NCBI GenBank assembly: GCA_949285145.1 | Contig: CASDXQ010000009.1 | Span: 1 to 40,972 of the forward strand | Length of the DNA: 40,972 nucleotides | Origin: an uncultured Spirochaetales bacterium | Lineage (GTDB): Bacteria > Spirochaetota > Spirochaetia > Sphaerochaetales > Sphaerochaetaceae | Direction: 5' to 3' | Part shown: piece after piece, positions 1 to 40,972 of the stretch | Position numbering within the stretch: the stretch's first letter is position 1 | Layout of the letters: the number at the start of each line of letters is the position of its first letter | Notes under the pieces: model-generated | Seen by the model: the letters and a program-made list of their open reading frames with translations, nothing else | Databases searched by the model: none | What the model was told of the DNA's origin: nothing | Program-made: the position numbers and the translations under genes

Positions 1-1
1 A

Positions 2-133
2 AGGAACAGAAGGATGCCATCAGCAAAGGATAAAGAAAAAGGAGCCTTCCATAAGGCAAGTGGAAGACATGTGCTTGTCATTGAAGCTGACAGGTCTGAG
101 GAGAATAAGAGATTCAGGAAAGAAAGTGCTTAA
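2..133 (+). CDS. C-terminal tail of an upstream gene (partial, unidentified)
   Basis: One frame is open from the left edge to a TAA at 131-133 (about 43 codons) and ends in a charged tail (...EADRSEENKRFRKESA). It may be the end of a gene that starts outside the window. A second plus-strand frame is also open, to a TAA at 159-161, and is more basic, so the true frame cannot be decided here. No family was recognised. It lies just upstream of the structured RNA that starts near 192. Confidence 0.3.
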   Translation, partial: RNRRMPSAKDKEKGAFHKASGRHVLVIEADRSEENKRFRKESA

Positions 134-191
134 CAGCAGAATAAGGATTTGGTAAGGAGAAAGATAGAACACAAAGAAAAAGCAATAAGGG

Positions 192-380
192 GGAGCTGAG
201 TGCCTCTCCCTGCTTTAAAAGGCAGAAGCCGATCGTCAATGTGTCCGTCGGGATGCCTGGCCGGCAGTTCCGGTGCTCTGGGTTGCAGCCTTAGTCCCAA
301 AGCCTGAAAATGGTGCACGGATATGGTGCAAGCCTATTCACCTGAAGCCTACAGGCTTGCCTGCGGGAGCACTCAGCTTA
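192..380 (+). ncRNA. ssrS: probable 6S RNA
   Basis: This gene-free stretch has the design of 6S RNA, which binds sigma70-RNA polymerase holoenzyme and mimics an open promoter. The ends are closed by a perfect 10-bp stem: agctgagtgc at 194-203 pairs with gcactcagct at 369-378. Inside is a long, mostly single-hairpin fold of about 185 nt, the usual size. The 3' half resembles the E. coli RNA in order and spacing: an AAGCCTgAAAA block near 298-308, a TTCACC block near 337-342, a small hairpin (aagcc/ggctt) in the 3' side of the central bubble, then a CCTGCGG block just before the closing stem. The 5' half also has an AGAAGCCGAT block corresponding to GAGCCGAT. It sits directly upstream of a flavin-reductase-like gene, which may be read from the same transcript. 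The call rests on pattern and remembered similarity; a covariance-model search would settle it. Confidence 0.68.
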
Positions 381-400
381 TCTGAAAGGAGATATGAATC

Positions 401-955
401 ATGAGAAAAGATTTCGGTGTGAAGACGTGGATGTATCCTCTTCCCGTACTTATTATCGGGACATATGATGAGGAAGGAAATGCAAATGCAATGAATGCGG
501 CCTGGGGCTGCATTTATAACGATGATCTTGTCGAGATATGCCTTAGTGCTGGTCACAAAACAACAAAGAACATAAAGGTGAGCAAGGCTTTCACTATCAG
601 TTTTGCCACGCGCAGGACTGCTGCCGCCTGTGACTATCTCGGTATTGAATCCGGCAACAGAGTTCCCGACAAGCTGTTCAGAGCCGGATTCACAACAACA
701 AAGAGTGCCTATGTAAATGCGCCTGTAATAAACGAACTTCCACTTACTATGGAATGTGAACTGGTTGAGATCAGAGGCGAGAACATCGTCGGGCGGATCA
801 GAAACGTGAGTGCGGATGACTCCATACTTGATGAAAACGGCTGTGTTGATTACAGAAAGCTTGACCCCATCACGTTCGATGCTGCGGCAAATCAGTATGT
901 TACCCTCGGTGATGTGGTTGCCAGCGCATTTGATGCGGGAAAGAAATTCAAATGA
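401..955 (+). CDS. flavin reductase-like (FMN-binding split-barrel) protein
   Basis: A 184-residue protein of the flavin reductase-like family. These are small FMN-binding split-barrel proteins, often supplying reduced flavin or serving as NAD(P)H:flavin oxidoreductases in anaerobes. The N-terminal part carries the family-like run 'PLPVLIIGTYDEEGNANAMNAAW', split here into its two halves: PLPVLIIGTY near residue 13 and NANAMNAAWG near residue 27. Further in are S.GHKTTKNI and KAFTISFATR, where FMN phosphate contacts usually lie. The length fits a complete single-domain protein. AAAGGAG at 384-390 lies about 10 bases before the ATG. It starts about 20 bases after the probable 6S RNA and is followed 90 bases later by mnmA. 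The substrate cannot be told from sequence. Confidence 0.8.
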   Translation: MRKDFGVKTWMYPLPVLIIGTYDEEGNANAMNAAWGCIYNDDLVEICLSAGHKTTKNIKVSKAFTISFATRRTAAACDYLGIESGNRVPDKLFRAGFTTTKSAYVNAPVINELPLTMECELVEIRGENIVGRIRNVSADDSILDENGCVDYRKLDPITFDAAANQYVTLGDVVASAFDAGKKFK

Positions 956-1044
956 GCCGGGAGTTTCCTGCAACAGGGGAAGTGCAGTATGTACTTCCCT
1001 ATTTTTTGTCTTTAAGCAAGAATATTGCTGAATAGGAGACTGAG

Positions 1045-2145
1045 GTGAAAGTACTTGTAGGACTGTCAGGCGGTATTGATTCATGTGTTACGGCATATCT
1101 TCTCAAGAAGGAAGGATATGATGTTGAAGGGGTCACCATGCTTATATGGAAAAAGGATTCTCCTTATCCTGCCCCTGTCAGCCCCAACAGCTGTTATTCA
1201 CCTGCCCGTGCTGAGGACAAGGTTCATATCGCCGAATTCTGCAGAAAACTTGGCATTCCGTATACCGTGCTGGATTGCTCAGATCTTTATGAGTCCACCG
1301 TTCTTGAAAACTTCAGAAGCGAATACATGTCGGCCCGTACCCCAAATCCATGTGTGTGGTGCAACGAGAAGATAAAGTTCGGTGCGCTTCTTGATTATGC
1401 AGGAGAGAAGGGAATTGAATTTGACAAATTCGCAACAGGGCATTATGCGCGTATAACATATAATGATGAGCTTTGCAGATGGGAACTCAGAAAGGCTGTT
1501 GATGAAAAGAAAGATCAGTCGTATTTTCTTTACCGTCTTTCCCAGAAGCAGCTGTCCACAACTCTCTTTCCACTGGGGGGCTATCTGAAAAGCCATGTCA
1601 GGGAGATTGATGTGAGAGAGCATTTCCATGAAGAAGGACAGGCTGAAAGCCAGGATTTTTATGGGGGAGATTACAGCGATCTTCTCAATGCGGAGGACAG
1701 CTGCGGCGATATCGTGAACACGGAGGGAAAAGTCCTCGGTCATCATAAGGGATTCTGGCATTACACAATAGGACAGCGCCGCGGACTTGGAATTGCCGCA
1801 CCTGAGCCCCTTTACGTTCTTTCCCTGGACAGTGTGAACAACAGGGTAGTTGTCGGATATGACAGGGAGACCGGACAATCTGATGTGTATGTTGACTCTG
1901 TGAACTGGACGAGCAGGGAGGATTTCACAGACGGCAAGACTTATCAGGTGAAGATAAGATCGGCAAGCCGTGGAGAGCCTGCTTACGTCAGGAAAACAGG
2001 AGAAAGCCGTTTTGAAGTGCATTTCATTTCTCCTGTCAAGGGAGTGACTGCAGGACAAAGCTGCGTCGTCTATGATGATGATCTCGTTGTTGCCGGCGGC
2101 ATTATAGAGTCTTCACCGTTGGACAAAGCCATAATGGCATGGTAA
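1045..2145 (+). CDS. mnmA: tRNA U34 2-thiouridylase MnmA
   Basis: MnmA adenylates and thiolates U34 of tRNA-Lys, -Glu and -Gln. The 366-residue protein starts at GTG, preceded by TAGGAGA at 1034-1040. The N-terminal PP-loop is GLSGGIDSCV (residues 7-16). The catalytic-loop motif is TPNPCVWCN with Cys103 and Cys106, followed by KFATGHYARI. The C-terminal half has HYTIGQRRGLGI and the usual beta-barrel. Two points differ from the E. coli-type enzyme. The loop is CxxC rather than DxxC. The second conserved cysteine (Cys199 of E. coli, in ...GICFI) aligns with Tyr206 in ESQDFYGGDY. The cysteine-rich loop suggests a cluster-type or otherwise altered sulfur-transfer site. It probably forms an operon with nagB, 37 bases downstream. 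Confidence 0.93.
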   Translation: MKVLVGLSGGIDSCVTAYLLKKEGYDVEGVTMLIWKKDSPYPAPVSPNSCYSPARAEDKVHIAEFCRKLGIPYTVLDCSDLYESTVLENFRSEYMSARTPNPCVWCNEKIKFGALLDYAGEKGIEFDKFATGHYARITYNDELCRWELRKAVDEKKDQSYFLYRLSQKQLSTTLFPLGGYLKSHVREIDVREHFHEEGQAESQDFYGGDYSDLLNAEDSCGDIVNTEGKVLGHHKGFWHYTIGQRRGLGIAAPEPLYVLSLDSVNNRVVVGYDRETGQSDVYVDSVNWTSREDFTDGKTYQVKIRSASRGEPAYVRKTGESRFEVHFISPVKGVTAGQSCVVYDDDLVVAGGIIESSPLDKAIMAW

Positions 2146-2182
2146 GCTTATGAAAAGTAAATAAAACTTCAGGAGGTTTTTC

Positions 2183-2992
2183 ATGCGTGTTATCATTCAG
2201 AATGATTATGATAATCTGTCAAAATGGGCTGCAAGATATATTGCAAGGACGATAAAGGATTTTCAGAAGGAAAATGACCGTCCGTTCATTCTTGGACTTC
2301 CTACCGGTTCTTCTCCGATCGGGACATACAAGGAGCTTATCCGCCTCAACAAGGAAGGATATATCTCATTCAGGAATGTAATTACATTCAATATGGATGA
2401 ATATGTCGGTCTGCCGAAAGAACATCCGGAAAGCTACTGGTCATTCATGCACAGAAATTTCTTCGATCATATCGATATCCCGAAGGAAAACATAAACATA
2501 CTCAATGGCAATGCTCCTGATCTCAGGGCGGAATGCGAGCGCTATGAAGCAAAGATCGCTTCTGTGGGCGGAATTGATCTCTTCCTGGGAGGAATCGGTG
2601 CTGACGGACACATTGCATTCAATGAACCGTTCAGCTCTCTTGCTTCAAGAACAAGACAGAAGACTCTCACTTATGATACAAAGGTCATGAATTCACGTTT
2701 CTTCAATAATGATGTCAACGCTGTTCCCAGCACAGCACTCACTGTAGGTGTTCAGACTGTTACTGACAGCAAAGAGGTCATAATTCTTGTAAACGGACAC
2801 AACAAGGCAAGAGCACTGCAGGCAACTGTCGAAGGTTCTGTCTCGCAGTACTGGACATGCTCGGCTCTTCAGATGCACCCGAAGGCAATCATTGTATGCG
2901 ACGAGCCTGCATGCGGCGAACTCAAGGTGGACACATACAAGTATTTCAAGGATATTGAAAGCAGTCACCTTGACGTTGATTCAATCCTCTGA
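2183..2992 (+). CDS. nagB: glucosamine-6-phosphate deaminase
   Basis: NagB converts glucosamine-6-phosphate to fructose-6-phosphate and ammonia, feeding amino sugars into glycolysis. The 269-residue protein has the full family pattern: [12 protein letters not shown] near residue 38, FNMDEYVGL with Asp72, [14 protein letters not shown] with Asp141, His143 and Glu148, and TVGVQT near residue 194. These catalytic residues fall at the same numbers as in the E. coli enzyme, and the length matches. AGGAGG at 2171-2176 gives a firm start. It follows mnmA at 37 bases and ends before a strong terminator. Amino-sugar use agrees with the probable glycosaminoglycan-type locus at the right end, though the two are 32 kb apart. 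Confidence 0.96.
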
Positions 2993-3018
2993 TTGCTTTT
3001 GCTGATCCGGTATAGATG

Positions 3019-3058
3019 AAAATGTCTGCGGCTTTGTATCTTCCGCAGACATTTTTTT
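3019..3058 (+). terminator. intrinsic terminator after nagB
   Basis: AATGTCTGCGG at 3021-3031 pairs perfectly with CCGCAGACATT at 3043-3053, with an 11-base loop. Seven T follow at 3052-3058, and the A run before the 5' arm gives a U tract in the other direction too. It sits between convergent genes and could stop both. Confidence 0.92.
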
Positions 3059-3111
3059 CATTGAGTCGCCCCGGTCAGGAGAAATCCTTCTTCTGGATGA
3101 AGTGCTGCAAT

Positions 3112-4212
3112 TCAGATCCTGATCAGCTCATACTCCCTTGAACCGAGCCCGATTGACTGGGCATATTCAAGTCCCTGTTTCCATGAAGTATCAGGATGGA
3201 TATCGTGGAAATGGTCTCCTGTATGTTCGTGTGCCTCGTCAAGCATTGTGTTATGATTCACAGGCATCGCATTTACCGCATCAGCACATGCTTGATCAAG
3301 TGCCACCGGGTCAAAGGATGCAAACATTCCGACATTAGGGGTTATCGGTGCGTCATTCTCGTTATGGCAGTCGCAGTTCGGCGAGATATCAACAGCTATG
3401 GCAATATGGAAACAGGGACGGTTCTGCATGACAGCTTTCGCATATTCCATCATCTTGCAGTTCAAAATCTCATTGCTGTTGCTGATTCCTTCGCTGATTG
3501 CATCAACCGGACAGACGCCTATGCATCGTCCGCATCCTACGCATTTTTCAAGATCAATATGACACTTCCCGTCTTTGAAAGAAGGGGCTCCATGGGCACA
3601 AATCTTCTCACAGCGGTGACAGCCGATGCATCTGCTGCCGTCGGCAACAGGCTTGCCCTGGGAGTGCATGTCCATCTTGCCTGCTCTGGAACCGCAGCCC
3701 ATTCCTATATTTTTGAGCGCTCCTCCGAATCCGGTTGCCTCATGTCCTTTGAAGTGGGTGAGGCTTATGAAAATGTCGGCATCCATCACCGCACGTCCGA
3801 TATGGGCTTTCTTTACATAATTGCCGTCAACATCCACATCAACTTCGTCAGTTCCCTTCAGACCGTCTGCGATGATGATCTGACATCCGGTGGATATCGG
3901 GTTGAAACCGTTGAGATTCGCACTGTCAAGATGATCAAGCGCATTCTTCCTGCCGCCGACATAGAGCGTGTTGCAGTCTGTCAGAAAAGGCTTTCCTCCG
4001 AGTTTCCTGACTTCATCCGCAACGCATTTGGCCCAGTTCGGACGAAGGAATGCGAGATTTCCCGGTTCTCCGAAATGCATTTTTATCGCTGCATACTGGT
4101 TTTTGAAATCTATGCCGGAGATCCCTGCTTTTTCCATGAGCCGGGTCAGTTTGTCGATAAGTGAGTTGTTGAAACCTGTCCGCAGATCAGAATAGTAAAC
4201 TTTGCTTTTCAT
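3112..4212 (-). CDS. DUF362 protein with two [4Fe-4S] ferredoxin motifs
   Basis: A 366-residue protein of the DUF362 family, cytoplasmic iron-sulfur proteins without an agreed function. Two CxxCxxCxxxCP/A-type motifs lie near residues 195-205 (CIGCHRCEKIC) and 224-234 (CVGCGRCIGVCP), each fit for a [4Fe-4S] cluster. A His/Asp-rich tail (HEHTGDHFHDIH) follows. The ATG at 4212 is preferred: AGGAGG at 4221-4226 is 8 bases from it, but only 2 bases from the ATG at 4218 that overlaps the previous stop. It is the last gene of a minus-strand trio with the phosphodiesterase and the RNA methyltransferase. It probably carries electrons or assembles a redox centre, but its partner is not visible here. 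Confidence 0.85.
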   Translation of the reverse strand: MKSKVYYSDLRTGFNNSLIDKLTRLMEKAGISGIDFKNQYAAIKMHFGEPGNLAFLRPNWAKCVADEVRKLGGKPFLTDCNTLYVGGRKNALDHLDSANLNGFNPISTGCQIIIADGLKGTDEVDVDVDGNYVKKAHIGRAVMDADIFISLTHFKGHEATGFGGALKNIGMGCGSRAGKMDMHSQGKPVADGSRCIGCHRCEKICAHGAPSFKDGKCHIDLEKCVGCGRCIGVCPVDAISEGISNSNEILNCKMMEYAKAVMQNRPCFHIAIAVDISPNCDCHNENDAPITPNVGMFASFDPVALDQACADAVNAMPVNHNTMLDEAHEHTGDHFHDIHPDTSWKQGLEYAQSIGLGSREYELIRI

Positions 4213-4214
4213 TT

Positions 4215-5039
4215 TCATTTCCTCCTGTGCTGATTTCTCAATCCCATATCCTCAGCAACTTTGATTACAAGAGCAGGATCATCAGTCATGACAGAATCCA
4301 CTCCCATGCTGAAAAGTTCCCTCATCTCGGCTTCCTCGTTTATTGTCCAGACCATCACAATGGCACCCCGGTCATGCATCTGACTGACGAAATCAGGGGT
4401 CACGATTTCAATGAATGAGGCACGCCGTGGAATCTGGAATATGATCTTTCTTTTAAAACAGGATGGCAGAGTATGGGTTTTCTGCCTGAAAAGAAGCGGG
4501 ATGACTTCCGCCGTGGTGATGCTTGTGAGAAACTCTGGAGCGGATTTTCTCAGGCGCTTGAGATTGGAAAGATGGAATGAAGCGCCGACAATGCGGTGCA
4601 CCGCATCATGTCTTCTTATCACCCTGATGAATTCATCGACTATTTGCGGATATTTTGTTTTCAGATCTATGTTGAAGCGTTCATCCGGACATTCCTCAAG
4701 TGCTTCATCCAATGTGCATATCCTCACGCCTTTGCCCCTGAATGGGAAAGTCCTGCCGCCGTCAGAGGTGAAAGTGTACCCCGCATCGTAATTTCTCAGC
4801 TCCGCCAGTGTGTGATCCTCGATTTTTCCTCTTCCGTCTGTATTGCGTTCGAGAGTCGGATCATGCCAGATGACAAGCTGGCCGTCTTTTGTGATATGAA
4901 TATCTGTCTCAATGACATCAATATCCATTTCCACTGCAGATTTGAAGGCCGGGAGTGTGTTTTCAGGAAAATGCCTGCTGTCTCCCCTGTGCGCGATAAC
5001 ACGGGGCACAGGATTGAGAAAATCAGTGAATTTAATCAT
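4215..5039 (-). CDS. glycerophosphodiester phosphodiesterase family protein
   Basis: GDPD enzymes split glycerophosphodiesters into glycerol-3-phosphate and an alcohol. The 274-residue protein has the catalytic set AHRGD (His17, Arg18), PENTLPAF, Glu44 and Asp46 in VIETDIH, and WHDP (His59, Asp60). IDLKTK follows near residue 134, and the C-terminal VWTIN...GVDSVMTDDP closes the TIM barrel. No signal peptide is seen, so it is likely cytoplasmic. Its start overlaps the end of the RNA methyltransferase gene by 8 bases, implying translational coupling; AAGGA lies about 7 bases before the ATG. Its product, glycerol-3-phosphate, is the compound handled by the GpsA-like enzyme at 19.4-20.4 kb. Confidence 0.92.
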   Translation of the reverse strand: MIKFTDFLNPVPRVIAHRGDSRHFPENTLPAFKSAVEMDIDVIETDIHITKDGQLVIWHDPTLERNTDGRGKIEDHTLAELRNYDAGYTFTSDGGRTFPFRGKGVRICTLDEALEECPDERFNIDLKTKYPQIVDEFIRVIRRHDAVHRIVGASFHLSNLKRLRKSAPEFLTSITTAEVIPLLFRQKTHTLPSCFKRKIIFQIPRRASFIEIVTPDFVSQMHDRGAIVMVWTINEEAEMRELFSMGVDSVMTDDPALVIKVAEDMGLRNQHRRK

Positions 5040-5775
5040 TTTTCATTCCTTCTTTGTGGATTTTTATGTTTTCTATTTTAGCAAAAAGCTTATCGAATCT
5101 CTGCATTTCTCTTTCACTCAGTGCGGCACGTTCAAGAAGATCCTTGAGGAAATTCTCCATCCATTTCCGTTCTTCATCCCATTTGTAGTATCCGATTGCG
5201 CTCAGATGTCCTGATGCTTCCTCAACGGCTTTCAAAACCCGTTCGTGGGTGACCGCCGTCATTCCCTGCGGGTATATCTGGGCCTGCGTGAACAGCGTAT
5301 ATGCGATTATCTGCACGGCCTGTGAAAGATTGAGAGAAGGGAATGCATCGCTTGTCGGTATGGTGACAATCGCAGAACATGACATGACCTCATCATCTGT
5401 GAGTCCGTCCGATTCGCGTCCGAATACGATTGAGACCTTGCCATCCGGAAGTGAGTTTATGTGTGAGGCAAGTTGCTGCGGCGAAAAGGACGAAAGCTTG
5501 CGGTATTTTCCCCTCCGTCTGGTAGCTCCGACTGCAAGTATGCTGTCTCTTATTGCCTCTTCCAGTGTGTCCGCTCGTTTCGCATTCTCATAGAGATCCG
5601 AGGCATGCAGGGCAAGCGTTCTTACTCTGTTTTCATCATAATTTCTTTTGGTGACAAGTGTTAGATTGGTAAGCCCCATTGTCTTCATCGCCCTGCAGAC
5701 AGAACCGATGTTGGCACCGTCCTGTGTATCCACAAGCACGATCTCAATTCTGTTTAAAAAATCTTTGTTTTCCAT
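5032..5775 (-). CDS. SPOUT-family RNA 2'-O-methyltransferase (TrmJ-like)
   Basis: A SpoU/TrmH-superfamily methyltransferase, closest to TrmJ, which 2'-O-methylates position 32 of tRNA. The three SPOUT motifs are present: NIGSVCRAMKTMG near residue 23, VFGRESDGLT near residue 118, and IPTSDAFPSLNLSQAVQ near residue 140, the last forming the AdoMet-binding knot. The length (247 residues) fits TrmJ. A longer TTG start at 5805 is possible, but the ATG at 5775 is favoured because a TTGTAA-17-TATCAT promoter places the transcript start within about 4 bases of it. No Shine-Dalgarno is visible, so the mRNA looks almost leaderless. It heads the trio with the GDPD and DUF362 genes. Confidence 0.88.
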   Translation of the reverse strand: MENKDFLNRIEIVLVDTQDGANIGSVCRAMKTMGLTNLTLVTKRNYDENRVRTLALHASDLYENAKRADTLEEAIRDSILAVGATRRRGKYRKLSSFSPQQLASHINSLPDGKVSIVFGRESDGLTDDEVMSCSAIVTIPTSDAFPSLNLSQAVQIIAYTLFTQAQIYPQGMTAVTHERVLKAVEEASGHLSAIGYYKWDEERKWMENFLKDLLERAALSEREMQRFDKLFAKIENIKIHKEGMKND

Positions 5776-5785
5776 AACAGAGTGA

Positions 5786-5814
5786 ATGATATTATTGATC
5801 GCCAAAGTTTACAA
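5786..5814 (-). promoter_or_regulatory. promoter of the TrmJ-like operon (near-leaderless)
   Basis: TTGTAA (5814-5809) and TATCAT (5791-5786) are separated by 17 bases on the minus strand. The expected start of transcription is near 5779, about 4 bases before the ATG at 5775. Confidence 0.55.
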
Positions 5815-5975
5815 TTCTTTAATGAATGTGATATGGAAAACCGGCCGCAGTTCATTCTGCCATTGGCTGTGCTGCAGATCAGATGATGTCATGAATGATG
5901 CTGTCATCAAACCAGGTGCAGCAGAGGCTGGCTCTCATTTCATGTTTTTCTTTTGTACTGAAATCTGCTGACCAC

Positions 5976-6005
5976 TTGAGTTAAGAATGCAAAGTGTTTT
6001 ATTCT
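5976..6005 (+). promoter_or_regulatory. promoter of the AI-2E-family gene (near-leaderless)
   Basis: TTGAGT (5976-5981) and TATTCT (6000-6005) are spaced by 18 bases. Transcription would start near 6012, about 3 bases before the ATG at 6015. The promoter diverges from that of the TrmJ-like operon. The roughly 160 bases between them hold no gene I can support. Confidence 0.5.
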
Positions 6006-6014
6006 GAATTTCGT

Positions 6015-7226
6015 ATGAAAGAGGTGAACGCAGCACATCAGTACAGCAGGCAGATAAGGAATGCTCTTGTTTTTGCAGCCCTTGTCCTGTTTCTTTTTGT
6101 CATAAAAGCGGCAAGTGAGGTTACTCTGCCGGTTGCTCTTGCACTTTTCATTTTCGCATTTGTAAATCCACTGATGGATCGCTTGTCACGTCTCAAGGTG
6201 CCGAACATAATTTCGCTTGTACTGTGCATGGCGCTTATTGTCGTGATTTTCTTCGGCTTTATATATATCCTCTTCCTGATGGTCAACATGATCCTGGAGC
6301 GGATGCCGTATTATGCACAGCGTGTTGTATCTCTTGACCGGAATTTCTCGCTTTACATGATCGAGTATTTCCCTGAACTCGGGAATGATTTTTCAGTTCT
6401 TTCAATGATAGATGTCGACTGGTATGGCCTTGCGATGAGTTCCCTGACAAGCTTTTCATCCCAGATCATCTCCGTGTTTTCAGATGCGATGCTTATCTTT
6501 GTGATTGTGCTTTTCCTCCTGCTGGAGCGCACGACTTTCATGCCGAAGATAACATTCGCCCTGCCGCGGGACAAAAGCCAGAAATTCGCATCTACCATGG
6601 GACGCATCAACAGGCAGATGACCAAGTATCTCATGCTCAAGGCAGTGATCAGCCTTCTCACCGGTTTTCTGTATTACCTTACGGCAATAGTCACCGGTCT
6701 TGATTTCGCCCTTGTCTGGGGTGTGCTTGCGACGCTGCTGAATTTCATTCCGACAATAGGATCGATCATAGTCACCGTGCTCACTATACTGATGTCGGTC
6801 ATCCAGTTTGCTCCCACCGAATGGGTGAATATAATTTACGTAGTCGTTCTGACAATTTCCATCGAAATGATACTCGGAAACATAATTGACCCGCGTCTTC
6901 AGGGTGTTCAGCTTAATATGTCACCGCTGATGATCCTCATCTCACTTTCTGTGTGGGGGTATATCTGGGGACTTCCCGGCATGTTCCTTGCTGTTCCGAT
7001 CATGAGCATAATACAGATTGTCTGTGCGATAACTCCTTCGCTCAAGCCGGTGGCAGTGCTTCTCTCATCCGGTAAAAGCTATATACGTGAGTACAAGATA
7101 CAGGAGAAGGGAAGACGCAGCCTGAAAAAGAAGATACAGGATGAGAATGCTCCGGATGTCAATCTGCGAGGAGACATAATCCTGCCGGAAGGCGAGAACA
7201 GAAAGAAAGACGATGACGGCATGTAA
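6015..7226 (+). CDS. AI-2E transporter family (YdiK/PerM-type) membrane protein
   Basis: A 403-residue integral inner-membrane protein of the AI-2E/PerM family. Its members export varied substrates, and autoinducer-2 transport is not general. The hydrophobic pattern fits: a pair of membrane helices near residues 17-60, another near 65-90, a polar middle segment, then a cluster of helices from about 210 to 345. The family region ALVWGVLATLLNFIPTIGS is present near residue 230, followed by a charged tail. A GTG at 5994 would add 7 residues. The ATG at 6015 is preferred because of the promoter spacing and the absence of a ribosome-binding site at either. It is followed by the Mrp-type ATPase gene. 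Confidence 0.85.
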   Translation: MKEVNAAHQYSRQIRNALVFAALVLFLFVIKAASEVTLPVALALFIFAFVNPLMDRLSRLKVPNIISLVLCMALIVVIFFGFIYILFLMVNMILERMPYYAQRVVSLDRNFSLYMIEYFPELGNDFSVLSMIDVDWYGLAMSSLTSFSSQIISVFSDAMLIFVIVLFLLLERTTFMPKITFALPRDKSQKFASTMGRINRQMTKYLMLKAVISLLTGFLYYLTAIVTGLDFALVWGVLATLLNFIPTIGSIIVTVLTILMSVIQFAPTEWVNIIYVVVLTISIEMILGNIIDPRLQGVQLNMSPLMILISLSVWGYIWGLPGMFLAVPIMSIIQIVCAITPSLKPVAVLLSSGKSYIREYKIQEKGRRSLKKKIQDENAPDVNLRGDIILPEGENRKKDDDGM

Positions 7227-7311
7227 TTTTCCCTGCCATTGACAGATGCCCGGTCTGAAATCCTTGCTTTTTCTCTTTCTTGGAAGTATGTTAGGTTCAC
7301 AAGGAGAGATT

Positions 7312-8244
7312 ATGGCTGATTCACAAGTCAAAGATGAATGGGATCTTCAGACAGAGAAGATTCAGGACAGAATGGATAAGATCGGACGCAAGATCCTTAT
7401 CATGTCCGGTAAAGGCGGGGTTGGAAAGACAACCATAACAGTCAATCTTGCGAATGCCCTTGTTGATATGGGCTGTACTGTCGGTATACTCGACACTGAT
7501 ATAACGGGGCCGAATGTGGCAAAGATGCTGGGCTGTGAAGACGGAGTTCTGGGATCCCCGGACGGTACGACACTTTATCCTGTCGAGCCCAGAGAGGGAC
7601 TTAAAGTTGTCTCTCTTGCATTCGCAATTCAGGATCCGGATGCTCCCATCATATGGAGAGGCAGCCTCAAGAATACTGCAATCAGGCAGTTTCTTGCCGA
7701 TGTGGAGTGGGGAACGCTTGACTATCTGCTGATTGATTCGCCTCCCGGAACGGGCGATGAGCAGCTTACTGTATGTCAGTCGATTCATTCTCTTACCGGA
7801 ACTGTCATCGTTACCACTCCGCAGCCTGTGGCTGTGCTTGATGCAAGGCGTTCAGTCGGCTTCTCTCGTAAACTCGGATGTGCGATCATAGGTGTCATTG
7901 AAAATATGTCCGGACTCAGGTGTCCTGAATGCGGAACTGAAATCCCGATATTCGGTACAGGCGGCGGACAGAAAATGTGTCAGGAGATGCATGTCCCCTT
8001 CCTCGGACGGGTTCCGATGGAGATAGATCTCAGGGAAGCAGAGGACAGCGGGGTTGACTTCATGAAAAACGGTGCAAGTCATCCTTCCCGCGAGGCCCTG
8101 ATGGAAATCTGCCGGCAGATCAATTCCGGTACGGCATGTTCAACATCAAGGGACACTTCGTTTCTCGGAACTCCGCAGTGTTCGCCTTCGGCCTGCGCCT
8201 CATGTACAAGCAACTGTGCTTCAAGGAACAAAAATGCAAAATAA
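7312..8244 (+). CDS. Mrp/NBP35-type Fe-S cluster carrier ATPase
   Basis: A 310-residue MinD-like P-loop ATPase of the Mrp/ApbC group, which carries [4Fe-4S] clusters to apoproteins. The deviant Walker A is SGKGGVGKTT (residues 32-41), followed by DTDITGPN near 63 and DSPPGTGDEQ near 142. The bridging cluster cysteines are Cys204 and Cys207 in CPECG. The N-terminal DUF59 domain of longer Mrp proteins is absent. After the ATPase fold there is a roughly 35-residue Ser/Cys-rich tail with five cysteines, which could bind a second metal or cluster. An upstream in-frame ATG at 7246 lacks a ribosome-binding site, while AAGGAGAG at 7301-7308 points to the ATG at 7312. It overlaps the NUDIX gene by 11 bases. 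Confidence 0.92.
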   Translation: MADSQVKDEWDLQTEKIQDRMDKIGRKILIMSGKGGVGKTTITVNLANALVDMGCTVGILDTDITGPNVAKMLGCEDGVLGSPDGTTLYPVEPREGLKVVSLAFAIQDPDAPIIWRGSLKNTAIRQFLADVEWGTLDYLLIDSPPGTGDEQLTVCQSIHSLTGTVIVTTPQPVAVLDARRSVGFSRKLGCAIIGVIENMSGLRCPECGTEIPIFGTGGGQKMCQEMHVPFLGRVPMEIDLREAEDSGVDFMKNGASHPSREALMEICRQINSGTACSTSRDTSFLGTPQCSPSACASCTSNCASRNKNAK

Positions 8245-8845
8245 GAATTACAGCGAAATAGAAAAGGATATTGACCATCTGATATGGAAAAGCGGTGAAA
8301 GGAAAAGACTGTTCGACTGTCCTATTTTATCTGTGAATTCCGTCGTACGGGAAAGTCAGGATGGAAGGAAGGGTACTTTCATTGAGGTTGAATGCCCCCG
8401 CTGGGTGATCATAATGCCTGTATACAGGGATGAGAGCGGAGCATACCAGGTCATAATGGAAGAGCAGTACCGCCATGGAAGCGATAGTGTGACACTTGAG
8501 TATCCTGCGGGAATCGTTGAGGAAGGTGAGGATCCTTCAGCTGCTGCGAAACGTGAATTGCTGGAGGAGACCGGATATGAAGCCGGAAGCCTGAAACTTC
8601 TTGCTGCTATGTGTCCCAATAATGCTTTCATGTCCAACCGCCAGTATTATTATCTGGCCGAAGATCTGAAAAAAGCAGGAGGACAGAAGCTTGATGATAA
8701 TGAACAGATTGATGTTTTCTCTCTTCCTCTTGAGGATGTGATTGAGAATATGGGCAACGGTATTGCGGACAACGCTCTCATGATGGCCGCAACAGGACTG
8801 CTGGCAAGGGAACTTAAACAGAGAGAGGGAAGACAGGAGAAATAG
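8234..8845 (+). CDS. NUDIX hydrolase (ADP-ribose pyrophosphatase-like)
   Basis: A 203-residue NUDIX enzyme that hydrolyses nucleoside diphosphates linked to another group; the layout is closest to ADP-ribose pyrophosphatases. The NUDIX box is complete: GIVEEGED, then RELLEETGY, satisfying Gx5Ex7REUxEExGU (about residues 89-111). The preceding strand carries VIIMPVYRDE and EEQYRHG, as in ADP-ribose enzymes. The start is the ATG at 8234, with AAGGA at 8223-8227. The longer GTG start at 8216 has no site. It overlaps the upstream ATPase gene by 11 bases and is followed 3 bases later by the lipoprotein gene, so these are one operon. Confidence 0.9.
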   Translation: MQNKNYSEIEKDIDHLIWKSGERKRLFDCPILSVNSVVRESQDGRKGTFIEVECPRWVIIMPVYRDESGAYQVIMEEQYRHGSDSVTLEYPAGIVEEGEDPSAAAKRELLEETGYEAGSLKLLAAMCPNNAFMSNRQYYYLAEDLKKAGGQKLDDNEQIDVFSLPLEDVIENMGNGIADNALMMAATGLLARELKQREGRQEK

Positions 8846-8848
8846 CTT

Positions 8849-9562
8849 ATGAGGAAATTTGTTATCGCAGCGCTGTGCGCTCTCTTGTGTCTGAGTGCAT
8901 GTCAGAGTACAGATGAAACATTGATGAGAACCATTTCGGTTTCAGGTTCGGGTTCAGTGACAATTGATCCCGATATGGCCACTTTCTCTGTTTCAGTTGA
9001 AGAGATTGCCGGTACGACAGCTGAAGCGCAGGCAAAGGCGAATGAGAAAATGGCCGAAGTCTACAGAATCCTCAGCGAGGAGTACGGCATACCCGCCGAT
9101 GATCTGAGGACTACAGGCATTAATCTGTATCCACGCTACAGCTATTCAGATGGGCAGCAGATACTTACCGGGCAGTGTTCTCAGCAGGACATAAGAGTGA
9201 AGGTGCGCGATCTTGATGAGCTTGCACCGATCATTGACAGCCTTTCTTCAGTTACTAACATTACGATCTCATCCATAAATCTTGATGCTGAGGACAAGGA
9301 AGATGTAATGAGTGAAGCAAGAATTCTCGCGATGCAGAATGCATACCGGCAGGCTGAGGATTATGCTTCTGCTGCGGGACTGACGGTTGACGGTCCTGTG
9401 TCAATTTCATCAGGTTCCGTCAGCTGGGCTTCAAACCGCATACAGCCTGTGGCTCTTGCTGCCAGTGCTGATCACGCTGAATCGTCCAAGGCCTCACTGA
9501 GTTACTATGCAGGAGATCTTGAGGTCAATGCCTCGGTTTCAGTCACGTTCAATCTGATCTGA
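8849..9562 (+). CDS. SIMPL-domain (DUF541) lipoprotein
   Basis: A 237-residue secreted lipoprotein. Residues 1-17 are a lipoprotein signal with lipobox LSAC and lipidated Cys18. The rest is a SIMPL/DUF541 domain: the SVSGSGSVTIDPDMATFSVSV opening is split here into SVSGSGSVTI and DPDMATFSVSV (from about residue 30), with a GIPADDLRTTGINLYPRY block near residue 80 and AYRQAEDYASAAGL near residue 166. Family members such as YggE/BP26 are periplasmic or outer-membrane proteins of uncertain function, linked to oxidative stress and membrane ring assembly. AGGAG at 8835-8839 gives the start. It is the fourth gene of the plus-strand run from 6 kb. Confidence 0.88.
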   Translation: MRKFVIAALCALLCLSACQSTDETLMRTISVSGSGSVTIDPDMATFSVSVEEIAGTTAEAQAKANEKMAEVYRILSEEYGIPADDLRTTGINLYPRYSYSDGQQILTGQCSQQDIRVKVRDLDELAPIIDSLSSVTNITISSINLDAEDKEDVMSEARILAMQNAYRQAEDYASAAGLTVDGPVSISSGSVSWASNRIQPVALAASADHAESSKASLSYYAGDLEVNASVSVTFNLI

Positions 9563-9646
9563 GGGAAAAGTTTTGAGAAAAGAGGAAAGAGCCGTCCCTC
9601 CAACGGGGTTTCCTTGTCTTCATGCATTGCCCGGTAAGGAGAGCTG

Positions 9647-9877
9647 ATGCTTCCGTCATTTTTCAGAAAGACAATAATCATTGACGGGTGGAATGAACCA
9701 TGGCGCTCTCCGACCAGAGAAGAAGCTCTGGAAACTGTTTTCTCATATGCTGAGAAACTGAATCTTGAATGCAGCGCTGTCTCGTCTTCTGTTGTCGAGA
9801 TCTGCGGGTGCGAATATGATGTTGTTCCGGTTCGTGTTTTCCGCGCTTCTTATTCCGTGAAACTGATCAGGCGCTGA
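9647..9877 (+). CDS. small hypothetical protein (76 aa)
   Basis: A 76-residue protein of no family I recognise. It has an excellent Shine-Dalgarno, TAAGGAGAG at 9633-9641, five bases before the ATG, and codon use like its neighbours. It is soluble and mixed-charge, with two short beta-like segments (KTIIIDGWN near residue 8, EYDVVPVRVFRASY near residue 56) and a central helix (TREEALETVFSYAEKL). It may be part of the operon with the SIMPL lipoprotein 85 bases upstream. Function unknown. Confidence 0.62.
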   Translation: MLPSFFRKTIIIDGWNEPWRSPTREEALETVFSYAEKLNLECSAVSSSVVEICGCEYDVVPVRVFRASYSVKLIRR

Positions 9878-9917
9878 GAGCTGCAGCGGAATGTGGCACA
9901 GAGATTGGGAATTGCAC

Positions 9918-9946
9918 TTGTCTGATGATGTATTTGGCATTATAGT
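9918..9946 (+). promoter_or_regulatory. promoter of the FAD/NAD oxidoreductase gene (leaderless)
   Basis: TTGTCT (9918-9923) and TATAGT (9941-9946) have a 17-base spacer. The predicted start is near 9953, with the ATG at 9956. No Shine-Dalgarno is present in the gap. Confidence 0.6.
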
Positions 9947-9955
9947 TTTCTTTGT

Positions 9956-11122
9956 ATGAAGATTGTTATCATAGGCAATGGAATTGCCGGCTATAATGCT
10001 GCCGCCGGTATCCTCAAGGCAGTGGACTGGTGCACCGTTGATGTTTTCAGTGATGAGAGCTTTTCCCCGTATTACAGGACACGTGTGCTCTCCCTCCTGT
10101 CAGATGATTCAGTACAGGAAGATCTGCGTATCAGGCCTGACATAAAGGACGAGCGTTACAGGCTTATCAGCAAGCATATAAACTGCATCGATACTGACAG
10201 CAAGCTTGTTTACAGCGATGACGGATCTTCGTATGAGTATGACGTGCTTGTTCTTGCAAACGGAGCAAAGGCTGTCAGCCTTGCGCTTCCCGGCGGGAAA
10301 GCAGGGGGAATATTCACGATAAGAACTGTCGATGATGTATATGCCCTTAAATCGTGGCTGAAAGATCACGGTGATGATACTGTTGTCATCGGCGGCGGGC
10401 TGCTCGGACTTGAAGCTGCTTATGAAATTCATGCGCATACAGGAAAGCGTGTTACTGTCATTGAAACATTCAGCTATCTTCTGCCCCGTCAGCTGGACAG
10501 AGACAGTGCCCTCTATCTTCAGCAGAGACTTGAGGCAATGGGACTTAGGATTCTGTGCGGGGTCAGGACTTCAAATTTCCTGTACGATTCAGACGATCAT
10601 GTGACAGGTGTCAAATGTGATGACGGTTTTCTTGTCAATGCTGATACGGTTGTGGAGTCTGTCGGCATAAGATCCAATACTTTCCTTGCCGTTGATGCCG
10701 GGCTTGAAGTCAACAGGGGTGTCGTGGTTGACGAATATCTGAGAACTTCGCTTGAGGATGTTTATGCCATAGGCGATGCCGCGGAGACTGAAGGCCGGGT
10801 CACGGGGCAGGTAAGTGCCGCTCTTGATATGGCAAGAGTCCTTGCCGCGAATATTGCCGGCAACAAGACTCCCTACAGGATTGCAAGCCCGTCAAGCATG
10901 CTTAAAGTCGCAGGCCTTGATGTTGTAAGCCTCGGCAATGTCAATGCGGAGGAATCTGATGTCATCGTCAGGGAAAACGGAAATTCCCGCTGTGCTTATT
11001 TCATCACAGACAACAGGCTCTCCGGTGCAGTCCTAATAGGTACAAAAGACCAGTTTGTCACATTGAAAGCGAATCTGAATAAAGAATTGACTGATGATCT
11101 GAAGGCAAAGCTTTCCCTGTAA
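9956..11122 (+). CDS. FAD/NAD(P)-dependent oxidoreductase (rubredoxin/nitrite reductase-like)
   Basis: A 388-residue pyridine-nucleotide disulfide-type flavoprotein without the redox-active CxxxxC. The FAD dinucleotide fold is GNGIAGYNAAAG (residues 7-18). The NAD(P) fold is VVIGGGLLGLEAAYE (near residue 142). VYAIGDAAE near residue 271 contacts FAD. This layout matches NADH:rubredoxin oxidoreductase and the NirB N-terminal part, enzymes that pass NADH electrons to small redox proteins, often for oxygen or nitric-oxide detoxification in anaerobes. Its electron acceptor is not encoded nearby. It has its own leaderless-type promoter and converges with the transporter gene 22 bases downstream. 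Confidence 0.86.
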   Translation: MKIVIIGNGIAGYNAAAGILKAVDWCTVDVFSDESFSPYYRTRVLSLLSDDSVQEDLRIRPDIKDERYRLISKHINCIDTDSKLVYSDDGSSYEYDVLVLANGAKAVSLALPGGKAGGIFTIRTVDDVYALKSWLKDHGDDTVVIGGGLLGLEAAYEIHAHTGKRVTVIETFSYLLPRQLDRDSALYLQQRLEAMGLRILCGVRTSNFLYDSDDHVTGVKCDDGFLVNADTVVESVGIRSNTFLAVDAGLEVNRGVVVDEYLRTSLEDVYAIGDAAETEGRVTGQVSAALDMARVLAANIAGNKTPYRIASPSSMLKVAGLDVVSLGNVNAEESDVIVRENGNSRCAYFITDNRLSGAVLIGTKDQFVTLKANLNKELTDDLKAKLSL

Positions 11123-11144
11123 TGAGGAAACATCCTGCCGGAGA

Positions 11145-12056
11145 TCATGCGGCTTTCATGCTTTTCCGGTCTGCCAGAAAATTCAGAATCATTCCGGCAA
11201 GCATGATGAGAGCTCCGGCAAGCAGTGAAAACGAGAAAAGATCGTAAAGATATGTGTCTATCACTATGCTTGCGAGAATCTGACCGCAGGAGAGAAGGAG
11301 TGCCGAATAGACTGCAGGTATTTCCGGAATTATAAGATTGGTTGAAACCACAACTGCAACAGCAAGAAGGCCTCCGGTGACGATTGTGATGAGTGATGCG
11401 TCATGAAGCAGTGTGAGACCGTGAAGTGTTTCGCCCGGCATTAGAAATGCGGCATAGACAACCGTTCCCGCAAGACCGGAGAGTGCGTTCTGTCTTGCGG
11501 AGAAAACAGCTCCTTTCGCTTTCGCAAAACTTGAATTGTATGTCATCTGCAACATTGTCATTATTCCTGCAAATACGCCCATAAGTATGTATATGACCTT
11601 GAAAGAGCAGTTTTGCGATGAACTCATGATGAAAATCCCTGTGAAAGAAAGAGCAAGTGAAATCCATTTCATCGTGCCCTGCTTTCTCTTTGGCATCGAA
11701 AAAAGCCCGAAAATGTCTGTGACAAGTCCTGTAATACTTTGCCCGAATACAGCTGCAGCCATGGCAAGAGAGGAGCCGACATTCAGTACACTGTAGAAAT
11801 TGCAGATCATTATGCAGACACCGAACAGACCGCCGAAATACATGTACCATCTGCTTTTCTGCCTTGGTGGGTTTATCTTCTCATTCTTTCTTCCAGCAAG
11901 CAGTATGAGTGTTGTGAGAATCACGCCAATGGACTGGTTCACGATAAGGGAGACTTCATTGGTGGTTATGCGTCCCAGCTGTGTGTTTGCCACCACCATC
12001 ACGCTGATTACGGCTCCGGTCAGGAACGATACGAGATAGTACAGGTTTTTTTTCAT
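11145..12056 (-). CDS. DMT-superfamily transporter, YdcZ (DUF606) type
   Basis: A 303-residue inner-membrane protein with about ten hydrophobic helices made of two similar halves. The two AVISVMVVANTQLGR-like and SSLAMAAAVFGQSITGLVTD-like blocks are typical of duplicated YdcZ/DUF606 members of the drug/metabolite transporter superfamily. The substrate is unknown. The start codon at 12056 has no Shine-Dalgarno. An extended -10 (TGC-TAAGAT) 9 bases upstream suggests a leaderless message. It is transcribed towards the oxidoreductase gene and away from the ThrH-like gene. Confidence 0.82.
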   Translation of the reverse strand: MKKNLYYLVSFLTGAVISVMVVANTQLGRITTNEVSLIVNQSIGVILTTLILLAGRKNEKINPPRQKSRWYMYFGGLFGVCIMICNFYSVLNVGSSLAMAAAVFGQSITGLVTDIFGLFSMPKRKQGTMKWISLALSFTGIFIMSSSQNCSFKVIYILMGVFAGIMTMLQMTYNSSFAKAKGAVFSARQNALSGLAGTVVYAAFLMPGETLHGLTLLHDASLITIVTGGLLAVAVVVSTNLIIPEIPAVYSALLLSCGQILASIVIDTYLYDLFSFSLLAGALIMLAGMILNFLADRKSMKAA

Positions 12057-12065
12057 TGCAGCAGA

Positions 12066-12074
12066 ATCTTAGCA
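12066..12074 (-). promoter_or_regulatory. extended -10 promoter of the DMT transporter (leaderless)
   Basis: TGC-TAAGAT on the minus strand (12074-12066) lies 9 bases before the ATG, with predicted +1 near 12059. No good -35 was found at 16-18 bases, which an extended -10 can tolerate. Confidence 0.4.
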
Positions 12075-12158
12075 AAAGAAGAGCAATCATTTCCAGCAAA
12101 TCTTGTACAAGTGTGTATCAAAACGTAAAATTCAGGAAAACATAAAGGAGAGACTGCC

Positions 12159-12770
12159 ATGGAAATTGTATGTCTTGATCTTGAAGGTGTACTGGTTCCG
12201 GAAATCTGGATTGCCTTTGCAGAAAAGACCGGGATCGACGAATTGCGTCTTACAACACGGGATATTCCTGATTATGATGTTCTGATGAAAGGAAGACTGG
12301 AAATACTCAGGGAGCACTCCCTGAAGCTTGCAGATATCCAGGATGTGATAAGTACAATAGAACCTCTTGACGGAGCAAGGGAGTTTCTGGATGAGCTGAG
12401 ATCAATTACGCAGGTGATCATACTTTCGGATACATTCCGCGAATTCGCATCTCCTCTTATGAGAAAACTCGGCTGGCCTTCAATTTTCTGCAACAGCCTC
12501 GTTGTCGATGGAGATGGAAACATAACCGGATACACTCTGCGGCAGAGGGACGGAAAACGCAAGGCGATAGAGCATCTTCAGGGTATGGGCTTCAGATGCT
12601 TTGCTGCCGGAGACAGCTACAATGACCTTACCATGATAAAGACAGCTGACAGCGGTTCTCTTTTCAGGGCACCTGTTAACATACTTGAAGAATACCCTGA
12701 ACTTCATCTGTCAACTACATATGCTGATTTCCTCAAAACTATAAGGGAGTTCCTGAATGGCGAAGAATGA
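12159..12770 (+). CDS. thrH: ThrH-like phosphoserine phosphatase / homoserine phosphotransferase
   Basis: A 203-residue HAD-superfamily phosphatase. The nucleophile motif is LDLEGVLVP (Asp7, Glu9), as in Pseudomonas ThrH, where Glu replaces the second Asp of DxD. Motif II is ILSDTFREF near residue 89. Motif IV is AGDSYNDLTM near residue 150. ThrH removes phosphate from phosphoserine and can pass it to homoserine, bridging serine and threonine synthesis; the length matches. AAGGAGAG at 12144-12151 precedes the ATG. The 3' end overlaps the next small gene by 14 bases. Confidence 0.88.
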   Translation: MEIVCLDLEGVLVPEIWIAFAEKTGIDELRLTTRDIPDYDVLMKGRLEILREHSLKLADIQDVISTIEPLDGAREFLDELRSITQVIILSDTFREFASPLMRKLGWPSIFCNSLVVDGDGNITGYTLRQRDGKRKAIEHLQGMGFRCFAAGDSYNDLTMIKTADSGSLFRAPVNILEEYPELHLSTTYADFLKTIREFLNGEE

Positions 12771-12948
12771 TGATCCTCTCAAAGGACTCTGGGCGGCACT
12801 TGTATTGTGGCTTTCCGGTATGACGGCGGGTTTCATTTTGCTGGCACTGGTCTATACCGGTCCTGTATTCATCAAAGTAATCGTCTTTGTCATTTATATT
12901 GTCGTGGTTTTTGGCACAATCTGCAGTGTCAGAAAGCTCAGAAAATAG
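12757..12948 (+). CDS. small two-helix membrane protein (63 aa)
   Basis: A 63-residue protein with two clear membrane helices (about residues 10-30 and 37-55), a short charged N-terminus and a basic C-terminus (VRKLRK). By the positive-inside rule both ends should be cytoplasmic. The start ATG overlaps the thrH end by 14 bases, with GGGAG at 12747-12751, so it is probably made by coupled translation. I know no family; it is too short and unlike AtpZ/AtpI to assign. It ends about 50 bases before the dksA promoter. Confidence 0.6.
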   Translation: MAKNDDPLKGLWAALVLWLSGMTAGFILLALVYTGPVFIKVIVFVIYIVVVFGTICSVRKLRK

Positions 12949-13001
12949 AGTATTACCGGTTGTATCGATCATGCTAAAACATGAAAAAATTTTTTTGAAC
13001 C

Positions 13002-13029
13002 TTGACAACTTAGTAAAAACTGCTATATT
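13002..13029 (+). promoter_or_regulatory. strong sigma70-type promoter of dksA
   Basis: TTGACA (13002-13007) and TATATT (13024-13029) have a 16-base spacer and a TG before the -10. An A/T-rich block (aaaaaattttttt) lies upstream at about 12985-12996, like an UP element. The predicted start near 13036 leaves a conventional leader of about 36 bases with AAAGGGGGAAAG before the ATG. Confidence 0.82.
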
Positions 13030-13071
13030 CATCTTCATAAAAATTATCTGATACCGATAAAGGGGGAAAGT

Positions 13072-13431
13072 ATGGATAACACTTTTATTGAGGAAATGAA
13101 AGAGCTTCTGTATAAGGAAAGAAAAGAAATTCTGGAGAGGATGAATGGAGATAATTCATCATTCAAGGAAGAAGGCGCGACAGGACGGGGGGACAGCGTC
13201 GACCTTGCTTCAGATGAAGGTGCATTCAAGAAAATGGAAGCTTTGAATGCCATGGATGCCAAAAGGCTCATGGCGGTTGAGAACGCACTCAAGAGAATCA
13301 GTGAAAACAAATACGGCATATGTCTGAAATGCGGGAAAAAGATACCTGAAGACCGTCTCAGGGCAATGCCGTCAGCAGTTCTGTGCATTGACTGCAAGAA
13401 TGCCGAGGAAAAAAGGCGGACGAGTTATTGA
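13072..13431 (+). CDS. dksA: DksA/TraR-type zinc-finger RNA polymerase regulator
   Basis: A 119-residue DksA-family protein, which inserts its coiled coil into the RNA polymerase secondary channel and, with ppGpp, tunes rRNA and amino-acid promoters. The C4 zinc finger is complete: Cys84, Cys87, Cys105, Cys108 (CLKCG...CIDCK). A DxxDxA motif, the DksA coiled-coil tip signature, is present at residues 41-46 (DSVDLA). This argues for true DksA rather than TraR. The leading helix is EEMKELLYKERKEILERM. It is transcribed alone from a near-consensus promoter. Its stop codon abuts the stop of the convergent hydrolase gene, and its terminator lies inside that gene. Confidence 0.9.
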   Translation: MDNTFIEEMKELLYKERKEILERMNGDNSSFKEEGATGRGDSVDLASDEGAFKKMEALNAMDAKRLMAVENALKRISENKYGICLKCGKKIPEDRLRAMPSAVLCIDCKNAEEKRRTSY

Positions 13432-14073
13432 TCAGATTTGAGGAAGGAAGGGGTTGCCCTTCCTTTCTTTTCCGATAGTGCTTGGAATTCCATGTCCGGG
13501 CAGAACCTGTACGCTTTCGTCAGTGACTATGGAAAACAGACGTGAAAGTGATGACTGCAGCTGGGTATATGAACCTCCTGGCATGTCAGTGCGTCCTGCG
13601 CTTCCTGCGAAAAGCGTGTCGCCTGAAAACAATATCCTGTCTTCCCTGCTGTACAGACAAATGCTTCCGGCAGTATGTCCCGGTGTTTCAATGACAGTGA
13701 ATCCTTCATCTGTGACATCTCCGTCATCTAAAAGCAGATCCGGAGATGGGAAGTAAACGGGTTCCTCTTCATAAATGGAAAAGAATGAAAGATCCCTTGC
13801 ACATACGCAGCTGTCAAGATAGGAAGCATCTTTGCGGCTTATGGCTATTTTTACATCCTTGTAGCGTTCTTTAAGCTGGGCAAGCGCCATTACATGATCG
13901 AAATGACCATGAGTAAGATAAATCCGTCTGAGATCAAGATTCTCTTCTTCAAGATGTCTGATGATCCTTGAAGCAGGAGAAGGTGCATCTATCAAAGCTG
14001 CACCTTCGTCCGTTGTAATGATATAGCAGTTAGTCTGGAACGCACCGTTAGGAAATACTGCTATCCTGTTCAT
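13432..14073 (-). CDS. metallo-beta-lactamase-fold hydrolase (glyoxalase II-like)
   Basis: A 213-residue hydrolase of the MBL fold, single-domain glyoxalase-II/YcbL type. Metal ligands are visible: THGHFDH (His55, His57, Asp59, His60), TPGHTAGS near residue 130, FSGDTLFAGSAGRTD near residue 149 and LPGHG near residue 193. Such enzymes hydrolyse thioesters such as S-lactoyl thiols, but the substrate here is unknown. Its start lies 26 bases inside the DbpA-type gene, so the two are cotranscribed and probably coupled. Its last codons double as the dksA terminator. Confidence 0.88.
   Translation of the reverse strand: MNRIAVFPNGAFQTNCYIITTDEGAALIDAPSPASRIIRHLEEENLDLRRIYLTHGHFDHVMALAQLKERYKDVKIAISRKDASYLDSCVCARDLSFFSIYEEEPVYFPSPDLLLDDGDVTDEGFTVIETPGHTAGSICLYSREDRILFSGDTLFAGSAGRTDMPGGSYTQLQSSLSRLFSIVTDESVQVLPGHGIPSTIGKERKGNPFLPQI
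13444..13472 (+). terminator. dksA terminator embedded in the 3' end of the convergent gene
   Basis: AAGGAAGGG (13444-13452) pairs with CCCTTCCTT (13457-13465) across a GTTG loop, followed by a T-rich TCTTTTTCC. The same bases encode the last residues of the metallo-hydrolase on the other strand. Confidence 0.75.
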
Positions 14074-14731
14074 TTGCCTGCACTGCCGCCGACGGCTTTT
14101 CCTTGTTTGAAAGATTTATCTGTATGGTTCTGTTCTTGTACTGCAGTCCTTCCAGTTTCTCAATTGCCTTCTGGCAGTTTTCCTCGCTCATGGTCACGAA
14201 AGAATATTTGTCGTGAAGGCGGATGAGGTAGATATCTTCTTTTGAAATCTCACAGTTGGCAGTGATGAGGGAAACAAGATCTCTTGCATATACATGTCCC
14301 ATCTTGCCCAGATTTATATAGACAGTCTTTGATCCTTCAGGCACGACTCTGAGTTTCTTCTCGCTTTTCCTCTGCTGATCCTTTTCTGCTTTTGCCTCTT
14401 CCTTATGTTCTGCCGCACTCTCCTTAAGAGGAATGCTGTGCTGGGTCTTTTCCTTCTTCATGAAGGGCTTATCGTCTTTTCTGCCGTTTCTTCTTTCTTC
14501 TTTCTTTGCTGTCATTTCCCTGAGAAGGTAGGCTGAGAAATAGCTCCTGAGCGTGAAGGGAACATTTTTCTTGATAAGCTTCTTTATTCTTTCAAGTTCT
14601 TCAGGCCTGCTGTCCGAACGGATACTGTTCACAAGTCCCTGGATTATTCCTTCAAGTTCGCTGTCGTTGATTTCCATATATTCTGTAACTCCCGAGTGCG
14701 TTTCATGCACTTTATCATATTGTTTTTCCAC
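14048..14731 (-). CDS. DbpA RNA-binding-domain protein
   Basis: A 227-residue protein. A short N-terminal helical segment (about residues 20-75) is followed by a very charged Lys/Glu linker (75-130), then a DbpA-type RRM near residues 135-205 (VYINLGKMGHVYARDLVSLI ... SFVTMSEENCQKAIEKL). In DbpA and other DEAD-box helicases this domain anchors the helicase to 23S rRNA hairpin 92. No helicase core is present, so it may be a stand-alone adaptor or RNA chaperone. The GTG at 14731 has no well-spaced site. An ATG at 14677, with GGGAG about 11 bases before it, is an alternative that removes 18 residues. It overlaps the hydrolase gene by 26 bases. Confidence 0.8.
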   Translation of the reverse strand: MEKQYDKVHETHSGVTEYMEINDSELEGIIQGLVNSIRSDSRPEELERIKKLIKKNVPFTLRSYFSAYLLREMTAKKEERRNGRKDDKPFMKKEKTQHSIPLKESAAEHKEEAKAEKDQQRKSEKKLRVVPEGSKTVYINLGKMGHVYARDLVSLITANCEISKEDIYLIRLHDKYSFVTMSEENCQKAIEKLEGLQYKNRTIQINLSNKEKPSAAVQANEQDSSIS

Positions 14732-14873
14732 CTCTTGAAACTGAATTTATATACGGTGGAATTGAAACAAAGAATAGCCAACATGTGTGCTGTTTGTCAA
14801 TTCAGGAACGCTGTCTGAGGCAATCTGTCACACTGATACGCCATGCTGTTCATATTGAGAATCAGGACGTCTC

Positions 14874-15953
14874 GTGCTAATATTGAACAATACGGCGGCA
14901 GTCAGGAATTCAGCGTTTATGGACAGTGTCAAAACCAGAATAGAAGAGATTCAGAAAGATATGGATGCCTCATACAATGAGCTGCGTTCCATGGCCCTGA
15001 GACTTGCAGGGGCGGCCTGCCTTGATGAAAACAGTGAAATTGCTCTTATAGCTCCGTCTCTGCGCAATTCCTTCATCTCTGCCAGAGAGCATTTCAACAT
15101 GCTCAAAAGCCGCAAGATCCAGCAGGACGAGCTCAGGACAAGACTTAGCGAAGGGGAGAAAAGTCTTTCAAGACTGCAGAAGGAGAAAAGCAGCACTGCA
15201 AGAAAACTCAGGGAGCTGGAAGTCCTTATCGGAGCAGTCGCTTTCGCGCAGGCTGACAGCCCATCCTGCGATACTGAAGTGAAAGAAGCTCTTTCTTCCT
15301 ATACTGATTACAGCCGTGCGCTTTCTGACGAAGCTGCAAAAAAAGGCCCCATCGGGCTGGCCGCCAGAGTAAGGCTGTCTGTCTACCGGAAAAAACAGGG
15401 CAGTGTGTTCAGAGAGTGCTTCAATGTCCTCAGAGAAAATAAGCTGCTATCCCGTCTTACCGGAGAAAAGGCAAAGGAATATCTTGACTCATATGCGACA
15501 CTTTCCGAATCAGCATCCATTCTTGCAGAGGATGTCGAGAAACGCAGGCACAGCCTTTCCGCATCGCAGCTGGAAGTCTCTGCCGGCGAAGGAATAGAAA
15601 AAGATTACGAACATGCTGAGAATGAGATGAGGGAGAGCGGAACTTCATACGGTCTTTATCTGTTTGACAACGGTTTTAAATGGATAAATCAGGATACAGG
15701 CGAGGAGTATCTGAATATTGTCGAGAAAATGCTGACGCTCAGCAGCCATATAGAAAACTGCCGTAGTGAGATTGAGAGACAGAAAGAATACTCGGCTATT
15801 GCCGATTTCCTTTCCATGATAGAGTTCAATAACAGGAAAATCGCGGATCTGAAGGAGGAAATCAGAGTCATAAATGATCAGATTTCACGCATTGAGGATG
15901 ATAACAGATCGATAAGGCATAAGATTGCCAATGTGAAGGAGCGTATGAAATGA
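14874..15953 (+). CDS. coiled-coil protein of unknown function, first gene of the mltG operon
   Basis: A 359-residue, highly charged, largely alpha-helical protein. Heptad-rich stretches lie near residues 20-45, 75-120 (ending in KLRELEVL), 180-250 and 275-359. There is no signal peptide, membrane helix or catalytic motif, so it is predicted cytoplasmic and structural. The GTG start has AGGA at 14863-14866. Its last four bases overlap the start of mltG (ATGA, 15950-15953), implying strict coupling. This suggests a role beside cell-wall synthesis or division, but the family was not recognised. Confidence 0.75.
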   Translation: MLILNNTAAVRNSAFMDSVKTRIEEIQKDMDASYNELRSMALRLAGAACLDENSEIALIAPSLRNSFISAREHFNMLKSRKIQQDELRTRLSEGEKSLSRLQKEKSSTARKLRELEVLIGAVAFAQADSPSCDTEVKEALSSYTDYSRALSDEAAKKGPIGLAARVRLSVYRKKQGSVFRECFNVLRENKLLSRLTGEKAKEYLDSYATLSESASILAEDVEKRRHSLSASQLEVSAGEGIEKDYEHAENEMRESGTSYGLYLFDNGFKWINQDTGEEYLNIVEKMLTLSSHIENCRSEIERQKEYSAIADFLSMIEFNNRKIADLKEEIRVINDQISRIEDDNRSIRHKIANVKERMK

Positions 15954-17365
15954 GCGAGAACAGATTCAAGGTTCCTGCAAAAAGCAGACCTTCACCATCG
16001 GCAGCGCGCTCCTCTTCTGTGAAAAGCCCAAAGGGAAAAACCGCTGTCAGGAAAAACGGCGGGAATGTGTCTCAGACAAAACTTGAAAAAGCCAGGGTTG
16101 TCAGGAAAACATCCTCATCGCATGCCCGCTCCCTTCCTGATATACAGGATATGGGGAATATGACAAGAGACGAGAGGATAAGGGCGGTTCTGAAAAATGA
16201 GGGTGTGAAAGTCGGAAGCTGCGGGAAAAAAGGCAGCACTGATGACAGGAAAAGATCTGACCGCTATTCCGGTATGAAGAGCATCATTGCAGGAAACAGG
16301 ACGGCCTCAGATGAGGCAAGGAAAAGCGAGACCGTATATGAAAAAAAGAAGGACAGCCCGGTGCTTTTCATGCGGATCGCATTCATCGCCCTTGTGCTTA
16401 TTCTTTTATCAATTGCCCTCATTCTCGTACAGCGTGCCGGTGTTTCCCCGTCTTCCAATGCTGCAGATTCTTCTTACGGCAGAGTGACGGAAAAAGCAGT
16501 GGAGACGGCGGAGCCTGATTCCCCGGTGGCTGTGGAGGTGATCAGAGGTATGGGGGCAGGGGAAGTCTCCCGTCTCTTTTCTCCTTTCTTTGACAGCGAT
16601 ATGTTCCTTTCTTATCTTGTCGGCAATGATCTAACCACATCAATACTGCCGGGCAAGTATCTTATTGACAGTTCCATGACGATTGAAGAGGCAGCTGCTC
16701 TCATTACACAGACAGTGAAAAGCAGATCCGTTACCGTATATGCGGGATATACTGTTGACGATACAGATGAAATGCTTGCAAACCGCGGCCTTGCATCAAG
16801 GGGCGATTTCCTTGAAGCCTGTGATGCCCTCATGAAAGAATATTCTCTTCCATTTGTTGAAGGTTATCTGATGAGCGGGGTATACGAATTCACGAACTGT
16901 TATGATCTGGCTTACCGCATGCTTTCTGCGACTCTTGACTGGTTCCGCAGCAGAGCCGGAGCCCTTGCATCATCGTCCCTGAGCATGGATGAAACCGTGA
17001 AGATTGCAAGCATGGTGAACAGGGAAACACAGGATGCGGATCAGATGCCGGTTATCGCGGCTGTAATACTGAACAGATACGAATCTGACATGCCGCTGGG
17101 AATTGACGCCACAACACGCTATGAGCTGGATGACTGGACAGGCAGACTGCCGCAGAGCGCATATGAAGAGATCACACCTTATAACACGCGCAGGAAGAAA
17201 GGGCTTCCTCCCAGCGGTATCGGATGTCCTTCGCCGGAAAGCCTTGAAAGCGTGCTTGCTCCTTCTGACACAGAAGCCCTTTACTACCTTCACGACAAAG
17301 ATGGAAGATTGTATACTTCATCGACATACGAGGAACATCTGGAAACATATGAACGTCTTTACTGA
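15950..17365 (+). CDS. mltG: endolytic murein transglycosylase MltG
   Basis: MltG (YceG) cuts nascent peptidoglycan strands in the inner membrane and so limits glycan length. The 471-residue protein has a long basic, Ser/Lys-rich cytoplasmic N-terminus (1-138), one membrane helix (about 141-162) and a periplasmic LysM-like plus YceG catalytic part. Catalytic signatures are ASMVNRETQDAD near residue 349 (the family's conserved Glu is in NRET), IDATTRYEL near 384, and YNTRRKKGLPPSGIGCPS near 410. The closing block near 445 is YYLHDKDGRLYTSSTYEEH. The first Glu of the usual VEKET is Asn here, while the second is kept. Translation is coupled to the coiled-coil gene before it and the PHP gene after it (17-base overlap). 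Confidence 0.93.
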   Translation: MSENRFKVPAKSRPSPSAARSSSVKSPKGKTAVRKNGGNVSQTKLEKARVVRKTSSSHARSLPDIQDMGNMTRDERIRAVLKNEGVKVGSCGKKGSTDDRKRSDRYSGMKSIIAGNRTASDEARKSETVYEKKKDSPVLFMRIAFIALVLILLSIALILVQRAGVSPSSNAADSSYGRVTEKAVETAEPDSPVAVEVIRGMGAGEVSRLFSPFFDSDMFLSYLVGNDLTTSILPGKYLIDSSMTIEEAAALITQTVKSRSVTVYAGYTVDDTDEMLANRGLASRGDFLEACDALMKEYSLPFVEGYLMSGVYEFTNCYDLAYRMLSATLDWFRSRAGALASSSLSMDETVKIASMVNRETQDADQMPVIAAVILNRYESDMPLGIDATTRYELDDWTGRLPQSAYEEITPYNTRRKKGLPPSGIGCPSPESLESVLAPSDTEALYYLHDKDGRLYTSSTYEEHLETYERLY

Positions 17366-18155
17366 GACATATAATATACATACTCATTCTTTTTACTGCG
17401 GGCATGGCAGCGGAACCATTGCGGAATATGTGAAAGAGGCGGAGGCTAAAGGGCTTGACCTTCTGGGATTTTCCGAACATTGTCCCTTTCCTGACAACTT
17501 TCTCCATCGTTCGCGCATGGACTACAGCATGATGAGTTCTTATGAGAGAGATGTCAGGAAGCAGAAGGAAGAGAGCGGCATTCAGATTCTCCTCGGCTAC
17601 GAATGCGATTATTTTCCCCGTTACCGGGAGTATCTTGCGTCTCTCAGGGAAAGAGTTGATTATCTTGTGACAGGCACGCATTTCATAGAAAGAGCTGACG
17701 GCTCAAGGGTCTCTCCTTTTTCATCAATACTCACGGTTGATGAGCTTTATCGCTACCGCGATCAGTTCATAGGCGCACTTGAAAGCGGACTATTCGATTA
17801 TGCCGCGCATCCGGATCTTTTCATGGCGGGCTCCGCATCATGGGATGATGTCCATAAACGTGTCGCACGTGAGATCATAGGAGAGGCCGTGAGTCTTTCC
17901 ATCCCGCTTGAGATAAACGGAAACGGAATGCTGAAAAGACAGGCTCCCGACCGGTTCTGCTATCCTTTCGGTCCGTTCTGGTCGCTTGCGTCAAAGATGG
18001 GTGCCGATGTGATTCTCTCAACGGATGCCCACAGCACCGCAAATCTTGTATTGACGAAAGAACGGCTTGAAATATTTGCCCATCAGCATGGAGTGCGGCT
18101 TGTGCGTCCTTTTTTCGAAAACGGAAAACTAAAATGGAGAAGGAGAGGAGAATGA
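17349..18155 (+). CDS. PHP-domain phosphatase (histidinol-phosphatase family)
   Basis: A 268-residue PHP-fold phosphoesterase of the HisJ/HisK histidinol-phosphatase family. Metal-binding motifs run in order: NIHTHSFYCGHG (HxH, near residue 9), LLGFSEHCPFPD near 38, GYECDYFP near 79, TGTHF near 104, YAAHPDLF near 151, and STDAHS near 223. The ATG at 17349, inside the mltG end, is chosen because the domain begins there; the open frame extends further upstream only by reading through mltG out of frame. With no other his genes nearby it may act on another phosphomonoester. Its 3' end overlaps the convergent pseudouridine synthase gene by 27 bases. Confidence 0.86.
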   Translation: MNVFTETYNIHTHSFYCGHGSGTIAEYVKEAEAKGLDLLGFSEHCPFPDNFLHRSRMDYSMMSSYERDVRKQKEESGIQILLGYECDYFPRYREYLASLRERVDYLVTGTHFIERADGSRVSPFSSILTVDELYRYRDQFIGALESGLFDYAAHPDLFMAGSASWDDVHKRVAREIIGEAVSLSIPLEINGNGMLKRQAPDRFCYPFGPFWSLASKMGADVILSTDAHSTANLVLTKERLEIFAHQHGVRLVRPFFENGKLKWRRRGE

Positions 18156-19382
18156 CACCCTCTCTCCTGTAGAAGGATGTATGAAACTCAGCGTTTCGGC
18201 ATGCAAGGCAAGCCTTTCACCTTCTTTTCTTGTTCCGTAAAGTCTGTCTCCCAGTATGGGGCATTTCAGGCCTGATGCGCTGTGCACTCTCAGCTGATGT
18301 GTCCTGCCGGTATGAGGAGTGAAACGGACACGCGTAACAATGCGTCCGTCAATTATTTCCACGGACAGACGTTCAAATTCAGTGACAGCTTTCTTGCCAC
18401 TCTGCATATCAACAATCTGATACGGCCTGTTATCCGTATCAAGACGGAGCGGAAGATCGATCAGACCGCGTTCTTCCTTCACCAGACCATCCAGAAGGGC
18501 AATATATGTTTTTGAAACTGTCCTGCCTTCAAACTGCCTTGAGATGAAGCTTTTTGCTTTTTCATTCTTGGCAAGCACAAGAAGCCCCGATGTATCCATG
18601 TCAAGTCTGTGAATTGAAGGAAGAAGAGGAGCAGAGGGAAATATTTTCTTCACTCTTGATGATACGCAGTCGGCCTTGTCTTCACCTTTACCGGGGACGG
18701 AAAGCATCCCTTCATCTTTGTTGACTATGACGATATCATCATCGCTGTAGATTATATCGATAGTGAAGATATGTCTGAGAATAAGTGCGCATTTCTCGTC
18801 ACATGGAGGATAAGAGTGGAGATGCTGTCTCAATGTGCTGTCATGTCCGTAGTAGATTTCGCATAACGACAAGGGTTCCCATCCTTTCCTGAAACACCAT
18901 GAAAGCAGTTTCACGGCAGCACAGTCGCCGGTTCCAGATGGAGGTGCCGCTTTCAGGTTCATGTCCCTGAACCCGATCTTCCCGTACGGTGTGTGAAAGG
19001 AATAGTTTTCAAATATCTTCTCAAGACATTCCGCAGACAGGCTTCTTCTTATCGGTTCAAGATCTTTTTCACCCATCTCAATACGATCTGAATAGCAGTG
19101 TATCCTGCTGTCGTATTCTTCCACGATTTTTTCAAAAGAAGAGACGGAGAAACATGGAGGAACATATCCTTTTATGATATAACTGCCGTCAAAACTGCCG
19201 GAGAAGGCATATGATACAGTCTCCTGTCCTTCCGGTGTTCCTGCAATGAGGCATCCGAGCATGAATGACCTGCCTTCAATGGAGTGAAGGCCTTTCTCGT
19301 CAAGTGTGCCGCGCTTTTCAATTTCCTTTATTTTCTCTCTTAAAGCGCTTTCCGCCTTTTTCTCACTCAGAATATTCAGCAT
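18129..19382 (-). CDS. RluA-family pseudouridine synthase with an N-terminal extension
   Basis: A 417-residue protein. The C-terminal half (about 205-417) is an RluA-type pseudouridine synthase that isomerises uridine in rRNA or tRNA: catalytic Asp261 in SIHRLDMDTSGLLVLAKN, then KTYIALLDG near 295 and HTGRTHQLRVH near 370. The N-terminal ~190 residues form a second domain (FMLGCLIAG..., VKLLSWCFRKGWEPLSLCEIYYG). This resembles the extension of the long RluA-like synthases of some gamma-proteobacteria and Bacteroidetes, function unknown. No S4 domain is seen. Its ATG shares one base with the stop of the GpsA-like gene, so it is coupled to it. Confidence 0.87.
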   Translation of the reverse strand: MLNILSEKKAESALREKIKEIEKRGTLDEKGLHSIEGRSFMLGCLIAGTPEGQETVSYAFSGSFDGSYIIKGYVPPCFSVSSFEKIVEEYDSRIHCYSDRIEMGEKDLEPIRRSLSAECLEKIFENYSFHTPYGKIGFRDMNLKAAPPSGTGDCAAVKLLSWCFRKGWEPLSLCEIYYGHDSTLRQHLHSYPPCDEKCALILRHIFTIDIIYSDDDIVIVNKDEGMLSVPGKGEDKADCVSSRVKKIFPSAPLLPSIHRLDMDTSGLLVLAKNEKAKSFISRQFEGRTVSKTYIALLDGLVKEERGLIDLPLRLDTDNRPYQIVDMQSGKKAVTEFERLSVEIIDGRIVTRVRFTPHTGRTHQLRVHSASGLKCPILGDRLYGTRKEGERLALHAETLSFIHPSTGERVSFSSPSPF

Positions 19383-20356
19383 CAGCTGAATACCGTGAGG
19401 AGATAGTCGTTCAAAGTCTTTCCTTCGTACAGCAAGCCGTAAAGAGCCTGCACAAGAGGGTAGTCCTTTTCAATTCCCAGCCTGCGGGTGCTTTCTCCGA
19501 AAAGCTTGATAGAACGATGACCTTCAATGAGTGTCGCCGATGAACCGCTTGTGTAGTCGAATCCTTTTCCGATTAGCATGCCCAGTGTCCTGTTCCTTGA
19601 CAGGTCGTTGAGGCCTGTCAGCCCGAGGTCTCCGATTGCGCAGTAACGGAATATTGTCTCTTCGTCACAGTTGTAGAGCTTTAGGAACCGTCTCATTTCG
19701 TTTACAGCTTTAGTATAGACAAGGAAATCGACGTTGGGACTTGAATAACGTCCTGATACAAGCCCTATGGCAATGGCATACATGTTCTTCAGGATGGATG
19801 TGAGCTCGACACCTCTGATGTCGTCTGTATGGTCGAGAATCATGCTGGTGCCTGAAAAAAGCTGATCCTTGACGAACATGTAATCTTCTTCTCTTCCCCC
19901 GAAAGTGAATGCGGTTGGAAAACCGTTGAGGACTTCTATTGCGAAGCTGGGGCCTTTCATGCTGGCTGTATGCCTGAACGGAATTTTCTCCGTGATGAAT
20001 GCCCCGTCATCGCTCATTCCCTTTGCAAGGTTTATTACAAGCGGTTCCCTGTCTGCTGTGTATTTTCTGATCTCCTGAGAAAAACTGACGATCGCTTTTG
20101 AAGGGATCACCAGAAAAATCTCATCAGCATCGGCAAAAACAGAATAGTCTCCGCTTGCTTTGAGATTCATGTTCAGAAAGCGTGTGGGAAAATATTTCAC
20201 ATTCCTGTGCTGTTCATTGATTGTCCTGACAACGTCGCTTTCCACAGAGTGTATCACTACATTGTTTTTATCATTCCACGCAAGACGCTCTGCTATTGCA
20301 GTTCCGAATACTCCGCCACCGGCAACGACAACATTGTTCTTTTTCTCACTCATCAT
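19382..20356 (-). CDS. gpsA: NAD(P)-dependent glycerol-3-phosphate dehydrogenase (GpsA-like)
   Basis: A 324-residue dehydrogenase that reduces dihydroxyacetone phosphate to glycerol-3-phosphate for phospholipids. The Rossmann motif is VVAGGGVFGTAIAERL near residue 9. The family block GPSFAIEV lies near 134, SILKNMYAIAIGL near 184 holds the catalytic Lys, and AIGDLGLTGLNDLSRNRTLG lies near 235. The usual ATKGIE is NLAKGMS here, so this is a divergent member and the exact substrate is less certain. The stop of the GH36-like gene overlaps its start by 4 bases, with GAGGG just upstream, so it is coupled to a carbohydrate-type gene. The pairing is unusual. Confidence 0.85.
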   Translation of the reverse strand: MMSEKKNNVVVAGGGVFGTAIAERLAWNDKNNVVIHSVESDVVRTINEQHRNVKYFPTRFLNMNLKASGDYSVFADADEIFLVIPSKAIVSFSQEIRKYTADREPLVINLAKGMSDDGAFITEKIPFRHTASMKGPSFAIEVLNGFPTAFTFGGREEDYMFVKDQLFSGTSMILDHTDDIRGVELTSILKNMYAIAIGLVSGRYSSPNVDFLVYTKAVNEMRRFLKLYNCDEETIFRYCAIGDLGLTGLNDLSRNRTLGMLIGKGFDYTSGSSATLIEGHRSIKLFGESTRRLGIEKDYPLVQALYGLLYEGKTLNDYLLTVFS

Positions 20357-22629
20357 GTTCCCTCATTGATTCTTTTGAATAAATATAATCTTGTGGAATG
20401 GTCTCCCATGACTCTCATTCCATGTGCATATGACGCTCCCATGTAATGCTCGCACAGCCTCAGTCCTGCCCATTTGAGTATCTCGCCGGAGACTGTATAA
20501 GCCTCTTGTTCGAATTCAGGCGGCTGGAAATAGTCTTCCACCGACGTGAATTCGGCTTCCTCATTTCTTCTTGACACTTCATATATTCCGTTTTCATCCG
20601 CATCAGGAACGAAAATGATGTCATCTTCTGCGGATGGCACCATGTTTCTGTAGGCAAGCAGCAGCATTATTATGTCCTTGTGCGGACTTATCGAGTAGAG
20701 AATCACCCTGTTTGCGTTCTCCATGACACGGAAACTGCCGAACTGGAATACGGAGCGGTACATTTTATAGAAGCTGATCTGTTCTTTCAGCATCATCTTC
20801 TCCCTGCTGCTGAGCCTGTTCAGCTCAATTGAATAGCTCAGCGAACCGAAAGCCGCGATGTTGAATGCGCTTGAAAGACTTGAATACCGGCCCTCCAGAT
20901 TCCATCTTCTTTCTGTAATCATATTGGAAATGCAGGACAGAGGCACGATAGATGATGCCCCGATGACTGCATCAAGCATTTCGAAAGAATCATTTACTGC
21001 AGTGCTTGCAAGCAGCGATGATGATGCAAGCAGGGAAAGATCGAAGCGCGGCGAAGTGGAACTCACATTCTCGATCAGCAGGTTCGGGAAAGACAGCATA
21101 ATGCTTCTCTGCAGACGGTTGAATGCAAGCATGTAACGGTGTCTCCAGGTTCCGCAGAGGCTGGCTTCCTCACATCGTGACCAGACATCTGCCATCTGTG
21201 TCCCGAGATTCCAGCGTATAAGATCGATACCGGTGCGTTCTATGAGACTTTTGAGAGATGAAAGGATGTCATCATAGACTTCTTCTCTTGTAAGATCTAT
21301 GAGATATCCTCCTTTTTCATTCGCATTGTTCTTTTTTCTCGGATCTCTTACAAGCCAGTCAGGGTTCTCCATGGCATAGCGGCTGTTCAGTGATGCCATC
21401 TCGGGACTGATCCACAACCCGAAAAGCATGCCTGCCTTATGGCATGCTTTTGAAATTTCCGCAAGCCCGTCAGGGATTTTCATGGTATTTGCGCTCCAGT
21501 CTCCCAGAGAGTCCTCTGCACTTGATCTGACACCGAACCAGCCGTCATCAAGGACAAATAGCTCAAAGCCGAGAGCCGCTGCATTCCTGATCTCTTCAAG
21601 AATGCGGTCTTCCCTGACATCAAGCCCCAGACTGAATGCGGTACTGAAAGAAACCGGACGCAGCCTGTTCTTCCATGTGCCCCTGATCACATGGTTCTCC
21701 TCAAATGCATGAAGCATCTCAACCGCCTTATCCCGGGATGAAGCCGAAACAAGCACAGCCTCAGGGGTCTCAAAGCTTTCTCCGGTTTTAAGCACAGGTC
21801 TTACAGTATCATTGTTGAGTCCAGTGACGATATGTGTCTTTCCGTATGGACTTACCTCCACTGTCTCTTTATGATCCCCTGAATAGAGAAGGGCAGAGAT
21901 GATGCATTGCCGGCTGTTTTCCAGAATAATGCAGCTGGATTTCTGTCCGGTAAAGCCGCTTCTCGATTCATTCACAAAGGCTGTCCCCTCTCTGAGCCTT
22001 TCCCTTTTCTCCCTGTTTTCCCTTCCGTACGGACCGCCGAAAAGACAAAGGTCATAATCACATGTGAAAAGATCAAGCTGCAGGCTTGCGGCTTTCTGCA
22101 GCGCAATTCCGCTCTTTGATCTGTTTGTGATGACAGCTCTGCGCACAATGGCATCGCATGAGGGAAAAACCGTGTAATAAAGGGAGAGCATTATGCCTCG
22201 GCTGCTGTCAGTAAAATCTATGCGTATGCCGTGGGCATCATCTTCTCCTCCCAGTGCCTGCACGATTGCCGAAGCGGCTCTTTTTATTCCTTTGTATGTT
22301 TCATGCGAGAAATACCTGAGATCAAGGCTGGAACTGCAGTTCCCTGAGGCAAGTATGCTGATGAGCGGAGAACGGAAATCACCACCTCCCTCAGCAGAGA
22401 ATTCAAGCGGGAGGTCATTCAGGTTTACTTCCCAGTTTCTGTCATTGAAGGACACTTCACCGTTTCTCGGGACAAGCCTTTTCATTCTCAGCGGCAGTGA
22501 ATATGCTTCAGGATTTCTGAGTCTCTGTCCATAATGGAGATGTTCAGGCAGTCCGAGTTCGTTTATCATGAAAATATAGCTTGTATTATTCGTCGCGAGG
22601 TGGAAAATATTGTTTTTTACAGTTATCAT
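20353..22629 (-). CDS. GH36 alpha-galactosidase-like protein with Asn at the nucleophile position
   Basis: A 758-residue protein with the full three-part layout of family GH36 alpha-galactosidases. The N-terminal beta domain runs HLHYGQRLRNPE... and GGGDFRSPLISI. The central TIM barrel carries FELFVLDDGWFG near residue 354 and LFGLWISPEMAS near 396. The motif that is normally KWDMNR, carrying the catalytic nucleophile Asp, reads RWNLGT here, with Asn474 (codon AAT at 21210-21208). The acid/base Asp is kept in RFD (Asp530), but the usual SGGGRFD is TSPRFD. It may therefore be catalytically dead, a binding or regulatory relative, or use another mechanism. The ATG at 22629 is chosen because AAGGA precedes it and similarity starts there. 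There is no signal peptide, so it is cytoplasmic. Confidence 0.85.
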   Translation of the reverse strand: MITVKNNIFHLATNNTSYIFMINELGLPEHLHYGQRLRNPEAYSLPLRMKRLVPRNGEVSFNDRNWEVNLNDLPLEFSAEGGGDFRSPLISILASGNCSSSLDLRYFSHETYKGIKRAASAIVQALGGEDDAHGIRIDFTDSSRGIMLSLYYTVFPSCDAIVRRAVITNRSKSGIALQKAASLQLDLFTCDYDLCLFGGPYGRENREKRERLREGTAFVNESRSGFTGQKSSCIILENSRQCIISALLYSGDHKETVEVSPYGKTHIVTGLNNDTVRPVLKTGESFETPEAVLVSASSRDKAVEMLHAFEENHVIRGTWKNRLRPVSFSTAFSLGLDVREDRILEEIRNAAALGFELFVLDDGWFGVRSSAEDSLGDWSANTMKIPDGLAEISKACHKAGMLFGLWISPEMASLNSRYAMENPDWLVRDPRKKNNANEKGGYLIDLTREEVYDDILSSLKSLIERTGIDLIRWNLGTQMADVWSRCEEASLCGTWRHRYMLAFNRLQRSIMLSFPNLLIENVSSTSPRFDLSLLASSSLLASTAVNDSFEMLDAVIGASSIVPLSCISNMITERRWNLEGRYSSLSSAFNIAAFGSLSYSIELNRLSSREKMMLKEQISFYKMYRSVFQFGSFRVMENANRVILYSISPHKDIIMLLLAYRNMVPSAEDDIIFVPDADENGIYEVSRRNEEAEFTSVEDYFQPPEFEQEAYTVSGEILKWAGLRLCEHYMGASYAHGMRVMGDHSTRLYLFKRINEGT

Positions 22630-22678
22630 AGTGAATGTCCTTAAATGATATATTAAAGGAAAACGGTGGAGTTGACAA

Positions 22679-23878
22679 ATGGATATAAGGCGTATTCCGT
22701 TATGGGAATCAAGAAATGCGACTTTCATGAGCAATAATCTGATCAGAGCGGTCATTGAAGACCAGGGGGAAGTTGCCATTGAATTGTCAGCGAAATCCGT
22801 GCAGGGCGGTTTTGTGAATGCTCTGTCTCTTCCTTATTTCAGAGGACGCGGTCTTGGTGTATCCTGTGATGAAAATGCCGACTGGTATAAAAGCAAGCAG
22901 AGTTTCTATCAGGCAGGCGGAATATATCTCACATTTCCATCAAAGGATGAGGATATGATTCTCACCAGCAATACATGCTGGATGGTGCGCAGATACGGTT
23001 CGGACGGCAGCAGCGGAGCATTGTGGAGACTGAGCGAGATGAAATCGCGACAGGAACATAACCGCTACCATGCTTCAAAGATTGATATAGTGTTTCCCGG
23101 ACATCCTGTGCTGTATTCCCTTGTCCGGCTTTCAAACAGCGGAGAAGAGGAGCTTTCATATAACGCGGGTATCCATTCCATGCTTTCTCCGCCTTTTCTT
23201 GAATCCGGATGCTTCATCAATACGGTTCCCTCTTCCTTTTCTGCTTTCTCTCCCAATTTCAGGGAAGTCGCACACAACAGACTCAGAAGCGGGGTGCGCT
23301 TCAGCGACCTGAAGCATGCGCCGGGCATCAGCAGCTCTTCTGTCGATGCGGGGTACGTGCCGGGACCCGCGGGTTCTTACGATTATATTGTGGGACAGAT
23401 AGCGAAAGGCGAGGAACTCGGATGGATCAGCGTTGTCAATCCGCGTCTTCAGATGATTTACCTTGTGTTCTTTCCGGCTCCGGCTTCAAACCTGGATGAC
23501 AGCGTGATGAAATGCGGCAATATCGATATCGCATACAATTTTCTCGGACGCATGGACAGCCCGTGGGCTCTTTATGAGGGAGGCACGCCACAGGTGTTCA
23601 GCCTCACGCTTGGATTCGGAAGACTTGACCATCATAATACTTTCGATACGCCGTCGGGATATGTCCTCAAACCGGGCGAGACAACGGATCTTGTATCCGC
23701 CCAGGCTTTTACCAGCTATGACAACCCGAGAATATCAAATGGCTTCTTTTCTATTGAGAAAGAAGCTCACGGACTGGTATGCAAGCGTACTAAAAGCTAC
23801 GCTTACATCCAGTGTGATTATTCATTTGCCTCTGTAAGGGAACTTGCCGCGCGTCTTTTTCAGAACTCCCAGGAATAA
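22679..23878 (+). CDS. mutarotase-like (aldose 1-epimerase superfamily) hypothetical protein
   Basis: A 399-residue cytoplasmic protein rich in beta strands, with a layout like the galactose mutarotase supersandwich fold. Suggestive pieces are FMSNNLIRAVIEDQGEVAIEL at the start (split here as FMSNNLIRAV and IEDQGEVAIEL), FVNALSLPYFRG, LVRLSNSGEEELSYNAGIHS in the middle, and PWALYEGGTPQVFSLTLGFGR near residue 300. I cannot name a substrate or identify the paired catalytic His/Glu with confidence. GGTGGAG at 22664-22670 supports the ATG. It diverges from the GH36-like operon across 49 bases, so the two probably share control of one sugar. It overlaps the convergent dehydrogenase gene by 19 bases. 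Confidence 0.7.
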   Translation: MDIRRIPLWESRNATFMSNNLIRAVIEDQGEVAIELSAKSVQGGFVNALSLPYFRGRGLGVSCDENADWYKSKQSFYQAGGIYLTFPSKDEDMILTSNTCWMVRRYGSDGSSGALWRLSEMKSRQEHNRYHASKIDIVFPGHPVLYSLVRLSNSGEEELSYNAGIHSMLSPPFLESGCFINTVPSSFSAFSPNFREVAHNRLRSGVRFSDLKHAPGISSSSVDAGYVPGPAGSYDYIVGQIAKGEELGWISVVNPRLQMIYLVFFPAPASNLDDSVMKCGNIDIAYNFLGRMDSPWALYEGGTPQVFSLTLGFGRLDHHNTFDTPSGYVLKPGETTDLVSAQAFTSYDNPRISNGFFSIEKEAHGLVCKRTKSYAYIQCDYSFASVRELAARLFQNSQE

Positions 23879-24996
23879 TCAAGATTGAAACGCGATGTGA
23901 ATTCTTTTATCACTTTCTGCAGTGACGGCGGTACGGGGCATCCGTGCACTTTTCTGTACTGCCATGCAAGATACTCTTTTTCTCCGGGGGTGTAGATGCG
24001 TTTTTCTCCCGGAGCTTTCCTGCTTGATCTCAGCTGCCTGCAGATCGTTCCTGCAATATGCCTGAATATCTCCTCTCCCATGAAAAAAGATGTGTTTATG
24101 GCAATGAAGAAATGTCCCAGAGGATATGGAATGAGCCTGCCTGCATCGTTCCTCCCGTTAAGGGATTTCATCCATGAACCGTCCTGAAGCGCTGCGGAAA
24201 GTATTTCAACGACTGCGGCATAGCCGTAACCTTTATAGCCTCCGTTTTCTTCTCCTATTCCTCCAAGAGGAGTCAGTGCCGCCTTGCCTTTCGTGAGATC
24301 TTCAAGCACTCCGAGTGTATCTGTCCTGTCTCTGCCGTTCTCATCTATCACCCAGCCGTGCGGAAGATCTTTTCCGGCGCGTCCGTAAACCTCTATCTTT
24401 CCTCTCTGGGTTACACTTGTGGCGCAGTCAAGCACGAATGGAAACGCCTCATCTGTCGGAAAAGCGAATGTGAGGGGATTGGTGCCCATCATATTCTCCA
24501 CTCCGAAAGTCGGCGCTATCGAAGGGCGTGCGTTTGTTCCTGTGATGCCGATCATGTTTTTGTCTGATGCCATTGTGGCGTAGTAACCTGCAATGCCGTA
24601 ATGGGTGGAATTCCTTACAACTGACATGCCAAGCCCGTATTCTCCGGCTTTCTCAATTGCCATCTCCATTGCTTTTTTCGCAATGACATGTCCCATACCG
24701 TTGTGTCCGTCAATCGTCACGCAGGCTTTCTCATCTTTAACTATCTCAATTCTTGTTACCGGATTGAGAATCCCTGCATCAATGCGGTCTATATAAATAG
24801 GCTTCAGCCTTCCGATGCCATGGGAATCAATCCCCCGCTTATCTGATTCTATCAGCACGTCGCTGATTGTCTCCGCATCAGCTTCCGGAACTCCGCTTGA
24901 AACAAGGACATCCCTCATGAAAGATTCAAGTTTTTCAAATGGAATCCATACACAGTCTGCATATTTCTGTGCATATTCTCTGAAATAATCATCCAT
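23860..24996 (-). CDS. malate/L-lactate/ureidoglycolate dehydrogenase family (Ldh2)
   Basis: A 378-residue NAD(P)-dependent oxidoreductase of the Ldh_2 family, which reduces 2-keto acids or oxidises their hydroxy acids. Members include malate, ureidoglycolate, 2,3-diketogulonate and sulfolactate dehydrogenases. Typical blocks are SDKRGIDSHG near residue 51 (catalytic His), VVRNSTHYGIAGYY near 126, GTNARPSIAPTFG near 153, GTNPLTFAFPT near 171 and GYKGYGYA near 253. No rule separates the substrates from sequence alone. AAGGAG lies 9 bases before the ATG, but it is buried in a perfect 11-bp hairpin. The closest upstream gene on this strand is the outer-membrane protein. Confidence 0.87.
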   Translation of the reverse strand: MDDYFREYAQKYADCVWIPFEKLESFMRDVLVSSGVPEADAETISDVLIESDKRGIDSHGIGRLKPIYIDRIDAGILNPVTRIEIVKDEKACVTIDGHNGMGHVIAKKAMEMAIEKAGEYGLGMSVVRNSTHYGIAGYYATMASDKNMIGITGTNARPSIAPTFGVENMMGTNPLTFAFPTDEAFPFVLDCATSVTQRGKIEVYGRAGKDLPHGWVIDENGRDRTDTLGVLEDLTKGKAALTPLGGIGEENGGYKGYGYAAVVEILSAALQDGSWMKSLNGRNDAGRLIPYPLGHFFIAINTSFFMGEEIFRHIAGTICRQLRSSRKAPGEKRIYTPGEKEYLAWQYRKVHGCPVPPSLQKVIKEFTSRFNLDYSWEF

Positions 24997-25003
24997 AAAA
25001 TTT

Positions 25004-25035
25004 CTCCTTTCCTGAATGATACAACAGGAAAGGAG
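25004..25035 (-). promoter_or_regulatory. hairpin that sequesters the Shine-Dalgarno of the Ldh2-family gene
   Basis: CTCCTTTCCTG (plus-strand 25004-25014) and CAGGAAAGGAG (25025-25035) are perfect inverted repeats around a 10-base loop. In the minus-strand RNA the 3' arm contains the AAGGAG Shine-Dalgarno of the dehydrogenase, whose ATG is at 24996. It could limit translation, or act as a weak terminator for the gene upstream (an AAATTTT follows, not a proper U tract). Confidence 0.6.
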
Positions 25036-25059
25036 TGGCAGAAAGAGAAATTGCTTAAT

Positions 25060-25674
25060 TCAGAAAATTATCATGTGCGATCCGTAAAACGGATAAAACA
25101 ACATGTACCAGGCGGAAATGTCGAATGTGACTGACACATACGGTACAAAGTTGAACCCGGCATATTCATCTCCGATTCCGAACTGTCCGTATATTGCTGC
25201 TCCGGCGTCAAGAGCGATGGCTGAGAATCCTGCCGGAGTGACTCTGAGTGCGGCAGAAAGTCCCGGTCCCATTGTCAGAATACTTGTTTTGCTGTCTGTG
25301 TCGACAAAACCTACCGCATAGCCAGCAAGCACATCAAGTGCGAGTGTGCTGTTGAAGCGGAACAGCATATCCAGTCCCATGACCATGTCAAGGGAAAGAT
25401 CCCTGTCACTGCTGCCGATTCCGAAACCTATATCCATGCGTGTTCCGAATCCCATTGCCATTGAGCCTGAGTCGCTGTTGGAGAGAACTCCGGTCTGGAA
25501 AGACAGGGGAACGGCTTTGCTTATGTCTCCATTTCCGCTGCTGAGGCTGAAACCTGTGCTCAGTGTTGTGTAAGCGTAAGTCGGGGGATATGGTGATTCA
25601 TACAGTTCATTGTATGCACCCAGTGAAGAGATGAAAACCGACATGACAAGAATCAATACTGTTATTTTTCTCAT
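25060..25674 (-). CDS. small outer-membrane beta-barrel-like protein
   Basis: A 204-residue exported protein. Residues 1-19 are a signal peptide (basic MRK, hydrophobic core, cleavage near SLGA-YN). The mature part alternates polar and hydrophobic residues in strands rich in Gly, Ser and aromatics (TRMDIGFGIGSS, LDMVMGLDMLFRF, LDVLAGYAVGF). It ends in ...SHMIIF, a terminal Phe typical of outer-membrane barrels inserted by BamA. Spirochaetes have many such lineage-specific proteins; no function can be given. An extended -10 (TGC-TATTCT) places transcription at the A of the ATG, and no Shine-Dalgarno is present, so the mRNA is predicted leaderless. Confidence 0.75.
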   Translation of the reverse strand: MRKITVLILVMSVFISSLGAYNELYESPYPPTYAYTTLSTGFSLSSGNGDISKAVPLSFQTGVLSNSDSGSMAMGFGTRMDIGFGIGSSDRDLSLDMVMGLDMLFRFNSTLALDVLAGYAVGFVDTDSKTSILTMGPGLSAALRVTPAGFSAIALDAGAAIYGQFGIGDEYAGFNFVPYVSVTFDISAWYMLFYPFYGSHMIIF

Positions 25675-25680
25675 GTATTA

Positions 25681-25711
25681 AGAATAGCACAGGGCAGCGG
25701 CGGATGTCCAA
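25681..25711 (-). promoter_or_regulatory. leaderless promoter of the outer-membrane protein gene
   Basis: Extended -10 TGC-TATTCT (25689-25681 on the minus strand) with TTGGAC at 25711-25706, spacer 19. The predicted +1 is the A of the ATG at 25674. Confidence 0.5.
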
Positions 25712-25767
25712 CCGGATACCTCTTGAATAAATATCGGGGAATGTGTTAAAGTACACACTCGTCAAAT

Positions 25768-25841
25768 GGTGCTGTACCCAAGTGGCCTAAGGGAACGGTC
25801 TGCAAAACCGTCTTTCATCGGTTCGAATCCGATCGGCACCT
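25768..25841 (+). tRNA. tRNA-Cys (anticodon GCA)
   Basis: A 74-base cloverleaf. The acceptor stem is GGTGCTG (25768-25774) with CGGCACC (25834-25840), containing one G-T pair, and the discriminator base is T at 25841. The anticodon stem ACGGT/ACCGT holds loop CTGCAAA, giving anticodon GCA at 25802-25804. The T arm is ATCGG-TTCGAAT-CCGAT. CCA is not encoded, so it must be added enzymatically. A candidate promoter (TTGAAT at 25723, weak -10 near 25746) lies upstream and a terminator follows. It stands alone, beside degenerate DNA. Confidence 0.95.
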
Positions 25842-25877
25842 TTAATCAGTTTTGTCCTTTAATGGGAATTTCAAGAG

Positions 25878-25914
25878 AAACCGGCAGCTGATCGCACAGA
25901 ATGCCGGTTTTCTG
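25878..25914 (+). terminator. terminator after tRNA-Cys
   Basis: AAACCGGCA (25878-25886) pairs with TGCCGGTTT (25902-25910) around a 15-base loop, followed by TTCTGTTTTC. Confidence 0.7.
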
Positions 25915-26010
25915 TTTTCAACACCATGTTCCTCAATTTCAGAAGGTTTAGCTGAGGCCTTTCGAGAATTTCTGTTTTCATTGAAATGCCTGCATGATTA
26001 TTGATCTGAC

Positions 26011-26049
26011 GATCGGCTCTAAACCGGTGAGGAACGGTTTTGCAGACCG
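26011..26049 (-). pseudogene. inverted degenerate copy of the 3' part of tRNA-Cys
   Basis: Read on the minus strand, these 39 bases match tRNA-Cys positions 25796-25834 without gaps at 31 of 39 positions. This includes an unbroken 16-base match over the anticodon arm (CGGTCTGCAAAACCGT). The acceptor stem and D arm are absent. It may be a decayed tRNA copy or the scar of an element that once integrated at the tRNA, although the inverted orientation is unusual for an attachment site. Confidence 0.6.
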
Positions 26050-26170
26050 CTTGTTTGCATCTCTTTATATCCAATCTGGTGTATTATCCACTGTGAGTTT
26101 TTACAAAAAAATTTTCTGAAGATTCATTCTTATTTTCAGAATTCTTAAGACTATCATACTTTTTTATCCA

Positions 26171-26390
26171 TTATTTTTTTGTTGTCTTCATCCCAATAGC
26201 AATATCATCAGCGAAAACAAAATCAACTGTGGACTGACTTGTACCCCAAGTACGGATGTCCTTTGTTTTTTTCATTCTCTTGACCTCAATGCCGCTGATA
26301 ATCTAAATTAATGTCGTCCGGAATCTTTTCCGGTTCATAAAGCATCGGAGGCTTTTTCCCATGCTTTTCAATTTCAGGATTGCTTGATGT
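26171..26390 (-). pseudogene. unidentified protein-coding remnant upstream of pcnB
   Basis: The 545 bases between tRNA-Cys and pcnB hold no intact gene. On the minus strand two frames look protein-like. One (26390-26286) has a charged segment including EIEKHGKKPP and YEPEKIPDDINLDYQ before a stop. The other (26302-26171) reads ...DIRTWGTSQSTVDFVFADD... before TAA. Neither has a plausible start, and the first runs into the pcnB start region. Together they look like the 3' part of a decayed, frameshifted gene. The family was not recognised. The rest, about 26050-26170, is A/T-rich with nothing I can name. Confidence 0.35.
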
Positions 26391-27607
26391 TTACACGATA
26401 TAAGAGCGACGAGAAGGGCAGACGTGTTGCGGTTGCGAAAGTCTACACTTCCAAGGAACATAATATTCATAACAGCCAGATAGACAAGGATTGTCTGTGG
26501 GCAATAAGGAAGATGTGGTCACACGGGCATAAGGCCTATGTGGTCGGCGGTGCCGTCCGCGATATGATACTTGGAAAGCGTCCCAAGGATTTCGACATCG
26601 CCACATCGGCAAGTCCAAAGCAGATACAGCGGCTTTTCTGGAACAGCAGGATCATAGGAAAAAGATTCCGCATAGTGCATCTTTTCTTTGCGTCAAAGAT
26701 CATAGAAGTCACCACATTCCGCTCGGATGAGGAGAATTTTGAAGAGGGAAACAACAATATTTTCGGTACAATCGAACAGGATGCAAGACGCAGGGACTTT
26801 TCAATAAACGCGCTTTATTACAATCCCCTTGACGGGCATCTTCTCGATTTCAACAACGGCCTTGAAGATATAAGGAAGAAGGTTATAAGAAGCCTCATTC
26901 CTCTTTCCTATTCCTTTAAAGAGGATCCGGTCAGGATGATAAGGGCGGTGAAATACAGCTGTACCACCGGCTTCCGACTGAAATGGGATGTGAAGAGGGC
27001 ATTGAAGAGGGATTCCTTCTGCCTTGAGCACGTATCAGTATCCCGCCTCACCGATGAGGCATTGAAAATATTCAATTCCGGCTGTTCTTACCAGATAATG
27101 CTTGCTCTTCACAAGTATAATCTGCTTCCTTTCATTCTTCCGGGGTTTGAAATGTACATAAAATACTCCAATGTGCTTTCGGCTTTACAGGAACTTGATG
27201 AGAAAGTCATGAGTGCGAAAAGCGGCGGTTCTTCTTTCACCCTTGCCGATATTATTCAGATCATAGCCCGCCCTGTACTGGTTTACGATGAATCCCGCAT
27301 GAGCGTGAGCGAGCTTGGGCATGAGCTTTTCAGGCAGATCAAGGTGTTCGTTGCCCCTCTGACTCCTCCGAATTACGAGATTGAGAAGGCAGTTGACCTA
27401 ATTCTCGCTCAGGACGGCTTTAAGACGGCTTCACTCCAGAAACGCAAGAACACACCGCCAAGGAAGAAGAGTGCCTCATCATCAGTCAGAAGCCAGCGTT
27501 ATAAATACAAGAACCCAAGAAAGAAAAAGGATAATGCCAGATCCTCATCCATCCAGCCTGCCGATATCTCACAGGCATCTTCAAGTGCCGAAGCCCACGA
27601 TCTTTAG
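26387..27607 (+). CDS. pcnB: poly(A) polymerase / PcnB-type nucleotidyltransferase
   Basis: A 406-residue class II nucleotidyltransferase of the PcnB branch, adding 3' A tails to RNA and so promoting decay. The active-site blocks are present: AYVVGGAVRDMILGKRPKDFDIAT (about residues 49-72, here given as its two parts AYVVGGAVRD and KRPKDFDIAT with the DxD), FFASKIIEVTTFRSD near 103, and EQDARRRDFSINALYYNP near 130, followed by EDPVRMIRAVKY. A basic, Lys/Ser-rich C-terminal tail (about 345-400) resembles the PcnB tail and separates it from CCA-adding enzymes, though a CCA role cannot be excluded. This matters because the tRNA-Cys next to it lacks encoded CCA. The ATG at 26387 has AGGA about 7 bases upstream. 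It overlaps the convergent ATPase gene by 4 bases. Confidence 0.88.
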   Translation: MFTRYKSDEKGRRVAVAKVYTSKEHNIHNSQIDKDCLWAIRKMWSHGHKAYVVGGAVRDMILGKRPKDFDIATSASPKQIQRLFWNSRIIGKRFRIVHLFFASKIIEVTTFRSDEENFEEGNNNIFGTIEQDARRRDFSINALYYNPLDGHLLDFNNGLEDIRKKVIRSLIPLSYSFKEDPVRMIRAVKYSCTTGFRLKWDVKRALKRDSFCLEHVSVSRLTDEALKIFNSGCSYQIMLALHKYNLLPFILPGFEMYIKYSNVLSALQELDEKVMSAKSGGSSFTLADIIQIIARPVLVYDESRMSVSELGHELFRQIKVFVAPLTPPNYEIEKAVDLILAQDGFKTASLQKRKNTPPRKKSASSSVRSQRYKYKNPRKKKDNARSSSIQPADISQASSSAEAHDL

Positions 27608-28461
27608 CCCCATTCCTCGATTTCTATCGATACCTGGTGCACCATGATTCCGCCGTATTTCTCGATACAGTCTGCAATGTATTCCTGAAGTTCGCTCATT
27701 GTCTGTCCGATATAGTGTCTGAGGGGAACCTGAAGTGTCACGTTTATGTCGTATTCATTGTTCTTCAGTGCAGTTGTCCTGACCCGCTTGACTTTTATTA
27801 CCTTGTCGTATTCGTCAATGCAGTGCTTGACCATCTGCATGAGGGTGTTTTCATTGATGGCGTCCTTGTCAGGGCGGCTGAACTCCGGACGGACAATTGT
27901 CTTCTCAAAGCTCTGCTTTTTCTTGAAAGGGATTCTCTTGCCGAAAAAAACCTTCATGCTGTCATAGACAATCTGAGGATAGTTGCGTGTTATTTCTATT
28001 GAAGGAACGGGTATGACATGCTTTCCTTCAGTATAGCGGATTCTCATCGCAGTCTCGATTTCCTCTTCGCTTGCAACCTCCTCGATATGAAAGACTTTGG
28101 TGACAGGAGGAAGGTTGAGACGCTGGGCGATCTTGTTGACCATTTTCTCGCTTGTGCCGATTATGAGGATTTTCTTGTATTTCTCCTTGAGCAGGGCTTC
28201 AATTACTTCCTCCCTGTGGGCATCATCATCAAAAACCGCGGTCTTCACGGCGACAAGGAAGTTGGGGTCTCTCTTTGCAGAATGGCCGGCAAGTATCTTG
28301 TCGCCTTTGATGAGGAGACCGTCATCTATGATCAGATCTATATGGTGTTTCTGTGCCACAAGCTTGCTGTGGTGGCTTTTTCCGGTTCCGGATCGTCCGA
28401 CCAGAGCATAGACCTTCACACCATTGAGATGCGAGAATGCGAACTTGAATATTCTGTTCAT
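27604..28461 (-). CDS. P-loop ATPase fused to an Asp23/Gls24-like domain
   Basis: A 285-residue cytoplasmic protein. Residues 17-190 are a P-loop NTPase: Walker A GRSGTGKSHH (22-31), hydrophobic strand KILIIGTSEKM near 94, and a regulated-kinase-like layout with LIIDDGLLIKG near 43. The last ~75 residues (about 210-285) resemble the Asp23/DUF322 alkaline-shock domain (DEYDKVIKVKRVRT ... INVTLQVPLRHYIGQTMSELQEYIADCIEKYGG ... QVSIEIEEWG, quoted in pieces). Asp23 domains normally bind the membrane or envelope-stress partners, so this may be an ATP-dependent stress or envelope regulator. The phosphorylation or hydrolysis target is unknown. It has a near-consensus promoter that ends at the start codon. 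Confidence 0.8.
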   Translation of the reverse strand: MNRIFKFAFSHLNGVKVYALVGRSGTGKSHHSKLVAQKHHIDLIIDDGLLIKGDKILAGHSAKRDPNFLVAVKTAVFDDDAHREEVIEALLKEKYKKILIIGTSEKMVNKIAQRLNLPPVTKVFHIEEVASEEEIETAMRIRYTEGKHVIPVPSIEITRNYPQIVYDSMKVFFGKRIPFKKKQSFEKTIVRPEFSRPDKDAINENTLMQMVKHCIDEYDKVIKVKRVRTTALKNNEYDINVTLQVPLRHYIGQTMSELQEYIADCIEKYGGIMVHQVSIEIEEWG

Positions 28462-28469
28462 CAGGTGAA

Positions 28470-28498
28470 ATTATATTAAATGGGTTAATGTGAGTCAA
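28470..28498 (-). promoter_or_regulatory. near-consensus leaderless promoter of the P-loop/Asp23-like gene
   Basis: TTGACT (28498-28493) and TATAAT (28475-28470) with a 17-base spacer on the minus strand. The predicted +1 is at 28463-28461 and the ATG begins at 28461, so essentially no leader exists. The intervening TTCACCTG is not a Shine-Dalgarno. Confidence 0.75.
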
Positions 28499-28815
28499 AT
28501 TCAAGTTTTAAGCTGAATCGGATCAGTCTTGCAAAAACAGGAAGAAGAACCGCACTGAGGTGGCAGCTATCTCACGGGTTATCGTAAAAATGTGTATAGA
28601 ACAACGAGTCCGGGATAATGGTTGATTATGAAATTGTCCCGATGACAGTGCCGACATCATCCGGTTTTCCGATGAAGGATGCATCCCCCGGCAATGTCAT
28701 AATGAGCTTCTCATCCTTCTGATGACAACCAGAGACAAGAAGTGGCATCCACAGCAATTCAGCTCCCGTCTTTCCTCCCTTAGACTTTCAGTGAGGAATA
28801 TGAGGAGGGTCTGAA
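28499..28815. other. intergenic region, possible 40-codon minus ORF only
   Basis: No solid gene is seen here. On the minus strand a 41-codon frame (28748-28626) starts with ATG and reads like protein (e.g. TLPGDASFIGKPDDVGTVIG). It has no family and stops early, so it may be a remnant. An imperfect inverted repeat, TCCGGGATAAT near 28610 with ATTGTCCCGA near 28633, lies at its 3' end. On the plus strand GAGGAGG at 28801-28807 serves the truncated GH94 fragment. Confidence 0.3.
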
Positions 28816-29181
28816 ATGCACTATGGCCATTTTGACAACGAAAGACGGGAGTATGTGATTACACGAGTAGATACGCCGGCTTCCTGGACGAACTATCTTG
28901 GAAGTGAGGAGCTTTGTGCCGTCGTGAATCAGACGGCTGGAGGATACCTTTTTCATAAAAGCCCTGAGCACGGTCGGCTTACACGTTTCCGCGGCAACGC
29001 AATCCCGGCTGACCGCAGCGGGCATTATGTCTACCTTCGTGACGATGAAGATGGATCTTTCTGGACAATCTCATGGCAGCCTTGCGGAGTAAAGCCGGAT
29101 GGCTACATCTGCCGTCATGGCCTTGGCTACAGCATCTACAGCTGTGAAAGAAATGGTCTTGCTGCCAGCCAGCGTCTCTGA
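28816..29181 (+). pseudogene. truncated N-terminus of a GH94 glycoside phosphorylase
   Basis: 121 codons with the opening of GH94 (cellobiose/chitobiose phosphorylase, formerly glycosyltransferase 36): MHYGHFDNERREYVITRVDTP (quoted in part as HYGHFDNERREYVITR), SWTNYLGSEELCAVVNQTAGGY, RGNAIPADRSGHYVYLRDDE and FWTISWQPCG. Complete enzymes have about 800 residues. Here similarity stops after CRHGLGYSIY, and the frame ends at TGA 29179-29181 in sequence unrelated to GH94. The GAGGAGG ribosome-binding site and ATG survive. The break coincides with the start of the next gene fragment, so a deletion or rearrangement removed about 85% of the gene. Confidence 0.8.
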
Positions 29182-29184
29182 TCT

Positions 29185-29873
29185 TTGAATACAAACTACA
29201 AATACAATCTCATCTCTTATGACAAGACGACAAGACACGAGACTCAGCCATATCCTGATGTTGCAATCAGAGAGGGCATCTACAATGCTCTGATACACAA
29301 TGACTGGTCGGCATGCCAGCCAATTACAATCAAGGTCTTTGACCTGAAGATGGAAATAAGCAACAGATCTGTTCTTCCGTCAGGCTGGAGAATGGAGAAT
29401 CACGACTCGATGCATATCAATCCGCTCATCTCAAATGCCTCCAAATATGCGGGGTTTGTCGAGAAGTTCGGTACGGGTATTCCGAAAATGTTGAATGCCT
29501 GCAAGGCAGATGGAAATCCTGAACCTGAATGCAATGTCTATCAGAAAAGCATTTCTCTTGTCTTGAGACCATCTGAAAAATACATGCTGCTTGTTGAGCA
29601 AATTTATGGAACGCTGATGGGGTTCATCATAATGTAGATGTCGGGAAGGATGATGTGTTATTGTTCAAAGAATCATCAAAAAGGTTCTGAGATTCGGCGC
29701 AATGCAATACTTGATTTGATTAGGAGTAATCCATCCATAACTATTCCGGAAATCGCAATTATACAAAAGTTTCTACTCGCACAATTGAAAGAGATCTGGA
29801 TTGGTTGAAGGATAGTGGAATCATCGCTAGGGAAGGATCTCGGTCAGATGGTCAGTGGGTTATTGTTGAATAG
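29185..29873 (+). pseudogene. C-terminal part of an AlbA_2/HATPase-type ATP-binding regulator, frameshifted
   Basis: The 5' part keeps the C-terminal block of COG2865-like proteins (annotated as RecG-related or ATP-binding transcriptional regulators): PYPDVAIREGIYNALIHNDWS, quoted as AIREGIYNALIHNDWS, then VFDLKMEISNRSVLPSGW and FVEKFGTGIPKML. After TAG at 29635-29637 the protein continues in other frames (VHHNVDVGKDDVLLF, then IRRNAILDLIRSNPSITIPEIA, then STRTIERDLDWLKDSGII). That is the winged-helix C-terminus of the family, ending at TAG 29871-29873. At least three frameshifts and the missing N-terminus show it is dead. It follows the GH94 fragment directly, in the same frame. Confidence 0.75.
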
Positions 29874-29922
29874 ATAATTGCCTGACCCATCTTTGATCCC
29901 AAAATATCTTGAAGCGTCTGAT

Positions 29923-29958
29923 ATAACTGAGATAACTGAGATAACTGAGATAAGTGAG
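29923..29958 (+). repeat. four tandem 9-bp units (ATAACTGAG)
   Basis: Three exact copies and one variant (ATAAGTGAG) lie head to tail. In one frame they encode an Ile-Thr-Glu repeat within a 57-codon open stretch (TTG 29878 to TAA 30048) that has no good start signal. The following sequence TGAGATATATAGCG occurs again near 30113. Confidence 0.7.
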
Positions 29959-30412
29959 ATATATAGCGGGTATTTGAGACATGATAGCACTAAAAATAAT
30001 AGGATAGCTCAAGGTATGGGAAAGAAGCTGGTTATTGCCTTCGTGTAATTATAGAGTGACCATATTTTGACCAAGAAAAATGCTGAGACGGTAGAGATGG
30101 GAGATAAATATGAGATATATAGCGTGGCAAAGAGAACTGATAACACCATATATTGTGTATGAGACAATGGTATTATTGAGTACGAGTAGCTCTGAACCCT
30201 TCTTCTTGATCTTGTTACGTGATAGGTGACTGATTTTTCAGCTAGCCTGTATTTGATCCATTTCTGTGCAACTGACAATATCCCTGAATTGAATAATTGA
30301 TTGCGGTTTTGAAGATTTGATTTGTAGTGGTATATTACATGCCTAGCTTTTGAATCGGCAAGATAAATCCGAGTTGTTCTGTAATCTTCTAGTAGATAAT
30401 TTGCCGAATTTC
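29959..30412. other. A/T-rich gene-free stretch between the regulator remnant and the Fic gene
   Basis: No convincing coding region is visible on either strand. The base composition is clearly more A/T-rich than the flanks. A minus-strand open frame at 30009-30278 has neither a ribosome-binding site nor a recognisable sequence. Two copies of TGAGATATATAGCG (near 29954 and 30113) are the only repeats noticed. Confidence 0.45.
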
Positions 30413-30421
30413 TGGTATTGT
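30413..30421 (+). promoter_or_regulatory. extended -10 promoter of the Fic gene (leaderless)
   Basis: TGG-TATTGT at 30413-30421, with predicted +1 at 30428, the A of the start codon. No Shine-Dalgarno is present and no clear -35 was found. Confidence 0.4.
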
Positions 30422-30427
30422 TTATTT

Positions 30428-31327
30428 ATGAAGTACTGCACGACATATGATATTGCTGAAAGCTGGAACGTTTCAGAGCGATCTGTGCGCAATTACTGTG
30501 CCCAGGGGCGTGTGGAAGGAGCTTATCGAGATGGCAGGGATTGGATGATTCCTGCAGGCGCAGCGAAACCGGATCGTAAACCAAGGACTGGCAAATTACC
30601 AGATACCCTGCTTGAACGGCTCATAGAAGAACAGGAGACAGGCCTCTCAGGAGGAATATATCATCGCCTGCAGATAGACTTGACATACAACTCGAATCAT
30701 ATCGAAGGCAGCCAGCTCACTCATGACCAGACCAGGTATATCTTTGAGACCAATACCATTGGTCTGAATACCTATTCCTCTATTAACGTTGATGACATTG
30801 TGGAGACTGTGAATCATTTCCGATGCGTGGATTATGTCATCAGGAATGCACGCCGACCATTGTCAGAGGCGATGATCAAGGGTCTTCATCACACACTGAA
30901 AGCTGGCAGTTCAGATAGCCGGAAACCTTGGTTTGCTGTTGGAGACTACAAGAGAATGGCAAATGAAGTTGGTGGCCAGGAAACAACCTTGCCAGAAGAT
31001 GTTCCCTCAGTGATGAGAAAGCTGCTTGACATCTATAACTCTGCTGAAGTGAAAAACCTTGATGACCTTCTCGATTTTCATGTCTCTTTCGAGCGTATTC
31101 ATCCATTCCAGGATGGTAACGGAAGAGTAGGCCGTCTAATATTGTTCAAGGAGTGTCTCCATTGGGATATAGTACCGTTTATAATCACAGATGACCTGAA
31201 GATGTTCTACTATAGGGGACTGCAGAATTGGAGTCATGAGAAAGGATGGTTACGTGATACAGTCCTCATGGCGCAGGACTATTTCAAGAAGGTGCTCAGT
31301 CGTTTTCAGATTAAATTTGCAGAATAA
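30428..31327 (+). CDS. HTH-Fic protein (class II, self-inhibited AMPylator-type)
   Basis: A 299-residue Fic protein. Residues 1-45 form a MerR/excisionase-like DNA-binding helix-turn-helix (TYDIAESWNVSERSVRNYCAQGR ending DWMIP). The Fic core is complete, with HPFQDGNGRVGR at residues 225-236, the HPFxx[D/E]GNGRxxR signature that transfers AMP or another phosphoryl group to a target. An inhibitory helix motif, SNHIEG (89-94), fits the class II [S/T]xxxE[G/N] form, which blocks ATP binding from within. No separate antitoxin is therefore needed, and none is adjacent. The open frame could start upstream, but the ATG at 30428 begins the HTH. It is the only intact gene in the 28.8-32.3 kb remnant zone. 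Confidence 0.88.
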   Translation: MKYCTTYDIAESWNVSERSVRNYCAQGRVEGAYRDGRDWMIPAGAAKPDRKPRTGKLPDTLLERLIEEQETGLSGGIYHRLQIDLTYNSNHIEGSQLTHDQTRYIFETNTIGLNTYSSINVDDIVETVNHFRCVDYVIRNARRPLSEAMIKGLHHTLKAGSSDSRKPWFAVGDYKRMANEVGGQETTLPEDVPSVMRKLLDIYNSAEVKNLDDLLDFHVSFERIHPFQDGNGRVGRLILFKECLHWDIVPFIITDDLKMFYYRGLQNWSHEKGWLRDTVLMAQDYFKKVLSRFQIKFAE

Positions 31328-31393
31328 ATACATGTACAGTCGGGTTCTATCCCTGATGTGGCATAACATGAACATGGCAGTAGCAGCTATTCG

Positions 31394-31816
31394 GTGAGCT
31401 GTCTGATGCCCAATCCGAGCCGTTTTCCAAAGAGCAAGGTTGTCTTGGATTACAATGGTGTTCCCTCTATCAAGATCGGTACGACACTTCAGACCATGAA
31501 AGGAGATTCTTTCCGTCAGTCTGTTCTGAGCCGTGGCAATCTTTCATGGGATGCCTACACGGTTGATAGTATCAGTGTAGAAGATCTGGATGAAGAAAGC
31601 TTCAGGATTTTCCGTGAGGAAGCTACAAAAGCCAACATGTTCTCAGGTGTCAATCTTGAAGACAGACTTTCAATCCTCAATGAACTTGAGCTGATAGAAG
31701 ACGGAAAGCTCACAAGGGCAGCTGTCCTGCTTTCCCATGCAAAGGCGTACAAGGTATTTCCCGGTTCCTATGTCCAGATCGGACGTTTTGCCAGCGAAGC
31801 TGATCTCCTCTATCAG
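31394..31816 (+). pseudogene. middle part of an AlbA_2/HATPase-type regulator
   Basis: Residues here match the segment that normally lies between the AlbA_2 DNA-binding domain and the HATPase_c_4 domain: SIKIGTTLQTMKGDSFRQSVL, quoted as TTLQTMKGDSFRQSVLSR, then SVEDLDEESFRIF, LSILNELELIEDGKLTRAAVLL and VQIGRFASEADLLYQ. The N-terminal domain is missing. The sequence passes, in frame, into transposase code after about 31816. The 29185-29873 pseudogene begins close to where this one stops, so both may derive from one gene split and reordered by the insertion. Confidence 0.7.
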
Positions 31817-32308
31817 GGAACCGTGTATGGCTCCCAAGCCTACAACGACCTGATTGCCAATCCGGTGATCATCCGCTCAATGTCCCGGGCAGGTAAGCCT
31901 ACGGATAACCCTGTCAGCGAGTCTCTGAATGGATGAATCAAGGAGGAGTTGTTCATCGACTTCCATCTGGAATATTCCGATGATGTGGAACAGACCATCA
32001 AGAACTATATAAGATACTACGACAACAGGAGACCTTCTTACAGTCTGGGTTATGTCACTGCCAACCACTTTTACAGGATGTTCATGGCAGGAGAGATTCC
32101 ACACAAGGACACATTCAGCTCAAGAGAGCTCTCTGCCATTCCAAAGTTTGTTCGTAAAAAGATGGAGAGTGCTGCTGCAAAGCTGCGGGCGGAACAGGAT
32201 GCCTGGCCATACTCATTCTTCAACAAAGGCACTGATAAAGATCCCAAGTCAATTGAAGAAGCCCTGGAAGTATTCAACGATGTTACAGATCTCAGAAAAA
32301 ACAAATGA
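31817..32308 (+). mobile_element. IS3-family transposase C-terminal remnant
   Basis: This is the 3' part of an IS3-type DDE integrase. YGSQAYNDLI...SMSRAGKPTDNPVSESLNG is quoted in two parts (YGSQAYNDLIANPV and SRAGKPTDNPVSESLNG). After an in-frame TGA at 31934-31936 (expected Trp) the frame continues IKEELF, NYIRYYDNRRPSYSLGYVT to TAA/TGA at 32308. The DDE Glu region is present, but the helper OrfA, the first two catalytic Asp and the left end are missing. The nonsense codon and truncation make it inactive. No clear terminal inverted repeats were found. The last ~75 residues (…FVRKKMESAAAKLRAEQ…) are a tail I cannot place. Confidence 0.75.
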
Positions 32309-32482
32309 GTAAAAGTTTGTTCTCATTTTTGCAATACAGCATAACCCCTTGCATGACAACAAATTAAATTTCATTGTCTACTTTTAAAATATGAAAGAAA
32401 AATATAGCAATATCCGCTTTGACTTCATTGACAGAAACAGGGGGACTATCATAAAACGCAGATTCTAAAAAAGAGGTGTTTT

Positions 32483-33109
32483 ATGAAAAAATTTATTACT
32501 CTGCTGCTGGTATCATTCCTCCTGATGACAAATGTTTTTGCCGGAGGATTTGCCGGGGTCAATGCCGGTCCTTCCTTTGACATCTATACGATGAAGTATG
32601 AAGGTATGAGCGAAAGAAGTGACACTTTTATGGACAGCGGTGTCGCTTTTGACCTTTACTCTACATTCTTTTTCGGTGAGAAAGAGAATATAGGTCTGGG
32701 AATAAAACTCGGAGCAGATGCGAATATCTCAACAAGTTATGACGGGCATGATGTTTCCAATGACTTTGCTGAAACAGATTTCACTCCGGCTGTGACCTTC
32801 CAGTACAGAATCGGACTTACGGACTCCATCGATCTCCTTCTCGGTGCCGGTCTTGAATATGCATACCATGGAAAAAGCTCATCCGGAGACGGCTATTTTG
32901 AGTCTTACAGCTTCCACAGTTTCGCTGTGAGTGCCAATACCGACTTTGCATTCAGATTTGGTCATTTCGGTATTCTTGCCGGTGTGAATCTCGGTGTGCC
33001 GTTCATGACTATTGTCAACTCATCATATGGCGGTCACTCGGACAGTATGAACATAGGCAAGCTTGGTGTTCAGGTTACACCTCATGCAGGTGTTTTCTAC
33101 TGCTGGTGA
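32483..33109 (+). CDS. outer-membrane beta-barrel-like protein
   Basis: A 208-residue exported protein. The signal peptide is residues 1-20 (MKK, hydrophobic core, cleavage near VFA-GG). Alternating strands with aromatic girdles follow (VAFDLYSTFFFGEKENIGLGIKLG, quoted as DLYSTFFFGE and NIGLGIKLGAD; FTPAVTFQYRIGL; FAFRFGHFGILAGVNLG). It ends ...HAGVFYCW, an aromatic end fitting BamA substrates. AAGAGGTG at 32470-32477 precedes the ATG. Upstream, TTGACA at 32428-32433 with CATAAA at 32450-32455 (spacer 16) is a possible promoter. It resembles the other small barrel at 25060-25674 only in kind. Function unknown. A hairpin follows the stop. Confidence 0.78.
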   Translation: MKKFITLLLVSFLLMTNVFAGGFAGVNAGPSFDIYTMKYEGMSERSDTFMDSGVAFDLYSTFFFGEKENIGLGIKLGADANISTSYDGHDVSNDFAETDFTPAVTFQYRIGLTDSIDLLLGAGLEYAYHGKSSSGDGYFESYSFHSFAVSANTDFAFRFGHFGILAGVNLGVPFMTIVNSSYGGHSDSMNIGKLGVQVTPHAGVFYCW

Positions 33110-33141
33110 TTTTTTAGTAACCGATATTATCAGCATCGATG

Positions 33142-33171
33142 AGAAGGCTGCGGCATTTCATGCAGCCTTCT
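33142..33171. terminator. hairpin between convergent genes
   Basis: AGAAGGCTGC (33142-33151) pairs with GCAGCCTTCT (33162-33171) around a 10-base loop. It lies between the barrel gene and the convergent AraC-type gene. There is no long T run, so it may be a factor-aided or RNA-stabilising stem. Confidence 0.5.
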
Positions 33172-33187
33172 GTCATATATGCTCACA

Positions 33188-35314
33188 TCAGCTTTCCTTT
33201 TTCCTGCTTTCCGCATATTGCTTAGGTGTTGTGCCCATATATTTGTCGAATACGCGGATGAAGGAGTTGCTTGATGAGAAACCCACTTCGCTTGCAAGCT
33301 GGGTTATCCTTATCTCCGGATTCTCATCAATTATTCTCTGGGCCTCGTTTATCCTGAAACGGTTGAGATAGTTCTTGAAATTCTCCCCGCTCAGACGGTT
33401 GAACACTTCAGAACAGTATTTGGGACTCAGGTTGAATTCTTCAGACAGGTCGATCAGCTGGATGTTCTCGCTATAATGGGCCTGAATATACTTTTTCATC
33501 TCATCTACAAGATAGTCGTAACGTTCGGCATTTTCCCTGTTCTTCCTTTCTATGTAATCCGAAAGCAGCGCCCTCAGCTCCCTGATCGCCACAGCCGGTT
33601 TCTGGTTGTCCCTGAGGGCTTTCCAGTTCACATAACCGTCACTGTCTTCCTTCATTTCCTGGAATATCCTCATGATTGTGGATACGAGTGCGGATGAGAA
33701 GCGCTCGAATTCCTTTTCCGTGAGTATCCTTTCGGGAGCTGTATTGTCTTTTACTATCGCATCGAAAATGTCAAGGGTGTTCACTGACGCACTCAGTGCG
33801 GCATTGATCAGCTTCCTCTCCTCGCTGATCGGGTAGTGCATCAGACCGGTGCTGTCGCTTATGTCATCTTCAGTCATGATGATCTTATCCTGAAGAATAT
33901 AGCGGCAGTCCATGATGTTAAGTGCATTCTGATACAGTCCCTTTATACCCGTCCAGCCTTCACACGGTCTGGTGATCGCAGCCTGAAGTCCCGCTTCAGC
34001 ATCGATTGCCGTGAATTCCTTCAGTGTTCTGTACAGCGTGCTGTAACATTCCTCCTCGTTTCCCGATTTGTAGATAAGCACGGAAAAACCGCTGTCGGTT
34101 ATGATGAAGTGCAGGTGCTTTACTTTTCTCGCCATCGAGTTGAAAGTGAGATTCACTGTCGCCTGCCTGCTGTCCGGAAGACTGTCAGATGAGAGAATGC
34201 TCAGGCAGAAGAAGGCTGAAATGTCATCTTCCGCGCGGTACAGCGAATCCTGACCTCTGAGATATGAACGGTATTTCTGTATGTCGGTCGCATTCTGAAG
34301 TTCCAGGCTCATTGTTATGAGTTTCTTCGAAATCTGATCGGCTTCCTGGCATTTTGCGATTATGGTGTCAAACTCATTCCCGCTTGTTTCCTTTTCATCC
34401 GCACTTGCAATGGTTTCGTATGCCTCCTTCACGGGTTTGTACAGCCTGCCTGAAACCTTCAGGAAGACAAAAAGGCATGTAAGTATGATGCACGGTATGA
34501 AAATCAGCATGAAAATGAACGGAGAGATCATTGTTGTGCTGTGGCCATAGACAGCACTGAAGTCAAAATATGAATAGCTTTCCTTTCTCAGTGACATGTT
34601 GTCCACAGTCAGCCTCCCGTCCTGCAGCATATGGAGGCTGAGATTTCCCAGTTTTTTCTCAACCTGCTCGAAAGGAGTGTAGATACGTCCGCTTGAAGTG
34701 TCGATGAAGGCATACTGTATGCCGCTTTCAAGCGGGAAAGAAAGATAGGACAGCGAGATCGTGCAGTAGAAGATGAGTGTCTTTTCGCCCAGATAGCGTT
34801 TTGCAGACAGAAGAAGTGTTGAATAGTCGGGTGTGACAGATACCGATGCGTCATCATCGGGAAGACTTCTCAGTCCCGGAGTGACATAAGAGAGAAAATC
34901 TTTCTTGCTGTATGTACCGCCGGATGTTATGACGAAGGAATCCCTGTCATCGCTCGTTATGGCGATATTGAAGGTGTCGGAATTGAAAACCGGCGATCTC
35001 CTGACAAGTTCCTGATATGAAAGAAGCCCCTGATAATAGTAGTCCGAGCTTCCAACATCTGAATAAAGCCAGTCGAGGACACATTCGCAGGTTGAAAGGT
35101 AGTCGATTGTATTGCTGATTTCCCTTATGCGCGATGAAATCATGTATGACGAGACATCTTCCAGAGATTCATTTGCATGCATTGTCGATGTCACTATATT
35201 CCTTTCGGCCAGGAAGCCTGCTGTTATGGCGATGGCTGAAACAAGAATAGCCGTAGCTATGAAAACCGAACTGAGCTGTGCATGGTAAGTCTTTAGTCTC
35301 CCTTTCTCTCGCAT
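33188..35314 (-). CDS. membrane-bound AraC-family transcriptional regulator
   Basis: A 708-residue sensor-regulator. Membrane helix 1 (about 14-37) is followed by an extracytoplasmic sensing segment of about 225 residues, membrane helix 2 (about 263-287), a linker with a degenerate cyclase-like region, then a C-terminal AraC/XylS domain (about 600-705). The two HTH units are IQLIDLSEEFNLSPKYCSEVFNRL and IRITQLASEVGFSSSNSFIRVFDKYMG, quoted as LSEEFNLSPKYCSEVF and ASEVGFSSSNSFIRVF, with the end TPKQYAESR. This is the YesN/YtdP-like single-protein design that senses a periplasmic sugar and activates the adjacent LplB/YtcP-type operon. It diverges from that operon across 183 bases, so it is very likely its regulator. 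Its own promoter starts transcription at the ATG. Confidence 0.9.
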   Translation of the reverse strand: MREKGRLKTYHAQLSSVFIATAILVSAIAITAGFLAERNIVTSTMHANESLEDVSSYMISSRIREISNTIDYLSTCECVLDWLYSDVGSSDYYYQGLLSYQELVRRSPVFNSDTFNIAITSDDRDSFVITSGGTYSKKDFLSYVTPGLRSLPDDDASVSVTPDYSTLLLSAKRYLGEKTLIFYCTISLSYLSFPLESGIQYAFIDTSSGRIYTPFEQVEKKLGNLSLHMLQDGRLTVDNMSLRKESYSYFDFSAVYGHSTTMISPFIFMLIFIPCIILTCLFVFLKVSGRLYKPVKEAYETIASADEKETSGNEFDTIIAKCQEADQISKKLITMSLELQNATDIQKYRSYLRGQDSLYRAEDDISAFFCLSILSSDSLPDSRQATVNLTFNSMARKVKHLHFIITDSGFSVLIYKSGNEEECYSTLYRTLKEFTAIDAEAGLQAAITRPCEGWTGIKGLYQNALNIMDCRYILQDKIIMTEDDISDSTGLMHYPISEERKLINAALSASVNTLDIFDAIVKDNTAPERILTEKEFERFSSALVSTIMRIFQEMKEDSDGYVNWKALRDNQKPAVAIRELRALLSDYIERKNRENAERYDYLVDEMKKYIQAHYSENIQLIDLSEEFNLSPKYCSEVFNRLSGENFKNYLNRFRINEAQRIIDENPEIRITQLASEVGFSSSNSFIRVFDKYMGTTPKQYAESRKKES

Positions 35315-35320
35315 TCCTTA

Positions 35321-35349
35321 ATTCTATACTGAGGCGTGAAAGTTTTCAA
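35321..35349 (-). promoter_or_regulatory. leaderless promoter of the AraC-type regulator
   Basis: TTGAAA (35349-35344) and TAGAAT (35326-35321) with a 17-base spacer on the minus strand. The predicted +1 is the A of the ATG at 35314. The AAGGA just before the ATG has no spacing and cannot act as a ribosome-binding site. Confidence 0.55.
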
Positions 35350-35371
35350 ACGTGAAAATCATATGCGGAAA

Positions 35372-35408
35372 AATGGAAAAAATTCCGGTTTGTTCCGAAA
35401 TTTCCATT
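35372..35408. promoter_or_regulatory. candidate operator dyad in the AraC/transport intergenic region
   Basis: AATGGAAA (35372-35379) and TTTCCATT (35401-35408) are perfect inverted arms, with an inner, imperfect AATTCCGG/CCGAAATT. A second small dyad, ATCATC/GATGAT, lies at 35426-35445. Both sit between the divergent regulator and permease genes, where an AraC operator is expected. Direct repeats, which AraC proteins often use, were not evident. Confidence 0.4.
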
Positions 35409-35497
35409 TCTCGAGAATTTTGCAGATCATCTGAAAATTGATGATTTTGTTATCAGAAAAGTGGCTTTAAGCTGGAAACACACATGAGGAGGTAAGA

Positions 35498-36445
35498 ATG
35501 AGTCTGAGAAAATCGAATCAGGAAATCCAGCTTAAGGCCCACAAGAGTCTGAACAAGCGTTTCCTCTCCTGCTGGCAGCTTCTCATACTGCTGGCACCGG
35601 GACTCATATGGTATCTTATGTTCTGCTATAAACCGATGATCGGTCTGCGGATGGCTTTCTATGACTACAATATTTTCCGTGGTTTTGAAGGAAGCACATT
35701 TGTCGGTTTTGAGAACTTCAAGATTTACATGCAGGGGCCGGATTTCTGGAGAACCATCAAGAATACGCTCATGATTGCAATCTGGCAGATGGTCATCTGC
35801 TTCCCGGCACCGATCCTGCTTGCAATCATAGTAACGGAAATGAAAGGCAAGGTGATCAAGAAAACGCTGCAGACAGCAACGTTCCTGCCGTACTTCATCT
35901 CAACTGTCGTTGTCTGCGGTATGGTCGTCAACTTCCTTTCTCCCTCAACGGGAATCATCAACAAGTTCATCGAGCTTTTCGGAGGAGATGCCACATACTT
36001 CATGGTTTATCCCCAGTATTTCAGACCGATATATACAATAATGACGCTGTGGCAGACTGCTGGCTTCAATGCTGTTGTATATATCGCTGCACTGATGGGC
36101 ATCGATCCGGAACTGTATGAAGCGGCTCTTGTCGACGGTGCCGGACGTTTCCAGAGAATATGGCATATCACGCTTCCGGGCATCATCCCGACAGTCGTTA
36201 CGATGTTCGTCATGAATATCGGCAAGATGGTCAAGGTCGGCTATGAGTCAATCCTCCTGCTGTATCAGCCTTCAACATACTCGACAGCGGATGTCATCAG
36301 CACATACTCCTTCCGTATGGGTATCCAGAACGGAGATTACGGCATTGCAACGGCGGCAGGCCTCTTCGAGGCTGTAATTGCACTCATCCTTGTTGTCTTT
36401 GCCAACAAGCTGTCCAAGCGTCTGACAGAGACGTCATTGTGGTAA
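35498..36445 (+). CDS. ABC sugar transporter permease, LplB type
   Basis: A 315-residue inner-membrane permease (CUT1 family, COG4209/LplB), with about six helices and a charged N-terminus. The EAA loop that docks the ATPase reads YEAALVDGAGRFQRIWHITLPGI (near residue 208; quoted in part as EAALVDGAGRFQRIWHITLP). PGLIWYLMFCYKPMIGLRMAFYDYN at the start is typical of LplB (quoted as LIWYLMFCYKPMIGLRMAFY). GAGGAGGTAAG at 35486-35496 gives a strong start. It is the first gene of the operon with the second permease, binding protein, sulfatase and GH88 enzyme. Confidence 0.93.
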   Translation: MSLRKSNQEIQLKAHKSLNKRFLSCWQLLILLAPGLIWYLMFCYKPMIGLRMAFYDYNIFRGFEGSTFVGFENFKIYMQGPDFWRTIKNTLMIAIWQMVICFPAPILLAIIVTEMKGKVIKKTLQTATFLPYFISTVVVCGMVVNFLSPSTGIINKFIELFGGDATYFMVYPQYFRPIYTIMTLWQTAGFNAVVYIAALMGIDPELYEAALVDGAGRFQRIWHITLPGIIPTVVTMFVMNIGKMVKVGYESILLLYQPSTYSTADVISTYSFRMGIQNGDYGIATAAGLFEAVIALILVVFANKLSKRLTETSLW

Positions 36446-36464
36446 GCAAAGGAGGTCTGAATAA

Positions 36465-37382
36465 ATGAAACATGCAGTAAATACAAAAGACAAAGGCGGG
36501 TCAATCGCCAAAATCGAAAGCAGGGGAGAGAAAATATTCGATATCTCGGTGAAGATACTCGGCGTAGTCCTCATCTTCCTCTGTCTTTATCCGATATATT
36601 ACGTATTCATTGCTTCCATCAGCCGCCCTCTGTATGTTGAGAACGGACAGGTTATGTTCACACCCGTCCTCGCAACACTGGAAAGCTACAGGGAGGCATT
36701 CCAGACACCGTGGCTGTGGACCAGCTTCGGCAACTCCATTTTCTATACATTGTGCGGTGTCATGGTCAATATGTTCTTTTCCACCACGATGGCATATGCG
36801 CTTTCAAGGCCAAGGCTCATCTTCAGGAAATTCTTCACGCTGCTTGCCGTTTTCACCATGTGGTTCAGTGCAGGCATCATACCGATGTACATGACGTTCA
36901 GGGATTTCGATCTCCTAGACACGAGAATCGCCATCATATTCGGCTTCTCGATCAGCACGTACAATATGATCATCCTGAAGAGTTTCTTCGAACAGGTGCC
37001 TGCATCACTGGAGGAAGCGGCATTCATAGACGGTGCAAGTGATTTCAGGATCTTCGCCCAGGTCTATCTGCCGCTGTCAAAGCCGTCATTGGCTACAGTT
37101 GCGCTTTTCTATGCAGTCAACAGATGGAACGGATATTTCTGGCCGATGAACCTGCTGACAAGCGATGAGAAAGTGCCTCTTCAGGTTCTTCTCAAGAAGC
37201 TTCTTGTCGACAGAACGGCAAATGAGATGGAAAGCGCCATCATCACGGCACAGTCCCTCACATCCCAGACAACGGTCATTTATGCACTCATCATCCTTGC
37301 TATCATTCCGATGGCGATTGCATATCCGTTCATACAGAAGTATTTCAAGTCAGGTATCACGCTTGGCGCTAACAAAGGTTAA
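36465..37382 (+). CDS. ABC sugar transporter permease, YtcP type
   Basis: A 305-residue partner permease (COG0395, YtcP/ThuG-like), with about six membrane helices. Its EAA loop is LEEAAFIDGASDFRIFAQVYLPL (near residue 183; core EEAAFIDGASDFRIF). The signature PLYVENGQVMFTP after the first helix belongs to LplC/YtcP. AAGGAGG at 36449-36455 precedes the ATG, 19 bases after the first permease. With it this forms the channel for an oligosaccharide. No ATPase gene is present in the cluster, so a shared MsmK-like ATPase encoded elsewhere must energise it. Confidence 0.93.
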   Translation: MKHAVNTKDKGGSIAKIESRGEKIFDISVKILGVVLIFLCLYPIYYVFIASISRPLYVENGQVMFTPVLATLESYREAFQTPWLWTSFGNSIFYTLCGVMVNMFFSTTMAYALSRPRLIFRKFFTLLAVFTMWFSAGIIPMYMTFRDFDLLDTRIAIIFGFSISTYNMIILKSFFEQVPASLEEAAFIDGASDFRIFAQVYLPLSKPSLATVALFYAVNRWNGYFWPMNLLTSDEKVPLQVLLKKLLVDRTANEMESAIITAQSLTSQTTVIYALIILAIIPMAIAYPFIQKYFKSGITLGANKG

Positions 37383-37402
37383 TTTTTAAAAGGAGATAAA
37401 AC

Positions 37403-39016
37403 ATGAAAAAAGCATTGATTGTACTTTTTGCTCTTTTTGCATGTGCCTTGCCCCTTATGGCAGGCGGCAGCGGCGAGACGACAACATCTGCATCGGTGGC
37501 AGAAGCAAGACCGACGCTGAATGAAGATGGAACTTTCCACCTTCCGATTACAGATGAGAAGACCACATTCACAATCTTCCTCAATTTCAACAACATGCCG
37601 TTTGACCCGAACTGGGCTGTCTGGCAGGAACTTGAGAAACGCACAAACATCCGTTTTGAAAGTGTCATAAGCCAGTCAAACTCCAATGAGGATGAGGCAT
37701 TCAACCTGATGCTCAGCTCCGGCAACCTCGCTGATGTCATCGGTTATGTAAGTGCTGCAGATCTTGAGTCTCTCGGCCGTGACGGCGGTCTTATTCCTCT
37801 CAATGACCTCATTGATGAGTATGCACCTCATATCAAGGCTCTGATGGAAGAGGATCCTGCATTTGCCCAGTATGCGACAAGTACGGACGGAAACATTTAC
37901 TTCATTCCAAAAAACCAGACAATGAACAATGCCGAGTTCTGGTTCATCCGCCAGGACTGGCTTGACAAGCTCGGTCTTGAGGTCCCGACAACAGTTGATG
38001 AGCTTTATGAAGTTCTCACGGCATTCCGCAATGAGGATCCCAACGGGAACGGACTCAAGGACGAAATTCCTCTCTTCGACCGTGCCGGCTGGAAGATGCC
38101 TGATGAATACCTTTACCTCTGGGATACTTCAATTGAGTTCTATGTACGTGATGGAAAGGTCACATACGAACCTCTTGAAGAGAACTTCAAGACAGGTGTG
38201 CGCAATCTCGTGAAGTGGTATCAGGAAGGGCTTATTGATCCTGAAATCTTCACACGCGGACCGAAGGGAAGAGATACTCTTCTTGCAGCAAACCTCGGAG
38301 GTATGACACATGACTGGATCAGTGCCGTTGACTACAACACGAAACTTACTTCCGATATTCCCGGCTTCAAGATGGTCGGTATCGCTCCTCCTGCAGACCA
38401 GAACGGTGTAGTGAAGGAGAGAACAATGAGATATCCTGGTGTCGGCTGGGGAATTTCATCACAGTGTGAAGATCCTGTCACCGTGATCAAGTTCATGGAT
38501 TATCTCTTCACGGAAGAAGGCAGCAACCTCATGAACTGGGGTATCGAAGGTGTCAGCTATTATGTTGACGAGGACGGTCAGAAACAGTTCTATGATACAG
38601 TTCTCAACAGCGATCAGACTCCTGTCGGATACCTGAGAAGCATAGGCGCTCTGTACAGAGTCGGTATGAACCAGACAGGTGAGTACGAGATTGTTTCCAC
38701 AAACGATGAAGGAAGAGCTGTCATTGAGCTTTATGAAGCACATCCTGAATGGTATGACCAGAGCCAGCCTCCGTTTGCTGACGGTGAGCTAGACATGAAG
38801 TACTTCCCTGAAGATGAGACGAGGTACGAGAGAATCATGGGCCAGATCCAGCCGTATGTGGAAGAGAAGCTTCAGAGCTGGATTCTCGGAACAAGCAACT
38901 TCGATGCCGATTATGATGCTTTCATCAAGGAACTTCACACCCGCGGTATCGATGAGGCTATCGAGATCAACCAGAGAGCTTACGATTTCTATATCGAAAG
39001 CAGTCAGAATATCTGA
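37403..39016 (+). CDS. extracellular solute-binding protein (LplA/oligosaccharide type)
   Basis: A 537-residue binding protein that captures an oligosaccharide for the two permeases. The signal peptide is residues 1-20. Cleavage after ALPLMA would leave GGSGETTTSASV, the Gly/Ser/Thr linker usual for spirochaete binding proteins. A Cys14 inside the hydrophobic core could also form a lipobox, so lipidation is uncertain. Family blocks are FNMPFDPNWAVWQELEKRTNI (quoted as DPNWAVWQELEKRTNI), NLADVIGYVSAADL, GGLIPLNDLIDEYAPHI and WFIRQDWLDKLGLEVPTTVDELYEVL (quoted as RQDWLDKLGLEVPTTVDELY). Asp-rich EDPNGNGLKDEIP resembles a calcium-binding loop seen in glycosaminoglycan binding proteins. AAAGGAG at 37390-37396 sets the start. 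Confidence 0.92.
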   Translation: MKKALIVLFALFACALPLMAGGSGETTTSASVAEARPTLNEDGTFHLPITDEKTTFTIFLNFNNMPFDPNWAVWQELEKRTNIRFESVISQSNSNEDEAFNLMLSSGNLADVIGYVSAADLESLGRDGGLIPLNDLIDEYAPHIKALMEEDPAFAQYATSTDGNIYFIPKNQTMNNAEFWFIRQDWLDKLGLEVPTTVDELYEVLTAFRNEDPNGNGLKDEIPLFDRAGWKMPDEYLYLWDTSIEFYVRDGKVTYEPLEENFKTGVRNLVKWYQEGLIDPEIFTRGPKGRDTLLAANLGGMTHDWISAVDYNTKLTSDIPGFKMVGIAPPADQNGVVKERTMRYPGVGWGISSQCEDPVTVIKFMDYLFTEEGSNLMNWGIEGVSYYVDEDGQKQFYDTVLNSDQTPVGYLRSIGALYRVGMNQTGEYEIVSTNDEGRAVIELYEAHPEWYDQSQPPFADGELDMKYFPEDETRYERIMGQIQPYVEEKLQSWILGTSNFDADYDAFIKELHTRGIDEAIEINQRAYDFYIESSQNI

Positions 39017-39036
39017 CAATAATATCAGACGGAAAA

Positions 39037-39058
39037 GAGGGGTGCTCAGGCGCCCCTC
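39037..39058 (+). promoter_or_regulatory. intercistronic stem between binding-protein and sulfatase genes
   Basis: GAGGGGTGC (39037-39045) pairs with GCGCCCCTC (39050-39058), one G-U pair, with a TCAG tetraloop. No T run follows; TGTGAGGAGG, the sulfatase ribosome-binding site, comes straight after. It is a likely 3'-end protector that keeps binding-protein mRNA more abundant than the distal genes, or a weak terminator. Confidence 0.5.
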
Positions 39059-39075
39059 CCTGTGAGGAGGACAAT

Positions 39076-40446
39076 ATGGGAAGGAAAAAGAACCTGATTT
39101 ATGTATTTGCAGATCAGTGGCGCTATCATGCAATGGGCTGCAGCGGGGAGGATCACGTCAATACTCCTGCGATGGATGAGTTCGCCAGTGACAGCGTTTT
39201 CTGCAATAACGCTCTTTCAACTTACCCATTGTGTTCTCCTCACAGAGCCGCATTGCTGACGGGAAAGAATCCGCTGTCTCTCGGCATGTGGACAAATTGC
39301 AAGATAGGTCTTAATGAGAATGTGATGCTCTATCCTCAGGAGGTGGCGATATCCGATGTGCTTCATGAGGAAGGCTATCTGACAGGATATGTGGGCAAGT
39401 GGCATCTTGATGCAAGCGAGATGAATTTTTTTCCGTCCCCTGAATCAGGTGCCGTGGAATGGGATGCCTACACTCCGCCCGGAGAAAGACGGCATAATTT
39501 TGACTACTGGTATTCATATGGTGCGATGAACAGTCACATGCATCCTCATTACTGGCACGACAGCAGCAGAATGATAAACATAAACCGGTGGTCCGCCGAA
39601 CATGATACGGATGTTTTCATAAAATATCTTGAAAGCGTGAAGGGAGAGGATCGTCCGGTTCTCGCATTCCTTTCATGGAATCCTCCCCATCCCCCCTATA
39701 CCGATATAGACGACAGAAGAAAGGCGCTTTACACGGAAGATCATGCATTCCGTCCAAATGTGCCTGAAGCGTGGAGAAGTGATAAGGATTATCTTGAGAA
39801 ACGGCATGATTATTTTGCAGCAGTTGCAGGACTCGACGAGCAGTTCGCACGTCTTGTCACTTATTTGAAGGACAGCGGAATGTATGACAATTCCATCATT
39901 GTCCTTTCAGGTGACCATGGGGATATGATGGGTTCTCATGGCCTGTACGGAAAGAATGTATGGTATGAGGAGTCTCTGAGGATTCCTCTTGTGATCCACG
40001 ATCCGGATTTAGGCAGCGGATGCAGCAACTCAATCATAATGAGCGAGGATCAGATGCCGACGCTTCTTGATCTCATGGGAGTGAAGATCCCTTCCACTGT
40101 GAACGGGATAAGTCATGCATCCTCTCTTCTCTCGCAGCAGAGCGGCAGAGAGTATTCATATCATATGATGATACCCGGAATGCCAGAGCAGGTGATGCCT
40201 TACAGAAAGAGGGGTCTTGATAACCGCTGCTTCGGCTGGAGATGCATCAGGACGGGCAGACAGAAGTATGTCATCGACAGCGGCACTGTTCCCGGTTCTG
40301 AAGTGAAAAGGTATCTTTATGACCTTGAAAAAGATCCTTATGAGATGAATCCGCTTGAGCTGTCTTCCTCTGATGTGCAGGCTCAGCATTTTGATTCGCT
40401 TATAAAAGAGAACAAGAGTCTTCATAACGATATTTTCCTTATATGA
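39076..40446 (+). CDS. S1-family sulfatase with Cys-type formylglycine site
   Basis: A 456-residue sulfatase of the arylsulfatase/S1 fold, which removes sulfate esters from carbohydrates. The formylglycine motif is PLCSPHRAALLTG, with Cys53 (CxPxR) to be oxidised by an anaerobic (anSME) or FGE-type maturase. The metal set is VFADQWR near residue 10 and LSGDHGDMMGSHGLYGK near 280, with KWHL near 104. There is no signal peptide, so it acts in the cytoplasm, after import. GAGGAGG at 39064-39070 gives the start. It lies between the transporter genes and a GH88 hydrolase, a combination that points to sulfated uronate-containing oligosaccharides. Which sulfate position it takes is not deducible. 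Confidence 0.9.
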   Translation: MGRKKNLIYVFADQWRYHAMGCSGEDHVNTPAMDEFASDSVFCNNALSTYPLCSPHRAALLTGKNPLSLGMWTNCKIGLNENVMLYPQEVAISDVLHEEGYLTGYVGKWHLDASEMNFFPSPESGAVEWDAYTPPGERRHNFDYWYSYGAMNSHMHPHYWHDSSRMININRWSAEHDTDVFIKYLESVKGEDRPVLAFLSWNPPHPPYTDIDDRRKALYTEDHAFRPNVPEAWRSDKDYLEKRHDYFAAVAGLDEQFARLVTYLKDSGMYDNSIIVLSGDHGDMMGSHGLYGKNVWYEESLRIPLVIHDPDLGSGCSNSIIMSEDQMPTLLDLMGVKIPSTVNGISHASSLLSQQSGREYSYHMMIPGMPEQVMPYRKRGLDNRCFGWRCIRTGRQKYVIDSGTVPGSEVKRYLYDLEKDPYEMNPLELSSSDVQAQHFDSLIKENKSLHNDIFLI

Positions 40447-40457
40447 CGGAGTGAGAA

Positions 40458-40972
40458 ATGATTGATTTTGAATCTTTGCCGGAGTTTTCTGCCACTGATC
40501 TGTCCTGTGCAGTGAAAAATGCGCTTGCAGTGAATAAAAGCTGTCTGCCTGAATATACTGATAAATTCAAGTACAGTCACAGCGAGAATGGGATTTATCC
40601 CGCAACGGAGAATGTTGAATGGACAACAGGCTTCTGGACAGGGGAGCTATGGCTCTCCTATGAACTTTCACATGATGAGGCTTTCATGGATGCCGCAATG
40701 AAGCAGGTGGATTCATTCTATGAGAGAATAGAAAAGAAAATCGATGTAAATCATCATGACATGGGTTTTCTCTATTCTCCTTCCTGCGTGGCAGCCTACA
40801 AGCTTACCGGAAGTGAAAAAGCCAGAAAAGCGGCTCTCATGGCCGCTGACAATCTTGTCTCACGCTTTCAGGAGAAAGGAAGCTTCATTCAGGCCTGGGG
40901 AGATCTCGGAGATCCCCGGGAATACCGTCTGATCATTGACTGCCTTCTCAATCTTCCTCTTCTTTTCTGGGC
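40458..40972 (+). CDS. GH88/GH105-like unsaturated glucuronyl hydrolase (partial, runs off the window)
   Basis: The first 171 residues of a GH88-type unsaturated uronyl hydrolase, which frees the 4,5-unsaturated uronate left by polysaccharide lyases. Visible family features are an N-terminal helix (FSATDLSCAVKNALAVNKS), NVEWTTGFWTGELWLSYELS near residue 54 and NHHDMGFLYSPSCVAAYKLTG near 98 (catalytic-region Asp). The last, QAWGDLGDPREYRLIIDCLLNLPLLFW near 154, is quoted in part as WGDLGDPREYRLIIDCLLN and lies in the second-Asp region. The ATG at 40458 follows GGAGTGAG at 40449-40456, 11 bases after the sulfatase stop. No signal peptide is seen. The remaining ~200 residues lie outside the window. 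Confidence 0.88.
   Translation, partial: MIDFESLPEFSATDLSCAVKNALAVNKSCLPEYTDKFKYSHSENGIYPATENVEWTTGFWTGELWLSYELSHDEAFMDAAMKQVDSFYERIEKKIDVNHHDMGFLYSPSCVAAYKLTGSEKARKAALMAADNLVSRFQEKGSFIQAWGDLGDPREYRLIIDCLLNLPLLFW

Follow-up and report, generated by a model that had tools for sequence, protein, structure and literature searches.

The window analyzed here (the whole stretch of 40,972 nucleotides, from an uncultured Spirochaetales bacterium) encodes a GH36-like protein that, judged from its sequence, is almost certainly a dead alpha-galactosidase, and this protein of gut spirochaetes probably has a task other than sugar cleavage today. The hallmarks of a pseudoenzyme are present in the sequences and in the predicted model: the catalytic residues are lost, and the fold and the purifying selection are kept across species. 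The locus is arranged as follows:

18129 to 19382, minus strand: RluA-type pseudouridine synthase (profile match), with a 1-nt overlap with gpsA
19382 to 20356, minus strand: gpsA, NAD-dependent glycerol-3-phosphate dehydrogenase (profile match), its start overlapping the GH36 stop
20353 to 22629, minus strand: GH36-like predicted pseudoenzyme gene, 758 aa (Pfam Melibiase and Glyco_hydro_36N, GH36 matches in the PDB, orthologue starts)
22630 to 22678, no strand: divergent intergenic region, 49 bp (48 to 64 bp in the aligned genus rows)
22679 to 23878, plus strand: divergent neighbor, 399 aa, with a galactose-mutarotase-like supersandwich fold (predicted model)

The 758-aa frame starts at an ATG at 22629 that is conserved in the orthologues, and the protein begins MITVKN; a longer, 808-aa ORF from 22779 begins inside the coding region of the divergent neighbor. 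The original prediction of GH36 homology over the whole length was borne out by nearly full-length matches to Melibiase (239.9 bits, E 5e-71) and Glyco_hydro_36N (149.3 bits, E 2e-43), both above the curated cut-off of 27, and by a PDB sequence search that returned GH36 enzymes with E values down to 1e-99, the best being subgroup-I alpha-galactosidases. The AlphaFold model (pLDDT 85, pTM 0.89) aligns with AgaA (4fnp; VIA-align, Z 45.2, 1.9 A over 702 residues) and has the three-domain subgroup-I fold, so that both the domain scores and the modeled fold place the protein in the GH36 fold family by descent. With the characterized enzymes of subgroup I (AgaA/AgaB of Geobacillus, LaMel36A, AgaSK, SpAga) it shares full-length homology, the three-domain fold and the DDGWF and GLW..PE motifs; it differs from them in that the nucleophile, the acid/base and most of the -1 subsite residues have been replaced. 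Truncation or frameshift as the cause of the site loss is ruled out, the gene being full length and in a single frame. The best explanation of the protein is vertical descent from the GH36 subgroup-I alpha-galactosidase found beside gpsA in these spirochaetes.

The active site was tabulated with AgaB (PDB 4fnq) as the reference, aligned with 70 spirochaete proteins. In GH36 the nucleophile is Asp478 in KWD and the acid/base is Asp548 in SDxxDxxxR (PMC8509150); in RgAga the catalytic pair is Asp478 and Asp540, and the -1 subsite is made up of Trp336, Asp366, Trp411, Arg443, Lys476 and Trp537 (PMC7688924). Counting residues in AgaB places Asp548 in WTSD, and PDB entries 4FNT (D548N) and 4FNU (D478A) are mutants at the same two catalytic positions. 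By alignment with AgaB, the corresponding positions of the window protein are these:

21637 to 21639, minus strand: Ala331, at the Trp336 position (-1 subsite, role from PMC7688924)
21313 to 21318, minus strand: Glu438-Lys439, with Lys439 at the Arg443 position (-1 subsite)
21214 to 21216, minus strand: Arg472, at the Lys476 position
21208 to 21210, minus strand: Asn474 (codon AAT), at the nucleophile position (AgaB Asp478)
21196 to 21204, minus strand: Gly476-Thr477-Gln478, adjoining the lost nucleophile (Gly and Gln newly invariant in a ten-species clade)
21064 to 21066, minus strand: Val522, at the Cys526 position
21007 to 21009, minus strand: Ala541, at the Trp545 position (Trp537 of RgAga; PMC7688924)
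20998 to 21000, minus strand: Ala544 (codon GCA), at the acid/base position (AgaB Asp548, SDxxDxxxR)

As first noticed, the protein reads RWNLGT (RWNLGTQ) where GH36 enzymes have KWDMNR, and Asn474 is confirmed both by the AgaB alignment and by its AAT codon on the minus strand. The accompanying claim that the acid/base, in RFD, had been kept does not hold: the Asp of RFD is there, but in GH36 the part of acid/base falls to Asp548, in SDxxDxxxR, so that the RFD Asp does not show that any catalytic residue survives, and since Asp548 aligns with Ala544, both catalytic residues are gone (there is neither a nucleophile Asp in KWD nor an acid/base Asp in SDxxDxxxR). The loss also goes further than had been described, W336, R443, K476, C526 and W545 being replaced as well; D361, D362, W406 and E410 are kept relative to AgaB, and only Asp366 (D361) and Trp411 (W406) survive of the six residues listed for the -1 subsite. 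With the nucleophile, the acid/base and most of the -1 subsite replaced, retaining hydrolysis by the GH36 double displacement is not to be expected.

The laboratory mutants SpAga D472N, AgaA D478A and AgaA D548N likewise exchange a catalytic carboxylate for Asn or Ala; going by the titles of their PDB entries they were solved with intact substrate bound, in line with both carboxylates being required for turnover. These mutants keep the rest of the pocket, whereas in the window protein the pocket has been dismantled too. Pseudoenzymes are already known among other glycoside hydrolases: PMC6549527 describes them among plant-cell-wall hydrolases, for example the beetle polygalacturonases, which are reported also to have been retained, catalytically dead, with an alternative role proposed. 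The beetle proteins, as described there, belong to duplicated multigene families, whereas here the syntenic single-copy orthologue itself has lost catalysis. Within the literature searched, no work joining “GH36” with “pseudoenzyme” was found.

Our search of the window's family-level group covered 139 genomes (an order-level search gave the same 139), 114 of which have GH36 matches. The window and L034-L042, ten species of the genus, form one clade with support of 100. Over these ten species the nucleophile position reads N in six, S in two, and D and E in one each, so the thought that Asn474 might be conserved across a clade fails, and Asn474 as a conserved functional residue is ruled out. 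The acid/base position is A, S or V, with D in none of the ten; not one of them retains W336, R443, C526 or W545, and the D366 position is S or G in three. L041, whose nucleophile position is the one Asp, offers no rescue, since its acid/base is still missing. Sequencing error or an isolated mutation is ruled out by the nine further species of the genus that also lack an intact site, and the proposal of a clade-wide, maintained non-canonical protein finds support in the ten species, in dN/dS well below 1 and in the intact predicted fold. Three sister species of the same genus (L043-L045) keep the whole canonical site, L046 keeps the nucleophile and has Glu at the acid/base position, and the more distant genera carry the canonical site almost throughout, the exception being L069. 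A paralogue in the window's own genome (G000:C29) has a canonical site, and most genomes of the genus have a second GH36; whether take-over by a paralogue triggered the loss is not clear, since a second GH36 match is absent from one species that carries the dead copy (G008, 97% complete), and other species have both.

Loss of the catalytic dyad, as the sequences suggest, has been repeated across the family. Among 28 sampled orthologues of genus g10, 15 have lost the acid/base only, seven both residues and one the nucleophile only, and five keep both. Parsimony gives 7 changes for the nucleophile, 8 for the acid/base and 7 for the dyad (8, 12 and 9 if regain is disallowed), counts that are approximate because the tree was built quickly and some of its forks are weak. 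Independent active-site losses were also seen in L031, L052, L082, L085-L089 and L069 (for example RWGFSRY, LRYEKTRL or KWGMSRT for KWDMNR). In the g10 relatives L102-L105 the GH36 gene is eroded almost beyond recognition: the ORFs, of 614 to 629 aa and in frame (L102:4768-6636, L103, L104:7348-9192 and L105:3763-5607), are sited between the mutarotase-fold gene and gpsA and are weakly recognizable as GH36.

For the GH36 gene, dN/dS between the window and the nearest species is 0.05 to 0.06, with 0.05 for the unsaturated pair L034/L035 (dS 0.41), 0.15 to 0.23 for deeper pairs and 0.20 for the eroded genes of L102 and L103; the neighboring genes give 0.01 to 0.17. Residues invariant over the ten clade species number 185, the barrel being the most conserved domain, and 58 are invariant in the clade and, at a level of at least 95%, in the canonical set. 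Gly476 (from Asn480), Gln478 and Pro527 are newly invariant in the clade, and Ser408 stands in place of Glu413 in nine of the ten species. Among strongly conserved columns, 8 of 10 in the active site have been lost versus 42 of 114 elsewhere (p 0.014, ancestry not corrected). Mean identity within the dead clade is 58% for GH36 versus 82% for GpsA; in g16, whose GH36 is canonical, both proteins stand at 82%. The GH36 protein of the clade evolves faster than its neighbors, yet under purifying selection, its constraint loosened rather than gone, and the faster divergence also fits partial relaxation.

The linkage to gpsA and rluA is confirmed and holds throughout the ten species; of the two ATGA overlaps proposed, the one between GH36 and gpsA stands (ATGA, 4 nt), and that between gpsA and rluA is instead TGATG, 1 nt. 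The same order (the divergent orf22679, GH36, gpsA, rluA) is found in 10 of 10 clade species and in the canonical sisters. From GH36 to gpsA the ten species have a gap of -8 to +11 nt, the members of the genus other than the window's own species an overlap of 1 to 8 nt or a gap of 5 to 13 nt, and most g10 genomes an overlap of 4 nt; in the canonical g16 the two genes lie 1.7 kb apart, with what read as a putative FAD/NAD oxidoreductase gene and a GNAT-type gene between them. Of the 44 gpsA-coupled genes 35 have a broken dyad, versus 1 of the 26 uncoupled ones, a comparison uncorrected for ancestry and drawn mostly from one large clade. A PF07479 search of the window's genome (96% complete) found no glycerol-3-phosphate dehydrogenase gene besides this gpsA, and a promoter scan of the locus gave no more sites than shuffled sequences. 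The RluA-type synthase (18129 to 19382, minus strand) has about 200 extra N-terminal residues before its catalytic domain, with no Pfam match there.

This arrangement could mean that the GH36 gene is kept mainly as a translated leader, delivering ribosomes to the overlapping gpsA start, so that the frame is kept and the protein largely drifts. The 4-nt overlap in most coupled orthologues would suit such a role, as would the near confinement of dyad loss to gpsA-coupled genes, the extreme erosion with an intact frame in L102-L105 and the faster divergence of GH36 than of its neighbors. Nevertheless, the window and its closest relatives, with dN/dS of about 0.05, are far from free drift, 185 residues have stayed invariant over ten species, the barrel remains the best-conserved part, and a leader would need no 758-aa three-domain fold. 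We regard a leader as an unlikely account of the window's gene; it would account better for the gene's survival where erosion has gone furthest than for its survival in the clade of the window.

The divergent neighbor (22679 to 23878) had no confident match in Pfam or NCBIfam, nothing in a PHROGs search and nothing useful in a PDB sequence search, and its fold was assigned from the model, which aligns with 3ty1 (Z 23.5, 3.8 A over 296 residues). It shares the supersandwich fold of galactose mutarotase (GalM/aldose 1-epimerase) and differs from it in having no invariant histidine in its alignment, so that the GalM His pair is not kept; two of 25 members of the neighbor family reach Aldose_epim, weakly. 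The neighbor is present in 102 of the 139 family-level genomes and is carried by all sampled loci with a broken GH36. Beyond it lies a malate/L-lactate dehydrogenase-type gene (Ldh_2; 23860 to 24996, minus strand), close to the mutarotase-fold gene in several genera, whose nearest NCBIfam model is L-sulfolactate dehydrogenase with a score below the cut-off. Elsewhere, the window holds a Fic/DOC-family protein (30350 to 31327, plus strand) and, from 33188 to 40446, an AraC-type regulator, ABC sugar-transporter-like genes (two permeases and a binding protein) and a sulfatase, a gene content that suggests a sulfated-glycan locus.

A sugar-binding pseudoenzyme was among the functions first proposed, and such a protein, or a sensor, might still hold galactosides in the old active site. 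The kept D361, D362, W406 and E410 could contribute to such binding, crystals of D-to-N mutants of the GH36 nucleophile, for example SpAga D472N, contain substrate (again going by entry titles), and the neighboring gene has a mutarotase fold. Set against this, W336, R443, C526 and W545 are gone from every one of the ten species and for the most part vary freely, unlike a conserved binding site, and even the D366 position is no longer Asp in three (S or G). The old pocket is a disfavored site for galactose binding because the sugar-contacting positions are the very ones that vary freely in the clade; residues adjoining them are newly fixed, and the pocket has been reshaped, with the galactose site not preserved. 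On the sequences we consider sugar binding of this kind quite improbable.

The suggestion of a hydrolase with another nucleophile is unsupported, since the acid/base is also lost and most of the galactose contacts are gone. An enzyme with a rebuilt active site would have to use Glu438, or the kept Asp362 and Glu410, on another substrate or by another mechanism. Glu438 was gained in nine of the ten species and adjoins the Arg443 position, and G476, Q478 and P527 are newly fixed near the pocket. Against this, the pocket has not acquired two new acids, and position 478 varies among N, S, D and E. Screening the acids gained by the clade (about 20, scattered over the protein) for a replacement nucleophile left Glu438 as the sole one beside a pocket residue, and it is a weak candidate that lies in a low-confidence stretch of the model (mean pLDDT about 54); we give such an enzyme very little credence. 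Slow decay of a gene whose catalysis had become unnecessary, caught before loss of the frame, would accord with the 7 to 9 dyad changes on the tree, with the 694-aa protein of L054, which is missing some pocket loops, and with the second GH36 that remains in most genomes of the genus, but it is highly improbable given that the frame is open in all ten clade species and in the eroded g10 genes and that dN/dS is below 1 wherever measurable.

We return to a retained non-catalytic protein function, which the sequences make likely for the GH36-like protein, its three-domain scaffold having been kept for a job other than catalysis. The partner or sensor of the first proposals stays a candidate, and a role with GpsA or with the divergently transcribed mutarotase-fold protein seems most plausible: the protein may be a partner of GpsA or adjust the amount of GpsA, the two being co-translated, or it may be a partner of the mutarotase-fold neighbor encoded 49 bp away. 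A more specific scenario, in which catalysis was shed several times in parallel after coupling to gpsA, the protein turning into a specialized partner or regulator of GpsA with no enzymatic role, is one that we put forward as rather unlikely, though worth stating. If true, it would link the supply of phospholipid precursors to a protein that was once a sugar enzyme. Automatic annotation would call these proteins alpha-galactosidases, which is very probably wrong for the clade and for many of its relatives. One conserved locus offers a natural series of orthologues, from fully canonical to almost unrecognizable, that could show both how an enzyme becomes a pseudoenzyme without duplication at the locus and to what use the GH36 scaffold is put after catalysis has gone.
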